Source of the DNA: Hydrogenothermaceae bacterium
GTDB taxonomy: Bacteria; Aquificota; Aquificia; Aquificales; Hydrogenothermaceae
NCBI GenBank assembly: GCA_026418455.1
Contig: JAOABH010000003.1
Location: 310,001 to 374,000, forward strand
DNA: 64,000 bases
Reading direction: 5' to 3'
Position 1 is the stretch's first letter, and each line of letters begins with the position of its first letter. Shown piece by piece: positions 1 to 64,000 of this stretch. The notes under the pieces were generated by a model that did not search any database, was not told the DNA's origin, and saw only the letters and a program-made list of their open reading frames with translations. The position numbers and the translations under genes are program-made.

Positions 1-29
1 TAGAAGAACAAGAAACTGCAATAGCATAA
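1..29 (+). CDS. 3' end of an upstream gene (partial)
   Basis: One frame runs in from the window edge and stops at TAA 27-29, leaving only the tail EEQETAIA. A ribosome binding site for the next gene (aaggagga) follows directly, so the two are probably in one operon. By analogy with the oxidoreductase cluster at 7493-11181, the missing gene could be a subunit of a second 2-oxoacid:ferredoxin oxidoreductase. The visible part is too short to test that. Confidence 0.4.
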
Positions 30-41
30 AGGAGGATAAGT

Positions 42-266
42 ATGTATTATGTTGCTGAGACTAAAGTAGATAAATGTTCTACTTATAAATGTAACCAGTG
101 TGTTTTATTCTGCCCTGAACCAAACACTCTTATGTTTTTAAAAGAGAAAAATTTTGCCTATGTGAATCAAGCAAGATGTAAAGGTTGTGCTATCTGTGTT
201 TATGTTTGTGGTGATCTTTTAAAGAGAAACTGTGTAGAGATGGTTATGGCAACTGTATCTGAATAG
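42..266 (+). CDS. 2x[4Fe-4S] ferredoxin-like delta subunit of a 2-oxoacid:ferredoxin oxidoreductase
   Basis: This 74-residue protein has two four-cysteine clusters: C12-x4-C17-x2-C20-x3-C24-P, then C-x2-C-x2-C-x3-C in the second half. That fits a small electron-transfer subunit carrying two [4Fe-4S] centres. It is clearly paralogous to the 78-residue protein at 7493, with the same MYYVAE start and CNQC/CKGCA motifs. The latter opens a complete pyruvate/2-oxoacid oxidoreductase operon, so this copy probably belongs to a second oxidoreductase lying upstream of the window. The ribosome binding site is aaggagga and a terminator-like hairpin follows. It could instead be a free ferredoxin, but the sequence pairs it with the oxidoreductase. 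Confidence 0.85.
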   Translation: MYYVAETKVDKCSTYKCNQCVLFCPEPNTLMFLKEKNFAYVNQARCKGCAICVYVCGDLLKRNCVEMVMATVSE

Positions 267-281
267 TAATATACTTATATT

Positions 282-304
282 AAAGGAAGGGTTTCCCTTC
301 CTTT
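282..304 (+). terminator. Perfect hairpin after the ferredoxin gene
   Basis: AAAGGAAGGG (282-291) and CCCTTCCTTT (295-304) form a perfect 10-bp stem with a 3-base loop, 15 bases after the ferredoxin stop codon. There is no long T run, so termination may be partial. It separates the upstream oxidoreductase operon from the DAB operon, and could act as an attenuator or 3' stabiliser instead. Confidence 0.6.
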
Positions 305-326
305 ATCAAATTTGGAGGGAATAGTC

Positions 327-614
327 ATGGACAAAGTTGAATTTTTAAAACAATTGCAACAGAGAATTGAGAACTCATCCGTTTTACCTGATGTGGAACT
401 TGAAGTTAACTTCTTTGATGAAAACGGGAATGTAGTAGAAAAACCGGCTATCTTGGTTAAGTATTTTCCAACAGAAAGTGATGTTAGAGAGAGAACTATA
501 GTTATATCTCCATCTTTATATGAGAAAACTGTTGATGATGCTTATAACTTTATTACATTTCAGATAGAGCAGTTTGAAGAAGAGATAGATAGTGTAGAGT
601 TTAGTGGTGAATAA
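327..614 (+). CDS. Small acidic protein of unknown function at the head of the DAB operon
   Basis: About 95 residues, strongly acidic, with no signal peptide or membrane segment. I do not recognise the family. The start is taken at ATG 327, seven bases after a strong ggaggga; the in-frame TTG at 312 lies in that ribosome binding site and is unlikely. The 3' end overlaps the GTPase gene at 604, so the two are probably co-translated. Its place as first gene of the operon suggests an assembly or regulatory role for the carbon pump, but that is inference from position only. Confidence 0.7.
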   Translation: MDKVEFLKQLQQRIENSSVLPDVELEVNFFDENGNVVEKPAILVKYFPTESDVRERTIVISPSLYEKTVDDAYNFITFQIEQFEEEIDSVEFSGE

Positions 615-1533
615 GAAAGCATACATCTTTACCGGGTATCTTGGAAGTGGTAAAACTACCTCTATGGTTAAATCCATAGAGGAATTTTTTAAAGATAAGA
701 AAGTCTTAGTTATCGTTAATGAGTTTGGTGAAGTTGGTATTGATGGAAAAGTTCTATCAGCTGAATTACAAGGTCAGGGAGTAGTAGAGTTAAATGAGGG
801 TTGTATCTGCTGTGTTTTATATGATGAGCTTAATAAGGTATTAAGTGATATACAATCTAAGTATGATTTTGATTACCTTTTTATAGAAACTTCTGGACTT
901 TCTGAGCCATTTCCTATATACTCTGCCTTGGTATCCTTGGGTTACGATGTTGAAAGTGTTATCTGTCTAATAGATAGCTTAAATTATGAAAAGTATAAAG
1001 ATGATGATGTATTTAAATATCAGATAGGCTCTGCAAATATAATAGTTCTAAATAAAATTGATCTGGTGGAACAATCAAAAATAGAATCTATAAAAAATGA
1101 GATATTTTCTTTAAAAGAAAAATACAATCTAAAAAATTTTCTTACCGGAGAGTACCTTATTCCCAAGTATGAGCTTATAACTACAACCTATGGTTTTATT
1201 CCTGAGTATGTGTTTACGGAGATAGATCTTCCAATATCAAGAGATGTATCAGCTACGAAAGACGATCACTCCCATAAAGATTATGTTAAAAATGTAGATT
1301 ACTATCCCAATGATGCTTTGTCCTACGATCAATTTATAAAAATTATAAAGAAATTTCCAAAAAATTTGATAAGATCAAAGGGAATCTTGAAATTTAAAGA
1401 TGTAGATGTTCCTTTACTCTTTAACTACACTTATGGAAATTATACGTTTGAAGAGTTTCCTCAAGAAGTGGATAAAGGCATTCTCGTTTCAATATTTTTA
1501 AACGAGCTTAAAATGGTGAGTTGTAAATCATAG
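604..1533 (+). CDS. COG0523/CobW-family GTPase, putative metallochaperone
   Basis: A 309-residue G3E-family P-loop GTPase. Visible motifs are the Walker A GSGKTT near the N terminus, the family metal-binding motif GCICC at about residue 67, the guanine-specificity motif NKID at about 150, and a His-rich stretch (DDHSHKDY) before the CobW C-terminal domain. COG0523 proteins deliver or handle metals, usually zinc or cobalt. Its GTG start (604 or 607) overlaps the end of the acidic-protein gene. Two genes downstream begins dabB-dabA, and DabA needs a zinc ion, so loading zinc into DabA is an attractive role. That partner assignment is inference. A cobalamin role is less likely because no cobalamin genes are near. 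Confidence 0.85.
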   Translation: MVNKKAYIFTGYLGSGKTTSMVKSIEEFFKDKKVLVIVNEFGEVGIDGKVLSAELQGQGVVELNEGCICCVLYDELNKVLSDIQSKYDFDYLFIETSGLSEPFPIYSALVSLGYDVESVICLIDSLNYEKYKDDDVFKYQIGSANIIVLNKIDLVEQSKIESIKNEIFSLKEKYNLKNFLTGEYLIPKYELITTTYGFIPEYVFTEIDLPISRDVSATKDDHSHKDYVKNVDYYPNDALSYDQFIKIIKKFPKNLIRSKGILKFKDVDVPLLFNYTYGNYTFEEFPQEVDKGILVSIFLNELKMVSCKS

Positions 1534-1591
1534 ATTTTTCTTAAGAAAGGTTATATTTTGTCTCTATATTAAAAATTTTTGAGGTGATGAG

Positions 1592-2428
1592 ATGGGTAAA
1601 CAATACTATCCTGATAGAGATACTATCAAATTACAAACAGAGATTTTGAAATCTAAAAGTTTGTTAGAAGAGGATAAGCTCCTTCCATCATTAGATGGTA
1701 AATTTACTCCTTATAGATACTTTAAACATAATGTTTCTATTGAACCTTTGGACAGTTTTTCTTATAAATCTGTTTTACTCTATCCGGAATTTGAGTCTAT
1801 AAAAGAAAAAGCAAGAGTTGTTCCTTATACTGTTCCAATAGAGAGAAATTTTGCTATAGTTGAGCTTCAGGATTTAACTAATGAGAAAAGAATAACAAAC
1901 TTACTTTATGATGCTATATATGAAGGTATACCTATTTCTGATTTAAAGATAGGTCTTGAAATAGTAACTTTAAGGATGTTAGAAGCTGTTAAAGAGGGAT
2001 TTAGAGATATAGTTCTCACAGATAGAGATGTTTTACCTTCCAGAGTGTCTATGCCACTTCCTTTTGTTTTAGCTTTTGCGGAAAGTTTTTTAAAGGAAAG
2101 TGGTATAGATTTAAAGGATATATCTATTTTTATAGAGACTTCAGAGGTTATAAATCCTTTTGAAATTGCAACTTTACTATCTTTAGGCTCTAAGGGAGTT
2201 CATATAAGAGATATAGATGAGGAGTTGGTTGATATTCTTAATAGGTATGTTTTTGATCTTGTGAGAAAAAAAGGATATTCTGACGTACCTGAGTTTGTTG
2301 GATCAAAGAATGTAAAGGTAGTTGGTCTTAAAAACGATTTCTTATCATTAATAAATGCGGATCTCATATCTTCTTTTGAGGTTGAAGGGCTTGCTGAAAT
2401 AGAAAGTTATCTTTTCAGTCAAAAATAA
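1592..2428 (+). CDS. Orphan protein resembling the glutamate synthase central domain
   Basis: 278 residues, soluble, no signal peptide. The middle reads like the central domain of glutamate synthase GltB: EAVKEGF..IVLTDRD, then LPFVLAFAE, then IETSEVINPFEIATLL with SLGSKGV, and later KKGYSDVPEFVGS ending in VVGL. In GltB these match the LSDR, VESGEA, LLIGYGA and SKMGIST..SYRGAQ..EAVGL segments. The amidotransferase and FMN/Fe-S synthase domains of GltB are absent, so it cannot make glutamate alone. It sits between the GTPase gene and dabB with a gaggtgatg ribosome binding site. Homology is by eye and moderately sure; its function in the DAB operon is unknown. Confidence 0.6.
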   Translation: MGKQYYPDRDTIKLQTEILKSKSLLEEDKLLPSLDGKFTPYRYFKHNVSIEPLDSFSYKSVLLYPEFESIKEKARVVPYTVPIERNFAIVELQDLTNEKRITNLLYDAIYEGIPISDLKIGLEIVTLRMLEAVKEGFRDIVLTDRDVLPSRVSMPLPFVLAFAESFLKESGIDLKDISIFIETSEVINPFEIATLLSLGSKGVHIRDIDEELVDILNRYVFDLVRKKGYSDVPEFVGSKNVKVVGLKNDFLSLINADLISSFEVEGLAEIESYLFSQK

Positions 2429-2450
2429 AAATATATAAAGAGGTAAATAT

Positions 2451-4028
2451 ATGAGCAGTGTTGTATTTCTGATACCATTTATCCCCATAGTTATAGCTGC
2501 ATTAATTCTGTTCATAGACTCTAAAAAGGTAATTCCTAAAATAAGTATTTTTTTTTCTCTCATAATAGTAGGATTAAGTATATATGGAACATATCAACAA
2601 TTTAAGACAAATCAACCTATCATCTCAGAAAATTTATTGCTTAGCTTTGATAGATTATCTTCTATACTTACTTTGTATGTAGCTATATTGGGAATAGTAA
2701 TAAGAAAATACTCAACTAAGTATATGTGGGATGAAATAGGCTATAAAAGGTTCTTTATATTGTTGAATTTTATATTTAGTTCTATATACTTTTTACTTAT
2801 GGCTAACCATCTTTTATTGACTGTAATGGCATGGATAGCTTTAAGTCTTTCTCTTTACTATCTTATATCTTTTAGATCTGATTCGAAATCGGCTACATAC
2901 TTTGGAAGTATAACTCTATGGATACATAGATTAGGAGATTTACTGTTTGTATTGGCTATGATAATGATAGTATCAAAACATAAAACTCCTTATTTATCTG
3001 AGCTTAAAAATATATGGTTAAACGGTAATTTTGATCTTGAATATTCTGCAATTCTACTGGTTTTAGCAGCAATGGTAAAATCTGCCATTATTCCTTTTCA
3101 TATATGGCTACCTTATACCTCAGAAGGTCCGACTCCTGTTTCTGCATTGATGCATGCCGGAATTGTTAATGTGGGAGGTATTATACTTAATAAATTTGCT
3201 TATATCTTTATACATACAGAATATGCTTTAAATTTAGCTTTCATATTTGGTCTTATTACCGCAATTATAGGATCCTTAATTATGCTTACAATGCCAGATG
3301 TTAAGAGAGCTCTTGGATATTCTACAGTTGGTCAAATGGGTTATATGATAATGGAAGTTGGAGTAGGTGCCTTTAGCCTTGCGATTTACCATCTTATGGT
3401 TCATGGTATATTTAAGGCTACATTATTTCTTGAGTCTGGAAATGTAATACATCAAGCAAGAAAAGAACCTAATATAACTAAATCTGTCTCTTATAAAATC
3501 TTCCTTGAAGAAGAAAATAAATTTAATAAAAACCTTAATCTTGTGATTATAGCCTTAACAACAGCTCTTGTTTTATATACTGTTATAGAGTTCCTGTTAA
3601 AACAGGATCTTTCAAACTATTATGCAGCCTTAATATTTTTGGCTTTCGGCTGGTTAGCAAGCTTTCAGCTTTTTAGTACTTTCTTTAAAGTTTCCAAAAT
3701 ACAATCCTTAGGGATAATACTGTCTCTTATAATCTCTTTCTCTATCATAGTTTTGATATACTCATTTTTAGGTCTTGCTTTTGAAAAGTATCTTTACGGG
3801 GATAATTATAAGAGACTTTTTGAAGCAGCAAATCTATCTTTTGGTTTAATAGCATTAGCAGTAGTATTTTTACTTTTCTCAGCAGTGTTTATGTGGTTTT
3901 TGTCATACTACTCTACATTTAGCGAAAATGGAGAGAAAATTAAAAGATTGATATCAAAAATTTATAAACTTCTCTATGAGGAGTTATATTACAGAAAGTT
4001 TATACTTAAGTTATTTAAGATGGATTAA
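2451..4028 (+). CDS. dabB: DabB, proton-conducting membrane subunit of the DAB inorganic carbon pump
   Basis: A 525-residue integral membrane protein of the NuoL/MrpA antiporter family with about 14 hydrophobic segments. The hallmark stretch is present: a channel lysine in MVKSA, then PFHIWLP, then the GPTPVSALMHAG signature, then KRALGYSTVGQMGYM. In DAB systems this subunit is thought to couple cation flow to the DabA reaction. The match to DAB rather than complex I rests on the dabA gene 0.6 kb downstream and the absence of other nuo genes. It follows the GltB-like gene by 22 bases. Its C-terminal part is divergent, and the next gene encodes a small membrane protein that resembles a piece of the same family. 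Confidence 0.88.
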   Translation: MSSVVFLIPFIPIVIAALILFIDSKKVIPKISIFFSLIIVGLSIYGTYQQFKTNQPIISENLLLSFDRLSSILTLYVAILGIVIRKYSTKYMWDEIGYKRFFILLNFIFSSIYFLLMANHLLLTVMAWIALSLSLYYLISFRSDSKSATYFGSITLWIHRLGDLLFVLAMIMIVSKHKTPYLSELKNIWLNGNFDLEYSAILLVLAAMVKSAIIPFHIWLPYTSEGPTPVSALMHAGIVNVGGIILNKFAYIFIHTEYALNLAFIFGLITAIIGSLIMLTMPDVKRALGYSTVGQMGYMIMEVGVGAFSLAIYHLMVHGIFKATLFLESGNVIHQARKEPNITKSVSYKIFLEEENKFNKNLNLVIIALTTALVLYTVIEFLLKQDLSNYYAALIFLAFGWLASFQLFSTFFKVSKIQSLGIILSLIISFSIIVLIYSFLGLAFEKYLYGDNYKRLFEAANLSFGLIALAVVFLLFSAVFMWFLSYYSTFSENGEKIKRLISKIYKLLYEELYYRKFILKLFKMD

Positions 4029-4040
4029 AGTGGAGGTGGT

Positions 4041-4604
4041 ATGGATATCTATGTATCACTCTTAGGTATTACTTTAGTAGTCTTTTCAATATTCTCTTTG
4101 TATAAAAGCTACAGCTTTATAAGAGTTCTTGTTCTTTATGTTTTAGCAAACTCTCCGGTTTTTTTTATTATCAATGAAAAGATGTATTATGGACTGTCAT
4201 TTTTTACAACAGTAGGTCTGTATTTAGTTATAGTGGAGTTTATTAAGAAAACTTATAAAACTGATGTATTTTTAGGGATAGAAGGTTTAGTTTTATCATC
4301 TCCTAAGCTTTCTATCTTTGTAAGAATAGTTTTACTGATGATGGCAAACTTTCCACCATTTTTAAATTTTAGCGTTGTGTTTAACTATCTATTAAACATT
4401 GGGCTTTCTATAAATACTATTTATATATTAACTCTTCTTTTGTTTAACTTTATGATATTTTCAAAAATGACTAACAAAATTCTCTTTGGTAAACCAAACA
4501 AAAATTTGATATATAAAGAACCAGATATGAAGTATATCATTTTAATGTCCTTTTTATCATTAACAAATCTGATATTAGGAATACTTTATCTATTGAGCCT
4601 TTAA
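4041..4604 (+). CDS. Mini antiporter-like membrane protein between dabB and dabA
   Basis: 187 residues, almost entirely hydrophobic, with about six membrane segments. I do not recognise it as a named protein. The middle (MMANFPPFLNFSVVFNYLL) and a later KILFGKPN resemble the part of NuoM/NuoN/NuoL subunits that usually reads LPPFSGFV.EF..L and, after the next helices, ..FFGEP. This suggests a detached fragment of an antiporter-like subunit. The gene lies 12 bases after dabB and 11 before dabA, so a third membrane subunit of the DAB complex is the simplest reading. Two-gene DAB systems described so far do not need such a protein. Confidence 0.7.
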   Translation: MDIYVSLLGITLVVFSIFSLYKSYSFIRVLVLYVLANSPVFFIINEKMYYGLSFFTTVGLYLVIVEFIKKTYKTDVFLGIEGLVLSSPKLSIFVRIVLLMMANFPPFLNFSVVFNYLLNIGLSINTIYILTLLLFNFMIFSKMTNKILFGKPNKNLIYKEPDMKYIILMSFLSLTNLILGILYLLSL

Positions 4605-4615
4605 GCGGGGGTATA

Positions 4616-7456
4616 ATGATGAATTTATTAGATGGTGTGAAAAACGCAACAGAATTTCTTCCAAAATATTGGCCTTTAACTATGTTTGTTCACCATAACC
4701 CTCTACATGAGTTTGAGGATATGCACTTCAAAGATGCTTTAAAGAGAGCTTCTAAAATTTTCAATACAGATTTATATATGGATCCTTCCTATTATGTAAA
4801 TCTCTATAAAAGTGGAATAATCAGGAAAGATATACTTGAAAAAAACATATCTCAATTTTTAGATTCAAACGGCTTTGATGTAAGTAAGTATAAAGTAAGG
4901 AAGTTTATGGTAGATTTAAGTCCAAATTGGTTAAGTCTTAAATACGATTACAATCTCAATAGTAATTTAGATATCTACCAAACTCTAAGAGAAACTATTA
5001 TTTCAGATAAAATGTATAACAATCTTGATTTACTATTTGAAGAACTTATAAATAATTACAGCTTTAGTAAACTTTTAGATATCATCTTTGACCAAAATAT
5101 ATACCAGTTGTTTTATAACGAAGTTGTTGAGTTTGTTTCTAGATTTTTAGATGAAGGACAGGCTAATATAACCCTTCCCTTTAGAGAAAAAGGGATGTGG
5201 GACTGTTTTTTGCTGTTTGAAGGAAAATCTTTTGATGTTGAAGACATATTAAAAACTTTCCAAAGGGAGATAAGTCCTCGTGATATAGAAAATTACGTTA
5301 GGAGACTGCTTGTAGACTTTTTCGGATGGGCGTCTTTTGTAAAGTATAGGGAGAAAACACCTTATTATCCATATCAGGAGGAAAATCCGGCAGATTTATT
5401 AAGCTTTGTTTCCATAATTTTATACTTTGAGCTTAAATACATTAGAAAACTAAATAGAACTAATATAAGAAGCTATGATGACCTATATGAATATTTTAAA
5501 AATAACAAGGAAGAAGTTATTTTGAAACTTCTTTTTTATCGGAGAGAACTGTCTCCAGAGTATATATCAAAAATCTTGAAGAAAAACCCAGATTATAAAT
5601 CTCTGTTTAAAGAGTATACCGAAGACGATACTAATAGGGAAATAGCAAGGATAGCCTATGTAAATGACAGATTATTTAAAATTGAAGACCCATTAGAAGC
5701 ATATCGTTTAATTAAACTGATAAAGGAAGAAGAAGGATATATATGGACAAAGTCTATAGAAGAATCCTATGCTGTTGTGTATGGTAATGAATTTCTTAGG
5801 GAGTATAAACTTACTGAAAATCCAAAAGCTGCTGCAGTTTTCTGTGTTGATGTTAGGTCGGAAGCTTTAAGAAGGAATTTAGAGAGGATAGATAACTATA
5901 AAACTTACGGTGTTGCAGGATTTTTTGGGATAAAGGTTGCTCTCATAGAGTTTGATAAAAGTCATGAGCTTTTACTCTGTCCTGCTATGGAAACTCCTGA
6001 GAGAGTTATACTGGAGTTACCTTCTCAAAACACATCAGAGTATGAGAAAAAGAAGGATATTTTATACACTTTGAAAAAAACCTTAGAAAAACTTAAAAAT
6101 AATCCGTATACACCGTTCTTTACGGTAGAAGCTTTTGGTTGGTTGTTTGGATATAATCTTTTTGGGAAAACTCTCTTCCCTAAATATCTGTCAAAATTTA
6201 ATCAAAAGATAAAAGCAAAACCTCCGAAAACATTATACAGTTTGGATAAACTGTCTGAAGATGATGTCCAAAGATACACTGAAAAATTTTTTGTAGAAAA
6301 GATTATTCATTCATTTGAGCTTGAATCTGACCATATATCCTATGAAGAAGCAAAAGATGTTTTAAATAGAATATTAAATGGTAATTTAAATGAAAAGGAG
6401 AAAAGGATATTAGATAAGCATAGAATAAACAGAGATTATTACGGTTATATTAAATACAGATTTTCAAATATGGGATACACTTTAGAAGAACAAGCAAAAC
6501 TTGCAGATAACTTTTTAAACCTTATAGGTATGATAGATAGTTTTCCTTCTTTTATATTTTTGGTTGGACATGGAAGTGAATCAGATAACAATCCTTATGA
6601 ATCTGCTTTGGACTGTGGTGCTTGTGGAGGAAACAGTGGCTATCACAACGTTAGGGCTATGAGTATTATACTAAATAATACAGAAGTGAGAAAGTTGATG
6701 AGTATAAAAATCCCTGAGGACACTATATTTATACCTGCATTGCATAACACCACTACAGACGAAGTTGAGTTTTTTGATGAAGAAGTTATTCCAGACACAA
6801 AAAGGGAACTTTTTGAAGAGATAAAGAGAGATTTTAAGATAGCTTCTGTTAGGACAAGGCAGGAAAGAGTTAAGGTGTTACCTTATGCAGATAATGAAGA
6901 AGATGTTTTGGTAAGGTCTATAGATTGGTCTGAGATGAGACCTGAATGGGGACTTTCCAGTAATATAGGTGTTTTTGTAGGTAAGAGAGAATCCTGTATG
7001 AATTCTGTATTAAAAAACAGATTTTTCTTGCATTCTTATGATTATACGTTAGACCCAGATAACACTGTATTGAAAAGAATACTAAATGGACCATTTTTAA
7101 TAGCACAGTGGATAAATGCCGAACATTACTTTTCTACGGTTAGTAATGAAATCTTTGGATCAGGTTCCAAAGTTTACCATAATGTAGTAGGCAGATTTGG
7201 TGTATTTAACTCTAATTACTCTGATCTGAAAATAGGGCTACCTTACCAAACAGTTTATTTTGAAGATAAAGCTTTTCATGAACCTGCAAGAATAGTAGTC
7301 TTTGTTGAAGCACCGTTACAGAAGGCTGTTGCTGCTGCTTCTGAAACTGATCATCCGATGATGCTTCTCAAAAATGAATGGGTCAGATTGGTGATTATAG
7401 ACAGGGAAAAGAACAAATTATTTTTATTAGACAATGGAAACTTTAATGAATTGTGA
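4616..7456 (+). CDS. dabA: DabA (DUF2309), zinc-dependent CO2-hydrating subunit of the DAB pump
   Basis: 946 residues from the first of two adjacent ATGs (4616, 4619). It carries all four residues known to form the beta-carbonic-anhydrase-like zinc site: C410 and D412 in FCVDVRSE, H652 in VGHGSE and C667 in LDCGACGG. The spacings Cys-x-Asp and His-x14-Cys equal those of the characterised Halothiobacillus protein (C351, D353, H524, C539). DabA with DabB converts CO2 to bicarbonate in one direction, accumulating inorganic carbon. No signal peptide is seen, consistent with a peripheral cytoplasmic subunit. The protein appears longer than proteobacterial DabA. It ends 36 bases before the oxidoreductase operon, and its TGA stop is part of that operon's promoter. 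Confidence 0.93.
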   Translation: MMNLLDGVKNATEFLPKYWPLTMFVHHNPLHEFEDMHFKDALKRASKIFNTDLYMDPSYYVNLYKSGIIRKDILEKNISQFLDSNGFDVSKYKVRKFMVDLSPNWLSLKYDYNLNSNLDIYQTLRETIISDKMYNNLDLLFEELINNYSFSKLLDIIFDQNIYQLFYNEVVEFVSRFLDEGQANITLPFREKGMWDCFLLFEGKSFDVEDILKTFQREISPRDIENYVRRLLVDFFGWASFVKYREKTPYYPYQEENPADLLSFVSIILYFELKYIRKLNRTNIRSYDDLYEYFKNNKEEVILKLLFYRRELSPEYISKILKKNPDYKSLFKEYTEDDTNREIARIAYVNDRLFKIEDPLEAYRLIKLIKEEEGYIWTKSIEESYAVVYGNEFLREYKLTENPKAAAVFCVDVRSEALRRNLERIDNYKTYGVAGFFGIKVALIEFDKSHELLLCPAMETPERVILELPSQNTSEYEKKKDILYTLKKTLEKLKNNPYTPFFTVEAFGWLFGYNLFGKTLFPKYLSKFNQKIKAKPPKTLYSLDKLSEDDVQRYTEKFFVEKIIHSFELESDHISYEEAKDVLNRILNGNLNEKEKRILDKHRINRDYYGYIKYRFSNMGYTLEEQAKLADNFLNLIGMIDSFPSFIFLVGHGSESDNNPYESALDCGACGGNSGYHNVRAMSIILNNTEVRKLMSIKIPEDTIFIPALHNTTTDEVEFFDEEVIPDTKRELFEEIKRDFKIASVRTRQERVKVLPYADNEEDVLVRSIDWSEMRPEWGLSSNIGVFVGKRESCMNSVLKNRFFLHSYDYTLDPDNTVLKRILNGPFLIAQWINAEHYFSTVSNEIFGSGSKVYHNVVGRFGVFNSNYSDLKIGLPYQTVYFEDKAFHEPARIVVFVEAPLQKAVAAASETDHPMMLLKNEWVRLVIIDREKNKLFLLDNGNFNEL

Positions 7457-7462
7457 TATAAT
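7435..7462 (+). promoter_or_regulatory. Candidate promoter of the 2-oxoacid oxidoreductase operon
   Basis: TATAAT at 7457-7462 is preceded by TGA, giving the extended -10 form TGNTATAAT. A weak -35 (TGGAAA, 7435-7440) lies 16 bases upstream. The TG overlaps the dabA stop codon. The ribosome binding site aaaggaggt follows at about 7478-7486. The operon can thus be transcribed on its own or by read-through from dabA. Confidence 0.55.
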
Positions 7463-7492
7463 TTTAACAAACCTTAAAAGGAGGTCTATATA

Positions 7493-7729
7493 ATGTATTA
7501 CGTTGCAGAAGTCATAAATGATGAGTGTACCAAATACAAATGTAATCAGTGTACCCTCTTCTGTCCAGAACCAAACACTTTGATGTATATCAACTCTCCT
7601 AATGAAAGGCATGCTTATGTTGCAACAGCAAGATGTAAAGGATGTGCTTTATGTGTATATGTGTGTAGCAATCTCTTAAAAAGAAATGCTATTCATATGA
7701 TTATGCCTGAAGTTCATGCTAACGTATAA
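7493..7729 (+). CDS. porD: Pyruvate/2-oxoacid:ferredoxin oxidoreductase, delta (ferredoxin) subunit
   Basis: 78 residues with two four-cysteine clusters (C-x4-C-x2-C-x3-C-P and C-x2-C-x2-C-x3-C) for two [4Fe-4S] centres. It carries electrons between external ferredoxin and the catalytic beta subunit. It is the first gene of a five-gene operon whose later members are unmistakable alpha, beta and gamma subunits. It is a close paralogue of the protein at 42-266 but has a slightly longer linker between the clusters. Substrate (pyruvate, 2-oxoglutarate or another 2-oxoacid) cannot be settled from this subunit, so the por symbol is a best guess. Confidence 0.85.
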   Translation: MYYVAEVINDECTKYKCNQCTLFCPEPNTLMYINSPNERHAYVATARCKGCALCVYVCSNLLKRNAIHMIMPEVHANV

Positions 7730-7750
7730 ATTAAGTTTGGAGGTTTAAAA

Positions 7751-8320
7751 ATGGCTAAATTAGGACCAATGGGATTTTCACCATATCCAACAGCTGTCAA
7801 TGAAGGTGTATTAAACCCGCCAGAAGGAAAAGCTCTACTTTTTGATGAGATAGTTGATGAAGAAGTTGCTATGAGAGAAGCTGCAAAAGCTATGCTTACA
7901 AGAGAAAATCCAACAATATTCCCAGGGCCACAGGTTTTATATGCGTGGAGTGAAGACGCTAAGAAAAAGGCTAAGTTAATAAAAGAGTTAGCTCAAGTTT
8001 TAGGTGCAAAGATAATCCCTATGTATGATTACAGACCTAAGTATCCAAAAATAAACCCTGAAGTTGAGATAAACCCTAACCACCCTAACTTAACAATATG
8101 GCATAACAATATAAAAGCTTGTATATTTGTTGGAGTTCACTGTCACTATGCTAACGTTGCTCTCAAAATTATAAGAGCAGAAACTGACTGCTTTACAATA
8201 GCCCTATGTAGTATGGAAGGACATGAAGATGCTATGATAACTTTGAGGGATCAACATCCTGAAGAACTTGAAAAATTTATAAAGATAGCTAAAGAAGTTA
8301 AAAAAGAGTTAGGAATATAA
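7751..8320 (+). CDS. porE: 2-oxoacid:ferredoxin oxidoreductase, epsilon-type accessory subunit
   Basis: 189 residues, soluble, with no cofactor motif that I recognise. It is placed here by position: second gene of the operon, 21 bases after the delta subunit, with an excellent ggaggt ribosome binding site. Aquificales enzymes of this class (the Por and For enzymes of Hydrogenobacter) have five subunits, the fifth being a protein of about this size not found in the usual four-subunit enzymes. Its contribution to catalysis is unknown to me. Two nearby histidines and a cysteine (FVGVHCHYANV) could bind a metal. Confidence 0.7.
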   Translation: MAKLGPMGFSPYPTAVNEGVLNPPEGKALLFDEIVDEEVAMREAAKAMLTRENPTIFPGPQVLYAWSEDAKKKAKLIKELAQVLGAKIIPMYDYRPKYPKINPEVEINPNHPNLTIWHNNIKACIFVGVHCHYANVALKIIRAETDCFTIALCSMEGHEDAMITLRDQHPEELEKFIKIAKEVKKELGI

Positions 8321-8324
8321 TGAT

Positions 8325-8366
8325 AAACATCATTGAAATATCTTTCGTATACAGAGATGTTTTTTT
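8325..8366 (+). terminator. Possible attenuator hairpin between epsilon and alpha subunit genes
   Basis: AAACATC (8325-8331) can pair with GATGTTT (8356-8362), closing a 24-base loop, and the 3' arm runs into seven Ts (8360-8366). This is shaped like a weak intrinsic terminator in the middle of the operon and may set a higher level of the small subunits than of the large ones. The long loop makes it uncertain. Confidence 0.35.
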
Positions 8367-8389
8367 ATAAAATTTAGGAGGTAACTATC

Positions 8390-9586
8390 ATGTCAAATGT
8401 ATCAACTCAAGAGGTTCAATATAATAAATCTGGTCAGAGAATTGTATCCCCTGACTATCTTCTCTTCGAAGCACCAAGAGAAAAATTCTTTATGACTGGT
8501 TCTGAGGCAGTTAAAGAAGCTGTAAGAAGAGCATCAGTAGATGCTTCTGTTTCATATCCGATAACTCCTCAGTCTGAAGCTGCTCACCTTATAGGTGAAC
8601 TTTGGGTTGAAGGTTATGTAGGTGTTTACTTTAGGGGAGAGTCAGAGTTTGGTGTTATGTCTGAAGTTGCAGGATGTGCCTTAGCTGGAGCAAGAACTAT
8701 AACAACCACTTCTGGACCTGGAACTCTGAGAGCTTTTGAAAACTTCCCTATGTGGGCTGGAACGAGAATACCTGTTCAGCTCGTTTTAATGGCAAGAGGT
8801 GTAAACGCTCCTCTTTCAATTCAGCCAGACAACCTTGAAGTAGGATTTTTATTGGATACAGGATGTATGATATGGTATGCAGAGAACGCTCAGGATCTTT
8901 TCGATATGATCCTTGCAGGTTTTGTTGTTGCAGAACATCCATCTGTTCACGTTCCGGTAATTACCGTCGTTGATGGTTTCTTTGTTTCACATACAAGAGA
9001 AGCTATAATGCTACCACCAGATGATATAGCTCTACCTCCTTATAACCCGTATAAAGCACCAATGCCAGTTATAGATCTTGAAGCACCTCCAGGAAGATTT
9101 TTAAGAGACCCGTTTGTTATGAAATCTAATTATATATCCTATGCAACTCACGCAAGCTGGCAGTTTGAAGTTAGAGCAGCAATAGAAAGATCAAGACCTT
9201 TTGCTAAACACTACTTAAGAGGTTTAGTAGAGGAGTTTGGAAATCCTGATGCAGATATAGTTTTCGTAGCTGCTGGAACAGCTGCATCACAGGCTAAGGA
9301 AGCTGTAAGACTTCTAAAAGATGAAGAAGGAATAGATGCTAAAGTTGTAAAACTAAAAACCATAAGACCTTTCCCTTACGATGAGTTAAGAGCAGCTGTT
9401 AAAAATGCCAAGTATATATTCGTTCCTGAGTTTAACGTTGCTGGATGGTTAGAGAGAGAAGTAAGAAAGGCTCTTTATAAATACTCAGATGCAGAAATAA
9501 TAGGAGCACCAAGGGTTGCAGGTGGAATGACAATGCCTGCTGAAGTTATAGTAAGTGAAGTTTTAAGTAATTTGAGAGTTAAGTAA
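8390..9586 (+). CDS. porA: Pyruvate/2-oxoacid:ferredoxin oxidoreductase, alpha subunit
   Basis: 398 residues. It has the pyrimidine-binding fold typical of the alpha subunit: GSEAVKEAVRRA near the N terminus, the YPITPQSEAAHLI motif that contacts substrate and TPP, GPG at about residue 108, and a C-terminal domain II with KTIRPFP. With beta it forms the TPP active site that reductively carboxylates acetyl-CoA to pyruvate (or an analogous reaction) using reduced ferredoxin. The gene starts 69 bases after the epsilon gene with a strong aggaggt site and is followed 18 bases later by the beta gene. In an rTCA-cycle organism this is a CO2-fixing enzyme. Confidence 0.92.
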   Translation: MSNVSTQEVQYNKSGQRIVSPDYLLFEAPREKFFMTGSEAVKEAVRRASVDASVSYPITPQSEAAHLIGELWVEGYVGVYFRGESEFGVMSEVAGCALAGARTITTTSGPGTLRAFENFPMWAGTRIPVQLVLMARGVNAPLSIQPDNLEVGFLLDTGCMIWYAENAQDLFDMILAGFVVAEHPSVHVPVITVVDGFFVSHTREAIMLPPDDIALPPYNPYKAPMPVIDLEAPPGRFLRDPFVMKSNYISYATHASWQFEVRAAIERSRPFAKHYLRGLVEEFGNPDADIVFVAAGTAASQAKEAVRLLKDEEGIDAKVVKLKTIRPFPYDELRAAVKNAKYIFVPEFNVAGWLEREVRKALYKYSDAEIIGAPRVAGGMTMPAEVIVSEVLSNLRVK

Positions 9587-9604
9587 TTTAAGGAGGTTTT
9601 AGAG

Positions 9605-10465
9605 ATGTCTTTTAAAGTTTTTCAGATAAACGAAGAGTTTTTAGATGTAATGCCAAAAGAGATTGTAGAGCTTCAAGAAAATGCTACGTGGGGAAATCCT
9701 AAGAGAGGTGTTATGGATCTTCCTTTCCATAAGGAACTTATAGAGGAACACTCTCTTTGTGCAGGTTGTCCAGAAGCTGCAGCATTGAGATATATAATGG
9801 CTTCTATTCCTGCTCCTGAGGATACTGTTATAGTGAACTCAACAGGTTGCACATCTTTAGTTTTCCCTCATATCGCTATGCACACAATTCACTCACTATT
9901 TGGAAACCAAAATGCAGTAGCATCAGGAATTAAAAGAGTTTTAGAGTATAGATATCCTGATAGAGTTAAGGATGTAATTGTCCTTGCTGGTGATGGAGCT
10001 ACTGTAGATATCGGACTTGACTGTACTTTACAGTCATTTTTCAGACAGGAGAAGATAACAACTATATGTTTTGACAACGAGGTTTATGCTAACACAGGTG
10101 GACAGGAAAGTGGAATGACACCTAAGGGACATGTGTTTAAGATGGCACCGAAAGGTAAGCAGTTTGAAAAAGTCCCAATGTGGCAGTTAGCAATAGATTC
10201 TGGATGCCATTACGTTGCAAGATTGACAGTTTCATCTCCAAAGAGAGTTGAATCTGTGATTAAAAAAGCTGTTTATGTTGCAAGAGAGGTAGGTCCTACT
10301 TACATTCACCTCTATACCCCTTGTATCCTTGAGATAGGGCTTAACTCAGATCAAGGTCTTGAAGAGATGAGAAGTAAAGATAAAGAAAGATTTGAGTTCT
10401 TCGAGTATGTATCACCTCAAGCTCAGGAAGTTATCGAAAAACGTAAAGCGGAGGGCTTACTATGA
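9605..10465 (+). CDS. porB: Pyruvate/2-oxoacid:ferredoxin oxidoreductase, beta (TPP) subunit
   Basis: 286 residues. The TPP/Mg motif is clear: LAGDGATVDIGLD followed by the FDNEVYANTGGQ segment. The proximal [4Fe-4S] cluster ligands begin with CAGC in the first sixty residues, with a third cysteine in STGCTS. The protein decarboxylates or carboxylates the 2-oxoacid and passes electrons to the delta subunit. Its stop overlaps the gamma gene by four bases (ATGA), which implies translational coupling and a one-to-one complex. Confidence 0.93.
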   Translation: MSFKVFQINEEFLDVMPKEIVELQENATWGNPKRGVMDLPFHKELIEEHSLCAGCPEAAALRYIMASIPAPEDTVIVNSTGCTSLVFPHIAMHTIHSLFGNQNAVASGIKRVLEYRYPDRVKDVIVLAGDGATVDIGLDCTLQSFFRQEKITTICFDNEVYANTGGQESGMTPKGHVFKMAPKGKQFEKVPMWQLAIDSGCHYVARLTVSSPKRVESVIKKAVYVAREVGPTYIHLYTPCILEIGLNSDQGLEEMRSKDKERFEFFEYVSPQAQEVIEKRKAEGLL

Positions 10466-11181
10466 AAAGAAAAAGAGTCAACATCAGGATGCCTGGATTA
10501 GGTGGGCAAGGTGCTGTTACCGCTGCTCATATAATAGCAACTGCTGCGGATTACCAAGGTTACTATGCAGTATCAAACCCATTCTTCGGTGCTGAAAAGA
10601 GGATGGCTCCGGCTGAAAGTTATGCCAGAATAGGAGTTGAGCCGATATTTGACAGAGGAGAAGTAGTTTACCCTGATGTTATCATGGTGTTCCACAATCA
10701 CGTTATAACTATGGGTAAATCTTACACGATGCCATTTTATTCTGGAATAAAGAAAAATGGTTTAATAATAATAAACTCAGAGGAAGATCTTTTATCTCCT
10801 GGAGATAAAGCTTATCTTGACTCCCTCGGAGTTAAGGTTTATAACTTCCCAGCAACAAAGTTTGCAGTAGAGCAAGCTGGAACTGAGCTGGCAACTAACA
10901 TGGCTATGGTAGGAGCTCTCTTTGGTTGTATAGGTTCTGTAGGTCTTGAAGCTATTGAAGAAGGAATAAAGGCAAGATTCCTGAAAAAGTTTGTTGCTTC
11001 CGGTGGAACAGCATCTCTTGACTCTGCTCTTGAAAGAAAGTTTAAGAAGAAACTTGAACTTATCGAGAAAAATTTAAATACTGCAAGAGCGGCCTACGAG
11101 TTAGCATCTTCATGGGCAAAATCCCAAGGAATAGAAGATTTCTTACCACCACCTCCAAACAAAAAAGTAGAAGTAGCCTAA
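10462..11181 (+). CDS. porG: Pyruvate/2-oxoacid:ferredoxin oxidoreductase, gamma subunit
   Basis: 239 residues. The family signature MPGLGGQGAVTAAHIIA opens the protein, followed by NPFFGAEKRMAPAESYARI; in homologues this subunit completes the CoA-binding region. The last residues are proline- and charge-rich (LPPPPNKK). It is coupled to the beta gene through an ATGA overlap and is the last gene of the operon, ending ten bases before a GC-rich terminator shared with the converging relA/spoT gene. Confidence 0.92.
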   Translation: MKRKRVNIRMPGLGGQGAVTAAHIIATAADYQGYYAVSNPFFGAEKRMAPAESYARIGVEPIFDRGEVVYPDVIMVFHNHVITMGKSYTMPFYSGIKKNGLIIINSEEDLLSPGDKAYLDSLGVKVYNFPATKFAVEQAGTELATNMAMVGALFGCIGSVGLEAIEEGIKARFLKKFVASGGTASLDSALERKFKKKLELIEKNLNTARAAYELASSWAKSQGIEDFLPPPPNKKVEVA

Positions 11182-11190
11182 ATATATAAT

Positions 11191-11217
11191 CCCCCCGGTA
11201 TTTTCAGGGGGGTTCTT
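11191..11217. terminator. Bidirectional C6/G6 terminator between porG and the RelA/SpoT gene
   Basis: CCCCCC (11191-11196) and GGGGGG (11207-11212) form a very stable stem in an AT-rich genome, with a 10-base loop and TTCTT after it on the plus strand. The two flanking genes converge here, so the hairpin can end transcripts from both sides. Confidence 0.8.
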
Positions 11218-13360
11218 AAAATACTCTCTGAGCTTTAATAATGTTCTTTAGAGATCTTATAGAGTTTAGCACCTCATTCAGATGTTCTGTGTCTTTTACC
11301 TGTAAGTGAAAAACCATATTCGCTTTCCCGTCTTTTAAGTTATTAACCTTGATATTTTTGATGTTTGAATTTTTTGAAGCTATTGCGTTGGATACAGAAG
11401 CAAGGACACCTGGTTTATCTTCAGATATTACTTTTATTTTTGCAAGGTATAGACCTTTATAAGAATTCTTATTCCAAATAACATTTACAACTTTCTCCGG
11501 CTGTGTTTCTAATACTTTATTTACATTAACACACTCCTTGTTATGTATCGCTATTCCCTTACCTTTGGTTATTATACCGATAATTTTATCTCCCGCTATG
11601 GGATTACAGCAGTTAGCGATATACGACATTATATTACTGTGTCCGTCAACCTCTATGGTTAGGTCTCTTATCTCTTTTGATTTTGTAGTGTCCTGACTAC
11701 TCTCTTCCGGAGAGCCTTCTCCTTTTAGTAGTTTAATAACCTTTAAAGGAGATACTTTTCCATCTCCTAATGCTACAAGAAAATCTTCAAAACTTTTATA
11801 GTGAAATCTATTTACTATCTTTTCTCTGTCCTGGGAAGTTAGGCTACTTAATTTTAGATTTATCTTTTTTAAAAATTTTTCTAAAAGTTTTTCACCGAAT
11901 TTTATGGACTGCTCTCTCTCTATCTTTGCTATAAACTGTTTTATATTTGTTTTTGCTTTTGAAGATACTACAAATTTTAGCCAATCTCTACTTGGATTAT
12001 GGTTTTCCTGAGTTATTATCTCGACTTTATCTCCACTTTGAAGTTTGGTGTCAAGTGGGACAAGTTTTCCGTTGACTTTTGCTCCTACAGTTTTATGTCC
12101 TACCTGTGTATGTATTGCGTATGCAAAATCAACTGGAGTAGAACCTGCAGGTAATTTTATTAAATCACCTTTTGGTGTAAAAACATATATCTCATCAGAT
12201 GTAAGCTCATTACTTATATCTTTGAGTATATCTGAAGATCTGTCTTCTTTTAATGTTTCTAATAGATTTCTCAACCAAACAAATGATTGAAGATCTTTCT
12301 CTGTTAGAGATTCTCCTCCTTTGTATCTCCAGTGGGCTGCTATACCTTCCTCTGCTATTTTGTGCATCTGATGGGTTTTTATCTGTATCTCCACAAATTT
12401 ACCATTTGGAGCTATGACTGTTGTATGGAGAGCTTGGTATAGATTTGATTTAGGAAGAGAGATGTAATCTTTAAATTTCCCTGGGACTGGTGTCCATATT
12501 GAGTGTATTATACCTAAAGTTAAATAACACTCTTTTATATCGTTGACCAAAACTCTTATACCTATAACGTCGTAAACATCACTTAACTTTAAATTTTTCC
12601 GTAGGGTTTTCTCGTATATACTGTAGAGATGTTTTGCTCTATACTGTATATCGGCTTTTATACCATTGTTTTCAAGATTCTCTTTTAAAACTGGAATTAC
12701 ATTTTCTTTTAGGTAGTTCTCTATTGCCTGCCTTGAATGGGCAAAGTAAGTTTCTACCTTTTTATACTCTTGGGGATAGAGGTAGTAAAAAGATAGATCA
12801 TCTATCTCTCTCTTTATGTTCCAAAGCCCCAATCTTCCGGCTAATGGAGAGTATATCTCAAGACTTTCCTGGGCTATTCTTTTCTGTTTATCTTCTCTTA
12901 GATGTTGTAAAGTCCTTAAGTTGTGTAATCTATCTGCAAGTTTAACTATTATAACTCTTATATCTTTTGCTGTTGAAAGTATCAGTTTCCTGAAATTCTC
13001 TATCTTAGCTTCTTCAATAGAATCAAACTGGTATTTACCTATCTTAGTCACACCATCTACTATCTGAGCTACTTTTTCTCCGAAGAGGTTTGCTATCTCT
13101 TCTAAGGTTGTATCCGTATCTTCTACCACGTCGTGAAGTAATGCTGACACAATTGAAGTTTTGTCTAATTTTAAATCTGCTATAATCTTGGCTACTTCTA
13201 TTGGATGTATGTAGTAAGGTTCTCCGGATTTTCTGAATTGGTCTTTATGTTTTTCTATTATAAATAAAGAGGCAGACTCTATCTCCTTTATGTCTTCTTC
13301 TTTTAAATAACTAACCTTATCTATCAGTGATTTTACGGCGCCATCCTCTACTACTTTCAT
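11216..13360 (-). CDS. Bifunctional (p)ppGpp synthetase/hydrolase, RelA/SpoT family
   Basis: 714 residues, the usual length of a long Rel protein. In order: an HD hydrolase domain (YIHPIEVAKI, LLHDVVEDTD), a nucleotidyltransferase synthetase domain (YDVIGIRVLV region), a TGS domain (VFTPKGDLIKLP), a helical/zinc-finger-like part with ANCCNP, and a C-terminal ACT domain (SEDKPGVLASVSNAIA). Because the HD catalytic residues are intact, it should both make and degrade the stringent-response alarmone. It is transcribed alone, diverging from the pabC gene across a 109-base intergenic region. Confidence 0.95.
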   Translation of the reverse strand: MKVVEDGAVKSLIDKVSYLKEEDIKEIESASLFIIEKHKDQFRKSGEPYYIHPIEVAKIIADLKLDKTSIVSALLHDVVEDTDTTLEEIANLFGEKVAQIVDGVTKIGKYQFDSIEEAKIENFRKLILSTAKDIRVIIVKLADRLHNLRTLQHLREDKQKRIAQESLEIYSPLAGRLGLWNIKREIDDLSFYYLYPQEYKKVETYFAHSRQAIENYLKENVIPVLKENLENNGIKADIQYRAKHLYSIYEKTLRKNLKLSDVYDVIGIRVLVNDIKECYLTLGIIHSIWTPVPGKFKDYISLPKSNLYQALHTTVIAPNGKFVEIQIKTHQMHKIAEEGIAAHWRYKGGESLTEKDLQSFVWLRNLLETLKEDRSSDILKDISNELTSDEIYVFTPKGDLIKLPAGSTPVDFAYAIHTQVGHKTVGAKVNGKLVPLDTKLQSGDKVEIITQENHNPSRDWLKFVVSSKAKTNIKQFIAKIEREQSIKFGEKLLEKFLKKINLKLSSLTSQDREKIVNRFHYKSFEDFLVALGDGKVSPLKVIKLLKGEGSPEESSQDTTKSKEIRDLTIEVDGHSNIMSYIANCCNPIAGDKIIGIITKGKGIAIHNKECVNVNKVLETQPEKVVNVIWNKNSYKGLYLAKIKVISEDKPGVLASVSNAIASKNSNIKNIKVNNLKDGKANMVFHLQVKDTEHLNEVLNSIRSLKNIIKAQRVF

Positions 13361-13425
13361 AATTAATTCCTTAAAATTTAGTTGATTTTAATATAAACCT
13401 TTTAGCTTTATTTTACAAGGATTTT

Positions 13426-13434
13426 TGTTATAAT
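13426..13434 (+). promoter_or_regulatory. Extended -10 promoter upstream of pabC
   Basis: TGTTATAAT at 13426-13434 matches the extended -10 form TGNTATAAT, 36 bases before the pabC start. No good -35 is visible at 16-18 bases, as expected for extended -10 promoters. The 109-base region 13361-13469 also holds the start of the divergent relA/spoT gene; nothing else stands out in it. Confidence 0.5.
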
Positions 13435-13469
13435 AGCTCTGTGTAAGAAAATTTTTTGGGGGTTTAAAT

Positions 13470-14207
13470 ATGGAGAGATACTTTCTAAATACAGAACATT
13501 TAGATGATGAGAAGTTTGTAAGAGTTATCTCTTACGGTGAAGGGGTTTTTGAGACTTTCAGGTATAACGGAAAATTTCCTAAACATTTAGACAAACATTA
13601 TGAGAGATTGGTTAAGGGTCTGAAAACTCTAAAAATTCCTGTCATATCTAAAGAAGATTTTACCTACAATATCTCTAAAGCTGTTGAAAATTTTGACGAA
13701 AAAGACCTGTATGTTAAAGTGATTGTTTTTGGAGAAGGTATGAGTTATTATCCGTTGATGTCTTTGAAAACTAATGTTTTGGTTATTTTAAAACCTTACA
13801 AACCTATAGATGAAGACATAACTCTAACTGTTGCACCTTTTAGGGTTCACAGTTCTGATCCTTTACTTAGGATTAAATCAACTAATTATCTGAGGAATAT
13901 TTTAGTGAAAAGATATGCTAGAGAAAGAGGCTACTTTGATGCTATTATACTAAATGAAAATGAAGAAATAACAGAAACTTCTTCTGCAAATATCTACTGG
14001 ATAAAAGGTAGATATCTCTATACTCCTTCTGTTGATTGTGGATTACTTCCAGGTGTTTCAAGGTCTGTTGTTATTGAAAATGCTAAAAATGAAGGTTTCA
14101 CTGTTGTGGAAGGAAGATTTAGTTTAAAAGATATAAAAAATGCCGATTTTGTGTTTTTGAGTAATGCTCTTCACGGTGTTATGAGGGTTAAAAATGTGGA
14201 TATATAG
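13470..14207 (+). CDS. pabC: Class IV PLP enzyme, probable aminodeoxychorismate lyase
   Basis: 245 residues of the class IV aminotransferase fold. Visible landmarks are YGEGVFETFR, the region with the expected PLP lysine (IKSTNYLRN), the ETSSANIYW segment that binds the cofactor, and GLLPGVSR. The short length and the KSTNYL..L...A form fit 4-amino-4-deoxychorismate lyase, which releases pyruvate to give p-aminobenzoate for folate. A branched-chain or D-amino-acid aminotransferase is possible, since these are close relatives. The 3' end overlaps dacB by 14 bases. Confidence 0.78.
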   Translation: MERYFLNTEHLDDEKFVRVISYGEGVFETFRYNGKFPKHLDKHYERLVKGLKTLKIPVISKEDFTYNISKAVENFDEKDLYVKVIVFGEGMSYYPLMSLKTNVLVILKPYKPIDEDITLTVAPFRVHSSDPLLRIKSTNYLRNILVKRYARERGYFDAIILNENEEITETSSANIYWIKGRYLYTPSVDCGLLPGVSRSVVIENAKNEGFTVVEGRFSLKDIKNADFVFLSNALHGVMRVKNVDI

Positions 14208-15576
14208 GATTTTAATTTTTATATTACTCTTCTTTTTGCCTGTAAAAGCTCAAACTAACGAAGTTCTAAGAAATATTATAGATAGTCAAATAATGGATAT
14301 TTTGAAAAGTTCAGATATATCTGCCGATGATATAGGTATATATGTCAAATCTTTAACATCTGGAGAAGTTATCTACAATAAAAATGGTGATAAACTCTTT
14401 ATTCCAGCTTCCAATCAAAAGATTATAACAACTGCATCTGCACTTTTAACATTAGGTCCTGATTTTAAATTTGAAACAAAATTTTTAACAGATGGGGTTA
14501 TAAATAATGGTGTTTTAAAAGGGAATCTATATATCCTGGGGGGTTACAATCCTGAATTAAATGAAGATTATTACAGAGAATTTGTAAAATTTCTCAAAAA
14601 CAAAGGAATATCAAAGATAGAGGGGAATGTAATCGTTGTATCTAATGTAAATTACCAACCTCAAGGTTGGCCGGAAAATGATTTAAATTACTGTTTTACA
14701 GTATCTCCTTCCGATATTCCAATATCGGAAAACTGTCTTAGAGTAAAAGTAGTAGTAGATAGAGGAGTAAAGGTTTTTCTGTCTCCGGATGGGTATATAG
14801 AGATTGTAAATCAGTTGCGTATATCAAAGGGAAAAAATCATATAGATGCTAAATTAGAAGGTCAAAAGCTGTATATAAGCGGGAATGTCAGAAATAGAAT
14901 GTCAGAAGAGTTCTCAATACCGATAAAAAATCCAACTCTTTACAATCTTCTGGTATTTACAAAAATATTACATCAAAACGGAATAACCTTTAATAAGGTT
15001 TATATATCTAATTCTTTACCTTCAAATCTAACTTTAATTTACTCTATAAAATCTTCTCCTTTGAGGGATATCATTAAAAAAGCAAACAAAGATAGTAATA
15101 ACTTTATAGCAGAGCAGTTGTTTTTATACCTTGGTAAGAGCAACATAATAAAAACTATGGAGAAGATGAAAGTATCTGTCAGTTATGTTGATGTTTTTGA
15201 TGGTAGTGGTTTGTCAAAGTATAACAAGGTTTCTCCGAAGATCTTGGGAGAAATTTTAGATTTTATGTATAAAACTCCTTACTTTGAGGATTTCTTTCAA
15301 TCTCTGGCTGTAGGTGGAAAAGATGGAACTTTAAAACATAGATTTTCTGAGCTTACCGGAAAAGTGTATGCAAAAACTGGATATATAAATGGAGTAAAAA
15401 ATCTCTCCGGATACGCTATATCCGTTGATGGACAGGTTTATATCTTCTCAATTCTTGTAAATAATCTTAAATCAACAAAACCGGCAAATGAGATACAGGA
15501 AAGAGTGTGTAAAGTTTTAGTAAATTCTGCTAATCTGTCAAAGTCGGCAGATATTAAAGTTAAAACATTTCATTAA
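14194..15576 (+). CDS. dacB: D-alanyl-D-alanine carboxypeptidase/endopeptidase, PBP4 type
   Basis: 460 residues, beginning with a hydrophobic signal peptide ending near PVKA. The three penicillin-binding motifs are present: SxxK (S73-NQ-K76), SNN near residue 304, and KTG in AKTGYIN. This is the PBP4 class, which carries a large insert domain between SxxK and SxN. It trims or cleaves peptidoglycan cross-links in the periplasm. It starts inside the pabC gene and converges with hisA, with a four-base overlap of the two stops. Confidence 0.92.
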   Translation: MWIYRILIFILLFFLPVKAQTNEVLRNIIDSQIMDILKSSDISADDIGIYVKSLTSGEVIYNKNGDKLFIPASNQKIITTASALLTLGPDFKFETKFLTDGVINNGVLKGNLYILGGYNPELNEDYYREFVKFLKNKGISKIEGNVIVVSNVNYQPQGWPENDLNYCFTVSPSDIPISENCLRVKVVVDRGVKVFLSPDGYIEIVNQLRISKGKNHIDAKLEGQKLYISGNVRNRMSEEFSIPIKNPTLYNLLVFTKILHQNGITFNKVYISNSLPSNLTLIYSIKSSPLRDIIKKANKDSNNFIAEQLFLYLGKSNIIKTMEKMKVSVSYVDVFDGSGLSKYNKVSPKILGEILDFMYKTPYFEDFFQSLAVGGKDGTLKHRFSELTGKVYAKTGYINGVKNLSGYAISVDGQVYIFSILVNNLKSTKPANEIQERVCKVLVNSANLSKSADIKVKTFH

Positions 15577-16292
15577 ATATGGTGTAAATCTATCTTTCCC
15601 TCATAGATAGCTTTTCCAACAACAACTCCGGCTATACCAACCTCTCTAATCTCATAGAGTTTTAAGACATCTTCAAAACAGCCTACTCCTCCGGAGGCTA
15701 TAACAGGTTTTGAAAGATTTTCAGCTAAGAATTTTGTCCCTTCTATATTTGGGCCCTCCAATGTACCATCTCTATTTACATCTGTGTAGAGATAACCCCA
15801 TATGTTTATATTATCAAACTTCTTTGCAAAATCTAAAGGTGTTGTATCAGCTTTTTCAACCCAACCCCTTATGGCTAACTTTCCATCTTTTGCATCTATT
15901 CCCAATACAACTTTGTTAGGGAAATCTTCAACGATCTTTAAAAACTCTTCTCTGTTTTCATAGGCAAGACTACCGATAATAACCCTATCAACTCCAACTT
16001 CAAACATAGATTTAACTGCTTTGTAGCTTCTTAATCCTCCACCAAATTCTGCTTTAACATTCGTAGATTTTAAAATCTTTTCCACAATTTTTATATTCTT
16101 TGGGACACCTTCATAAGCTCCATCTAAATCTACAAGATGAATATATTTAAATCCAGTATCTTCAAACATCTTTGCAACATCTACCGGATTTTCTGAATAA
16201 ACTTTTACATTACTAAACTCACCTTTGTATAATCTAACTGCTTTTCCTTCCTTAATATCAATTGCCGGAATAATAAAATTTTTCAAATCCAA
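15573..16292 (-). CDS. hisA: Phosphoribosylformimino-AICAR-P isomerase
   Basis: A TIM-barrel protein of about 239 residues. It starts with the classic FIIPAIDIKEGKAVRLYKG, and the second half has the matching VLGIDAKDGKLAIRGW and ASGGV phosphate-binding motifs, with the catalytic aspartates in AIDIK and DVNRDGT. It catalyses step four of histidine synthesis. I take the TTG at 16292 as start: an excellent GGAGAAGG lies upstream, whereas the ATG at 16319 overlaps a TATAAT (16318-16323) that looks like the gene's own -10 box and has no ribosome binding site. Confidence 0.93.
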   Translation of the reverse strand: MDLKNFIIPAIDIKEGKAVRLYKGEFSNVKVYSENPVDVAKMFEDTGFKYIHLVDLDGAYEGVPKNIKIVEKILKSTNVKAEFGGGLRSYKAVKSMFEVGVDRVIIGSLAYENREEFLKIVEDFPNKVVLGIDAKDGKLAIRGWVEKADTTPLDFAKKFDNINIWGYLYTDVNRDGTLEGPNIEGTKFLAENLSKPVIASGGVGCFEDVLKLYEIREVGIAGVVVGKAIYEGKIDLHHI

Positions 16293-16317
16293 CTTCCTTC
16301 TCCATAAACTGATTTTC

Positions 16318-16348
16318 ATTATACAAATTCTTATTTTCGACTTATAAT
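16318..16348. promoter_or_regulatory. Divergent -10 elements between hisA and ilvB
   Basis: On the minus strand TATAAT lies at 16323-16318, about 25 bases before the preferred hisA start. On the plus strand TATAAT lies at 16343-16348, about 35 bases before the ilvB start. Neither has a convincing -35. The two operons are probably transcribed away from this short region. Confidence 0.45.
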
Positions 16349-16382
16349 ATTGTTTATTATTTTACAATATAGGGAGTATGCT

Positions 16383-18134
16383 ATGCAAATGAAGAAAAAA
16401 AGAGGAGCTGATATAGTAGTAGATGTTTTGGTATCTGAAGGAGTTGATACAGTTTTTGGACTTCCCGGTGGAGCAATAATGGAAGTTTACGATGCTCTCT
16501 TTGATGCCCCTTTTAGAAATGTTCTAACGAGACATGAGCAAGCAGCATGTCATATGGCAGATGGTTATGCAAGAGCTACCGGAAAAGTTGGAGTTGTTAT
16601 AGCAACTTCTGGACCGGGAGCAACAAATTTAGTTACAGGACTTGCAACTGCATATATGGACTCAATTCCGTTGGTTGCCATTACAGGACAGGTACCAAGA
16701 CATTATATAGGTACAGATGCATTCCAAGAGGCAGATGTTATAGGTATAACAAGACCAATTACAAAACATAACTTTTTAGTTACAGATATAAAAGATCTAC
16801 CTCTTATACTAAGGCAGGCTTTCTATATAGCCAAAACAGGAAGACCAGGACCAGTTTTGGTAGATATACCTAAGGATATAACTCAACAGGTATCCGAATA
16901 CAGAATACCAACAGATGAGGAAGTTAAAGAATCTTTACCTGGCTACAATCCTCATACAGAAGGAAATCCAGTTCAGATAAAAAAGGCAGCAGAATTAATA
17001 AGAAAAGCAACAAAACCTGTTTTATACGTAGGTGGAGGAGCCGTCCTTTCTGATGCTGCAGAAGAAGTTTATAAGTTGGCAAAGCTGACAAATATTCCTG
17101 TTACAACAACGAATATGGGTAAAGGTGCATTTCCAGAAAATGATCCTTTATCTCTTCATATGCTTGGTATGCATGGAACTTACTATGCTAATATGGCTGT
17201 TTATAATGCAGATCTTCTAATAGCTATAGGTGCAAGATTTGACGATAGGGTTACTGGAAAAATAACAGAGTTTGCACCTGAGGCAAAGATAATACATATA
17301 GATATAGATCCTGCCTCTATTAGTAAAACAATAACAGTAGATGTTCCTATAGTTGGAGATGTTAAAACTGTATTGAAAAAACTTATTAAAGAACTTGAAA
17401 GTAAGCCAGTTGAATGGATCGCTGCCAGAGAAAGCTGGTTAAAACAGATTCAGGAATGGAAAGAAAAACATCCATTAACATACAGAAAATCTGATAAGAT
17501 AATAAAGCCACAGGCTGTTATTGAAGAGATTTACAACGTTACAGGTGGAGATGCTATTATATCAGCTGGAGTTGGTCAGCATCAAATGTGGGCTGCTATG
17601 TTTTATAAATATAGCTATCCAAGGCAGTTTTTAAACTCAGGTGGACTTGGCACTATGGGATTTGGATTTCCAGCTGCAGTAGGAGCAAAGATAGGAAGAC
17701 CAGAAAAGACAGTTTTCGCAATAGAAGGAGATGGCTCATTTATAATGAATGTTCAAGATTTAGCTACTGCAGTTCAGTATAGAGTTCCAGTGAAGATAGC
17801 TATAATAAATAATGGTTTCTTAGGAATGGTTAGACAGTGGCAACAGTTTTTCTATGATAGCAGGTATGCAAGTGTATGTCTCTCTGTTCAACCAGATTTT
17901 GTTAAATTAGCAGAGTCTTTTGGTGCAGTAGGATTAAGAGCAACAAAACCTTCCGAAGTAAGAGAAGTTTTAGTTAAAGCTATGGAGATAAACGATAGAC
18001 CGGTTTTAATAGATTTTGTGGTTGATAGGGAAGAGAATGTTCTTCCTATGGTTCCAGCAGGAAAAAGTTATAGAGAAATGATACTTACACCTAAACAAAA
18101 GTCAGAAGCAGAAACTATGTATTTAGTGGGGTAA
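16383..18134 (+). CDS. ilvB: Acetolactate synthase, large catalytic subunit
   Basis: 583 residues from ATG 16383, chosen because agggag lies seven bases upstream; an upstream in-frame ATG at 16350 has none. The three TPP-enzyme domains are visible: PYR domain with the catalytic glutamate in TRHEQAA, central FAD domain with [10 protein letters not shown], and PP domain with GDGSF..NVQDL and [12 protein letters not shown]. It condenses pyruvate into acetolactate for branched-chain amino acids. It is followed four bases later by the regulatory subunit and then ilvC, with a small secreted-protein gene between. Confidence 0.96.
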
Positions 18135-18138
18135 AGAT

Positions 18139-18696
18139 ATGCAGGATATAAAAGTGGTGAAAACAAGACCAGAGCCAGAAAAAAAGATAGGTAAACATAT
18201 CATTACTGTGAAAGTTCAGCATAACTTTGGGGTTCTTGCTAGGATAACAGGTTTGTTTGCTGGAAGAGGTTACAACATAGAAAGTTTAACCGTAGGAAGA
18301 ACCCATGAACCAAATATTGCTCGTATAACTATAGTGGTTGAAGGTGAAGAGAGAGTAGTAGAACAGATAATAAAACAGCTTAGAAAGTTAATAGAAACCT
18401 TGAAAGTAAGAGATATAACAGACCTACCACACATAGAAAGGGAACTTGCCCTTATAAAGATACATACGGAAAACGATAGAGCCAGAGATGAGATAATGAG
18501 ATTGGTGAATATATTTAGGGGTAAGGTTGTTGACGTTTCTCAGGAAAGTTATACTGTGGAGATAACCGGAGATAATGATAAAATAGAAGCCTTCATAGAT
18601 CTAATAAGACCTTTTGGAATAAAAGAGATGGCAAGGACGGGAACCCTTGCAATGGTTAGAGAATCTGCAGCTTCTAAGGAAGGAGTTTTAGATTGA
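18139..18696 (+). CDS. ilvN: Acetolactate synthase, small regulatory subunit
   Basis: 185 residues, with an N-terminal ACT domain (ITVKVQHNFGVLARITGLFAGRGYNIESLTVG) that in homologues binds valine for feedback inhibition, and a C-terminal ACT-like domain shared by long IlvN/IlvH forms. It begins four bases after ilvB. There is an N-terminal extension of about 15 residues before the ACT domain. The last four bases overlap the start of the next gene. Confidence 0.94.
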   Translation: MQDIKVVKTRPEPEKKIGKHIITVKVQHNFGVLARITGLFAGRGYNIESLTVGRTHEPNIARITIVVEGEERVVEQIIKQLRKLIETLKVRDITDLPHIERELALIKIHTENDRARDEIMRLVNIFRGKVVDVSQESYTVEITGDNDKIEAFIDLIRPFGIKEMARTGTLAMVRESAASKEGVLD

Positions 18697-19304
18697 AGAA
18701 AATCTTAATTACTTTACTTTTCTCTTTTAGTTTTACATTTGCTGCTGAAGTAGGTATAACTAAAACTACCGTAGAGAACTTACCAGAAAGCTATGGACAA
18801 GAGTTTACAGATTTCTTGATTAAAAATACAGATAACACTGAGTTATTAGTAGAAACTAAGTCCTATAAATTTGTAGTTTATCCATCAATAAATTGGGAAG
18901 GTAAGGGATATACAGTATGTTTTAAGATGTACAGTAACAATAATCTTTACAGTTCAAGTTGTGTAACTGCAAGCTATGCCGATGAGATATATGATAGATT
19001 AAAAGTTATACTTAATAATGAAATTATCAAAATTAAGAATATACCTTCTGAAGCTGTTATGATAGCCGTTGATGTTGATAAAATTATAAATTTCGATAGA
19101 GTAAAAGTCAGCTCCTTTAAAGGAGACAATCTCTTAAGATACACACCTATTTTGAAAAGTGCAGAAGGTAGTAATGTTATAAATATAGGTAGTGGAGTTG
19201 TTAATTTAAACACTCTTTTACTCGGAGAAAAAGAAGCTGGGAAGTTGTTTAGATTGGTGTTAGAAAATAAGAAGGTTCAAAAAATTTTGATTAATTTGAA
19301 ATAA
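18693..19304 (+). CDS. Secreted protein of unknown function inside the ilv operon
   Basis: 203 residues beginning at TTG 18693, overlapping the ilvN stop by four bases. The first 18 residues form a signal peptide ending near TFAAE, so the protein is probably periplasmic. The mature part has two cysteines about 16 residues apart (YTVCFKMYS...SSCVTA) that could form a disulphide. I do not recognise the family. Its position between ilvN and ilvC probably reflects shared transcription, not branched-chain amino acid synthesis. Confidence 0.75.
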   Translation: MKKILITLLFSFSFTFAAEVGITKTTVENLPESYGQEFTDFLIKNTDNTELLVETKSYKFVVYPSINWEGKGYTVCFKMYSNNNLYSSSCVTASYADEIYDRLKVILNNEIIKIKNIPSEAVMIAVDVDKIINFDRVKVSSFKGDNLLRYTPILKSAEGSNVINIGSGVVNLNTLLLGEKEAGKLFRLVLENKKVQKILINLK

Positions 19305-19342
19305 TAGGTTATTATATTATCAAAATCTGAAAGGAGGTAAAA

Positions 19343-20341
19343 ATGGCAAACATCTACTATGATGAAGATGCATCTTTAGATTACTTAAAGGATAAAACTG
19401 TTGCAATAATAGGGTATGGAAGTCAGGGACATGCTCATGCTTTGAATCTTAGAGATAGTGGTGTAAAAGTAATAATAGGATTACTTGCTGGAAGTAAGTC
19501 TATACAAAAAGCTAAAGCGGAAGGTTTTGAAGTTTATGCTCCGGATGAAGCAGCTGCAAAAGCTGATCTAATAATGATTCTTACTCCAGATACAGTCCAA
19601 CCTGCTTTATTCCAATCTGCGATTTTGCCAAACCTTGATGAAGGTAATGCTCTTGCTTTTGCCCATGGTTTTAACGTCCATTTCGGACAGATAGTTCCAC
19701 CTGCATACGTTGATGTTTTCCTTGTGGCACCAAAAGGACCAGGACATTTAGTAAGATGGATGTATGAAGAAGGTAAGGGTGTTCCTGGGTTGTTTGCTAT
19801 ACATCAGGACTTTACTGGAAAGGCAAGAGAGATAGCACTTGCTTATGCAAAAGGTATAGGATGCACAAGGGCAGGACTGATAGAAACAACCTTCAAAGAA
19901 GAAACGGAAACGGATTTGTTTGGTGAGCAGGCTGTTCTCTGTGGAGGTGCAACCGCACTTATAAAGGCAGGATTTGAAACATTAATAGAGGCTGGATATC
20001 AGCCAGAAGTTGCATACTTTGAATGTCTACATGAATTGAAGTTGATAGTTGACCTTATATATGAGCATGGAATATCAGGAATGAGATACTCTATATCAGA
20101 TACGGCAAGGTATGGAGATGTTACAAGAGGTAAAAGAGTTTACGAAGTTGTGAAGCCTATATACAAAAAGATACTCCAAGAGATACAGGAAGGTGAGTTT
20201 GCAAAAGAGTGGATACTTGAGAACGTGGCAAACAGACCACACTTTAACGCACTTGTTAAGAAAGACGAGGAACATCCGGTTGAAAAGGTAGGAAAAGATT
20301 TAAGAAAGATGATGCCTTGGTTAGGGTCAAGAAAACTGTAA
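19343..20341 (+). CDS. ilvC: Ketol-acid reductoisomerase
   Basis: 332 residues, the class I (short) form. It has the nucleotide-binding [17 protein letters not shown], the [10 protein letters not shown] and APKGPGH motifs, and the metal-binding [12 protein letters not shown] and [11 protein letters not shown] segments. It isomerises and reduces acetolactate to dihydroxyisovalerate using NAD(P)H. The segment GLLAGSKS after the first fold differs from the usual VGLR..S and may affect coenzyme preference. A strong aaggaggt site precedes the gene. Confidence 0.96.
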
Positions 20342-20352
20342 AAGGTTGAATT

Positions 20353-20976
20353 ATGAATTTAACTTCCAAAAGAAGAAGTATCAAAAAAGTGTATGAACCT
20401 GTTGGAGTTCTCCTTGCGAGGACTCCAATTACACCCAATATAATAACCATCATTTCCGTAATATTTGGTATAACTGCAGCAATTTTTTTCTTTAAAGAGA
20501 AGCCTTTGATAGGTACCATTTTAATTTTTATGAGTGGATTTTTTGATCTTCTCGATGGAGTCGTTGCCAGAGAAAAAGATAGAGCATCAAAGTTTGGAGC
20601 TGTTTTTGATTGGCTTGCAGATAAATTTGTAGACGGATTTTTACTGTTCTTTATAGGTATCACATACTCAACTCCTTATATAACAGCTATAGCAATTACC
20701 GCAAATATGCTTCACACATTTATAAAACCTGTAGCATACGCAGAGATAGGCTTTTCTAACAGAAAAAAAGGAAAGATTGACGATCCATTGGAAGGTGTTG
20801 GATTCTTTGGAAGACCGGAAACATTACTGACAATAGTGATATTCTCTATATTTGAATATTTTAAAATTTTTGGTGGACTTGAGTTTGGATTTATACTTAT
20901 AACAGCTCTAACCACTCTATCTTTATTACAGAGGATATTTTACCTTTATATAAAGTATAATAAAGATTATGATTAA
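20353..20976 (+). CDS. CDP-alcohol phosphatidyltransferase
   Basis: 207 residues with about six membrane segments. The family signature DG-x2-AR-x8-G-x3-D-x3-D is complete (DGVVAREKDRASKFGAVFDWLADKFVD). Such enzymes transfer a phosphoalcohol onto CDP-diacylglycerol (or CDP-archaeol) at the inner membrane. The overall look is closer to the archaetidylinositol-phosphate and inositol-phosphate synthases than to PgsA, but substrate cannot be fixed from sequence alone. It follows ilvC by eleven bases. Confidence 0.82.
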   Translation: MNLTSKRRSIKKVYEPVGVLLARTPITPNIITIISVIFGITAAIFFFKEKPLIGTILIFMSGFFDLLDGVVAREKDRASKFGAVFDWLADKFVDGFLLFFIGITYSTPYITAIAITANMLHTFIKPVAYAEIGFSNRKKGKIDDPLEGVGFFGRPETLLTIVIFSIFEYFKIFGGLEFGFILITALTTLSLLQRIFYLYIKYNKDYD

Positions 20977-20988
20977 AGGGAGCTCATT

Positions 20989-21654
20989 ATGAAAAGACCT
21001 TATACCGTTATAGTTTCTGAAGTTACAGTTGATGGGAAGCTTACTCTTGCAAAAGGAAGGTCTTCTAAAGAGATAATGCAATTTATGGATGAAGAGGCTA
21101 ATAGATATCTCCATGAAACAAGAGCAAAGATGGATGGTATAATGGTTGGTGCAGAGACTATACGGACAGATAATCCATATCTTACCGTGAGATATGTTTC
21201 AGGTAAAAATCCAACCAGAATAATACCTACGAAATCTGCCGATATTCCTCTGACAGCAAACATACTAAAAAAAGATGCTCCTACTATAATTGTGACAACA
21301 ACATCTGCTTCGGTTGAAAAAGTAAATAAATTGAGGGAAGTTGTTGAGGTTGTTCAGATAGGAAAAGATAATGTTGATTTAATAGGAATGATGGATTTTC
21401 TCTACAATAGAGGTATACATAAACTGATGGTTGAAGGTGGTTCTACTTTAAACTGGAATCTGCTAAAACTTGGATTGGTAGATGAGATAAGAATAATACA
21501 TATGCCATTTATAGTTGGAGGAGAAGATACACCTACATTTGTAGGTGGAGAAGGTTTTAAAGAGTTATCAGAAGTATTAAAATTAAAGCTTAGGGCTCAC
21601 TTTTTAAGGGGCTCCCATCTTATTACGGAGTGGGAAGTTAGATATGAAGATTAA
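20989..21654 (+). CDS. Archaeal-type riboflavin pathway reductase (RibD C-terminal domain family)
   Basis: 221 residues, corresponding to the reductase half of RibD with no deaminase half. Landmarks are RPYTVIVSEVTVDGKLTL at the start, GAETIRTDNPYLTVR in the NADPH site, and LMVEGGSTLNW later. Stand-alone proteins of this kind in archaea and fungi reduce diamino-ribosylamino-pyrimidinone phosphate before deamination. The last 11 bases overlap the moaD-like gene. Whether the bacterium also has a normal fused RibD is not visible here. Confidence 0.82.
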   Translation: MKRPYTVIVSEVTVDGKLTLAKGRSSKEIMQFMDEEANRYLHETRAKMDGIMVGAETIRTDNPYLTVRYVSGKNPTRIIPTKSADIPLTANILKKDAPTIIVTTTSASVEKVNKLREVVEVVQIGKDNVDLIGMMDFLYNRGIHKLMVEGGSTLNWNLLKLGLVDEIRIIHMPFIVGGEDTPTFVGGEGFKELSEVLKLKLRAHFLRGSHLITEWEVRYED

Positions 21655-21886
21655 AGTTTTATACTTTTCATCACTTAAAGATAGGATAGGTAAATCTTCT
21701 GAAGATATAGAAATCAATGGCAACTCTTTAGAAGAGTTAAAAGATAAGATAACACAGTTACATCCGGAGATTTCTGATTATCTCAGTAAGATTATGTTTG
21801 CTATCAATGAAGAGTATGTATCTACAGATGTAATTTTAAAAGAAGGGGACGTAGTGGCACTTATACCTCCTGTTAGTGGTGGATAA
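21644..21886 (+). CDS. moaD: MoaD/ThiS-type sulfur carrier, molybdopterin synthase small subunit
   Basis: 80 residues with a ubiquitin-like fold pattern (IKVLYFSSLKDRIG at the start, LKEGDVVALIPPVSGG at the end). The terminal GG is the site that is adenylated and turned into a thiocarboxylate. The IPPVSGG ending is typical of MoaD, the sulfur donor in molybdopterin synthesis. The MoaE partner is not in this window. It overlaps its neighbours by 11 bases on each side. Confidence 0.88.
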   Translation: MKIKVLYFSSLKDRIGKSSEDIEINGNSLEELKDKITQLHPEISDYLSKIMFAINEEYVSTDVILKEGDVVALIPPVSGG

Positions 21887-22244
21887 TAGTCGAGGAATGT
21901 ATCATTTACTGTATGAATTGACAGTCATTATTCATTTTCTATGGATTTTATTTCTTATCTTCGGATATCTTATTGGGTCAAGATATTCTTTTGTAAAGTA
22001 TATTCATATCTCAGGATTAGTTTTTGCGATTTTTTTGGAAATTTTTAATTTACCCTGTCCTTTAACTTTATTAGAAAATTATTTTAGAAAAGAAGCAGGA
22101 TTAAAAACATACGAAGAGGGCTTTATATCTTACTACCTTGAAAAAATTATATACATAGAGATAGAACCGTTTATAATATTTATCCTTACAATTGCTTTGA
22201 TAGTTGTTAATATTTATTTATATTCAAAAAAGGAGAATAGATGA
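21876..22244 (+). CDS. DUF2784-like membrane protein
   Basis: 122 residues with about four membrane segments and the pattern H.LWILFLIFGYLIG, then FNLPCPLTLLENYFRK, which fits the DUF2784 family. The conserved cysteine, proline and glutamate around CPLTLLE are kept. Function of the family is unknown. Start is either GTG 21876, overlapping moaD, or ATG 21897. The 3' end overlaps gmhB by four bases. Confidence 0.78.
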   Translation: MVDNSRGMYHLLYELTVIIHFLWILFLIFGYLIGSRYSFVKYIHISGLVFAIFLEIFNLPCPLTLLENYFRKEAGLKTYEEGFISYYLEKIIYIEIEPFIIFILTIALIVVNIYLYSKKENR

Positions 22245-22789
22245 AGGCGGTTTTTTTAGATAGAGACGGTGTGATAAATGTAGATAAAGGTTATGTCCAT
22301 AGGGTAGAGGATTTTGAGTTTTATCCAAATGTTTTTGAAGCTTTGAAAAAACTTCAAGATGCCGGATTTAAACTTTTTATAGTTACAAATCAATCTGGAA
22401 TAGCTGTTGGTTATTACACAGAAGAAGATTTTATAAAACTAACTGAGTATATGCTTAAAGAATTTGAGAAGGAAGGTATAAATATAGAAAAAGTTTATTA
22501 CTGTCCTCATCATGAGAATGGTATAGTTCCAAAGTACTCTTTTAAATGTGATTGCAGAAAGCCAGAAAGTGGAATGATAAGGCAGGCTATAGAAGATTTT
22601 GGAGTTGACCCAAAAAGGTCATTTTTGATTGGAGATAAAGAAAACGATATATTAGCAGCACATAAGGAAAATGTTAAAGCTATCCTTGTAAAGACAGGGC
22701 AAGGCGTAAAATACATAGATAACACAACTGCAGACTATATAGCAGAAGACATTTTAGATGCAGTTGAAAACTTTATTTTAATGTTTTAG
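22241..22789 (+). CDS. gmhB: D-glycero-D-manno-heptose-1,7-bisphosphate 7-phosphatase, HAD family
   Basis: 182 residues. HAD motifs are all visible: FLDRDGVIN with the nucleophile, VTNQSG, and GDKENDI. A zinc-binding set CPHH...CDCRKP between them is characteristic of GmhB and the related histidinol phosphatases. It dephosphorylates heptose bisphosphate for the LPS inner core, or for S-layer glycans in some bacteria. It is the last gene of a run of tightly overlapping genes that starts after ilvC. Confidence 0.88.
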   Translation: MKAVFLDRDGVINVDKGYVHRVEDFEFYPNVFEALKKLQDAGFKLFIVTNQSGIAVGYYTEEDFIKLTEYMLKEFEKEGINIEKVYYCPHHENGIVPKYSFKCDCRKPESGMIRQAIEDFGVDPKRSFLIGDKENDILAAHKENVKAILVKTGQGVKYIDNTTADYIAEDILDAVENFILMF

Positions 22790-22831
22790 ATATCTTCTTT
22801 AGTTAGGGATAACATAACATATAGCACACTC

Positions 22832-22845
22832 TTTTCTTAAGAAAA
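22832..22845. promoter_or_regulatory. 14-bp perfect palindrome upstream of mlaF
   Basis: TTTTCTTAAGAAAA is self-complementary with no spacer. The core TTTCTTAAGAAA also occurs at 1537-1548 in the gap before the GltB-like gene. It sits about 50 bases before the mlaF start, so it could be an operator. In an AT-rich genome a chance occurrence is quite possible. Confidence 0.3.
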
Positions 22846-22893
22846 AGCCGTTGATTTGTGTTATCATTTATTAGTAATGTTTTGGGAGACGTT

Positions 22894-23682
22894 ATGTCTG
22901 TAAAGATAAGAGTTGAAGGCTTATATAAAAAATTTGATAAGAGAGAGGTTATACACGATATAAATTTTGATGTGAAGGAAAGAGAGGTTTTTGTTATTGT
23001 TGGTGGTAGTGGTAGTGGTAAAAGCACTGTTATTAAACATATAATCGGACTTCTCAAGCCAACTTCCGGTAAAGTTCTAATAGACTCAACAGATATAACA
23101 TCTTTAAAGGATTCAGAGCTTATAGAGTTTAGAAAGAAGATAGGTTATCTTTTCCAAGAGGGAGCTTTATTTGACAGTTTAAAAGTGTGGGAAAATGTAG
23201 GATTTTATTACCTTGAAAATACAAAAATGCCGATTTCAGAGATAAAAAAACTTGCTACCGAAAAATTGGCACTTGTTGGTTTAAAAGATATAGAAGACCT
23301 ATATCCTTCACAGCTTTCTGGAGGTATGAGAAAGAGGGTCGCCTTAGCAAGAGCTATATCCTATAACCCAGAGATTATTCTCTATGATGAGCCTACTTCC
23401 GGATTAGATCCGGTTACATCTGCAATGATAGATAGACTTGTATTAAAATTGAGAGATGAGATAGGAGTTACTTCAATAGTGGTTACCCATGACCTTGAAA
23501 GTGCTTTTTCTATAGCAGATAGGATTATGTATATACATAAAGGTAGAGTAATAGCTGTAGGAACTCCAGAGGAGATAAAAAATAGTCCAAACCCTTATGT
23601 CCAACAGTTTATAAATAGACTTCCAGAAGGACCTATAACTCAGGAATTTTTTGAAGAGATAAAAACAAAAGGAGGCAGATGA
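22894..23682 (+). CDS. mlaF: MlaF-type ABC transporter ATPase
   Basis: 262 residues from ATG 22894 (gggaga upstream; an earlier in-frame ATG at 22858 has no ribosome binding site). Walker A GGSGSGKST, Q-loop FQEGALFDSL, signature LSGGMRKRVALARA, Walker B IILYDEPTSGLDP and the H-loop THD are all intact. EGALFDSL and SGGMRKR are the marks of the Mla lipid-transport ATPase family. It would power phospholipid movement between the membranes. No mlaE permease is next to it; an MlaD-like protein lies at 58186. The stop overlaps thrC by four bases. Confidence 0.87.
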   Translation: MSVKIRVEGLYKKFDKREVIHDINFDVKEREVFVIVGGSGSGKSTVIKHIIGLLKPTSGKVLIDSTDITSLKDSELIEFRKKIGYLFQEGALFDSLKVWENVGFYYLENTKMPISEIKKLATEKLALVGLKDIEDLYPSQLSGGMRKRVALARAISYNPEIILYDEPTSGLDPVTSAMIDRLVLKLRDEIGVTSIVVTHDLESAFSIADRIMYIHKGRVIAVGTPEEIKNSPNPYVQQFINRLPEGPITQEFFEEIKTKGGR

Positions 23683-24755
23683 TTTTGGACTGTCGATGGC
23701 AAGGTATAATTAACGCTTACAGAGAGTATTTACCTGTAAATGATAACACCCCAATAGTTACTCTTCACGAAGGAAATACTCCACTTATAAAAGCTGATAA
23801 TCTATCAAAAGTAATAGCTCCGGACAAAAATTTACAGATATACCTTAAATATGAAGGATTGAACCCAACTGGCTCCTTTAAAGACCGTGGAATGACTATG
23901 GCCATATCAAAAGCAAAAGAAAGTGGGAAAGAGGCCGTGATATGTGCCTCTACTGGAAACACTTCAGCATCTGCAGCAGCTTATGCAGCAAGAGCAGGAA
24001 TGAGAGCTTATGTTATACTGCCAAAGGGGGCTGTTGCTCTTGGAAAACTATCCCAAGCCATGGTTTACGGTGCAAAGATTATAGCTTTGATGGGAAACTT
24101 TGACGATGCATTAACAGTGGTAAGGGAGATAGGAGAAAGGTATCCGGTTGAAGTAGTTAATTCTGTAAATCCATTCCGTATAGAAGGACAGAAAACTGCT
24201 TCTTTTGAGATATGTGACTATCTTGGATATGCTCCGGACTTTCATTTTCTACCTGTTGGAAACGCTGGTAATATAACAGCTTACTGGAAAGGATATAAGG
24301 AATACTATCAGAAAGGTAAAGTTAAAAACACTCCACGTATGATAGGTTTTCAAGCAGAAGGTGCCGCTCCTATAGTCAAAGGCTTTCCTATAAAAAACCC
24401 ACAGACAATAGCAACGGCTATAAAGATAGGAAACCCTTACAGCTGGCAACCAGCATTACAGGCTGCAAAAGAGAGTAATGGACTAATAGATGCTGTTTCT
24501 GATGAAGAGATACTTAACGCTTATAAACTTGTAGCATCTACGGAAGGTGTTTTCTGTGAGCCAGCTTCTGCTGCATCTATAGCAGGAGTTATAAAACTCA
24601 ATAAAAAGGGAATTTTTAAGGGAAATGAAGTTATTGTTTGCACCCTTACAGGAAATGGTTTAAAAGACCCTGATACAGTAATTAAAGCAAGTGAGAAGCC
24701 TGTAGAACTTCCCCCTGATATAGAAGAGATAGCTAAGTTCTTAGAATTAAAATGA
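23679..24755 (+). CDS. thrC: Threonine synthase
   Basis: 358 residues, fold type II PLP enzyme. The cofactor lysine lies in NPTGSFKDRGM, the phosphate-binding loop of PLP in PVGNAGNITAYWKG, and STGNTSASAAAYAARAG is the substrate loop. It converts O-phosphohomoserine to threonine. The short form without the long N-terminal domain is usual in thermophiles. Start at 23679 overlaps mlaF, and the stop overlaps panE, making a three-gene unit. Confidence 0.95.
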   Translation: MILDCRWQGIINAYREYLPVNDNTPIVTLHEGNTPLIKADNLSKVIAPDKNLQIYLKYEGLNPTGSFKDRGMTMAISKAKESGKEAVICASTGNTSASAAAYAARAGMRAYVILPKGAVALGKLSQAMVYGAKIIALMGNFDDALTVVREIGERYPVEVVNSVNPFRIEGQKTASFEICDYLGYAPDFHFLPVGNAGNITAYWKGYKEYYQKGKVKNTPRMIGFQAEGAAPIVKGFPIKNPQTIATAIKIGNPYSWQPALQAAKESNGLIDAVSDEEILNAYKLVASTEGVFCEPASAASIAGVIKLNKKGIFKGNEVIVCTLTGNGLKDPDTVIKASEKPVELPPDIEEIAKFLELK

Positions 24756-25705
24756 GAAAAATAGTAGTTGTAGGACTTGGAGCTGTTGGGACAGTTTTTG
24801 CAACCTTTTTAAAAGAAGCCGGACATACTGTTTATGGAGTTGTAAAAGAAAATCAGATAGAAAGTTTTAAAGATAAAATTTTAAAGGTTGATGGTATATG
24901 GGGTTTACACCAAGCAAAATTAGATAAAATTGTCTTTGATACATCTTATCTTAAAGATGAAGATATAGATTTAGTTATAGTTGCAGTAAAATCTTACGAT
25001 ACAGAAGAGGTTTCGAAAAGTATAAGAGATATAGTTAAAGATAAAACGATTATATTATTAACTCAAAACGGTTATGGTAACTATGAGAAAGCTTCAAAAT
25101 TTCTTCCTAAGGAAAAAATACTGTTAGGAAGGGTTATATTCGGCTCAAAAGTAAATAGTCCAGGATATGCTACTGTAACGGTAAATGCTGATGATGTTAG
25201 GATAGGACATCCTGAAAATCTCCTTCAGGAGTGTAAAGTTTTAGAAACTGTATGTTTGATAAAACACAGTGGGATACCTGCATCTTACAGTAAAGATATA
25301 TACAAAGTGTTATGGGATAAAATTCTATACAACTGTGCTTTAAATCCACTTGGTGCAATTTTACAAAAAAAGTATGGTGAACTTGCAGAAAATCCAGATA
25401 CCGTTACTATAATGAATCAAATCATAGAAGAGATTTTTCATGTATGTAAACTAAATAAAATAGAACTTAATTACAAATCACCTCAGGATTATATAGAGCA
25501 TTTTTACAAAAATCTCATACCTCCGACAAAAGCCCACTATCCATCTATGTATTATGATTTAAAATTAGGTAAAAAAACAGAGATAGATGCGTTAAACGGT
25601 GCTATAGTTGATTTAGGTAAAAAGGTTGGATATATTCCGGTGGTAAATTTAACACTTACCACCATTATTAAAAATTTAGAAAGTTCTAAAGAATCCTCTG
25701 AATAA
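24752..25705 (+). CDS. panE: 2-dehydropantoate 2-reductase
   Basis: 317 residues. N-terminal Rossmann fold with GLGAVGTVFATFLKEAGH, the LTQNGYGN and VIFGSKV segments, and the catalytic lysine/asparagine region (KVLWDKILYNCALNPLGA). The C-terminal helical domain ends with the PSMYYDLKLGKKTEIDALNG motif. It makes pantoate for coenzyme A. It overlaps thrC by four bases and converges with the next minus-strand gene with a 20-base overlap of the 3' ends. Confidence 0.93.
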   Translation: MRKIVVVGLGAVGTVFATFLKEAGHTVYGVVKENQIESFKDKILKVDGIWGLHQAKLDKIVFDTSYLKDEDIDLVIVAVKSYDTEEVSKSIRDIVKDKTIILLTQNGYGNYEKASKFLPKEKILLGRVIFGSKVNSPGYATVTVNADDVRIGHPENLLQECKVLETVCLIKHSGIPASYSKDIYKVLWDKILYNCALNPLGAILQKKYGELAENPDTVTIMNQIIEEIFHVCKLNKIELNYKSPQDYIEHFYKNLIPPTKAHYPSMYYDLKLGKKTEIDALNGAIVDLGKKVGYIPVVNLTLTTIIKNLESSKESSE

Positions 25706-26351
25706 TATTCGTTTGAATCATTCCTAAAATTCCACTTATGATAAAACTGAATATAACAACCACTATTATAAATTGAAAGTTCTTAGAGTTTTCTGAAGGG
25801 ATACCTAAAATCTTCTCAGCCCCGATAAATATCAGATAGTAAGTGTAAAAACTTGCCAAAAACATTATAAATGTGGTAACTGGAGAATTAACCATATTGA
25901 ATATACCAGCTATCCAGATAGGGATTAAAGCGAAAGTTGTTAATCTCAATGTAATTATTTGATCTGTTATACTACTTCCGTAAGATCTTCCAAAGAAAAA
26001 CACGATACCATTTAGAATTACAGGTCTTAGAAGCTCAAATATCCAGACAACACCAATAAACATAAAAATTTTACTAAAATCATCTGTTGTTAGCATACTT
26101 AAAATTTTATTCATATACTCAATGGTTCCCTTGTCAGCCTTTGGATCGTCCTTGAGATAGTCCATAAACTGATTTATACCTTGAATGTAATTTGATTTTA
26201 AAACCGTAAATCCTATAAGATAACCTATAGGAGAAAATAGAGAAAAAGGTAAGATTACCTGTAGCAATAACTTACTAAAGCCCCAATCTAACTCTCTCAA
26301 GATAGCCAAGTTTTCTTTTGGATTGATGTAAATCTTCAAAAATTTCTCCAT
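25686..26351 (-). CDS. YIP1-family-like membrane protein
   Basis: 221 residues with about five membrane segments. The pattern (IYINPKENLAILRE at the N terminus, then a helical bundle with FFGRSYGSSITDQIITLRLT and F.LIPIWIAGIFN) fits bacterial YIP1-domain proteins, whose function is unsettled. It is the last gene of a minus-strand group with the HEPN and MNT genes, three bases after the HEPN stop. The grouping may be accidental, as YIP1 proteins are not known partners of the toxin pair. Confidence 0.65.
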   Translation of the reverse strand: MEKFLKIYINPKENLAILRELDWGFSKLLLQVILPFSLFSPIGYLIGFTVLKSNYIQGINQFMDYLKDDPKADKGTIEYMNKILSMLTTDDFSKIFMFIGVVWIFELLRPVILNGIVFFFGRSYGSSITDQIITLRLTTFALIPIWIAGIFNMVNSPVTTFIMFLASFYTYYLIFIGAEKILGIPSENSKNFQFIIVVVIFSFIISGILGMIQTNIIQRIL

Positions 26352-26354
26352 ACT

Positions 26355-26822
26355 TTACTCCTTAATATTTAATGTTATTATTTTGTATACTCTATCAAAG
26401 TTATCTAAAAGTTCTTTTGATAGTTCAAAAGTTCTATTCAGTATATTTATAACTTCTGTATCTAAAAGTGAGTAGTCATGGGCTATTGAGTTTCTTAGAT
26501 CTCTTAACGAAAACCAGCTTTCTACAGAATTTATAATGCCGTATTTTTCAGCTATATTAAATATATCCCTTGGTGTTAGCTGTCCAGTTTCTATACCTTC
26601 ATAATCTAAATAAAATTTTATCAATTTTCCAAGGCTATCTTGAAGTTTAGCTATTCTGTGTAAAAAGGCATCTATATTAACTCTATTTTCAAAGCTTAAG
26701 TCGTGATAGCTTTCTTTATCTAAAGGAAATACATTTTCTAAAATTTCTATGAGTTTATATAACATATCAGCATTTCTTTTACACACTTCTATTTGATGCT
26801 TGATTACCTCTTTCTTATTCAA
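26355..26822 (-). CDS. hepT: HEPN-domain toxin of a type VII toxin-antitoxin pair (HepT-like)
   Basis: 155 residues, all helical, with the HEPN RNase motif R-x4-H-x-Y at R110, H115 and Y117 (RNSIAHDY). HepT proteins cut RNA, and their partner MntA blocks them by adding AMP to the motif tyrosine. The start codon overlaps the stop of the MNT gene by four bases, so the antitoxin is translated first. The catalytic motif is complete, so the toxin could be active. I infer the pair from the two domains together; neither target nor induction can be read from sequence. Confidence 0.87.
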   Translation of the reverse strand: MNKKEVIKHQIEVCKRNADMLYKLIEILENVFPLDKESYHDLSFENRVNIDAFLHRIAKLQDSLGKLIKFYLDYEGIETGQLTPRDIFNIAEKYGIINSVESWFSLRDLRNSIAHDYSLLDTEVINILNRTFELSKELLDNFDRVYKIITLNIKE

Positions 26823-27127
26823 AGCTTTACACCTTCTTCCATTGCTACTTTATGGATAGGCTCTGTTTTGTACTTTGGATTGTAATAAACCACATCTATT
26901 TTCTGTTCTCCTAATTTATCCCATAACTTCATTAAAAACTTTATCTTTTTTTCAAGCCATCTATCAAAATCTAAATCTGTTTTTATCATAATATCTATAT
27001 CTCCACCTCTTTTATTTATATCTGTCCTTGATCCGAAGATATAAACCTCTGTATTTGATCCAAAAATTTCTTCTGCAGTAGTTTTTATGTAACCCAAAAT
27101 TTCCTCTGAAAGCCTAACTTTTACCAT
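26819..27127 (-). CDS. mntA: Minimal nucleotidyltransferase antitoxin (MntA-like)
   Basis: 102 residues with the nucleotidyltransferase motif GS-x9-DxD (G32, S33, D43, D45 in FGSRTDINKRGGDIDIMI) and a third acidic strand later (IDVVYYNP). Such proteins transfer AMP onto the HEPN partner encoded just downstream. Gene order antitoxin then toxin, with a four-base overlap, is standard. The gene starts about 70 bases from dapD, which is divergent. A broken relative of the same family lies at 52064. Confidence 0.87.
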   Translation of the reverse strand: MVKVRLSEEILGYIKTTAEEIFGSNTEVYIFGSRTDINKRGGDIDIMIKTDLDFDRWLEKKIKFLMKLWDKLGEQKIDVVYYNPKYKTEPIHKVAMEEGVKL

Positions 27128-27164
27128 TTTAACCTCATCTATATTTCTTTATCTTATCACAAAA

Positions 27165-27173
27165 TGATATAAT
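27165..27173 (+). promoter_or_regulatory. Extended -10 promoter of dapD
   Basis: TGATATAAT at 27165-27173 matches the TGNTATAAT form, 28 bases before the dapD start codon; aaggag at about 27190 is the ribosome binding site. There is no clear -35. Confidence 0.5.
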
Positions 27174-27200
27174 TTTAAAAAATTTTTTAAGGAGTTGTAG

Positions 27201-28016
27201 ATGGATCAGTTAAAAGAGCTAATTTTACAAGCTTGGGAGAATAGAGATCTTCTTAAAGAGAAAGAGTATAAAGATGCCGTTAGGGAAGTTATTGAGTTAC
27301 TTGATAATGGAAAGTTGAGAGTTGCGGAAAAAGTAAATGGAGAGTGGATAGTTAATGAATGGGTAAAACAGGCTATACTTCTTTACTTTCCTATTCAGGA
27401 TATGCAAGTTATGGAAGTTGGACCTTTTGAGTACTATGACAAGATTCCTTTAAAGAAAAATTGGAAAGAAAGGGGTGTTAGGGTAGTTCCACCGGCAACT
27501 GCAAGATATGGAAGTTATATTGAGCCAGGAGCAATACTTATGCCTTCCTATGTCAATATTGGAGCTTACGTTGGAAGTGGGACAATGGTGGATACCTGGG
27601 CTACAGTTGGATCATGTGCTCAGGTAGGTAAAAATGTCCATCTTTCAGGAGGTGTAGGACTTGGTGGAGTATTAGAGCCCCCTTCAGCAAGACCTGTAAT
27701 TATAGAGGATAACTGTTTTATAGGTTCAAGATGTATTATAGTTGAAGGTGTTATTGTTGAAGAGGAAGCTGTCTTAGGAGCTAATGTTGTTATAACTGCT
27801 TCTACAAGGATTATAGATGTTTCTGGAGATGAGCCAGTTGAGTATAGAGGAAGAATTCCAGCAAGAAGTGTTGTTGTACCAGGAACTATAACCAAGAAAT
27901 TTCCTGCCGGAGAATATGGAGTCCAGTGTGCCTTAATTATAGGTAAGAGAAAGGAATCAACCGACAAAAAAACTTCTCTAAACGATGCTCTAAGAGAGTT
28001 TAACGTTTCTGTTTAA
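27201..28016 (+). CDS. dapD: Tetrahydrodipicolinate N-succinyltransferase
   Basis: 271 residues with an N-terminal helical domain and a left-handed beta-helix of hexapeptide repeats in the second half. The motifs VRVVPPATARYGSYI, GTMVDTWATVGSCAQ and GVGLGGVLEPP are typical of DapD. It succinylates tetrahydrodipicolinate in the lysine and diaminopimelate pathway, which also feeds peptidoglycan. It is a single-gene unit that overlaps the converging flhB-tail gene by 17 bases at its 3' end. Confidence 0.95.
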   Translation: MDQLKELILQAWENRDLLKEKEYKDAVREVIELLDNGKLRVAEKVNGEWIVNEWVKQAILLYFPIQDMQVMEVGPFEYYDKIPLKKNWKERGVRVVPPATARYGSYIEPGAILMPSYVNIGAYVGSGTMVDTWATVGSCAQVGKNVHLSGGVGLGGVLEPPSARPVIIEDNCFIGSRCIIVEGVIVEEEAVLGANVVITASTRIIDVSGDEPVEYRGRIPARSVVVPGTITKKFPAGEYGVQCALIIGKRKESTDKKTSLNDALREFNVSV

Positions 28017-28257
28017 TTTTATACAGGAAAACAAGGATTTCTGCCACGGCTTTGTATAGCTGTGGTGGTATTTCTTCATCTATTTCTATGGTAGATAAAA
28101 CTTCTACAAGGTCTGGGTCTTCTTTTATATAAACTCCGTTTTTCTTAGCTACCTCTATTATCTTTTCAGCAATTTTTCCTTTTCCTTTTGCTACCACCTT
28201 TGGGGCTGAATCTTTAAATCTCTCATACTTTAAAGCAACAGCTTTCTTGCTCTCCAT
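28000..28257 (-). CDS. Stand-alone FlhB C-terminal domain protein
   Basis: 85 residues matching the cytoplasmic tail of FlhB/YscU: KKAVALKYERFKDSAPKVVAKGKGKIAEKIIEVAKK, with no membrane part. In full FlhB an NPTH autocleavage site precedes this alignment; here the corresponding start is lost. Such short homologues (YlqH in Bacillus) accompany FliK-like proteins (YlqG), and the next gene upstream encodes one. No flagellar gene is near. The stop of the FliK-like gene touches this start, so they form one unit. Confidence 0.8.
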   Translation of the reverse strand: MESKKAVALKYERFKDSAPKVVAKGKGKIAEKIIEVAKKNGVYIKEDPDLVEVLSTIEIDEEIPPQLYKAVAEILVFLYKIKQKR

Positions 28258-29490
28258 TTAAACAACCTTTTCAATACTTTCTGGAGCATAGTTTATAACT
28301 TCTATATATCCTATATTTAATCCTTCTTCTTTCAATTTTTGGTACAGATTTATCTTCTCATTTGCTATTATATTACGTAAATTTTGATTTTCAACTGCTA
28401 AGGTTATATCTATCTTTTCTTTCCGGTAAGATGTAATTATTGAAACTTTACCATCTTCAAAATCAAGGTTAACTATAAAGTGGTAGCTTTTTCCATTATC
28501 TTTAACTGTTTTTTTATACTTAAAAGTTGAGTTTTTTAATCCTTCCCAGTTTATAGGTAAAAATCCATAAAAACTTTCTGTTACTATGCTAAGCTCCTGT
28601 GTTGTTTTTATCTGTTGTTGTACTTCTTCTTTAAGTTTCATATCAGACGATAGTGATTGATAACTGTCTATAACGGCTTTTATCTTTTCTTTAAGCTGGT
28701 TATCTTCGGTTAATTTTAACAATGTTTGATAGTCTTGAGATTTGATGTTTTCAAAAAATTTAGATATATCTTTGTTAATACTCTCTGGTAATATTTCTTT
28801 TGTTTGGGGTTGTGTTATATTTGAGTTTAAGATGTTTGTTATCCTTTCTAACTTTTTGTAGTTATTTATATTTGTTGTCTGTAATATCTCTAATAAACTA
28901 TCTTTTATTTCGGCAGAGATAGGTAAATTTTCTATGTATGTTTTTAAACTCTCTATATTTTTATACAGATTTAAAAGTTTGTTTTCAAAGAATATTCCAG
29001 AATTTTCAACAGCTTTTTTTAATGTTTTAACTGTTAAATTTTGAGGATTTATAGCTGTTTCTAATTTTGGAAAGTTTTCCAAAATGCTGTTTTTAAGCTG
29101 ATTTTGAAGGAAGTTTATAACTTCTTTTTGGGTTTGAGGTGGAAGTTTATCAAAGCTTAAAACCAAAAGTTCAGGATCTGTTTGTAAAATCTGGTTTACA
29201 TTTTCAGAAATCTGGCTCTGCTTTGGTTTTATATCAATAATCTGTAATCTAACAAAATCATTTTTTAATTCTAAAACTTTTAAAAGTAATTGATTTTCTT
29301 TTGTAAGAGGAACCTCAGTTTTTACAGTTACATAACTATCTTTTATTCTTAAAACAACCCCTCCGGAAGGAAGAATATCAACTACATCAGCTTTAACAGT
29401 TTCTCCTGTAGACAAAGGAATAGAAGCCCCTAAGGGCTTCACAATATTAAAAAACTCTATATTCTGCCAAACCGGTTTAAAGTTAATCAT
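28258..29490 (-). CDS. FliK-like hook-length-control domain protein
   Basis: 410 residues, hydrophilic and rich in Gln, Asn and Lys, with a long helical middle. The C-terminal part (FIVNLDFEDGKVSIITSY, ending in GYIEVINYAP) resembles the C-terminal domain of FliK (Flg_hook), which contacts FlhB. Its partner here is the FlhB-tail protein translated directly after it. The N-terminal segment has the ..VKADVVDILPSGGVVLRIKDSYVTV beta pattern seen in YlqG-type proteins. Role outside flagella is unknown. Confidence 0.65.
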   Translation of the reverse strand: MINFKPVWQNIEFFNIVKPLGASIPLSTGETVKADVVDILPSGGVVLRIKDSYVTVKTEVPLTKENQLLLKVLELKNDFVRLQIIDIKPKQSQISENVNQILQTDPELLVLSFDKLPPQTQKEVINFLQNQLKNSILENFPKLETAINPQNLTVKTLKKAVENSGIFFENKLLNLYKNIESLKTYIENLPISAEIKDSLLEILQTTNINNYKKLERITNILNSNITQPQTKEILPESINKDISKFFENIKSQDYQTLLKLTEDNQLKEKIKAVIDSYQSLSSDMKLKEEVQQQIKTTQELSIVTESFYGFLPINWEGLKNSTFKYKKTVKDNGKSYHFIVNLDFEDGKVSIITSYRKEKIDITLAVENQNLRNIIANEKINLYQKLKEEGLNIGYIEVINYAPESIEKVV

Positions 29491-29492
29491 GG

Positions 29493-30575
29493 CTATTTTT
29501 CTGTAGCACGGGGATAAGAGCCGAGGATTTTGAAGAAAGGGACAGATTTTTGGAGTTCTTGGAGTGTTTTTCCGATTTTTTCATCTTCTATATGTCCCTC
29601 TATATCTGTAAAAAATATATAGTCCCATGCTTCTTTCTTTGAAGGTCGTGACTCTATTTTTGTCATATTTATTCCATTTTTGTAAAATGGCTCTAAAGCT
29701 TTATATAATGCTCCGGATTCATTTCTAACAGAAAATATAAATGACGTTTTATCATTTCCTGTAGGTTTTGGAATCTCATCACCTATAACCAAAAATCTTG
29801 TGTAGTTAAATAGATGCTTATCTATCTTTCTTTCTAAAATATGTAATCCATAAACTGTTGCAGCAGATTCACTTGCTATTGCTGCTGCTTCGTAATCATC
29901 TTTTGCTATTTCTGCAGCTTTTGCTGTGCTTTCTACTTCTATAAGCTGTGCATGGGGCATGTTTTTAAGTATCCAATCTCTACATTCTGCTATACCAAAT
30001 TTATGGCTGTATATTCTCTGTATCTGGCTTCTGTCTGGGTTTATACTCATAAGATGTAGAGATATCTCAAGTATTATCTCTCCTATTATTTTCAGGTCGT
30101 AATCTAAAAACATATCAAGGGTGTAATTCACAACTCCCTCTATTGTATTTTCTACTGGAACAACACCAAAATGGGCTTTTTTCTTTACGATTTCTTCGAA
30201 AACATCCTTTATGGTTGATACAGGAATATGTTCAACAGAACTTCCGAAGTACTTTAAACTTGCCTGATGAGTAAATGTGGCTTTTGGTCCCAAATATGCA
30301 ACTTTTATATTCTCTTCTATGCTTCTACAGGCTGATATTATCTCCCTAAATATATGCTTTATTACATCGTTAGATAATGGACCTGTGTTTAACTTCTCTA
30401 ATCTATCAAAAATCTCTTTCTCTCTACTTGGAACAAATATAGGTAAATTATGTTTCTTCTTTACCTCTCCTACTTGTTTTGCTAACTCTGCTCTTTTGTT
30501 TATAAGCTCAACCAACCTTTTATCTATTTTATCAATCTCTTCTCTTAATTTCTTTAAAGTTTCTTGATATTCCAT
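29493..30575 (-). CDS. pheA: Bifunctional chorismate mutase/prephenate dehydratase
   Basis: 360 residues in three parts: an N-terminal AroQ chorismate mutase helix bundle (LREEIDKIDKRLVELINKRAELAKQVGEVKK), a prephenate dehydratase domain (VAYLGPKATFTHQA, VPVENTIEGVV, NYTRFLVIG), and a C-terminal ACT domain with the ESRPSKKEAWDYIFF phenylalanine-binding motif. It makes phenylpyruvate and is expected to be feedback-regulated. Two bases separate it from the FliK-like gene downstream. Confidence 0.95.
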   Translation of the reverse strand: MEYQETLKKLREEIDKIDKRLVELINKRAELAKQVGEVKKKHNLPIFVPSREKEIFDRLEKLNTGPLSNDVIKHIFREIISACRSIEENIKVAYLGPKATFTHQASLKYFGSSVEHIPVSTIKDVFEEIVKKKAHFGVVPVENTIEGVVNYTLDMFLDYDLKIIGEIILEISLHLMSINPDRSQIQRIYSHKFGIAECRDWILKNMPHAQLIEVESTAKAAEIAKDDYEAAAIASESAATVYGLHILERKIDKHLFNYTRFLVIGDEIPKPTGNDKTSFIFSVRNESGALYKALEPFYKNGINMTKIESRPSKKEAWDYIFFTDIEGHIEDEKIGKTLQELQKSVPFFKILGSYPRATEK

Positions 30576-30605
30576 TTTCCTACTCTCTTTAGTTTTTAAA
30601 TTTAT

Positions 30606-30630
30606 ATTATAACAACTGATATGTTATAAT
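30606..30630. promoter_or_regulatory. Symmetric divergent extended -10 promoters (pheA / coiled-coil gene)
   Basis: ATTATAACA (30606-30614) and TGTTATAAT (30622-30630) are perfect inverted copies separated by seven bases. Each arm is a full extended -10 element, the left reading toward pheA and the right toward the gene at 30663. One palindromic site thus seems to carry both promoters, so the two polymerases cannot bind at once. Confidence 0.55.
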
Positions 30631-30662
30631 AGCAGATAAAATTATCAGCCGGAGGATCTTCT

Positions 30663-31271
30663 ATGAAAAAACAACTATCAATTCTCTATATAATCACTTT
30701 ATTTTATAGTTATGGATTTGCAGAAAATTTGTCTGTAGATGAAAAGATTTTACAACTTGAAACAAAAATAAGAGAGTTAGAAAAGAGAGTAGAGAAACTT
30801 GAAAGTGGCTATACATCTCAAAGTAATACACAGGTAGTAAAACCACCAGTAGCTAAAAAAACTCCAGTTATTAAAGAAGGAGTGGCTCCTATAGAGTATA
30901 AGCTCTTAGAGAAAAAGTTTCATAGAACGGAAAATAAACTCGTAGAGAGAGATGATAAAATACAGCTTATTTTTAACTTTACAAATAACTTTTCAAAACA
31001 GATAGATGTTGCTTATGGAGAGATTACTATCTATGATAAAAATGGTAATCAACTTTTAAGTAAACCGATAAAGTTGTATAAACCCCTTGATTTCTTTAGC
31101 TCCGGAAAGATAAAACCAGGAGAAACTTTTAGAAGAACAATTGAGATTATCTATGATCCAGATATTCCATCTTTAAGATATATAAAAGATGCTCCGTTGT
31201 CAGATTTAAGAGTGGAACTTAGGTTTAATAAAGTAGAGTTTAGTGACGGATCAGTTGAATTTTTAGATTGA
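30663..31271 (+). CDS. Secreted coiled-coil protein of unknown function
   Basis: 202 residues. A signal peptide of about 20 residues ends near YGFAE. A coiled coil of about 30 residues follows (QLETKIRELEKRVEKLES), then a short Pro/Lys linker, then a C-terminal domain of beta strands with a pattern of an immunoglobulin-like fold (IQLIFNFTNNF, GEITIYDKNGN, KPGETFRRTIEI). I do not recognise the family; the last domain resembles those that measure or bind extracellular ligands, but this is weak. It precedes the sigma factor gene by 70 bases and may be co-transcribed. Confidence 0.75.
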   Translation: MKKQLSILYIITLFYSYGFAENLSVDEKILQLETKIRELEKRVEKLESGYTSQSNTQVVKPPVAKKTPVIKEGVAPIEYKLLEKKFHRTENKLVERDDKIQLIFNFTNNFSKQIDVAYGEITIYDKNGNQLLSKPIKLYKPLDFFSSGKIKPGETFRRTIEIIYDPDIPSLRYIKDAPLSDLRVELRFNKVEFSDGSVEFLD

Positions 31272-31340
31272 GTTTTATCATGGATTTATTAAGAATTATT
31301 ACTGATAATAACTTTACGATGAATTGACGAGGTATCGACT

Positions 31341-32189
31341 ATGGCAGACCAAGAGAAAGAGCAAACTACACTAAATTTATATATACAGCAGATGGCAAAA
31401 CATCCTATGCTAACTCCAGAGGAAGAAAAAGAGTTAGCTATTAGAGCAAAACAGGGAGATAAAGAGGCTTTAAAAAAGCTTGTGGAAGGTAATTTAAGGT
31501 TTGTTATAGCTGTTGCCAAAAACTTTATGGGATGGGGAGTACCTCTTACTGATCTAATTGCAGCTGGAAATCTTGGACTTTTAGAGGCAGCAAAGAGATT
31601 TGATCCAGATAGAGATGTTAAATTTATATCTTATGCTGTTTGGTGGATAAGACAGGCTATAATGCAAACTATATTCCAGCAAACAGGAGCTGTAAGAATA
31701 CCGATAAAGGAATCTATCTTTATAGCAAAAGTAAAAGATGCCTATGAAAAGTTAAAAGAGGAGCTTGGAAGAGAACCTACAGAGGAAGAGATAGCTCAGA
31801 GGTTAAAAACATCTGTTAAGAAAGTAAGAAATGCACTATCTATAGTTAGAATGCCTATCTCTCTTGATATGCCTCTTGGTGAAGGTGAAGAAGAGTTTAC
31901 TATGCTTGACATCCTTTCAAAGAGGGGAACAGAGGATATAGAAAGAGACCTTATTCAGGAAACTCTACATAAGGATATAGAGAATATGTTAGATGTCCTT
32001 GATGAGAGAGAAAGAGAGATTATAAAAATGAGATTTGGACTTGGTGAAGATGGAGAAGTAAAAACATTAGAAGAAGTGGGTGAAAAACTTGGAATATCCA
32101 GAGAGAGAGTGAGACAGCTTGAACAGAGAGCTTTAAAGAAACTTAAAAGTATAGCGATGAAAAAACATCTTAAAGATTTCTTATCATAA
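31341..32189 (+). CDS. RNA polymerase sigma factor, sigma-70 group 2 (RpoS/RpoD-like)
   Basis: 282 residues. Region 1.2 (LNLYIQQMAKHPMLTPEEEKELA), region 2 with the core-binding LIAAGNLGLLEAAKRFDP and -10-reading FISYAVWWIRQAI, region 3 (GREPTEEEIAQRL), and region 4 with the -35-reading helix-turn-helix (TLEEVGEKLGISRERVRQLEQRALKKL). The long N-terminal region 1.1 of a primary sigma is missing, so it is probably an alternative, stress or stationary factor like the one called RpoS in Aquifex. Its target promoters cannot be read here. Confidence 0.9.
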   Translation: MADQEKEQTTLNLYIQQMAKHPMLTPEEEKELAIRAKQGDKEALKKLVEGNLRFVIAVAKNFMGWGVPLTDLIAAGNLGLLEAAKRFDPDRDVKFISYAVWWIRQAIMQTIFQQTGAVRIPIKESIFIAKVKDAYEKLKEELGREPTEEEIAQRLKTSVKKVRNALSIVRMPISLDMPLGEGEEEFTMLDILSKRGTEDIERDLIQETLHKDIENMLDVLDEREREIIKMRFGLGEDGEVKTLEEVGEKLGISRERVRQLEQRALKKLKSIAMKKHLKDFLS

Positions 32190-32226
32190 AAGTGTTAAAC
32201 GACAGAGTATTTAAACCTTAATATAT

Positions 32227-33567
32227 CTATTTGATGTATAGATAGAAGTTATCTTTTCCTATTTTAAATGTTTGGACAGCTTTTAATTCTTCTTCTCTCT
32301 CACAGGAAACTTTAAAGTCAAAATCTTGCCTTACTTTTGAGCTGTAAACAGGTTTTCTATAAACCATATCTATGTAAGCACACACCTCATATTTTGAGTG
32401 GCAATCACAGACTAATCTTTTATTGTCAACTACTTTTACGATACTGTTTGCATACGATTTTAAATTTCCCTTCCTCTCAATATAGATATCAGGAAGTATT
32501 AATCCTGCAACAATCCTTATAAAAGCGATTAGTAAAACTAAATAGATAATCTTGTTTAACCAGTCAGATCTATTTTTTATCAAAATTACAGATACTATTA
32601 TAGAGATGGCTGGATATAAAGGTAAAATATACCTACCAGCCGAGTCTGTTAATAGCAAAAATATGGCATAGCTTAAACCTACCCAGATATACAGAAATTT
32701 TAAACTTTGAAAGCTAAAGTCTGTATTGAGTTTTGACCTAAAAAGTAGTAATACTAAAACTAAACTCCAAGGAAAAAACTGCTTTAGAGTTGTTAATACA
32801 AATTTAAAATCGTCAAGTATGTCAAGCAAGAAACTTTTAGGGTTTTCTACCCTTGAGAAACTTTCATCAAAAAGTCTCTGGATGTATAAATCCGGATGTT
32901 TTAAATTTAAAAACCATATTAAACAGACAATAGAGAAAGAAAAAACAGCTAAGAATGTGTGTATAAATATTGGCTTTATCTTATCTCTGTGTGTAAAAAG
33001 TAGGGAGATTACAAATGTACCAGCGAATAAAAATATAGGAAAGCCTTTTGATAGAAAACCTAATCCTGCAAATATACCAGATCCTATAGAAAGTAAAAGG
33101 TTGTTGCTTTTTACAGAGTATAAAAAGGTAAATATAGAGATGTTAACCAAAAGTGTAAAAAACATATCTATCTCTGCTAAGAAGCCATACCAAAACAGTA
33201 TATCTATAGCCGAAAGAAATATTACGGCAGTTAGAATAGATGCAGTTTTATCTCTTGTGATTAGAAAAGATACATACCCAGCAAAAACTGATGAAAGGAT
33301 AGATGAAATCAATGATATCACTCTTAGAGCAAACTCACTGAATCCTAAAACATGAAATATCTGAGCTATAACGATACCAAATAGTGGAGGTTTGTTGAAA
33401 TAGTCTTCTCCTAACACAGTAGGATTAAAGTAATCTTTTGAGAAAAACATCTCAAAAGCCATCAAAAATCTTCTGGACTCCTCTCCCCTAAATTGTAAAG
33501 TATCTACACCTATAAAAAGTGAGATGACAAGTAATATATAGGCTATATACAGTTTATTTTTCATCAA
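32227..33567 (-). CDS. ArnT-like lipid-linked sugar transferase (GT-C membrane glycosyltransferase)
   Basis: 446 residues with about ten or more membrane segments. The N-terminal loop has DTLQFRGEESRRF and the NKPPLFG motif typical of the ArnT/PMT family, where acidic residues of the first loop are catalytic. A soluble C-terminal part has three cysteines (CDCHSKYEVC). It probably adds a sugar to lipid A or another envelope polymer. It is the last gene of a four-gene minus-strand envelope operon and overlaps the ABC exporter gene by 14 bases. A second ArnT-like gene is at 55566. Confidence 0.85.
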   Translation of the reverse strand: MMKNKLYIAYILLVISLFIGVDTLQFRGEESRRFLMAFEMFFSKDYFNPTVLGEDYFNKPPLFGIVIAQIFHVLGFSEFALRVISLISSILSSVFAGYVSFLITRDKTASILTAVIFLSAIDILFWYGFLAEIDMFFTLLVNISIFTFLYSVKSNNLLLSIGSGIFAGLGFLSKGFPIFLFAGTFVISLLFTHRDKIKPIFIHTFLAVFSFSIVCLIWFLNLKHPDLYIQRLFDESFSRVENPKSFLLDILDDFKFVLTTLKQFFPWSLVLVLLLFRSKLNTDFSFQSLKFLYIWVGLSYAIFLLLTDSAGRYILPLYPAISIIVSVILIKNRSDWLNKIIYLVLLIAFIRIVAGLILPDIYIERKGNLKSYANSIVKVVDNKRLVCDCHSKYEVCAYIDMVYRKPVYSSKVRQDFDFKVSCEREEELKAVQTFKIGKDNFYLYIK

Positions 33568-35218
33568 AAAACTCTCTCGATGTTTGGTCTTTTATAATTT
33601 TTCCATTTTCAAAAATTAATATTCTATCACACATCTTCAATGTAGATATTCTATGGGCTACTATGATGAGAGTTCTGTCCTTAAAATGGTTGTAAAGTAG
33701 GTTTATAACTTCTTCTTCTGTTTTAGGATCTAAGGCTGAAGTTCCTTCATCAATGATTACTATCTGAGGGTCTTTTAGATATACTCTTGCAAGGGCTAAT
33801 CTTTGTCTTTCTCCTCCGGAGAGACTGCTTCCTCTTTCTCCTAATATGGTTTCTAAACCGTTTGGTAGTTTTAAAATAAATTCAGCTTTTGCTTTAATTA
33901 GAGCTTGATTTATCTCTTCATCTGTCGCATCTGGTTTTGCTATCAGTAGATTATTTCTTACAGTGTCGTTAAATATAAATACATCTTGGGATAAAACACC
34001 AATTTTTTCTCTTAATGTTCTTATGTTTATCTGTCTTAACTCTATATTATCAAAGTATATATAACCTTCATAGTTATCGTAAAGTCCATAGATAAGTTTT
34101 ATAAAGCTACTTTTTCCAGAGCCCGTATGCCCTACTACTCCTATTTTCTGACCTTTCTTGATAACTGTATTTATGTTATTAAGAATATTACTTTGACCTA
34201 TCTTTAGATATACCTTTTTGAACTCTATTTTTTCTCTAAACTCTTTAAATTCTATTCCTTTCTCTTGCTCTGTAGATATATTTAAAATCTCTTTTATCCT
34301 TAAAACTACCGGTGTGAGAACCTTAAACTGTATAGCTCCCCTTTGGAGAATCTGGAGAGAGTTTACCAGGATTAAAAGAGCTGATAAAAAGGAGAAAAGA
34401 TCTCCAGTAGTGATTCTACCGTTTATGATGCTTATGCCACCGTATAGAATTATTCCAGCTACACCTACGTAAGAAGCTATCTCTAAGGAAGAGAGATAAA
34501 GAACATCATAAAGGGCGTTTTTTCTTTGGTTTTTAAATAGGTTCTGATTTACTTTTTCGAATATGCTCTCTATCACCTTTTTACTGAATACCTTTATAGT
34601 TTCCAGTCCAGATAATGTTTGATTTACGGTTTGTGTGTACTCTGCAAAAGACTCTTGGACTTTTTGAGAGTATTTTTTTCTTTTATTTCCAAAGTAGTTA
34701 AAGGATAGGGCAAAGATTGGAGTTGCTATTAAAAATATCAAAAAGAGCTGATAATCTCTGTATATTAAGACTCCTATCATACCTACAACTGTAAAGAGCT
34801 GTGTTATAAAGTCAACTCCCACCAATATCATAGAGTTTCTAAAAGCTTCTAAATCATTTGTTGATCTGCTTAAAATATCTCCAAACTGTCTACTCTGGAT
34901 ATCTGAGTATCTTCCGTTTATCAATTTTAAAAATATCTCTTGTCTGAGTTGCTTTAAAACTTTGAAAAGAGCATAAGGATACACATACTCTTTAAGGATA
35001 AAACCTATCTGTTTAAATAAAGCCAATGATATTACTACTATAAGAACAAACTTTAACTTTTCTAAATCTTTCTCTATGAAAACTCTATCTATTATATCTT
35101 TAACAAGATAAGTTAAACCTGCTAAGGAACCGGCCTCTATTAAACTTCCAAGAAGAGCCAAAAATATGTGTAATCTGTATCCTCTAAACCTATCATAAAC
35201 AAACTTTAAAGCTTCTAT
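33554..35218 (-). CDS. MsbA-like lipid/polysaccharide ABC exporter with a possible ATA start codon
   Basis: About 554 residues: six membrane helices, then an ABC ATPase with VGHTGSGKSSFIKL, signature LSGGERQRLALARV, and VIIDEGTSALDP. It is a fused half-transporter of the MsbA class, likely flipping a glycolipid. The first canonical start is TTG 35161, but that removes the N-terminal amphipathic helix (ALKFVYDRFRGYRLHIF) found in the family. In frame upstream there is no ATG, GTG or TTG; the ATA at 35218-35216 lies six bases after a perfect GAGGT. I list that start with doubt. It overlaps the GT4 gene end. Confidence 0.85.
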   Translation of the reverse strand: MEALKFVYDRFRGYRLHIFLALLGSLIEAGSLAGLTYLVKDIIDRVFIEKDLEKLKFVLIVVISLALFKQIGFILKEYVYPYALFKVLKQLRQEIFLKLINGRYSDIQSRQFGDILSRSTNDLEAFRNSMILVGVDFITQLFTVVGMIGVLIYRDYQLFLIFLIATPIFALSFNYFGNKRKKYSQKVQESFAEYTQTVNQTLSGLETIKVFSKKVIESIFEKVNQNLFKNQRKNALYDVLYLSSLEIASYVGVAGIILYGGISIINGRITTGDLFSFLSALLILVNSLQILQRGAIQFKVLTPVVLRIKEILNISTEQEKGIEFKEFREKIEFKKVYLKIGQSNILNNINTVIKKGQKIGVVGHTGSGKSSFIKLIYGLYDNYEGYIYFDNIELRQINIRTLREKIGVLSQDVFIFNDTVRNNLLIAKPDATDEEINQALIKAKAEFILKLPNGLETILGERGSSLSGGERQRLALARVYLKDPQIVIIDEGTSALDPKTEEEVINLLYNHFKDRTLIIVAHRISTLKMCDRILIFENGKIIKDQTSREFFDEK

Positions 35219-36303
35219 TTCACTACCTCTGAGATGATTTTTAAAAATCTGTTTATCACTTTTTCTTCTGTGTAATTTTCTTTAAATTCGTTGTAAGCAT
35301 TTTCTTTTATAAATTCAAAAAGATTTCTGTCCTCAACAACTTTAATTATCTTAGATACAACACAATCTATATCACCGACGGGACATATAAATCCAGTTTC
35401 TCTATCTTTGACAAGATACTTTAAATTTTCAACATCATAAACTATCACTATATTTTTTACAGCAAAACCTTCTACAACAATTCTACCAAAACTTTCTTCA
35501 TTTTTTGATAAAGCAAGTAATATATCTGAGGCTTTTAAGAATATATGGGGAGTGTTTGTTTTGTCTGTAAAAGTAAATTTATCAGAGATTCTATCTTCTT
35601 GAGCCATTTTTTTTATTTTTTCAAGGTCTCTTCCGTAGCCTATAACTAAAAATCTAAACTTATCTGATTTTTCTGTCAATCTTTTTGCAACATAGTAGAA
35701 ATCAAATATACCTTTTCCTTCTGCCACCTTCCCTAAAAATGATATAACTACTTCATCATCTTTTATATTTAGTTTTTCTCTTACTTCTTTTTTCTCTTCT
35801 TGATTAAAATTAAATTTCTCTTCATCTATAAAGTTAGGTAAAACTTCTATCTTACTTTCTTGTACAGAATCTAAAAGTAATCTTCTTTTTGAGCTTTCGC
35901 TAACTGCTATAATCTTATCTACATTTGGAAATATAAATTTTTTAATAAAAAAAGGCTGTCTATTTAACATATGCCGGAATAACACCACTTTACTACCAGC
36001 TAACTTTCCGGCTAAAAATGTGTTTATATACTCATTACCGTTATTGCCGATTACTACCTCAGGTTTTATCTGTTTAGTTATATTGATAAGTTTTAATGTG
36101 TTCAAAGGAGAAAATTCTGATTTAAGTGTGATGTAGAACTTATTTTTGTTGGTTGTATGATTATCAATATAACCTCCCTTTGCTACTGCTTTATATAGTT
36201 TTATTTCAGGTATCTTTTCAAGGGAATTTATAAAGTCTATGGAATGAGCTTCTGTCCCACCGGGATTTGGATTAGGATTTCCGTTTATCCACAGAATTTT
36301 CAT
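35215..36303 (-). CDS. Glycosyltransferase family 4 protein
   Basis: 362 residues with the two Rossmann-like halves of GT-B enzymes. The N-terminal half has NGNPNPNPGGTEAH, a glycine-rich loop for the acceptor. The C-terminal half has ISFLGKVAEGKGIFDF, KFTFTDKT and a LALSKNEESFGRIVVEGFA motif with the donor-binding E-x7-E. It transfers a sugar from a nucleotide donor to a surface glycan or lipid. It overlaps the deacetylase gene by four bases and the ABC exporter gene at its 3' end, so the four genes form one envelope operon. Confidence 0.88.
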   Translation of the reverse strand: MKILWINGNPNPNPGGTEAHSIDFINSLEKIPEIKLYKAVAKGGYIDNHTTNKNKFYITLKSEFSPLNTLKLINITKQIKPEVVIGNNGNEYINTFLAGKLAGSKVVLFRHMLNRQPFFIKKFIFPNVDKIIAVSESSKRRLLLDSVQESKIEVLPNFIDEEKFNFNQEEKKEVREKLNIKDDEVVISFLGKVAEGKGIFDFYYVAKRLTEKSDKFRFLVIGYGRDLEKIKKMAQEDRISDKFTFTDKTNTPHIFLKASDILLALSKNEESFGRIVVEGFAVKNIVIVYDVENLKYLVKDRETGFICPVGDIDCVVSKIIKVVEDRNLFEFIKENAYNEFKENYTEEKVINRFLKIISEVVK

Positions 36304-36971
36304 CTTAATACCTTAAATATAAACTGTGGTAGTAGTAAATTGCCAAATACGGTTATCCTCTTTATCTGAAAAGGGTCATCTGACATTTCAAAACTACCAT
36401 CTTTTGTTGTAAATGCATATCTGTATCCGGCTTCTTCAACCAAATCTCTTATCTTTTCATTATAATCTCCATAAGGATAACAGAAGGATGTTATCTCTGT
36501 ACCTAATTTATCTTCTAAGATTTTTTTTGAATTTTCTATTTCTTTTTTAGCTTCTTTAATCTCTATCTTTGTTAAAAATGGATGTGTTAATGTGTGGGAT
36601 CCAATCTCTATTCCCTCTTTCTGGATATACTCTATATCTTTCCAGTCCATAAGTAGCTTTTTTACATTTAACTTTTCCCAATCCCATCTATTGTAGCTTC
36701 CTACTAAATCTGTAACTATAAATACTATGGCTTTGAAATTATGCTTCTTTATAATTGGAAATGATTTCTCTATAAAATCTTTGTATCCATCATCAAAAGT
36801 TAGAAGTATCTCTTTTTTTGTAAATTTTATATCCGTTAAACTTGGTGTTTTATAGTTTAGCATTTTTAGAATTTTAAGTTGTTTGTCAAATTTTGAAGGT
36901 TTAACGTATAACGTTTTGAGTTTTGCTTCCTTAGGTGGTGTGTCTATGTTATGATAGGTCAAAACTTTCAA
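36300..36971 (-). CDS. Polysaccharide deacetylase (NodB domain)
   Basis: 223 residues. The NodB motifs are present: LTFDDGYKD with the catalytic aspartates, GSHTLTHPFLT with the metal histidines, and CYPYGDYNE. Lacking a signal peptide, it probably works in the cytoplasm on a precursor or is membrane-associated. It is the first gene of the envelope operon that continues with the GT4 transferase, ABC exporter and ArnT-like transferase. A role in removing acetyl groups from the exported glycolipid fits the context. Confidence 0.87.
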   Translation of the reverse strand: MKVLTYHNIDTPPKEAKLKTLYVKPSKFDKQLKILKMLNYKTPSLTDIKFTKKEILLTFDDGYKDFIEKSFPIIKKHNFKAIVFIVTDLVGSYNRWDWEKLNVKKLLMDWKDIEYIQKEGIEIGSHTLTHPFLTKIEIKEAKKEIENSKKILEDKLGTEITSFCYPYGDYNEKIRDLVEEAGYRYAFTTKDGSFEMSDDPFQIKRITVFGNLLLPQFIFKVLR

Positions 36972-37046
36972 CTTAACTCCGGAAGGTGATTTTTATGTTA
37001 AATATTATATATTATTTGGTGACAATCAAATAGAAATGGGTAGGAT

Positions 37047-38315
37047 ATGGTTTTAAAGAAAGTCATTACTTTAATTTTTTTACTGCTGCTTTTAAATGTA
37101 GCAAAGGCTGAAATTATTCTGGCAAACTGGAATGATGCAATTACACCTGTAGCTGCTGATTATATAAAAAGAGTTGTAGATACTGCTGAAAAAAAGAGAG
37201 CTTGTGTTGTCATACTTACACTTGATACTCCCGGTGGGTTGGATACAGCTATGAGAGATATTATAAAGAGTATCTCAAACACTCCAATACCTTTTGTTGT
37301 GTATGTTTATCCGAAGGGAGCCAGGGCTGCTTCTGCTGGAGCTATTATTACAGTTGCCAGTGATGTAGCCGTTATGTCACCTATGTCAAATATAGGATCT
37401 GCTTCTCCTGTATCTATGGAAGGTAGGGATATAGAAGAGACGATGAAGAAAAAAGTTATAAATGATATGGTTGCGTTTGTGAAAAGTGTGGCTTTAGAGA
37501 AAGGAAGGAATCCAGAAGTTATAGAGAAGATGATAACAGAGAGTATAAATCTTACAGCAAAAGAGGCTGTAGATAAGAAGGTTGTTGACTTTATAGCAAT
37601 GGATATAAATGACCTTATAGATAAGCTCGAAGGTAGAAAAGTTAAAAAGCTTGGAAAAGAGATAGTCTTAAATGTCAAAAATCAGCCTATAACAGAGGTT
37701 GAACTTAACTTTAAAGAGGTTTTACTTAAAGTTTTATCAAATCCTACAGTGGCTTACTTTTTACTTATGATAGGATTTTATGGAATATTCTTCGAGCTTT
37801 ACAATCCGGGTTCGATAATTCCTGGAACAGTAGGAGCTATATCTCTTGCTCTTGCCCTGTACTCTCTTAACATCATCTCTGTCAATTGGCTTGGTTTAAT
37901 ATTGATTTTACTGGGAATACTTTTTTTTGTAATAGAGTTAATAACTCCCACATTTGGAGGAATAGCCATAGCCGGCATTATATCTCTTTTTATAGGTTCT
38001 GTTATACTTGTTTCTCCAGAATCTCCGTATGGAGACATCTCTTTATCAATTATAATTCCTACGGTTATATTCAGTGCTCTGTTCTTTCTTATAGTTGCTT
38101 ATCTGGGATTAAAAGCTCAGAGAGAGAAACCGAAAACCGGAGAGGAGACGATTGTAGGTAAAGAAGCCGTGGCTTATACGGATATAGATGGACAGGGTTA
38201 TGTGATGGTAGATGGAGAGCTCTGGAAAGCCATATCTGATAAGAAGATAGAGAAAGGTAAAAAGGTCAGAATATTAAATGCAGAAGGATTAACTCTAAAA
38301 GTGGAAGAAGTTTAG
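37047..38315 (+). CDS. NfeD-family membrane protein with ClpP-type serine protease domain
   Basis: 422 residues. A signal peptide is followed by a ClpP-fold protease domain (TLDTPGGLD, then the catalytic serine in RAASAGA), then four to five membrane helices and a C-terminal OB-fold domain (GKEAVAYTDIDGQGYVMVDGELW). This is the long form of NfeD, thought to cleave stomatin-like proteins and found with them; no stomatin gene is next to it here. It is followed ten bases later by mutL. Confidence 0.9.
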   Translation: MVLKKVITLIFLLLLLNVAKAEIILANWNDAITPVAADYIKRVVDTAEKKRACVVILTLDTPGGLDTAMRDIIKSISNTPIPFVVYVYPKGARAASAGAIITVASDVAVMSPMSNIGSASPVSMEGRDIEETMKKKVINDMVAFVKSVALEKGRNPEVIEKMITESINLTAKEAVDKKVVDFIAMDINDLIDKLEGRKVKKLGKEIVLNVKNQPITEVELNFKEVLLKVLSNPTVAYFLLMIGFYGIFFELYNPGSIIPGTVGAISLALALYSLNIISVNWLGLILILLGILFFVIELITPTFGGIAIAGIISLFIGSVILVSPESPYGDISLSIIIPTVIFSALFFLIVAYLGLKAQREKPKTGEETIVGKEAVAYTDIDGQGYVMVDGELWKAISDKKIEKGKKVRILNAEGLTLKVEEV

Positions 38316-38324
38316 GAGGTTTTT

Positions 38325-39866
38325 TTGAAGATAAAACCACTTCCAGAGGAGATTGTAAATAAAATAGCTGCCGGAGAGATTGTTGAGAGACCAGCAAGTG
38401 TTTTGAAAGAACTGATAGAGAACTCAATAGATGCAAAGGCTTCAAAGATAGACATTTTTGTAGAAAAAGCTGGGAAGAGATTGATAAAGGTTATTGATAA
38501 TGGAGAAGGTATAGAAAGGGAAGACCTTATAAATGCGGTAAAAAAACATCATACGAGTAAAATAAAATCTGTTGAAGACCTTTATAACATTCTTACCTTC
38601 GGATTTAGAGGTGAGGCTTTATCATCTATAGCAAATGTCTCAAAGCTATCTATCACTTCAAGAACCCATAGCGATATAACAGCAGGACAGTTAGTTGTTG
38701 AAGCCGGAAAAGTTATTTCTCTATCAGAAGTAGGACATCCGATAGGAACAGCTGTGGATGTAAGAGACCTGTTTTTCAATCTACCTGCGAGACAGAAATT
38801 TTTAAAAAGTGATAATACGGAAAATTACCATATAGTTTCTTCCTTTTTAAATTATGTTATCTCTCATCCTGATATTCACTTTACCCTTACCATAGATTCA
38901 AGGCAGATATATAACTTTCCTCCATCAGATATTAAGAGCAGAGTTAGAGAAATTTTAACCGATATTTATAATGATGTTGTGGAGATAGAGTATGAAAACT
39001 TTACCGGAAAAATTAGAGGATATATATCTCTCAAAAAGTGGAAAAGGAACTTTATCTTTGTAAATTCAAGACCTGTAAAAAATCCTATAATTTTTAGATT
39101 TATGAAAGATATACTTGGTGAAGGTTTTTATTTTATTAATTTTGAACTTCCACCTTATTTTTATGATATAAATATACATCCAGCTAAAACGGAGGTTAAA
39201 TTTCAAAAGGAGAAAGAAGTTATCTCTCTTTTAAAAACAGCCATTGATAAATCCTTAAAACCAAAATCTTCTGTATCTTTCTTTGAGTTAAACCAACCTA
39301 AAGCTAATTATAAAACTGAAGATGATTTTGAGATTATAGGTTATGTAGAAAACACATTTATAATTGCTTACTATAAATCAGAAATCTATTTTATAGATGC
39401 CCATGTGGCTAATGAGAGGGTTATGTATGAAATTTTAAAAAAAACAATTCAGGAAAAAGGATACTATAGATATCAGAAGTTGATATCTCCGGTAGAGGTT
39501 GAAGTTTCAGAGGAAGATAAACAAAAACTTTTCCAGCTAAAAGAACTTTTAAACAACTTAGGATTTAAGTTTGATATAAAAGATAAACTTTATATAACAG
39601 CTATTCCAGATTTAATGGATACAGGAAAAGCTATCCAATCACTTTGGGAGATATTAAAAGAAGGTATAACTGATACGGATAATTTGATATCCAAAGTATC
39701 CTGTAGAATGTCTATAATGTCTGGGGACTCTCTCACATTACAGCAAGCAAAGGAACTTTTATCTATGTGGATAAAAACTGATAATCCTCACTTGTGTCCA
39801 CACGGAAGACCAATATATTATAAATTACATATAGATAAAATAAAACAAGCTGTAGGTAGAAAGTAG
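38325..39866 (+). CDS. mutL: DNA mismatch repair protein MutL with endonuclease motif
   Basis: 513 residues from TTG 38325, with aggaggt upstream. The GHKL ATPase domain has IAAGEIVERPASVLKELIENSIDA, DNGEGI, and RGEALSSI. The C-terminal domain carries the metal-dependent nicking motif in the form DAHVANERVMYE (D358, H360, E364, E369), the ACE-like CRMSI, and CPHGRP, so the protein should nick DNA as MutL does in bacteria without MutH. The usual Gln and Ala of DQHA are replaced. The linker between domains is short. It follows the nfeD gene closely. Confidence 0.94.
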   Translation: MKIKPLPEEIVNKIAAGEIVERPASVLKELIENSIDAKASKIDIFVEKAGKRLIKVIDNGEGIEREDLINAVKKHHTSKIKSVEDLYNILTFGFRGEALSSIANVSKLSITSRTHSDITAGQLVVEAGKVISLSEVGHPIGTAVDVRDLFFNLPARQKFLKSDNTENYHIVSSFLNYVISHPDIHFTLTIDSRQIYNFPPSDIKSRVREILTDIYNDVVEIEYENFTGKIRGYISLKKWKRNFIFVNSRPVKNPIIFRFMKDILGEGFYFINFELPPYFYDINIHPAKTEVKFQKEKEVISLLKTAIDKSLKPKSSVSFFELNQPKANYKTEDDFEIIGYVENTFIIAYYKSEIYFIDAHVANERVMYEILKKTIQEKGYYRYQKLISPVEVEVSEEDKQKLFQLKELLNNLGFKFDIKDKLYITAIPDLMDTGKAIQSLWEILKEGITDTDNLISKVSCRMSIMSGDSLTLQQAKELLSMWIKTDNPHLCPHGRPIYYKLHIDKIKQAVGRK

Positions 39867-39899
39867 TAAAATATTTTAAATGTTTTGAGGTTAACTGTT

Positions 39900-39986
39900 A
39901 TGGCTTATACTGTCGCAGAAGATTTGAAAAAAGAACTTGCTTCTAAATATGATATAGCACTTTTACAGGAAGAGATTATTAAATGA
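39900..39986 (+). CDS. 28-codon ORF coupled to glnD
   Basis: ATG 39900 to TGA 39984-39986, encoding MAYTVAEDLKKELASKYDIA and eight more residues, helical and acidic/basic. The ATGA overlap with the glnD start suggests that it is translated and couples into glnD. The sequence resembles the N terminus of small coiled-coil proteins common in Aquificales, so it may be the truncated remnant of such a gene. A weak gaggtt lies upstream. Confidence 0.45.
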   Translation: MAYTVAEDLKKELASKYDIALLQEEIIK

Positions 39987-42574
39987 AGGTTTTAGATATA
40001 AATAGAAAGAAAGAAGTTCTTGATAAGTATTTTGAAGAAAAGAGAAGACTTGTTGATCTACATTACCAGGGAGAAAGTGGACTTGAGATCGTCAGGAAAC
40101 TCTCTGACCTTACAGATGAAACTATAAAAGAGTTTGCGGAACTTGCCTTTGAAAATCTTGAAGGTATAACGATAATAGTTTTGGGAGGATATGGAAGAAG
40201 GGAGCTATGTTTTAAATCTGATATAGATATATCTTTGGTTTATTCTGGTAAAGATATAGAAGAACTGAAAGCCGGAATAGAGAGTTTTTACTATATGCTT
40301 CTTGATTTAAAAAGTGATGTAGGATTTTCTCCAAGAAATATAAAAACGTTTCTTGATTTATCAAAGGAAGATTTAACGGTAGCGACTGCACTTCTTCAGG
40401 GAAGATTTTTGTGTGGAGATGAATCTATATACAATGAACTTACCACTAAATTTAAGAAGCTTATTAAAGCAAAGAGAAAGCAGTACGTAGAGGCGACTTT
40501 AAAAGCCAGAAAAGTTAGATACCAAAGCACAGGAAGTAGTATATATCTTATGGAGCCACACGTAAAAGAAGGAGAAGGAGGTTTAAGAGATTTTCACGAG
40601 GTTCTTTGGATAGCAAAAACCCTTGATGATGTTGCAGATTATCACTACTTTGTGGAAAAAAGTATTATTCTTGAGGAAGAGTATATTGAGCTTATGAACG
40701 GCTATGATTTTCTTCTCAGGATCAGAAATCAGATGCATCTTATATGTAATAAAAAATGTGACGTTCTTACTTTCGCACTTCAAGAGGAAGTTGCCAAGAA
40801 ACTTGGATTTGTGGAAAATCCGGAAGATTTGGAAAATTTAAGGGAAAGTGTAGAAAAGATGATGAAACTCTACTATCAAAGTGCAAAATCTATAAACAAT
40901 ATAACAAAAAGAATAATGAAAAATCTGACAGAGGATTATGGTTATGAGGAGTTTATACCTATTGATGATATATTTGTTAGAACATCTTCAGAGATAGATG
41001 TTATAGATTACCGTAAGTTTGAAAGTAATCCTACAAATATTTTAAAAGCCTTTATATACTATAAGGACTACGGACTTGACTTTTCTTCAAAACTTGAATT
41101 TTTACTTAGAAAAAATCAGAGTGTTCTAAAGAATTTAGACTTTTCTACGGAGATGAAATCTCTCGTTAGAAGAATTTTCAGCAATGTAAAAAACTTATCT
41201 AAGACTTTAAAAAGAATGCAAGACTTTTATGTTCTTGATGATATTATTCCGGAATTTGGATATCAAAGATGCCACTTCCAGTATGATCACTACCATAAAT
41301 ACACAACAGATGCCCATGCTATAAAAGCCGTGGAAGAGCTTGAAAATCTATATAAATTGGATAGTCCTTATAAAAAACAGATTTACGATATATATAAAGA
41401 TATAGACAGAAAAGATTTACTCATATGGGCCATATTTTTACACGACATAGGAAAAGGACATAAAGCAGACCATAGTGAGCTTGGTTCTGAAATGGTATGG
41501 GATATCTTGACAAGATTTGATTACTCCAAAGCTGACACAGAGATTGTCAGTTTTCTGGTGAGACATCACCTTGATATGGCTCATATATCTCAAAGGAGAA
41601 ATCTTAATGATCCTAAGGTGATAGAAGATTTTGTGGAAACTATAAGAAATCCTCAGCTTTTGAAGATGCTTACAGTTTTAACTTGGTGTGATGCTAATGC
41701 TGTAGGTCCAAATCTATGGAATGATTGGAAACAAGCTTTACTTTTGGAACTTTATGATAAGACATTGGAAGTTTTCCGGCAGGATATTAACCCCCACGAG
41801 CTTTTTGAGAGAAAGTTAAAAGAAAAGAAAGATAAAGTGCTTCAAATTCTGTCTGTGCTTCTTGGAAGAGAGAAAGCAGGGTTTCACATAAACAGAATTT
41901 CTGACTATTATATACTCTCAACACCTTTAGATGATATAGTTCAACATATACAGCTTGAAGATGAACTACTTCTTTCAAAAAAGAAGTTTGTTTATAAATT
42001 TGATAAAAATGTGGGAGCTGGGTTTTCACATATAGTTATTGCTGTTAGAGATTTAGATAATCCTTTACTTGTGATTACTGGAATATTAACGTATCTAAAT
42101 ATCAATATTCTTACTGTGTATAGTTTTAATAGGGTTGATGATGTTATTTTAATAGATATTCAGGTTTCAACATCAACCCTTGAAGCGATAGATGAGTATA
42201 AATTTAGACAATTTATAGAAAAGTTAAAAGAGTTTATTGAAGGAAAAATAGATATAGAAACACTGTCTAAAAAAAGATCAAAAGGATTTAAAAGCTCTAC
42301 AATACCACCCCCTACATTCGTAAAAGTAGATAATCAGATGTCCGATAGTTATACGATATTTGATATCTCTGCGGAAGATAGAATAGGACTGTTGTTTGAT
42401 ATAATTAAAGTTTTTGCAGATTTTGATATATACGTCCATATAGCAAAAGTCTCAACCCAGGGAATAAGAGCCAGGGACTCTTTTTACGTTAGGACAAAAG
42501 ATAGACAGAAAATAACAGATGAAAAAATATTAGAAGATGTCAAAAGAGAGCTTTTAAAGTTAATCTACGTTTAA
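39983..42574 (+). CDS. glnD: Bifunctional uridylyltransferase/uridylyl-removing enzyme of PII proteins
   Basis: 863 residues. In order: an N-terminal nucleotidyltransferase (VLGGYGRRELCFKSDIDISL), a helical linker, an HD domain for uridylyl removal (FLHDIGKGHKADHSELG), and two C-terminal ACT domains that bind glutamine. It senses nitrogen status and modifies PII. The PII genes are not in this window. It is coupled to the 28-codon ORF upstream. A pseudogene region follows at 42578. Confidence 0.94.
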   Translation: MKVLDINRKKEVLDKYFEEKRRLVDLHYQGESGLEIVRKLSDLTDETIKEFAELAFENLEGITIIVLGGYGRRELCFKSDIDISLVYSGKDIEELKAGIESFYYMLLDLKSDVGFSPRNIKTFLDLSKEDLTVATALLQGRFLCGDESIYNELTTKFKKLIKAKRKQYVEATLKARKVRYQSTGSSIYLMEPHVKEGEGGLRDFHEVLWIAKTLDDVADYHYFVEKSIILEEEYIELMNGYDFLLRIRNQMHLICNKKCDVLTFALQEEVAKKLGFVENPEDLENLRESVEKMMKLYYQSAKSINNITKRIMKNLTEDYGYEEFIPIDDIFVRTSSEIDVIDYRKFESNPTNILKAFIYYKDYGLDFSSKLEFLLRKNQSVLKNLDFSTEMKSLVRRIFSNVKNLSKTLKRMQDFYVLDDIIPEFGYQRCHFQYDHYHKYTTDAHAIKAVEELENLYKLDSPYKKQIYDIYKDIDRKDLLIWAIFLHDIGKGHKADHSELGSEMVWDILTRFDYSKADTEIVSFLVRHHLDMAHISQRRNLNDPKVIEDFVETIRNPQLLKMLTVLTWCDANAVGPNLWNDWKQALLLELYDKTLEVFRQDINPHELFERKLKEKKDKVLQILSVLLGREKAGFHINRISDYYILSTPLDDIVQHIQLEDELLLSKKKFVYKFDKNVGAGFSHIVIAVRDLDNPLLVITGILTYLNINILTVYSFNRVDDVILIDIQVSTSTLEAIDEYKFRQFIEKLKEFIEGKIDIETLSKKRSKGFKSSTIPPPTFVKVDNQMSDSYTIFDISAEDRIGLLFDIIKVFADFDIYVHIAKVSTQGIRARDSFYVRTKDRQKITDEKILEDVKRELLKLIYV

Positions 42575-42577
42575 AAA

Positions 42578-42841
42578 CTATCTCTCTGTTACACTTCCAT
42601 TAAAATAAACTTCGCAATCTCCATCTGCATCAAGAGTTACTCTATTTGCGTTTATCCAGGAATAATCAACATAGCCTTGTTGGATGCCATTACCTCTACC
42701 ACTTGAGCTTGAATAAATGTAGATGTATCTATTATTTGGAGTTAATACATCTATAAGATTTCCGCTTTGTATCTTCTGACAACTTCCGTCTGTAAGTTTA
42801 AAATCTTTAGCAGAATTTTTATGCTTATTATAATACTCGGT
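42578..42841 (-). pseudogene. C-terminal remnant of a type IV pilin-like protein
   Basis: A minus-strand open stretch of 87 codons runs from just after a TAA at 42842-42844 to TAG at 42580-42578. It has no start codon near the 5' end and no pilin N terminus (the GFTLIEL helix is missing). The rest has a pilin-like C terminus with two cysteines far apart (DGSCQKIQSGNLIDVL... and DADGDCEVYFNGS), which fits the disulphide region of pseudopilins. I read it as a truncated gene. This explains the gap between glnD and feoB (42575-42888). Confidence 0.5.
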
Positions 42842-42888
42842 TTAATGGGTCCTATTTACGATCTTATATCAAAAGTCGGAAAAATGAG

Positions 42889-45030
42889 TTAAAAGTAAAT
42901 TTTTAAAAAGTTATAAACTATAAAACTCATAATGTAAGCTGTTGTGAAGTTTATTAAAACTGAGATTATCATCCATCTGTTGCTTCCAAGTTCCTGCCGG
43001 ATTGCAAAAACTGTTGCAAGACATGGAGTGTATAAAAGGAGAAAGACCAAAAATGAGTATGCAGAAGCCGGAGTAAACTCATCTCTTATAACTTCCATAA
43101 GTCCAGTATCAACTTCTTCTCTTTCTTTTTCTATTAACCCGAACTTTTGTCCTACTTCCTCAGAAAGTCCTATGAAAGCATTAAAGAATCCTACTACTGT
43201 ATCTTTTGCAAATTGTGATACTGTTATTTGATCTTCCTGAGTTTGTGGAACTTCCTGCATATACACATTACCCATTGTTGAAAGGACTACTTCCTTAGCA
43301 ACAAATCCGGCAAAAAGTGAAGTAGTTGCCTGCCATGTTCCAAATCCTAGAGGCTCAAATATTACAGATATCTCTTTTGCAACTTTACCCAGTATACTGT
43401 CCTCTTTTTTAACTCCAAAAGGTATGTTAGTTAAAAACCAGATAACTACAGATGTTGCAAATATAAAGCTACCGGCTTCAATAATGAAAGATTTAACTCT
43501 TATCCAGCTGTTTAAAAGCATATATCTCAGAGTTGGCATTCTGTAAGGAGGTAGCTCAAGTATAAAGTAAGAGTGTTCAAGCTTGAAATAAAATTTGTTT
43601 AGAAGTATTGCTATAACTATTGCTGAAAAAATTCCCATAATGTAAAGAGAAAATATAACTAATCCTCTGTGATTTGTGAAGAATATTGAAACAAAAAACG
43701 CAAAAACCGTAAGTCTTGCTCCACAGGACATAAATGGAATCATAAGAGCTGTGAGAATCTTTTCCTTTGGACTGTCTATCGTTCTCGTAGCATAAACCGC
43801 AGGAACGTTACATCCAAAACCAAGTAAAAGTGGTATAAATGATTTTCCGCTTAACCCAAATATACTCATAAATCTATCCATCAAAAAGGCAGCCCTTGCT
43901 ATGTATCCGCTACCTTCAAGGAATGATAAGATTATGTATAAAGTAAATAAAACAGGTGTAAATACTAAAACAAATCCTACTCCTCCGAGAACTCCCTCGG
44001 TTATAAAAGATCTTAACCAGTCTGGAGAGTTTTTGAGATAGTTATTTACAACTAAAGATAAGTTTGATAATGTATTATCTAACCAATCAACAAAAGGAGT
44101 AGAAAAAGTAAATGTCATTTCAAATGTAAGCCATACAAGTATAAAAAATATAGGAAGTCCAAGATATCTGTGTAAAAATATTCTGTCCAAAGCAAGAGAG
44201 AAGTTTAAACTCTCCTCTTCTAAAGGTTTCTCTTTGACTGTCTGTTTCAATATATTTAATACTAAGCCGTATCTCTCTTCTATCATCAAGGCTCTTATAT
44301 CTTTGTGGTAAACCTTCTCTATCTCTTCTTTAAGTCTATCTGCATACTCTTTAATCTCTGAGGGAAGATATCCATCAAAGGAACCTTCAAGGATAGATGT
44401 TAAAAGGTATCTTTGAGGATACAACTCTAAAATACCTGGATGGGTTTGTTCTATAAAGTTTTTTAATCTTTTCAGATAATCTTCTATCTGTGTTTCAAAC
44501 TGCTCACACTTAGAAAAGTTAAACCCATCTTTATTTTCGTACGTTTTAATAATGTTATCTAGTATACTGTTTATTCCTAAATTTCTTAGAGCAGAGGTGG
44601 GAATAGCCGGAGCACATAGAAGTTTTGAGAATTTCTCACTATCTATCTTTATACCTCTCTTTCCTAGTTCATCCCACATGTTTAGTGCTATAACCATAGG
44701 AATCTCAAGTTCAAGAAGTTGTATAGTTAAGTATAGATTTCTTTTAAGATTTGTTGAATCTATAACATTAAGGATTATATCTGGTTTTTGATTTATAAGA
44801 AAATCTATTGTTATCTTTTCCTCAGCTGTTTTATTGGCGATACTATATATCCCCGGAAGGTCTATAAAATGTATTTTAAAACCTTTATACTCTATCTGAG
44901 CTTCTATTTTTTCAACAGTTACTCCTGTCCAGTTACCTACTTTTATGTTCGTGCCAGCAATTGCGTTTATAAGGGCACTTTTACCTACATTAGGATTACC
45001 TACAACAGCAACTTTAATAACCTTTTCCAT
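42889..45030 (-). CDS. feoB: Ferrous iron transporter FeoB
   Basis: 713 residues. The N-terminal G domain has GNPNVGKSAL, a T-x-E switch (TGVTVEKIE), DLPGIYS, and NMWDE; a helical domain follows, and about eight membrane helices form the permease with two Gate motifs (GCNVPAVYATRTI, SCGARL). It takes up Fe2+ through the inner membrane. The start overlaps the end of feoA by 17 bases. No feoC gene is present. Confidence 0.95.
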   Translation of the reverse strand: MEKVIKVAVVGNPNVGKSALINAIAGTNIKVGNWTGVTVEKIEAQIEYKGFKIHFIDLPGIYSIANKTAEEKITIDFLINQKPDIILNVIDSTNLKRNLYLTIQLLELEIPMVIALNMWDELGKRGIKIDSEKFSKLLCAPAIPTSALRNLGINSILDNIIKTYENKDGFNFSKCEQFETQIEDYLKRLKNFIEQTHPGILELYPQRYLLTSILEGSFDGYLPSEIKEYADRLKEEIEKVYHKDIRALMIEERYGLVLNILKQTVKEKPLEEESLNFSLALDRIFLHRYLGLPIFFILVWLTFEMTFTFSTPFVDWLDNTLSNLSLVVNNYLKNSPDWLRSFITEGVLGGVGFVLVFTPVLFTLYIILSFLEGSGYIARAAFLMDRFMSIFGLSGKSFIPLLLGFGCNVPAVYATRTIDSPKEKILTALMIPFMSCGARLTVFAFFVSIFFTNHRGLVIFSLYIMGIFSAIVIAILLNKFYFKLEHSYFILELPPYRMPTLRYMLLNSWIRVKSFIIEAGSFIFATSVVIWFLTNIPFGVKKEDSILGKVAKEISVIFEPLGFGTWQATTSLFAGFVAKEVVLSTMGNVYMQEVPQTQEDQITVSQFAKDTVVGFFNAFIGLSEEVGQKFGLIEKEREEVDTGLMEVIRDEFTPASAYSFLVFLLLYTPCLATVFAIRQELGSNRWMIISVLINFTTAYIMSFIVYNFLKIYF

Positions 45031-45262
45031 CTGGTTCCTCTACAACTATCCCTTTAGCTTCCTTTCTTCTCAGTGCCAAACAGTAATCTCCAACCCTTAT
45101 CTTTATAGGTCCTCCCAGTGGTGCATCCTGAAGTATCTCTATTTCCTGTCCAGGGATAAGTCCAAGTTCATACAGCTTATCTCTTAAATCTTTCGGTAAA
45201 TTTATTTCCTTTATCTTTACTTTAAGTCCCTGTCCCAGATCTGCTAGGCATCTTTTCATCAT
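45014..45262 (-). CDS. feoA: FeoA, SH3-like partner of FeoB
   Basis: About 82 residues from the ATG at 45262 (MMKRCLADLGQG), preferred over the upstream frame start at 45310 because the family start aligns here and aaaggt precedes it. The SH3-like pattern is visible: VKIKEINLPKDLRDKLYELGLIPG, then DAPLGGPIKIRVGDYCLALRRKEA. It modulates FeoB GTPase in the cytoplasm. The 3' end overlaps feoB, so the pair is co-translated. Confidence 0.92.
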   Translation of the reverse strand: MMKRCLADLGQGLKVKIKEINLPKDLRDKLYELGLIPGQEIEILQDAPLGGPIKIRVGDYCLALRRKEAKGIVVEEPDGKGY

Positions 45263-45330
45263 ATTATTTCTACCTTTGATATTTAGTCTCAATAATAAAT
45301 TATATACCAAAAAGTCCGAAAATGTTATGA

Positions 45331-46008
45331 TTAAAGCAGTATTTTTATCAAGAAAACATATATCGGCATGATTATATAGCCTATAACTCCAGTAAAAAGT
45401 AAAAGTATGAGGATAAAAAATCCATACTGCTCATAGGGGGCTATCTTTTGATAAATATGAGACGGAAGTAGAGATAAAAGTATATGCCCTCCATCAAGAG
45501 GAGGTATCGGAAGTAAGTTAAATATAGCTAAAATCAGATTAATAGTGACTGAGTATTTAAAAAATATAGCAAGGGGGACAAATATAGATTCAACAACCCA
45601 CACACCTAAAAATGAGGCTATCGAACTAAGTATCTCTACATCTGTAGATAATCTATATAGTAGTGCAAAAATTACTGCAAATAATATGTTTGTAAATGGG
45701 CCTGCGAATGATGTTAAAGCAACACCTGTTTTGATATTTAACTTTTTAAAGTTATAAGGATTTATTGGAACAGGTTTTGCCCAACCAAAAAGGAAAGGAG
45801 AACCAACAGCTATTAAAAGTCCGGGTAGAAGTAAAGACCCAAGAGGGTCAATGTGAGGTACAGGATTAAGGGTTAATCTCCCTTCTCTCTTGGCAGTATC
45901 ATCTCCCAGTTTGTAAGCTATCAATCCATGTCCTATTTCGTGGATTATCACCGCAAACAGAAGAGCAGGGATCATAAAAATAACATCAACTATCTTAAAC
46001 TCCAACAT
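45331..46008 (-). CDS. Site-2-type zinc metalloprotease (M50 family)
   Basis: 225 residues with about six membrane segments. The zinc motif HEIGH lies in the first helix (AVIIHEIGHGLIAYKLGD), and the partner motif NLLPIPPLDGGHIL lies later with the third ligand. It belongs to the small M50 group without PDZ domains, of the YwhC/rhomboid-like type found in many thermophiles. Its substrates are unknown. The gene stands alone on the minus strand, diverging from the atp operon. Confidence 0.9.
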   Translation of the reverse strand: MLEFKIVDVIFMIPALLFAVIIHEIGHGLIAYKLGDDTAKREGRLTLNPVPHIDPLGSLLLPGLLIAVGSPFLFGWAKPVPINPYNFKKLNIKTGVALTSFAGPFTNILFAVIFALLYRLSTDVEILSSIASFLGVWVVESIFVPLAIFFKYSVTINLILAIFNLLPIPPLDGGHILLSLLPSHIYQKIAPYEQYGFFILILLLFTGVIGYIIMPIYVFLIKILL

Positions 46009-46058
46009 TCACTCCTTCAGATTTTTAAGTTTTCTATTATACAAAATGGGAAAAATTT

Positions 46059-46087
46059 TTGAAATGTTAAAAATTTTCTGATATGAT
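46059..46087 (+). promoter_or_regulatory. Promoter of the ATP synthase operon
   Basis: TTGAAA (46059-46064) and TATGAT (46082-46087) are separated by exactly 17 bases, the best sigma-70 match I saw in the window. The ATG at 46083 lies inside the -10 box and so cannot be the start of the first gene; the GTG at 46119 can. Confidence 0.7.
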
Positions 46088-46118
46088 ATTAAACAAAATA
46101 ATCACCGGAGGTACTCTT

Positions 46119-46556
46119 GTGCATGTTGGTATAGCTTTAGACCAGACCCTCTTTATCCAGCTTATACTTTTCTTAGTTTTTATGGCCGTTATGAAAAAGA
46201 TTTACTTTGATCCTTACCTTCAAGCTTTCTCAGAAAGAGAAGAAACTGTGAAAAAACTCTATGAGGAAGCAAAAGCAAACAACGATAAAGTAGCTGAAAT
46301 ATTAAAAGAGGTAGATGTTATACTATCAAAAATTAAAGAGGAAAGTAAGAAAATCCTTGAAGAGTCCCATAAAAAGACAAACGAAGAAGTTGCAGAAATT
46401 ATAAGAAAGGCAACAGAGGAAGCAGAGTTAGAGCTGGCTAAAGCAAAAGAAGATATAGAAAGGGTTGTAGAGATTGAGAAGAAGATTATAGATAAAACTG
46501 TCAACAGAGTGGCACAGGATATAGCTAAGAAACTTACTTTAGAGGAGGCAGCATGA
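46119..46556 (+). CDS. atpF: ATP synthase F0, subunit b'
   Basis: About 145 residues from GTG 46119, with ccggaggt upstream. An N-terminal membrane segment (LFIQLILFLVFMAVMKKI) is followed by a long charged helix (REETVKKLYEEAKANNDKVAEILKEV) that forms half of the peripheral stalk. The next gene encodes a second, diverged b-type subunit, so the stalk is a b/b' heterodimer as in photosynthetic bacteria and Aquifex. Which copy deserves the symbol atpF is a matter of convention. It overlaps the b gene by four bases. Confidence 0.88.
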   Translation: MHVGIALDQTLFIQLILFLVFMAVMKKIYFDPYLQAFSEREETVKKLYEEAKANNDKVAEILKEVDVILSKIKEESKKILEESHKKTNEEVAEIIRKATEEAELELAKAKEDIERVVEIEKKIIDKTVNRVAQDIAKKLTLEEAA

Positions 46557-47092
46557 GATATATCTCTTATATTTTGATGTTTGGTTTTGCTTTTTCCAGT
46601 TTTGCTTCCGAAGGTGGTGAAGGTGGAAATATATTATTATGGAAAGCTGTTAATACCGCTATTTTACTTGGAATTATCTACTATTTTGGTGGAAAGTATA
46701 TAAAAAGGTTCCTTGAGGGAAGAAGGCAGTCTGTGGCATCTATGGTGGAAGAGGCACAGAAAGCAAAAGAGGATAGTATAAAAGCTCTTGAAGAAGCAAA
46801 GAGAAAGCTTGAGGAAGCAAACTATAAGCTTCAAGAAGGTATAAAGATATCTCAAGAAACTGCAAAGTTGGAAAGGGAACATGCTTTAAAACAGGCAAAT
46901 GAGATTGCTGAAAGGATAAAGAAACAGGCACAGGAAAATATAGCTATTGAGATAAGAAAAGCTGAGGCTGTTTTGAAAAAATATGCTGCAGAGAGGGCAT
47001 TGGAAGTAGCTCAGTTATTAGTAAAAGAGAAAGCCAATCCTAAAACAACTGAAAAACTTCTCCAAAACTCATTAAAGAAATTGGAGGCTTAA
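46553..47092 (+). CDS. atpF: ATP synthase F0, subunit b
   Basis: 179 residues. A signal-like hydrophobic start (FGFAFSSFA) is followed by a second membrane segment (LLWKAVNTAILLGIIYYFGG) and then a long amphipathic helix of the peripheral stalk. The extra N-terminal hydrophobic stretch is probably a cleaved signal peptide, as seen in some Aquificales b subunits. It forms the stalk with b' and binds delta. It overlaps b' by four bases and precedes delta by three. Confidence 0.88.
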   Translation: MRYISYILMFGFAFSSFASEGGEGGNILLWKAVNTAILLGIIYYFGGKYIKRFLEGRRQSVASMVEEAQKAKEDSIKALEEAKRKLEEANYKLQEGIKISQETAKLEREHALKQANEIAERIKKQAQENIAIEIRKAEAVLKKYAAERALEVAQLLVKEKANPKTTEKLLQNSLKKLEA

Positions 47093-47095
47093 AAG

Positions 47096-47644
47096 GTGAA
47101 AGTAGATAAGAAGTTTTTAAAGAAAGTGGTAAAAGTGTTAATATCCGGGATAGAGAAAGAAGAATCTGCTTTGGTTGATGCTGTTACAAAAATTGATTTA
47201 ATCTCAAAGTTATACAGAGAGAACAGAGTTTTTAGAAATATTCTTTTAAATCCTAAGCTTTCTTTTGAAGAGAAAGAAAAACTACTATCTGAAGTTAAAA
47301 ACAGTCTCAATTTAAGTGATTCTATCTACCAGGTTATATTGTTTGTTGTTAAAGAAAATAAAGCCAACATTCTTAAAGAGATCGGTAAAGAGTTTAGATT
47401 TGAAGTTGAAAAGTTCTTTGCAACATTAAAAGGTGAGGTTATTACAGCTCATCCGATAGATGAGGAGTTGTTGTCAAAGATAAAAGCTGTTGTTGAGTCT
47501 AAACTTGGTAAGAAGGTTGAATTTACTGTAAAGGAAGATCCTTCATTGATAGCTGGAGCAGTTATAAAAGCCGGAAGTTATGTATTAGATAGTTCTATTA
47601 AAACATTTATGAAAAAGTTAGAGCAAGAGTTATCAAGATTCTAA
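47096..47644 (+). CDS. atpH: ATP synthase F1, delta subunit (OSCP)
   Basis: 182 residues from a GTG start; ggagg lies in the end of the b gene. N-terminal helical bundle and the conserved C-terminal [31 protein letters not shown] segment, then [17 protein letters not shown], as in OSCP/delta subunits. It joins the b/b' stalk to the alpha subunits. Confidence 0.9.
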
Positions 47645-47666
47645 AAATATAGGAGGTAAAGGATTA

Positions 47667-49199
47667 ATGTCTGTGATAAGAGCTGATGAAGTTTTAGGAA
47701 AACTTGAGGAACAGTTGAAAGGTTTTGAAGCAGCGGCAAACCTTGAAGAAGTTGGAACGGTTATTCAGGTTGGTGACGGTGTTGCCCGTATATACGGCCT
47801 TGAGAAAGCTATGATGGGTGAGATGCTTGAGTTTGAGAATGGTGTTGTCGGTGTTGTGTTTAACCTTGAAGAAGATAACGTAGGTGCTGTTTTACTTGGA
47901 TCTGATGTCGGTGTTTCAGAAGGTACGCAGGTAAAGAGAACAGGGAAGATACTCTCTATCCCGGTAGGAAAGGGATTACTCGGTAGAGTGGTTGATGGAC
48001 TTGGAAGACCAATAGATGGAAAAGGACCATTAACCGATATAGCTTACTACTCTCCTGTTGAGAAAATTGCTCCGGGTGTTGTTAAAAGAAAATCAGTTCA
48101 TGAGCCACTTCAAACTGGTATAAAAGCCATAGACGCTATGATACCTATTGGTAGAGGACAGAGGGAGCTTATAATAGGTGATAGAGCAACAGGTAAAACA
48201 ACTGTTGCAATAGATACAATACTAAATCAGAAAGGACAGGGAGTTTACTGTATATATGTTGCTATTGGTCAAAAGAGAGCTAACGTAGTTCATATTGTTG
48301 AAACTTTACAGAAACATGGAGCTATGGAGTATACAACTGTAGTTGCTGCTACATCTTCAGACCCGGCAACGATGCAGTATATAGCTCCTTTTGTAGGTTG
48401 TACAATAGGTGAGTATTTTAGAGATAATGGAATGCATGCTCTTGTGATATACGATGACCTTACAAAACATGCTTATGCATACAGACAGTTATCACTCCTA
48501 CTTAGAAGACCACCGGGAAGGGAAGCTTATCCGGGTGATGTTTTCTACTTACACTCAAGACTACTTGAAAGAGCTGCTAAACTAAATGATGAACTTGGAG
48601 CTGGTTCATTGACGGCTTTACCTATAATTGAAACTCAGGCAGGTGACGTTGCAGCATATATTCCTACAAACGTAATATCTATAACTGATGGTCAGATATT
48701 CCTTGAAGCAGATTTATTCTATAAAGGTATAAGACCTGCTATTAACGTTGGTATATCTGTTTCAAGGGTTGGTGGTGCTGCTCAGATAAAGGCAATGAAA
48801 CAGGTTGCAGGAACATTGAGACTTGACCTTGCTCAGTTCAGAGAGCTTGAGGCGTTTGTTCAGTTTGCATCAGAACTTGATAAAGCTACCCAGGCTCAAA
48901 TAGCAAGAGGTCAGAGGATGGTTGAACTTCTAAAGCAACCTCCTAACCAACCAGTTCCTGTTGAAAAGCAGGTGGCTATTATATACATAGCAGGTCAAGG
49001 TTTTCTTGATGATGTGCCAATAAATGCCATACAGAAATTTGAAAAAGAGTTCTACACATTCCTTGATACCGAAAAGCCTGATATCTTGGAAGCAATAAGA
49101 AGAGAGAAAGCTTTAACTGATGATATAAAAGCCAAACTTGACGCTGCTGTTAAAGAATTTAAAAAAAAGTCGCATTCTAAGGAGATAAAAGATGGCTAA
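47667..49199 (+). CDS. atpA: ATP synthase F1, alpha subunit
   Basis: 510 residues. The Walker A-like [13 protein letters not shown], the nucleotide-site YIAIGQ-type [11 protein letters not shown], and the family signature [17 protein letters not shown] are all present, giving the non-catalytic nucleotide site of F1. Strong aggaggt at about 47651-47657 precedes the ATG. The last eight bases overlap the gamma gene. Confidence 0.97.
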
Positions 49200-50067
49200 A
49201 CTCTCACCGAGAGATATTAAGAGGAAGATAAACGGTATAAAAAATACGAGAAGAATTACTTCTGCAATGAAGATGGTTTCTGCGGCTAAGTTAAGAAAAG
49301 CCCAGAACCTTCTCTATGCTACAAGACCATACTCAGAAAAGCTTTATGGCCTTATATATGACCTGTCTATCTATATTGATAGAGAGTCTCATCCTTTACT
49401 TGCAAAGAGAGAAGAGAATAAGATTGATTATGTAGTTATAACTGCTGACAGGGGTCTTGCTGGAGCTTTTAACTCTAACGTTTTAAAAACTGTGTGGAGA
49501 GAAATTATCGACCTTAAAGCTAAGGGGAAAGAAGTTAATCTTATACTAATAGGAAGAAAGGCTGTAAACTTTTTTAAAAACAAAGGTTTTAATATTGTAG
49601 GAGCTTATGAAGATATATATAGAACAGATATGAATCTCTCTTTTACAGCAAAAGTGGGAGGGATATTAGCTTCAAGATTTATAGAGGCTCAAACAGATGC
49701 TGTTTACCTTGTTAACAATGAGCTTATAACTTCTTCTACTTATGAAACTAAGATTAGAAAACTTCTTCCTCTAGAACCTCCTTCCACAGTTAAAATTACA
49801 GAAAGCTCTGCAGTATACAATATAGAGCCATCAAAAGAAGAAGTTTTAGAAAGTTTATTACAGAGATATATTAACTTCCAGTTATACAGAGCTTTAGTGG
49901 AATCAAGTACAGCAGAACATTCTGCAAGGATGATAGCGATGGATAATGCAACTAAAAATGCTGGAGAAGCTATAAGAAAATGGACTATTATATTTAACAA
50001 AGCAAGACAGGAAGCTATTACAACAGAGCTTATAGATATTATTAACGCAGCCGAAGCTATTAAGTAA
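49192..50067 (+). CDS. atpG: ATP synthase F1, gamma subunit
   Basis: 291 residues, the usual length. N-terminal coiled coil ([30 protein letters not shown]), the Rossmann-like middle ([17 protein letters not shown]), and the C-terminal helix ([19 protein letters not shown]...[18 protein letters not shown]). It is the rotating shaft of F1. The start overlaps atpA by eight bases. Confidence 0.97.
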
Positions 50068-50089
50068 AAGATTTAAGGAGGATATATAG

Positions 50090-51514
<1,425 letters not shown>

Positions 51515-51531
51515 TTATACGTGTGGGGGGC

Positions 51532-51546
51532 TAGCAACAGTTGCTA
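51532..51546. repeat. 15-bp palindrome after atpD
   Basis: TAGCAAC-A-GTTGCTA lies 17 bases after the atpD stop, preceded by six Gs and followed by A's. As an RNA it forms at best a 5-bp stem with a 5-base loop. It may be a weak terminator or the left edge of the mobile-element remnant that follows. Confidence 0.35.
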
Positions 51547-51550
51547 AAAA

Positions 51551-51700
51551 ATGCAAAAAAGTATATATTTATGGTTAAAGCTAAGTAAGGATATAAAGGT
51601 ATTGAGGAAAGGATTGGAAAGCCCTAAGGGTGAGCCAAAGACCCAACAGCCTGTAAACCAAAGGAAGGAACAGGTGAGGGAAGAGATGAAAACCTCTTAA
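51551..51700 (+). pseudogene. Remnant of the C-terminal tail of a TnpB-like (IS200/IS605) protein
   Basis: A 49-codon frame ending at TAA 51698-51700. Its second half (IKVLRKGLESPKGEPKTQQP, then NQRKEQVREE) has the look of the C-terminal tail of TnpB/OrfB proteins, which end in ..NIL.RGLES..GEP.. and a basic/acidic tail. The upstream catalytic RuvC domain is missing. In intact elements the guide RNA of TnpB overlaps exactly this end of the gene, and here a strongly structured segment begins inside it. No terminal repeat or target site can be assigned. Confidence 0.4.
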
Positions 51701-51937
51701 TAACTTTGGCAAGTCTTTAGGGTAGCCCTCACACTTCCTATTCTTGAGAAATCCTTTGTTAGAGATTTCTCTCCGCTAAAACCTATATTGGTGGATTGGG
51801 ATAGGAGTGTGAGTAGGTTAGTTCCTATACCTGGTGTAGGGACTATGGCAAGTCAAAAGCCGCCTGTCAGTGTAGGCTTGCCTGAATGTGGCGGGATATA
51901 AATATACTGACCAAAAGTGTGGTTTTACACACTTTTG
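51621..51937 (+). ncRNA. Strongly structured RNA-like segment, possible TnpB guide RNA relic
   Basis: Helices found by eye: GCCCTAA 51621-51627 with TTAGGG 51717-51722; GCCAAAG 51634-51640 with CTTTGGC 51704-51710; CCTGT 51650-51654 with ACAGG 51670-51674; AAGAG 51681-51685 with CTCTT 51694-51698; 51728-51741 with 51801-51813 (13 pairs, one bulge) enclosing GAGAAATC/GATTTCTC (51746-51753, 51764-51771); 51821-51830 with 51834-51843; GGCAAGTC 51847-51854 with GGCTTGCC 51875-51882; and a possible pseudoknot CCGCC 51860-51864 with GGCGG 51890-51894. A 10-bp hairpin (51912-51937) ends it. The segment is richer in G than its neighbours. Overlap with a TnpB-like tail suggests a reRNA/omegaRNA. Identity is inferred; the helices are seen. 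Confidence 0.5.
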
Positions 51938-51978
51938 CTAACCAGGCTATGTCCTCCCTTTCACAAATAAGGTAAAAG

Positions 51979-52062
51979 ATGGAAAATATACTTCTCTTAA
52001 TGGCAATTTTCTTTGTGGTTGTATTAGCAGCTGGAATTATTGGAATGAAGATAAGTAAGTAA
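51979..52062 (+). CDS. 27-residue single-helix membrane peptide
   Basis: ATG 51979 to TAA 52060-52062. The peptide starts MENILLLMAIFFVVVLAAG and ends with the basic GMKISK: one complete membrane helix with an acidic N terminus and a basic tail. A modest aaggt lies six bases upstream. The next ORF begins one base after its stop. I do not recognise it. Short toxins and small subunits of membrane complexes look like this, but nothing here fixes a role. Confidence 0.4.
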   Translation: MENILLLMAIFFVVVLAAGIIGMKISK

Positions 52063-52063
52063 G

Positions 52064-52231
52064 ATGTTATCTAATCATAATTTATCAAAAGATTTATCAA
52101 AAGAAGAGATTGTCAAGATTTTACAAGATTTAAAGCCAATTTTATATGAGAGATTCGGTATAGAAGAAATAGCTTTTTTTGGGTCATTTTCTAGGGAAGA
52201 AGCCAGATTTTATTATAGAGTTTTTAGTTGA
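52064..52231 (+). pseudogene. Frameshifted fragment of a minimal nucleotidyltransferase (MntA-like)
   Basis: A 55-codon frame with the family start KPILYERFGIEEIAFFGSFSREEA, matching the GS motif of MNT antitoxins. After EEA the expected DxD strand is not in frame, but a shifted frame reads PDFIIEFLVDFRK, which is close to the family's SDIDFLVEF. So a frameshift of one or two bases lies near 52200, the DxD has become DxI, and the rest is cut off by the converging tsaD gene. An intact relative is at 26819. It closes the 51515-52233 region, which holds no intact known gene. Confidence 0.65.
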
Positions 52232-52233
52232 TT

Positions 52234-53250
52234 TTAGAAAATCTCTTTAAATCTGTCTATTCTGCATCTTGCCAATGCTTCAAAGTCGTAATCTACGGTT
52301 TTACCGGTATTTTTATATCTCAAATATCCAGTGTATGCTACCATTGAGCCGTTATCAGTACATAGGAAAATAGGAGGTATGTCTAACTTTATACCTTCTT
52401 TTTCACATTCCTTAGATAACTCTTCTCTCAGCTTTGAGTTAGCAGAAACTCCACCAGCTACTACCAGATGATTCACTTTAAACTCTTTACATGCATCTAT
52501 ACTTTTCTTTACAAGCACATCTACGGCTGCATTTTGAAAGGATGCAGCTATATCTTCTTTTGAGTATATACCTTTTTGAATTTCTCTTATAGTAGCACTT
52601 TTTAAACCACTAAATGAAAAGTTAAATCTGTTTTCTTCTTTATCATGTATAAGTGGTCTTGGTAGTTTTACAATCTCTTTACCCTCTTTTGCTAATCTAT
52701 CTATTATAGGACCTCCAGGAAATCCAAGTCCCAAGGCTCTTGCTACTTTATCGTAAACTTCACCTACTGCATCATCTAGTGTTCCACCTAAATAGATATA
52801 TTCTTCAAATCCTTTTACAAGAACAAGCTCTGTATGACCTCCGGAAACGACCAAAGCTATAAATGGATATTCTATATCTTCTTTACCTATGAAGTTTGCA
52901 AATATATGGGCTTCTATATGATGAACCGGCACAAGAGGTTTGTCAGTGATGTAAGACAATGCTTTTGAGCCGGAAACACCAACAACAAGAGAAATTATCA
53001 ATCCAGGGCAGAAAGTTGATGCAATTATATCTATATCTTTTAAGGTAATATTGGCATCATTTAAAGCTTTATGGACTACAGGAATAAAATTTTTAGTGTG
53101 CTCCCTTGCCGCAAGCTCCGGAAAAACTCCACCCCAAGCTTCATGGATTTTAACTTGAGAGGATACTACGTTAGATAGTATCCCCTTTTGAGAATCATAT
53201 ACTGCAATTGAAGTATCATCACAGGAACTTTCTATTCCTAATACAACCAT
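52234..53250 (-). CDS. tsaD: tRNA N6-adenosine threonylcarbamoyltransferase
   Basis: 338 residues of the ASKHA fold. It starts VLGIESSCDDTSIAVYD, has the metal-binding HHIEAHIFANF, and GGHTELVLV, GEVYDKVARALGLGFPGG and VAGGVSANSKLR. It transfers the threonylcarbamoyl group onto A37 of tRNAs reading ANN codons. Its start overlaps the ctpA stop (TGATG), so the two are coupled. Confidence 0.96.
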   Translation of the reverse strand: MVVLGIESSCDDTSIAVYDSQKGILSNVVSSQVKIHEAWGGVFPELAAREHTKNFIPVVHKALNDANITLKDIDIIASTFCPGLIISLVVGVSGSKALSYITDKPLVPVHHIEAHIFANFIGKEDIEYPFIALVVSGGHTELVLVKGFEEYIYLGGTLDDAVGEVYDKVARALGLGFPGGPIIDRLAKEGKEIVKLPRPLIHDKEENRFNFSFSGLKSATIREIQKGIYSKEDIAASFQNAAVDVLVKKSIDACKEFKVNHLVVAGGVSANSKLREELSKECEKEGIKLDIPPIFLCTDNGSMVAYTGYLRYKNTGKTVDYDFEALARCRIDRFKEIF

Positions 53251-54476
53251 CAGTTATTTTTAGCAAAGTTTAATATCTTTATAGCGTTTATAGCAGCTTC
53301 AAGTTGAGGGTCTTTTACTATATCATCTTTTCCGTTCATTTTTGCTTCTCTCTCTGCTTTTGCTTTTTCTTCTTCCTGCTGTTCTGTAAGTTTAACAATA
53401 ATATCCGGAGTTATTCCTTTGTTCATTATCATATTACCATTTGGTGTATAGTAGTGAGCTACTGTTAATTTAACACCGGAACCATCTGGAAGAGGTACAA
53501 GGGTCTGAACAGAGGCTTTTCCAAAGGTAGTGTCTCCTACTATTATAGCTCTCTTGTTATCCTTTAGAGCTCCTGTCAAAATCTCAGAAGCACTGGCAGA
53601 TCCTTTGTTAACTAAAACGGCTATCGGGATATGTGGAGGAATTACAGGATCAGATTGTGAGTAAAACTCCTCTCTACTTTTAGGGTCTCTTCCCTGTGTA
53701 TAAACTATCAGTTTTCCCTTTGGAAGTATCATATCAGCTATGGTTACCGCAGACGTTAGGAGTCCTCCCGGGTCATTTCTTAAGTCTATGATGATGCCTT
53801 CTTTATTTTTAAACTGTTTTAATGCTTTTTCAAACTCCTGTGCTGAGTTCTCTTGAAACTGGGTAAGTCTTATGTATCCGATTTTCCCATTTTCTATCTC
53901 TTTTGCTTTCACACTTTTAACTTTGATTATGTCCCTTGTTAGTTCTACTTTAAATGGCTTATCTACTCCTTTTCTGAATATTGTTAGAGTAACTTTTGTT
54001 CCCGGTTTTCCTCTCATCTTTTTAACAGCTTGAAACAGAGTCATCTTATCTGTTGGCTCTCCATCTATCTCAACTATCCAGTCTCCAGCTTTTATTCCAG
54101 CTTTGTAAGCTGGTGTATCTTCTATAGGTGAAACTACAAGGAGCTTGTTGTTTTCCATAGTTATCTCTATACCAAGTCCTCCAAACTCTCCCTGTGTTTC
54201 TGATGTAAACTCTTTAAATTCTTCTGGAGTAAAAAATGTTGAGTAAGGATCTAATGCAGATAACATTCCTCTTAATGATCCGTATAGAAGCTGTTTTTTA
54301 TCTGGATTCTCTACATAGTTATCTTCAACCAATTTTAAAACATCAGTGTATGTCCTTATAATCTGAATTTCGTCGGAGTAATCTCTTTTTTCAGCTTTTG
54401 AGCTTAAACCAAAACTCATTCCTGCAATGAATATAAGTAACACTCCAATAACCATGGAAACCTTACTTTTCATCAA
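53250..54476 (-). CDS. ctpA: Carboxyl-terminal processing protease (S41)
   Basis: 408 residues. N-terminal signal/anchor (VSMVIGVLLIFIAGMSFG), a PDZ domain (GGLGIEITMENNKLLVVSPIEDTPAYKAGIKAGDWI), then the S41 catalytic core with the serine in GSASASEI and lysine/glutamine in FGKASVQ. It is a periplasmic protease trimming C termini. A C-terminal charged helix (QQEEEKAKAEREAKMNGK) follows. It is upstream of and coupled to tsaD. Confidence 0.94.
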   Translation of the reverse strand: MMKSKVSMVIGVLLIFIAGMSFGLSSKAEKRDYSDEIQIIRTYTDVLKLVEDNYVENPDKKQLLYGSLRGMLSALDPYSTFFTPEEFKEFTSETQGEFGGLGIEITMENNKLLVVSPIEDTPAYKAGIKAGDWIVEIDGEPTDKMTLFQAVKKMRGKPGTKVTLTIFRKGVDKPFKVELTRDIIKVKSVKAKEIENGKIGYIRLTQFQENSAQEFEKALKQFKNKEGIIIDLRNDPGGLLTSAVTIADMILPKGKLIVYTQGRDPKSREEFYSQSDPVIPPHIPIAVLVNKGSASASEILTGALKDNKRAIIVGDTTFGKASVQTLVPLPDGSGVKLTVAHYYTPNGNMIMNKGITPDIIVKLTEQQEEEKAKAEREAKMNGKDDIVKDPQLEAAINAIKILNFAKNN

Positions 54477-54514
54477 TCTTCCTCCTTAAAAATCTAATAA
54501 AATATTAAATCACA

Positions 54515-54540
54515 ATCAGGTATAAGAATCAGGTATAAGA
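54515..54540. repeat. Two perfect tandem copies of a 13-base unit
   Basis: ATCAGGTATAAGA is repeated head to tail at 54515-54527 and 54528-54540, between ctpA and the end of the aldo/keto reductase gene. It looks like a recent slippage duplication in a spacer of 69 bases. Confidence 0.8.
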
Positions 54541-54545
54541 ATTTA

Positions 54546-55562
54546 TTACATATTTATGATTTTTTCAAACTCTTGAGTTGTAAGTTTAGGTATTTTTTCT
54601 ATTTCAACATTTTCTAATAGATGTTCTGTATGAGAGGTTCCTATTAAAACTGTGCCGACACCTGGAGTTGATCTCACAAATTGGATAGGTAGATGTGAAT
54701 TTTTTTCTACCTTAAACAGTCTCTTTGTTTCTTCCGGAAAAGCTCTCAAAACTCTTCCTTGGAAAAGAGGTGCACTTATATATGTATATAGTCCGAGTTT
54801 TTCGCATGCTTCAAATAGCGTGTAAAACTCACCATCTATCTTCTGATTTTTCAACTTATACGCTTCTACCATAGCTACGTTATACGGAAACTGGACAAAT
54901 CTAAAATGATGATTATTACCACCTACCTCCATAGCTATGTTGTAAATATCTTCTAAGTTTATATGCTGTTTATGGGAATATTCAACTCTAAGTCCGTTCC
55001 ATGTGGCAATTCCATAATATCTTAACTTTCCTTCACTTACTTTACCTTCAAGTAATCTGAAAACAGTCCAGATTTTTCTGTAAAATCTCTCTTTATCACA
55101 TATTGTAAGTTGATCCTCGGGGTTGTGTAAGAAATACACATCCACATAGTTAGTGTTTAAATTTTCTAAACTTTTTTCAAAAGACCAATCTATATAAGAA
55201 GGTGTCAGTATGTTACCGTATGGTGTTATATCTTCTTTTGTAAACAGATTTTTATCTATGAAGTTTTCTTGTATGTATCTTGATATGTTGTCTATATTTA
55301 ATCTTGCATCTTGAGGAAAGTATCCACCCTTTGTTGATATTATCATTTTGTCTCTCTCTATCTCTTGAAGAACTTCACCTATGGATCTCTCACTTTCCAT
55401 AGCTCTGTAGTTTATAGCCGTATCAACTACATTTATACCAAATGTTATAGCTGTCTTTATAACCTGTTTGTATCTTTCAGAAGTTTCTCTATCCGGATTT
55501 CCTAAGTAGGTTCCTATGCCAAGTTCTGACAAGCTCATATCCATAAAATTTTTGTATATCAT
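54546..55562 (-). CDS. Aldo/keto reductase family protein
   Basis: 338 residues. The TIM-barrel tetrad can be placed: Asp and Tyr in VVDTAINYRAMESE, Lys in MIISTKGG, His in VYFLHNPED. The end (TPGVGTVLIGTSHTEHLLEN) is the NADPH-binding segment. A large insert between strands two and three (about 50 residues) lengthens it relative to short family members. Substrate unknown. The ArnT-like gene lies three bases upstream in the same direction. Confidence 0.87.
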   Translation of the reverse strand: MIYKNFMDMSLSELGIGTYLGNPDRETSERYKQVIKTAITFGINVVDTAINYRAMESERSIGEVLQEIERDKMIISTKGGYFPQDARLNIDNISRYIQENFIDKNLFTKEDITPYGNILTPSYIDWSFEKSLENLNTNYVDVYFLHNPEDQLTICDKERFYRKIWTVFRLLEGKVSEGKLRYYGIATWNGLRVEYSHKQHINLEDIYNIAMEVGGNNHHFRFVQFPYNVAMVEAYKLKNQKIDGEFYTLFEACEKLGLYTYISAPLFQGRVLRAFPEETKRLFKVEKNSHLPIQFVRSTPGVGTVLIGTSHTEHLLENVEIEKIPKLTTQEFEKIINM

Positions 55563-55565
55563 GAT

Positions 55566-57104
55566 TTACTCCTTATTTGTAAGTAATACTGAGGTTGGAT
55601 TTTCAAATAAATCTTTTTTCTTTCCTAAGATTTTTAGATTTAAATCTTTTAACTCATCAAGATATTCATCTCTTGTTAGTATATAAACTTTACCATTAGA
55701 AGTAAATTTCTTAACATCTTCTATACTATTTAAAGGTTCTATTCTCTTTTTTATATAGAACGAAAAAGCTGGATTATACCTTTTGTAGTATCCTACGGGT
55801 TTATTTCCATCTATGTATCTCATTAAATATCTTACTGAACTTTCTTTATCAATCTGTGGCATTATAACTCCGTATATAACTATACTCATTAATATACCTG
55901 AAGCTGATAGGCTTAATATGATTTTTCTTATATCTTTCTTAAAGTAAAAGTAAATGGCAATTAAACTACCAAGAAACAGTATAATAAAGTAGAGTGTGTA
56001 GTCTTTTAATATATACAGATGTTTGTCGTTGCTTACAGCAAAGTATAAACCTACTGAAATTATAAGAGTAAGCACAGAATAAAAAATAAGATTGTAAAGC
56101 ATTTTACTTTTCCTTATATCTAAGTTGTAAAGATAGAGTGCTATTAAAACAGCTAAGTGTGGATAAACTGGGACTGTGTAGTTTGGAAGTTTTGTTTTTG
56201 AGATAGCAAAAAATCCAGTGTATATAAAAACTACCAGAGATAGATAGACGATAAGAGAGTTATATTTTTCTCTCCATACAAATTTTATAACTTGAGGTAT
56301 AAAAATAGTGAAAGGTAACATTCCTACGAATACAAATATAAAAGTTATGACAAATAGACCACCGTGGCCTTCCATAGGATCCGAAAATCTACTTATGTTG
56401 TGTTTAAATAGGAACTCCTCTATCCAAACCCAATCTGTCTTAACACCGACAGCTATATACCAAGGTAAAGATATGGCTAATACTAATAGAGTACCTAAAG
56501 GTAGCTTCATATATTTCAAAAATCTAACATTCCTTTCTATAAATAGAAAAGTTAAAACTATCATAGATGGTAACACTATCCCTATTAATCCCTTTGTTAA
56601 AACTGAGAATCCAGTTGATATGTAAAAGATATAAATATATTTAGAACTTAAAGTTTTATAAAAAGCAAAGAACGACAAGAACGCTGAGGTCAAAAAGAAT
56701 ATTAAGTAAGGATCAGGAACAGCCATATGAAACTGGAATACAAGATGTATAGAAGATAATAGTATAAATGATGATATTATAGCTACTTCTCTATTTATAA
56801 ATTTTTGAGAAAATAGAAAAGTTATTAAAATAGTCAAACTACCGAATACAGCAGAAAAAAACCTTGCAGAAAACTCATTTATCCCAAAGATTTTGTAAGC
56901 CAACATCATAAACCAGTAATGAACTGGAGGTTTGTCTGTCCTAAGCTCATAGTTAAACGTGGGAACTACAAGATCACCTCTCTCAAGCATTTCCCTTGCA
57001 CAGCTTGCATTTTTAGCTTCATCAAGACTAAAAATTGATATGTTATAGGATCCAAAAATAAACAGAAAAAATGAAATCAAAAAAAGGGATATCTGTATCA
57101 TCAA
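55566..57104 (-). CDS. ArnT-like membrane glycosyltransferase
   Basis: 512 residues with about eleven or twelve membrane segments. First-loop motif SLDEAKNASCAREMLERGDLVVP and TDKPPVHYW carry the family's catalytic acidic residue and the KPP turn. It is a GT-C enzyme that moves a sugar from a polyprenyl phosphate donor to lipid A or a protein. It resembles the protein at 32227 in layout but has a complete N-terminal loop and a longer soluble tail. Followed by the aldo/keto reductase gene. Confidence 0.87.
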   Translation of the reverse strand: MMIQISLFLISFFLFIFGSYNISIFSLDEAKNASCAREMLERGDLVVPTFNYELRTDKPPVHYWFMMLAYKIFGINEFSARFFSAVFGSLTILITFLFSQKFINREVAIISSFILLSSIHLVFQFHMAVPDPYLIFFLTSAFLSFFAFYKTLSSKYIYIFYISTGFSVLTKGLIGIVLPSMIVLTFLFIERNVRFLKYMKLPLGTLLVLAISLPWYIAVGVKTDWVWIEEFLFKHNISRFSDPMEGHGGLFVITFIFVFVGMLPFTIFIPQVIKFVWREKYNSLIVYLSLVVFIYTGFFAISKTKLPNYTVPVYPHLAVLIALYLYNLDIRKSKMLYNLIFYSVLTLIISVGLYFAVSNDKHLYILKDYTLYFIILFLGSLIAIYFYFKKDIRKIILSLSASGILMSIVIYGVIMPQIDKESSVRYLMRYIDGNKPVGYYKRYNPAFSFYIKKRIEPLNSIEDVKKFTSNGKVYILTRDEYLDELKDLNLKILGKKKDLFENPTSVLLTNKE

Positions 57105-57188
57105 CCTTCCGATATAAGTTTTAGTTAGTATTATATCTTAATTTTTATGGTAAAATTAGATTAACTTATAAAACCATGAGGAGAAAAG

Positions 57189-58184
57189 ATGAAGGAGTTT
57201 ATACTTGATGGAAGAAAGTTCAATAAAAATCTGATTACAACAGCTATAGAATCTGGAGTAGATTACATTCTTATAACAGAAGATAAAGTTGAGGATGTGA
57301 AGAAACTTGGAAGGATAAAATTGGTAATTCAAGATAAAGAGGGAAATTTAACTGAGAATTTTATAATTGTAAAGATAGCAAATAAACAGGATGAAGAAAA
57401 AGCAGCATCTCTGGCAAAATCTGGAAAAAATGTGATAGTTCAAACAACAGACTGGACAATAATACCACTTGAAAACTTAATAGCCCAATCGCCTAACATA
57501 TACTGTTTTGTCAAAAATTTTGAAGAGGCGAAAACCGCAGTTGGAATCCTTGAAAAAGGTGTAAAAGGTGTTGTCTTACAGACAGATGATATAAATGAAG
57601 TAAAGAAGGTTGCAAAGGCTGTTAAAGAAGATACGGAAAAAGTAGAGCTTGTTAAAGCGAAAGTGACAGCTATCAAACCTGTAGGAATGGGTGACAGGGT
57701 TGCTGTAGATACAACTTCTCTTCTTAAAAGGGGAGAAGGTATGCTTGTAGGAAACTCTTCAGCAGGAATGATACTGGTTCATGCAGAAACAGAAGAGTCA
57801 GAGTATGTTGCATCAAGACCTTTTAGAGTTAATGCCGGAGCAGTCCATATGTACACAAGGGTTCCCGGTGGTAAGACTGTGTATCTAAGTGAGATATCAG
57901 CCGGGAGAGAAGTTATGGTTTATGATAAAGATGGAAACGGTAGAGTTGTGTATGTAGGGAGAGCGAAGGTTGAGAGAAGACCGATGTTACTTATTGAAGC
58001 CGTGTATGATAATAAAAAATTATCAGCTGTTTTACAGAATGCTGAGACAATAAGAGTTGTTAAATCAGATGGTACTCCTATATCCGTGGTTGACTTACAG
58101 GTGGGGGATGAGATATTAGGTTATGTGGAAGAGGCAGGTAGACATTTCGGGATGAAGGTGGAAGAAACGATTTTGGAGAAGTAA
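57189..58184 (+). CDS. aroB': 3-dehydroquinate synthase II (archaeal type)
   Basis: 331 residues. The type II enzyme uses 2-amino-3,7-dideoxy-D-threo-hept-6-ulosonate, made by a partner aldolase, instead of DAHP. Motifs seen: KEFILDGRKFNK at the start, VGMGDRVAVDTTSLL, GMLVGNSSAGM, then SRPFRVNAGAVHMYTRVPG and YLSEISAG. It bears no relation to the normal AroB. It therefore points to the archaeal route into the shikimate pathway in this bacterium. The start is ATG 57189 with a gaggag upstream; it precedes the MlaD-like gene by one base. Confidence 0.92.
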   Translation: MKEFILDGRKFNKNLITTAIESGVDYILITEDKVEDVKKLGRIKLVIQDKEGNLTENFIIVKIANKQDEEKAASLAKSGKNVIVQTTDWTIIPLENLIAQSPNIYCFVKNFEEAKTAVGILEKGVKGVVLQTDDINEVKKVAKAVKEDTEKVELVKAKVTAIKPVGMGDRVAVDTTSLLKRGEGMLVGNSSAGMILVHAETEESEYVASRPFRVNAGAVHMYTRVPGGKTVYLSEISAGREVMVYDKDGNGRVVYVGRAKVERRPMLLIEAVYDNKKLSAVLQNAETIRVVKSDGTPISVVDLQVGDEILGYVEEAGRHFGMKVEETILEK

Positions 58185-58185
58185 A

Positions 58186-59733
58186 ATGAATCAATCTGTC
58201 AAAGTAGGAATATTTACACTTTTAGTTTTAGGTTTGTTGGGATTTTTGATTATAAAACTCGGAGACAGAGAGTTCGGTGTTGAGTATAACCATTACTATG
58301 TATATTTTGATGATGCTCAAGGTTTATCAAAGGGAGCTGACATTCAGGTTAGGGGAGTAAAAGCCGGAAAAGTTGAGGATATAACATTTGAAGATGGTAA
58401 AGTTAAAGCACTTTTAAAAGTTAGACAAGAGATACCTATATACAAAGATGCAAAAGTTATAATAAAGACATACGGACTTATGGGAGATAAGTATGTGTAT
58501 ATTGACCCAGGAAATCCGTCATCGGGTAATTTGGCTTCCCAAGGAGTTATAGAAACCACATATAGGTATGCTCAAACTGAAGATATGATAAATCAGATTG
58601 GAGAAGCTTCTAAGAAGTTTGCTCTACTGATAGACAGCCTTAATAAAGCTATCGGAGAGGGACAACTTCAAAAGCTTATACAGGATTTTGATAGGTTTGC
58701 ATACAATGCAGGAGATATTGTGGTTGAGAATAAAGAAGATATAAGAAAATCTATTGAAAATATAAGGGCTATTACCGCAGAGATAAGGAGAACATTACCA
58801 TCCATAACAGAGAATCTTGATAAAACCTTGGAAAATACAAAGAATATAACAGCTGAAAATAGAGAGGATATCAGAAAACTTATCGCAAATTTAAAAGACC
58901 TATCTGTTTCTCTCAAAGAAAAAGCTCCACAAACACTTGATGCTATTGACAAAGCGGCAACTCAGATTGAGCAAACTGTAGGGGAAAACAGGTCAGACCT
59001 TAAACTTAGTATTAGAAATATAAAGGAAGCATCGGATAAACTTAACCAGATACTTGCAAAGGTTAATGAAGGACAGGGAACTATCGGTAAACTTGTTAAC
59101 GAAGACACTCTCTACAATAATGTAAATGAGGGAGTTAAATCTTTCTCAAAACCATTTAAAGTTGTAAACGAGTCTACACTTGAGATATACATGGGTGGAG
59201 AAAAACATACAGGAAATGAAGAGACAAAGGCTGGGTTTGCAGCAGCTTTTATACCTACAGATGATAGATATTACTATGTAGGAATTCTATCAAACTCTAA
59301 AGGTTATGTAGATAAAAAAGAGGAAGTTACATCTAACGGTATAACTACAACTTCTGTTACACGTAGATATGGAATACTTTTTGATTTACAGTATGCAAGG
59401 AAGATACTTAACTTTGGAGAGAGACAGCTCTGGGTTAGATTTGGTATAAAGGACTCTTCTGCTGATTTGGGAGCAGATTTAAAACTCTCTCAAAACTTGA
59501 AATTGGTTTCAGATGTCTATAAATTTAACAGAAAAGATTTAGTAGGGGAACCTAACAATCCACAGGTTGATGTTGGATTTGAGTATAGATTTGCTGGTTT
59601 ACCTGTGTTTATAAGATTTGGCGGGTCTGACCTTGCCAACAGTAAAGTTAGGGGAGTTTATATAGGTGGAGGATTCGTATTTACAGATGACTACCTGAAA
59701 TATCTCTTAGGCTCTTTACCAAAAATTAGATAG
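58186..59733 (+). CDS. MlaD/MCE-family lipid-transport protein
   Basis: 515 residues. One N-terminal membrane helix (VGIFTLLVLGLLGFLIIKLG), an MCE domain (YVYFDDAQGLSKGADIQVRGVKAGKVEDI, then YGLMGDKYVYIDPG), a long helical part with repeated NI.AE motifs (residues about 130-300), and a C-terminal beta-rich part that ends like an outer-membrane barrel (VDVGFEYRFAGLPVFIRFGGS). It should hand lipids between the two membranes together with an MlaEF permease; an MlaF-type ATPase is at 22894. The barrel-like tail is unusual for MlaD and typical of the longer MCE proteins. Confidence 0.85.
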   Translation: MNQSVKVGIFTLLVLGLLGFLIIKLGDREFGVEYNHYYVYFDDAQGLSKGADIQVRGVKAGKVEDITFEDGKVKALLKVRQEIPIYKDAKVIIKTYGLMGDKYVYIDPGNPSSGNLASQGVIETTYRYAQTEDMINQIGEASKKFALLIDSLNKAIGEGQLQKLIQDFDRFAYNAGDIVVENKEDIRKSIENIRAITAEIRRTLPSITENLDKTLENTKNITAENREDIRKLIANLKDLSVSLKEKAPQTLDAIDKAATQIEQTVGENRSDLKLSIRNIKEASDKLNQILAKVNEGQGTIGKLVNEDTLYNNVNEGVKSFSKPFKVVNESTLEIYMGGEKHTGNEETKAGFAAAFIPTDDRYYYVGILSNSKGYVDKKEEVTSNGITTTSVTRRYGILFDLQYARKILNFGERQLWVRFGIKDSSADLGADLKLSQNLKLVSDVYKFNRKDLVGEPNNPQVDVGFEYRFAGLPVFIRFGGSDLANSKVRGVYIGGGFVFTDDYLKYLLGSLPKIR

Positions 59734-59743
59734 GAGTGAGTAT

Positions 59744-60448
59744 ATGAAGAGAGAGAAGATTAGTATAGATAAAGAGAAAGCTTTAAAGGAGATAGATGTT
59801 TTCAGCTCCCTTAAAGAGGAAGAGATAAAAGGGATAGAAGATCTCTTTATTGTTAAACATTATAGAAAGGGAGACTATATATTCTACGAAGGAGATAAGG
59901 AACCGGGGATATTTTTTGTGATAGATGGGATAGTGAAACTTATAAAAGAAACATCGGAAGGTAAAACGGTTATATTACAGCTTATTACAAAGGGTGAAAG
60001 TTTTGGTTGGCTTGTGATGAAGGGAAGTAAGCCATCAAGTACTTACTCTGCTCAAGCTTTGGTTGATACAGCAGTTTTATATATATCTAACAACGATTTC
60101 TTAAAGCTTTTACTTATGTATCCTGCATTGGCTGTTAGAATAACCTGTGATGCTACAAAGAGGATACTGGAAGCTTATGATAGGTTGAAGAGTTTGGCAG
60201 TTGAGAAAGTTGAAGGGAGGATAGCAAATCTTCTTCTTGAACTTGCAGATAAGATAGGGGATCCGGATAAAGATAAGATAACTATAAATGCCCCGATAAC
60301 AAGACAGGATATAGCTGAGATGGCAGGAACCACAGTGGAAACAGCAATCAGAATAATAAGCAGATGGAAGAAGGAGGGGATTTTAGATACAGAAAGAGGA
60401 AAGATAGAGATATACGATATTGATTTTCTTGAAGATATAGTTTCATAA
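59744..60448 (+). CDS. Crp/Fnr-family transcription regulator
   Basis: 234 residues. Cyclic-nucleotide-like sensor domain (IEDLFIVKHYRKGDYIFYEGDKEPGIFFVIDGIVKLIK) and C-terminal HTH_Crp (ITRQDIAEMAGTTVETAIRIISRWKKEGIL). There are no N-terminal cysteines of the Fnr iron-sulfur type, so it probably senses another ligand. It lies eleven bases after the MlaD-like gene and 130 before the efflux operon, either of which it may control. Confidence 0.88.
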   Translation: MKREKISIDKEKALKEIDVFSSLKEEEIKGIEDLFIVKHYRKGDYIFYEGDKEPGIFFVIDGIVKLIKETSEGKTVILQLITKGESFGWLVMKGSKPSSTYSAQALVDTAVLYISNNDFLKLLLMYPALAVRITCDATKRILEAYDRLKSLAVEKVEGRIANLLLELADKIGDPDKDKITINAPITRQDIAEMAGTTVETAIRIISRWKKEGILDTERGKIEIYDIDFLEDIVS

Positions 60449-60544
60449 TTTATCTAAATTGGGATTTGGGAGTAGATTTATAGTCTGAGTCTATGTTTAA
60501 AATCAGTATTGAAATCTTGATTTGTATTATAATATATAAATATT

Positions 60545-60562
60545 AGAATATTTGAATATTCT
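60545..60562. promoter_or_regulatory. 18-bp perfect palindrome (operator candidate) before tolC
   Basis: AGAATATT-TG-AATATTCT is a perfect inverted repeat 17 bases upstream of the tolC-like start. TATAAT at 60528-60533 lies just before it, so the palindrome would cover the transcription start and could bind a repressor. The centre does not fit the usual Crp/Fnr consensus. Apart from this, the 131-base gap shows nothing. Confidence 0.45.
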
Positions 60563-60579
60563 TATAAAAGAGGTGAGAT

Positions 60580-61962
60580 ATGAGGAAGATAGGCTTTTTT
60601 GCATTATCGGTTTTGATACTTCAACCTACTTTTGGTAAAGAGATAACATTGGAAGAGGCTATACAGCAAGGTTTAAGAGATAATTATGAGGTAAAGGCTT
60701 CAGAGAGTGCTGTAAAATCAAAAGAGTATATGTATGAATCTACAAAGGGCTATAGACTACCTTCTATAACTTTCTCCGAGATGTTTATTAGGACTAATGA
60801 ACCAGGCTATGCAATGTGGAATACCATGAGTCAGAAGAAACTTGATTTTATGACATCTTCTAAGTTTGTAGATATGACTGCGTTAAATCCTATGTTTGGT
60901 GGTATATTCTCTAAACCTTCTTATCCGGAAGTTAACAGCTGGAGAACTAAGATAGAGCTTCAGCTTCCTATATATACCGGTGGAAAAATAGAAAGTGGTA
61001 TATATATGCAAAAAAAAGATTATGAATCTTCTCAGAAGGAGTATATAAGGTCTAAGGAGAAGGCTATATACGATATATCAAAGGCATACTACGGTGCCTT
61101 ACTTGCTAAAGAAGCGATAAATCTTGCAAATCAAGCATACAAGGATGTGGAGAAACATTACAACACAGCAAAAAGTATGGTTGCCAACGGTCTTGCAATT
61201 CCGGCTGATGAGTTAAGAGCAAAGGTGTATCTTGAAGATGTTAAAAGTAAGATAAGAGAGGCAGAGAACAACTATAAGATAGCAAAGAAAGGGCTACTAC
61301 TTGCGATGGGTGATGATAAAACAGACCCAAACAGTATAGATGTCATAGGAGAGTTGAAATGTGATGCTATTAATCAAAGTCCAGAGGAGTTCCAAAACTA
61401 TGCTTTATCTAACAGGGCTGACTTACTTGCAGTAAGAGATAAAGTTATGATTGCTAAGAAGATGATAGATCTGAACAAATCGGATATGCTTCCAACAGTT
61501 GGTGCTTTTGCTTCCTACGAGATGAATGACAGTAAGTTGTTGCCTGGAAATGAGGGAAAGTGGTGGATGGCAGGCTTTGCTCTTAACTGGAAGATATTTG
61601 ATGGTTTAACTTCATTCAATAAATACAGAAGTGCAAAAGAGATGTATAACCAGTATAAACAGCAGGAAAAAGGCTTTGAAGAGTTTATAAAGTTCAGTGT
61701 CTATAAAGCTTATAAAGAGTATGAGGTTCAATTTGATAAGTTAAAAACAGCAGAAGAAAATTTAAAGTATGCCACAGAAGTTTTGAAGATAACAGAAACA
61801 AGATATAAGAATCAGCTTGCATCTATGATAGACCTGTTGGATACACAAACTCTTTACGACAAGATAAAGTTTGAGAGATCTCAAGCAAATTATAACTGCA
61901 AACTTTCAACCTTAGAACTTATGTATCAAAGTGGAATGTTGATAAATCAAATAAAAAATTAG
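60580..61962 (+). CDS. TolC-type outer-membrane efflux channel
   Basis: 460 residues. Signal peptide ending near TFGKE, then the two internally repeated TolC halves, each with a long coiled-coil (AIYDISKAYYGALLAKEAINLANQAYKD, and AYKEYEVQFDKLKTAEENLKYA) and barrel strands (IELQLPIYTGGKIESG). It forms the outer-membrane exit duct for the membrane-fusion and RND proteins encoded next. The genes are 12 and 2 bases apart, so all three are one operon. Confidence 0.9.
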   Translation: MRKIGFFALSVLILQPTFGKEITLEEAIQQGLRDNYEVKASESAVKSKEYMYESTKGYRLPSITFSEMFIRTNEPGYAMWNTMSQKKLDFMTSSKFVDMTALNPMFGGIFSKPSYPEVNSWRTKIELQLPIYTGGKIESGIYMQKKDYESSQKEYIRSKEKAIYDISKAYYGALLAKEAINLANQAYKDVEKHYNTAKSMVANGLAIPADELRAKVYLEDVKSKIREAENNYKIAKKGLLLAMGDDKTDPNSIDVIGELKCDAINQSPEEFQNYALSNRADLLAVRDKVMIAKKMIDLNKSDMLPTVGAFASYEMNDSKLLPGNEGKWWMAGFALNWKIFDGLTSFNKYRSAKEMYNQYKQQEKGFEEFIKFSVYKAYKEYEVQFDKLKTAEENLKYATEVLKITETRYKNQLASMIDLLDTQTLYDKIKFERSQANYNCKLSTLELMYQSGMLINQIKN

Positions 61963-61974
61963 AGAGGTGAGAGT

Positions 61975-63144
61975 ATGAAGATGAGTAAGCCTGTTAAGTT
62001 TGTATTATTTTTTATCCTGCCTATAGCTATTTTTATACTTTGGCTTGGAGGTTTTATAGGACATAGGGTTGAGCCAGGAGAAGCTGAAGATAGAGGAAAA
62101 GTTATAACAGGTTTGGAGATAGCAGTGGTCCAACTAGAGGAGGTGACCCAATACTATAAAGCTGACGGAAATATATCAGGAGAGAATAATGCAAAGGTCT
62201 CTACAAAATGGATGGGAAGAATTTTGAATATATATGTTAGAGAAGGTGATTATGTAAAAGCAGGACAGATTCTTGCAAAGATAGATAACTCTGAAGTTAT
62301 TCAGCAAAAAAACGAAGCTTTAGCCGGAATGGAAGAGCTATCAAAGGCGAGAGAGGAAGCTTTAGCAGCTAAGAAGGCAGCTGTTGAAAACTACGAATTT
62401 GCAAAAAGAACATACGAAAGATTTAAAAATCTTTATCAGGAAAATGCAGTTTCAAAGCAGCAACTTGAAGAGATAGAAACTAAGATGATAGCTGCAAAAT
62501 CTATGGTTGACCAAGTTAATGCAAAGCTTGCTCAGATAGATGCAAAGGAGAAACAGATAAGAGCCAAAATAGCTCAAGTTGATATAGCAGTTGGGTATGG
62601 GGAAGTTAGGGCTCCTTTTGATGGTTATATAGTTAAAAAGATGATGGATGAAGGAGATATGGCTGCTCCTGGTATGCCTATATTTATAGTGGGAGATAAG
62701 AGACTACAGTTTATAGCATACCTTGATGAATCTCTACTTGATAAAGTGAAGATAGGTGATGAGTATGAGATAGAGATTGGAGATAAAAGAATTAGGTCAA
62801 AAGTTATTGAAAAAAACAGTAATATCAATCCTATGAACAGGACATTTACAGTTAAACTTGATATTCCTTATGATGAGAACTTAACTTCCGGAATGTATGG
62901 AAAGCTATACATACCTACGGCTAAAGTTCAAAAAGTCCTTGTGCCAAAAACTGCTGTATTTAAATGGGGACAGCTTACAGCAGTCTATACAGTTGGCAAG
63001 GATGGAACTATAAAGTTAACTTATGTGAAAACAGGGGAAGATTATGGTGATAAAGTTGAGATTGTTGCAGGGTTAGAGCCTGGAACAAAGATAGTAGTGA
63101 AGGATGTTGAAAAAGCCTGTGACGGATGTAAGCTGGGAGGTTAA
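61975..63144 (+). CDS. RND efflux membrane-fusion protein
   Basis: 389 residues. An N-terminal membrane anchor, a split lipoyl domain (NAKVSTKWMGRILNIYVREGDYVKAGQILAKID), a long alpha-hairpin (residues about 110-185), the second lipoyl half (YGEVRAPFDGYIVKKMMDEGDM), a beta-barrel and a membrane-proximal domain (VAGLEPGTKIVV). Near the end is CDGCKLGG with two cysteines that could bind a metal; that suggests, but does not prove, a metal-related export role. Confidence 0.9.
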   Translation: MKMSKPVKFVLFFILPIAIFILWLGGFIGHRVEPGEAEDRGKVITGLEIAVVQLEEVTQYYKADGNISGENNAKVSTKWMGRILNIYVREGDYVKAGQILAKIDNSEVIQQKNEALAGMEELSKAREEALAAKKAAVENYEFAKRTYERFKNLYQENAVSKQQLEEIETKMIAAKSMVDQVNAKLAQIDAKEKQIRAKIAQVDIAVGYGEVRAPFDGYIVKKMMDEGDMAAPGMPIFIVGDKRLQFIAYLDESLLDKVKIGDEYEIEIGDKRIRSKVIEKNSNINPMNRTFTVKLDIPYDENLTSGMYGKLYIPTAKVQKVLVPKTAVFKWGQLTAVYTVGKDGTIKLTYVKTGEDYGDKVEIVAGLEPGTKIVVKDVEKACDGCKLGG

Positions 63145-63146
63145 GT

Positions 63147-64000
63147 ATGGAAAAGATTGGACTTGCAGGTAAGATTGCTAAATACTTTTTAAACTCAAAA
63201 CTTACACCTCTTATGGTGCTTGCATCCCTACTTTTGGGATTTTTTGCTGTCTTTACGACTTCAAGAGATGAAGAGCCTCAGATAGTTGTTCCTATGATAG
63301 ATATAATGGTACCTTACCCAGGTGCCAAATCTAAGGAAGTGAATAACCTTGCTGTAAAACCTCTTGAAAAACTTATGTGGGAAATTCCGGATGTTGAGTA
63401 TGTTTACTCCTATGCTTCTGATGGATTTGGAATAGTCACAGTTAGATTTAAAGTAGGAGCAAATCCGGAAGACAGTTTGGTAAAACTTTACTCTAAGGTT
63501 ATGTCAAACTATCATATGATGCCAAAGGGTGCTATGAACCCTATTATAAAACCAAAATCAATAGATGACGTTCCTATATTGGCAATAACTCTCCACAGTG
63601 ATAGATACTCATCTTACGATTTAAGAAGAGTTGCAGAAGTTGTTGAAGATGAGATAAAGAAGGTTGTAAATGTATCAGAGACGACCATAATAGGTTCAAA
63701 TCCAAGACAGATATCCGTCTATTTTGATCCTGTGAAACTAAATGCCTACAATATAATGTTACCTCAGGTTGTCCAAGCCATTGAGAATGCCAATTTTTCA
63801 CTACCTTCCGGAGAGTTTGATAAAGATAACTACAGATATAAGGTAAGAACAGGTTCCTTTTTAAAATCAAAAGAGGATGTTGAAAATATCGTTGTAGCTG
63901 TTTACAACGGCTCACCTGTGAAAATAAAAGATGTTGCAAAAGTTGAAGATGGAGAAGGTGAGATAACAAACTACACACAGTTTGGATATGGACAGGCAGA
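63147..64000 (+). CDS. RND efflux transporter permease, 5' part (runs off the window)
   Basis: Begins at ATG 63147 with gggaggttaag upstream and stays open to the window edge, 284 codons so far. The protein starts MEKIGLAGKIAKYFLNS and has the first helix (LTPLMVLASLLLGFFAV), the R-DEEPQIVVPMIDI periplasmic loop motif, and PYPGAKSKEVNNLAVKPLEK with the porter-domain pattern of AcrB-type exporters. The DEEPQI and PGA motifs place it in the HME/AcrB superfamily. Its substrate is not clear. Confidence 0.9.
   Translation, partial: MEKIGLAGKIAKYFLNSKLTPLMVLASLLLGFFAVFTTSRDEEPQIVVPMIDIMVPYPGAKSKEVNNLAVKPLEKLMWEIPDVEYVYSYASDGFGIVTVRFKVGANPEDSLVKLYSKVMSNYHMMPKGAMNPIIKPKSIDDVPILAITLHSDRYSSYDLRRVAEVVEDEIKKVVNVSETTIIGSNPRQISVYFDPVKLNAYNIMLPQVVQAIENANFSLPSGEFDKDNYRYKVRTGSFLKSKEDVENIVVAVYNGSPVKIKDVAKVEDGEGEITNYTQFGYGQA

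Follow-up and report, generated by a model that had tools for sequence, protein, structure and literature searches.

The described systems closest to the locus analyzed here are the DAB complexes of Halothiobacillus neapolitanus and Aquifex aeolicus and a 2-oxoacid:ferredoxin oxidoreductase (OFOR) operon of Sulfurimonas pluma. DAB1 of H. neapolitanus (DabA1, hneap_0908, DabB1) comprises a NuoL-like DabB, a small membrane protein and DabA, and is linked to Calvin-cycle autotrophy. The two-subunit DAB2 (PDB 9rd0) hydrates CO2 to HCO3- in a reaction that is not reversible (PMC13144422). DabAB of A. aeolicus (Aq_863/Aq_866) is found in the same phylum as the present locus, in a host that likewise runs the reductive TCA (rTCA) cycle with five-subunit OFORs, and its DabA ranks among the most abundant proteins in the membranes of that organism (PMC10052474). 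An operon encoding the five-subunit OFOR type was transferred from Aquificales to S. pluma (PMC10066037); in the main text of that paper, a term search found no mention of inorganic-carbon transport. This OFOR type is tied to growth with O2 in the literature on H. thermophilus (PMC10066037, PMC8115632). However, OFOR activity in A. aeolicus extracts was lost in air (PMC10052474), which makes the link to O2 indirect. Co-location of carbon transporters or carbonic anhydrases with rTCA genes, the same kind of observation as reported here, was noted in 2024 and called yet to be studied (PMC10880623, Fig. 2). Hence, DAB in an rTCA setting is not new, as A. aeolicus DabA (PMC10052474) and the co-location noted in PMC10880623 are precedents. 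The five-subunit type, repeated independent placement and a loss scar, all observed in the present work, are not described in the text of PMC10880623.

A DAB1-type gene set inside an rTCA operon

The window is a stretch of 64,000 nucleotides from a thermophilic Hydrogenothermaceae bacterium (assembly GCA_026418455.1, contig JAOABH010000003.1). As a preliminary description had stated, dabB, dabA and a complete five-gene OFOR (OFOR2) lie in one run on the same strand, with intergenic gaps of -11 to 69 bp (Table 1). The ferredoxin subunit at the window edge, which that description had considered an orphan, turned out to be the fifth gene of a second OFOR (OFOR1). OFOR1 is truncated by the window edge, but forms a complete five-subunit cluster once the upstream contig is included, where the delta, alpha, beta and gamma genes are located (L002, 8468-12029). 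Thus, the pump sits between two complete OFORs. OFOR1 is preceded on the contig by mdh, fumA, fumB, sucC and sucD, resulting in one colinear run of ~18 kb with the order mdh-fumAB-sucCD-OFOR1-(95 aa)-cobW-(278 aa)-dabB-187aa-dabA-OFOR2. In a promoter scan, 61 sites were detected versus 67 in shuffled sequence, i.e. no excess; the sole suggestive element was a terminator plus promoter-like site immediately 5' of mdh.

Table 1. Features between OFOR1 and the end of OFOR2 (positions refer to the window).
Feature	Position	Strand	Evidence
OFOR1 epsilon (2x4Fe-4S) subunit, last gene	42..266	+	64% identity to second epsilon subunit
95-aa protein, no Pfam family; goes with OFOR1, not DAB	327..614	+	conserved neighbourhood
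COG0523/CobW-type GTPase, OFOR1-linked	604..1533	+	PF02492 1.1e-41
278-aa protein, glutamate synthase central domain match	1592..2428	+	PF04898 3.9e-10
dabB, NuoL-like proton-channel subunit	2451..4028	+	PF00361; checked DabB2 proton-path residues kept
187-aa membrane protein, third DAB subunit, DAB1 type	4041..4604	+	hhalign homology; ~6 predicted TM segments
dabA, zinc beta-carbonic-anhydrase-like subunit	4616..7456	+	PF10070 3.2e-196
OFOR2 epsilon (ferredoxin), porE-like	7493..7729	+	
OFOR2 delta, CO_dh family, typical of five-subunit OFORs	7751..8320	+	PF02552 5.5e-57
OFOR2 alpha	8390..9586	+	PorA_Arch 2.2e-50
OFOR2 beta (TPP)	9605..10465	+	PorB 4.4e-38
OFOR2 gamma	10462..11181	+	57% identity to OFOR1 gamma; position conserved in relatives

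Both clusters encode alpha, beta, gamma, a CO_dh-like delta and a ferredoxin epsilon subunit and are accordingly of the five-subunit Aquificales type. The gene order is D-A-B-G-E in OFOR1 and E-D-A-B-G in OFOR2, the latter being identical to that of the A. aeolicus pyruvate enzyme. Judged by gene order, 2-oxoglutarate is presumably the substrate of OFOR1 and pyruvate that of OFOR2.

DabA scored 654 bits against PF10070 (curated cut-off 25) and matched 9rd0, the only solved DabA, while DabB matched DabB2 and NuoL. Alignment to DabA2 places the Cys2His zinc ligands at C410, H652 and C667 and the Asp-Arg dyad at D412-R414; the finger glutamate is E505, the counterpart of DabA2 E444 according to a profile alignment that is weak in this region. 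In DabB, the proton-path residues S231, H235, K285, S291, H314, H318, K322, D163, R160, K210 and I129 are present. Counterparts were thus found for 9/9 DabA and 11/11 DabB residues picked from the DAB2 structure paper (PMC13144422), and zinc site, dyad, finger glutamate and proton path are common to both systems. In contrast to the two subunits of DAB2, the window encodes three, the third being a membrane protein, and its DabA is longer. The 187-aa protein is homologous to the protein encoded between dabB and dabA in Halothiobacillus-type DAB1 (hhalign 94.7%, E 6e-8) and to an extension fused C-terminally to the DabB of Aquificaceae (98.9%, E 2e-17), as compared to 0.2% in a control with the DabB core. 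The genes dabB-187aa-dabA hence constitute a three-gene set of the DAB1 type, although its DabA belongs to another deep clade than DabA of H. neapolitanus DAB1 (~30% identity) and the set resides in an rTCA operon rather than in a Calvin-cycle context.

Among the four genes previously proposed as DAB accessories, only the one for the 187-aa protein travels with dabAB; the other three occur without DAB and were rejected in this role. The 95-aa gene follows the OFOR1 epsilon gene in every Aquificota OFOR1 locus examined, with or without DAB. Its product has a near-invariant C-terminal tail (EEIDSVEY-GGE) and yielded a confident structural model (pLDDT 83) with no significant match in the PDB. 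The cobW gene, whose product would by family be a metal chaperone, also follows OFOR1 in most Aquificota loci examined, including DAB-less ones, and follows the 95-aa gene in the DAB-less genomes G036, G037, G052, G058 and G078. The 278-aa gene is confined to the Sulfurihydrogenibium group and is kept between both OFORs in G078 and G098 (L053, L061), which have no DAB at this position.

Recurrent association of DAB and five-subunit OFORs

Among 136 Aquificota genomes, 38 had a readable dab context. In 31 of these, dab is located within ~10 kb of an OFOR, versus a chance expectation of about 3% per genome, and the linkage occurs in at least five arrangements. A wide separation of dab and por/for genes in other Aquificota, which according to the preliminary description would speak against a connection, was found in the remaining 7/38 only. 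These include the complete genome G001, which we take to be A. aeolicus; its DabAB is thus unlinked to OFOR genes and, unlike the window, has a DabA of clade II. Irrespective of linkage, dab and five-subunit OFOR occur together in 50/52 DAB genomes and in all 11 DAB genera (genus-level p = 9e-5). Within Sulfurihydrogenibium, four genomes have both and three have neither. DAB is not required, however, since 27 genomes possess the five-subunit OFOR without it. One of them is genus-mate G078, in which DAB was deleted leaving a dabA scar. Replacement of the lost DAB by SulP was rejected: SulP was not found in the family of the window organism, which leaves the loss in G078 unexplained by this transporter.

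The association extends to Campylobacterota, where the S. pluma operon (PMC10066037) exemplifies the same OFOR type. Here, 13/16 dab loci lie beside an OFOR, as compared to 0/49 of the other loci, which are nearly all from Pseudomonadota. Only two genomes in a campylobacterotal sample of 347 carry the five-subunit OFOR, and DAB adjoins it in both.

It is conceivable that this adjacency is an accident of shared regulation or transfer, i.e. that DAB and OFOR hitch-hike in a mobile autotrophy cassette without functional coupling. Operons of one pathway often cluster, DAB was horizontally transferred into Sulfurihydrogenibium (G098, G103), and five-subunit OFORs were transferred into Campylobacterota (PMC10066037). 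However, the tree of DabA conflicts with that of the OFORs: OFOR1 of the window is closely related to OFOR1 of Aquificaceae, but the respective DabA proteins fall into different deep clades (SH-aLRT 100). This conflict and the differing arrangements argue for several separate assemblies of the pair and against its transfer as a single block, and the occurrence of two deeply divergent DAB clades beside closely related OFORs indicates that the association was repeatedly re-established. As the 0/49 count likewise speaks against a mere accident, we regard this explanation as unlikely.

Proposed role of the pump

The separate origins of the same pairing, several times and in two phyla, point to the pump as a carbon supplier of the rTCA cycle. 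Gene order, completeness of the clusters, active-site conservation and recurrent association can be read directly from the genomes; on these grounds, we consider it probable (roughly 60%) that DAB makes HCO3- from CO2 as the carbon-concentrating part of an rTCA cycle run with five-subunit OFORs. Protons would enter via DabB and drive one-way hydration of CO2 at the zinc site of DabA, trapping inorganic carbon as HCO3- in the cytoplasm. The HCO3- could then be supplied to biotin carboxylases working next to the OFOR products, and CO2 otherwise leaking out would be recaptured. In this manner, the proton-motive force would power DAB for an aerobic-type rTCA cycle.

The assumption of the preliminary description that the operon feeds CO2 or bicarbonate directly to rTCA carboxylation is borne out as far as the association itself is concerned, but not in being direct. 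According to PMC10880623, OFORs use CO2, while biotin carboxylases act on HCO3-. As DAB makes HCO3-, direct feeding of the OFORs is unsupported; at best, DAB would feed the HCO3--using steps and the inorganic carbon pool of the cell. A demand for HCO3- is apparent from three biotin carboxylases in the genome. DAB need not be its source, however, as the genome also encodes an alpha-carbonic anhydrase (CA) and a gamma-CA-like protein. The latter gene was detected in 122/136 genomes of the phylum, using an approximate E. coli YrdA sequence as query. DabA and beta-CA are near-exclusive in the phylum (both in 2/52), but among genomes with five-subunit OFOR, beta-CA occurs in 2/50 with and in 1/27 without DAB. 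Exclusion of beta-CA thus tracks the OFOR type and not DAB, and the idea that DAB is the only cytoplasmic CA was dropped.

Direct supply of CO2 would be achieved if imported HCO3- were turned back to CO2 near the OFORs, reminiscent of a carboxysome without shell. The physical linkage to CO2-using enzymes is in keeping with this scenario, and the gamma-CA-like protein could dehydrate HCO3-. Yet, DAB2 yields HCO3- and cannot reverse (PMC13144422), the operon contains no separate CA gene, and a free cytoplasmic CA would leak CO2 (PMC10880623), so that we give this scenario little credence. Least likely, the complex would mainly be an ion/HCO3- symporter or proton sink serving pH or Na+ balance, with an incidental operon position. 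A role as Na+/HCO3- symporter has been suggested for its homologue MpsAB of Staphylococcus (see the discussion in PMC13144422), which behaves differently from DAB2, implying that function varies within the family. However, every DAB2 proton-path and zinc residue checked is kept, and the DAB1-type three-gene set is that of chemoautotrophs.

Beyond supply of HCO3- by DAB in this organism, a more general interpretation is tentative and, in our view, somewhat below even odds: DAB and five-subunit OFOR may act together as a module that concentrates carbon for an rTCA cycle exposed to oxygen. This module would have been independently assembled several times in Aquificota and Campylobacterota and would be to the rTCA cycle what the pairing of DAB with carboxysomes is to Calvin-cycle bacteria. 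Carbon-concentrating mechanisms have been studied almost only for Rubisco. That two DAB lineages separated by a deep divergence came to lie, repeatedly and independently, next to the same CO2-fixing enzymes points to selection for carbon supply in the case of the rTCA cycle as well. The habitats concerned are hot or oxygen-exposed, and CO2 may be scarce there. The locus provides a concrete, testable gene set and one answer to a juxtaposition that was called "yet-to-be-studied" in 2024.

Gene layout at the dab locus

As the preliminary description had it, dabB and dabA, which encode the DAB inorganic-carbon pump, share one strand with a complete five-subunit 2-oxoacid:ferredoxin oxidoreductase (OFOR2), and this was borne out by ORFs, Pfam and NCBIfam. 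Genes from dabB to OFOR2 are spaced by -11 to 69 bp, and most are preceded by ribosome-binding-like sites. The supposedly orphan ferredoxin subunit at the start of the window belongs to a paralogous cluster (OFOR1; 46-64% identity to OFOR2 per subunit pair), whose delta, alpha, beta and gamma genes lie in the DNA upstream of the window (L002), behind mdh, fumA, fumB, sucC, a Uma2-like gene and sucD; the names of these non-OFOR genes reflect reading of their translations. The Uma2-like gene (L002 6941-7471) is located inside sucC-sucD; a Uma2-like gene of A. aeolicus, aq_1194, sits inside the pyruvate OFOR cluster (PMC10052474). A terminator-like hairpin (L002 3203-3219) and then a promoter-like site (3263-3291) precede mdh (3323), making a single unit of ~18 kb from mdh to porG plausible. 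Promoter-like sites overall showed no excess over shuffled sequence in the promoter scan.

Positions of dab, OFOR and intervening genes in the window
Feature	Position	Strand	Basis or remark
OFOR1 epsilon gene	42-266		epsilon member of OFOR1 cluster begun upstream of window
95-aa protein gene	327-614		no Pfam family
278-aa protein gene	1592-2428		resembles glutamate synthase central domain
dabB	2451-4028	same as dab/OFOR2 run	ORFs, Pfam, NCBIfam
187-aa membrane gene	4041-4604	same as dab/OFOR2 run	ORFs, Pfam, NCBIfam
dabA	4616-7456	same as dab/OFOR2 run	ORFs, Pfam, NCBIfam
OFOR2, complete five-subunit	7493-11181	same as dab/OFOR2 run	ORFs, Pfam, NCBIfam

Linkage, presumed transfer and loss of DAB

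DabA was found in 52 of the 136 genomes of the phylum and the beta subunit of the five-subunit OFOR in 77. This OFOR is present in 50 of the 52 DabA genomes, the other two being drafts, versus 27 of the remaining 84. Significance was taken per genus, since genome-level p-values are inflated by kinship: 11/16 OFOR genera possess DAB versus 0/14 other genera (Fisher p = 9e-5). The claimed neighborhood of the two systems holds in most but not all genomes with readable context: dab lies no more than ~10 kb from an OFOR in 31 of these 38 (nine genera; chance expectation ~3% per genome), and is unlinked in seven (G001, G030, G032, G033, G034, G051 and G098). Beyond Aquificota, five-subunit OFOR genes occur in 13 of the 16 campylobacterotal loci that have the window's type of DAB; the remaining three are on contigs of ~12 kb or less. 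None were detected in 49 other DAB loci, nearly all from Pseudomonadota. Among 347 Campylobacterota genomes, only two encode a five-subunit OFOR, both with DAB beside it, and two more carry a DAB of clade II, i.e. the DabA clade of Aquificaceae and Pseudomonadota. As a separate observation, beta-carbonic anhydrase genes occur in 3/77 genomes of the phylum with the five-subunit OFOR versus 48/59 without, a near mutual exclusion that holds within Sulfurihydrogenibium too. The Aquificaceae genome G053 has a SulP-family transporter match (G053:C1:1188653-1189753) starting ~650 bp past dabA.

The arrangement varies. In the window's genome G000 (window at C8:310001-374000) and in G097, the dab genes lie colinearly in the interval from the 278-aa gene to OFOR2 (G100 shares this layout downstream of dab). 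They are inverted between cobW and OFOR2 in the G065-G076 group. In Aquificaceae they come behind OFOR1-95aa(-cobW), DabB being fused or longer, and in G103 behind OFOR2; Sulfuricurvum, Sulfurimonas and Sulfurovum exhibit several orders. The DabA tree splits into two deep clades (SH-aLRT 100), one uniting the window with Hydrogenobaculum, other Hydrogenothermaceae and Campylobacterota, the other being clade II. The OFOR1 tree groups the window's enzyme with that of Aquificaceae, so that nearly the same OFOR operon bears different DABs, which points to separate assembly of the dab-OFOR pairing. DabA of the Sulfurihydrogenibium genomes G098 and G103 falls into clade II, nested in Aquificaceae, and was presumably acquired by horizontal transfer. 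The incoming DAB of G103 follows OFOR2 directly (L060); the G098 locus is L052.

The genus-mate G078 retains the entire operon minus DAB. Its 197-bp spacer between the 278-aa gene and OFOR2 (L053 11278-11474) still holds coding remains of the C-terminal end of DabA (residues 918-946, 69% identity, E 3e-11; plus 827-838) and includes 43 bp identical to the window's dabA end and OFOR2 leader. The pump was thus present once and later deleted, and is dispensable under some conditions.

Two points are already published: DabA is abundant in the membranes of A. aeolicus (PMC10052474), and carbon transporters co-locate with rTCA genes (PMC10880623). The openly readable papers that were searched yielded no account of five-subunit specificity of the linkage, of repeated independent dab-OFOR assembly with DabA/OFOR1 tree conflict, or of the dabA loss scar and accessory-gene assignment.

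Pump subunits and proposed carbon supply

Of four accessory genes ascribed to the pump, only the 187-aa membrane gene stood. The 95-aa gene follows OFOR1 in all Aquificota loci examined and cobW does so in most, DAB-less genomes included (G036, G037, G052, G058, G078), and the 278-aa gene keeps its place between OFOR1 and OFOR2 in two genomes lacking DAB at that site, G078 and G098; all three were therefore ruled out. In many Aquificaceae, DabB carries a fused C-terminal extension to which the 187-aa protein is homologous (hhalign 98.9%, E 2e-17; DabB core as control, 0.2%), and this fusion argues for a pump subunit; the protein is likewise homologous to the middle gene of the three-gene Halothiobacillus-type DAB1 (94.7%, E 6e-8). 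The pump proper comprises dabB, the 187-aa gene and dabA. DabB is C-terminally fused to the third membrane subunit (~760 aa) at L050, L058, L065 and other Aquificaceae loci. The 95-aa protein, a candidate OFOR partner, has a near-invariant C-terminal tail (EEIDSVEYGGE), relatives near five-subunit OFORs in Sulfuricurvum and a predicted alpha/beta fold (pLDDT 83) with no significant PDB match. The 278-aa protein is free-standing and located between OFORs only in the Sulfurihydrogenibium group.

Residues were checked against the structure of Halothiobacillus neapolitanus DAB2 (PMC13144422). DabA has the zinc ligands C410, H652 and C667, the Asp-Arg dyad D412/R414, and S415, H710 and D715; the finger glutamate corresponds to E505, in a weakly aligned region. 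DabB has S231, H235, K285, S291, H314, H318, K322, D163, R160 and K210, with isoleucine (I129) replacing the complex-I glutamate.

The initially proposed direct feeding of CO2/bicarbonate to rTCA carboxylation is not supported for the OFORs, because these use CO2 (PMC10880623), whereas DAB2 hydrates CO2 to HCO3- one way, powered by proton-motive force (PMC13144422). DAB would rather trap carbon and provide the rTCA cycle with HCO3-. HCO3- is the substrate of biotin carboxylases, and in some Aquificota such an enzyme adds it to 2-oxoglutarate (PMC10880623); the window's genome encodes three, one adjoining a pyruvate-carboxylase-B-like gene. An alpha-carbonic anhydrase and a gamma-carbonic-anhydrase-like gene are present as well, so DAB cannot be claimed as sole hydration enzyme. 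The alpha-type gene lies no more than ~6 kb from a biotin carboxylase gene and the pyruvate-carboxylase-B-like gene paired with it (G000:C8:120593-126584).

Five-subunit OFORs are the forms for aerobic growth of H. thermophilus and oxic life of S. pluma and Nitrospira (PMC10066037, PMC8115632); in extracts exposed to air, however, the OFORs of A. aeolicus lost their activity (PMC10052474). A carbon-concentrating role of DAB for an oxygen-exposed rTCA cycle would fit this pattern.
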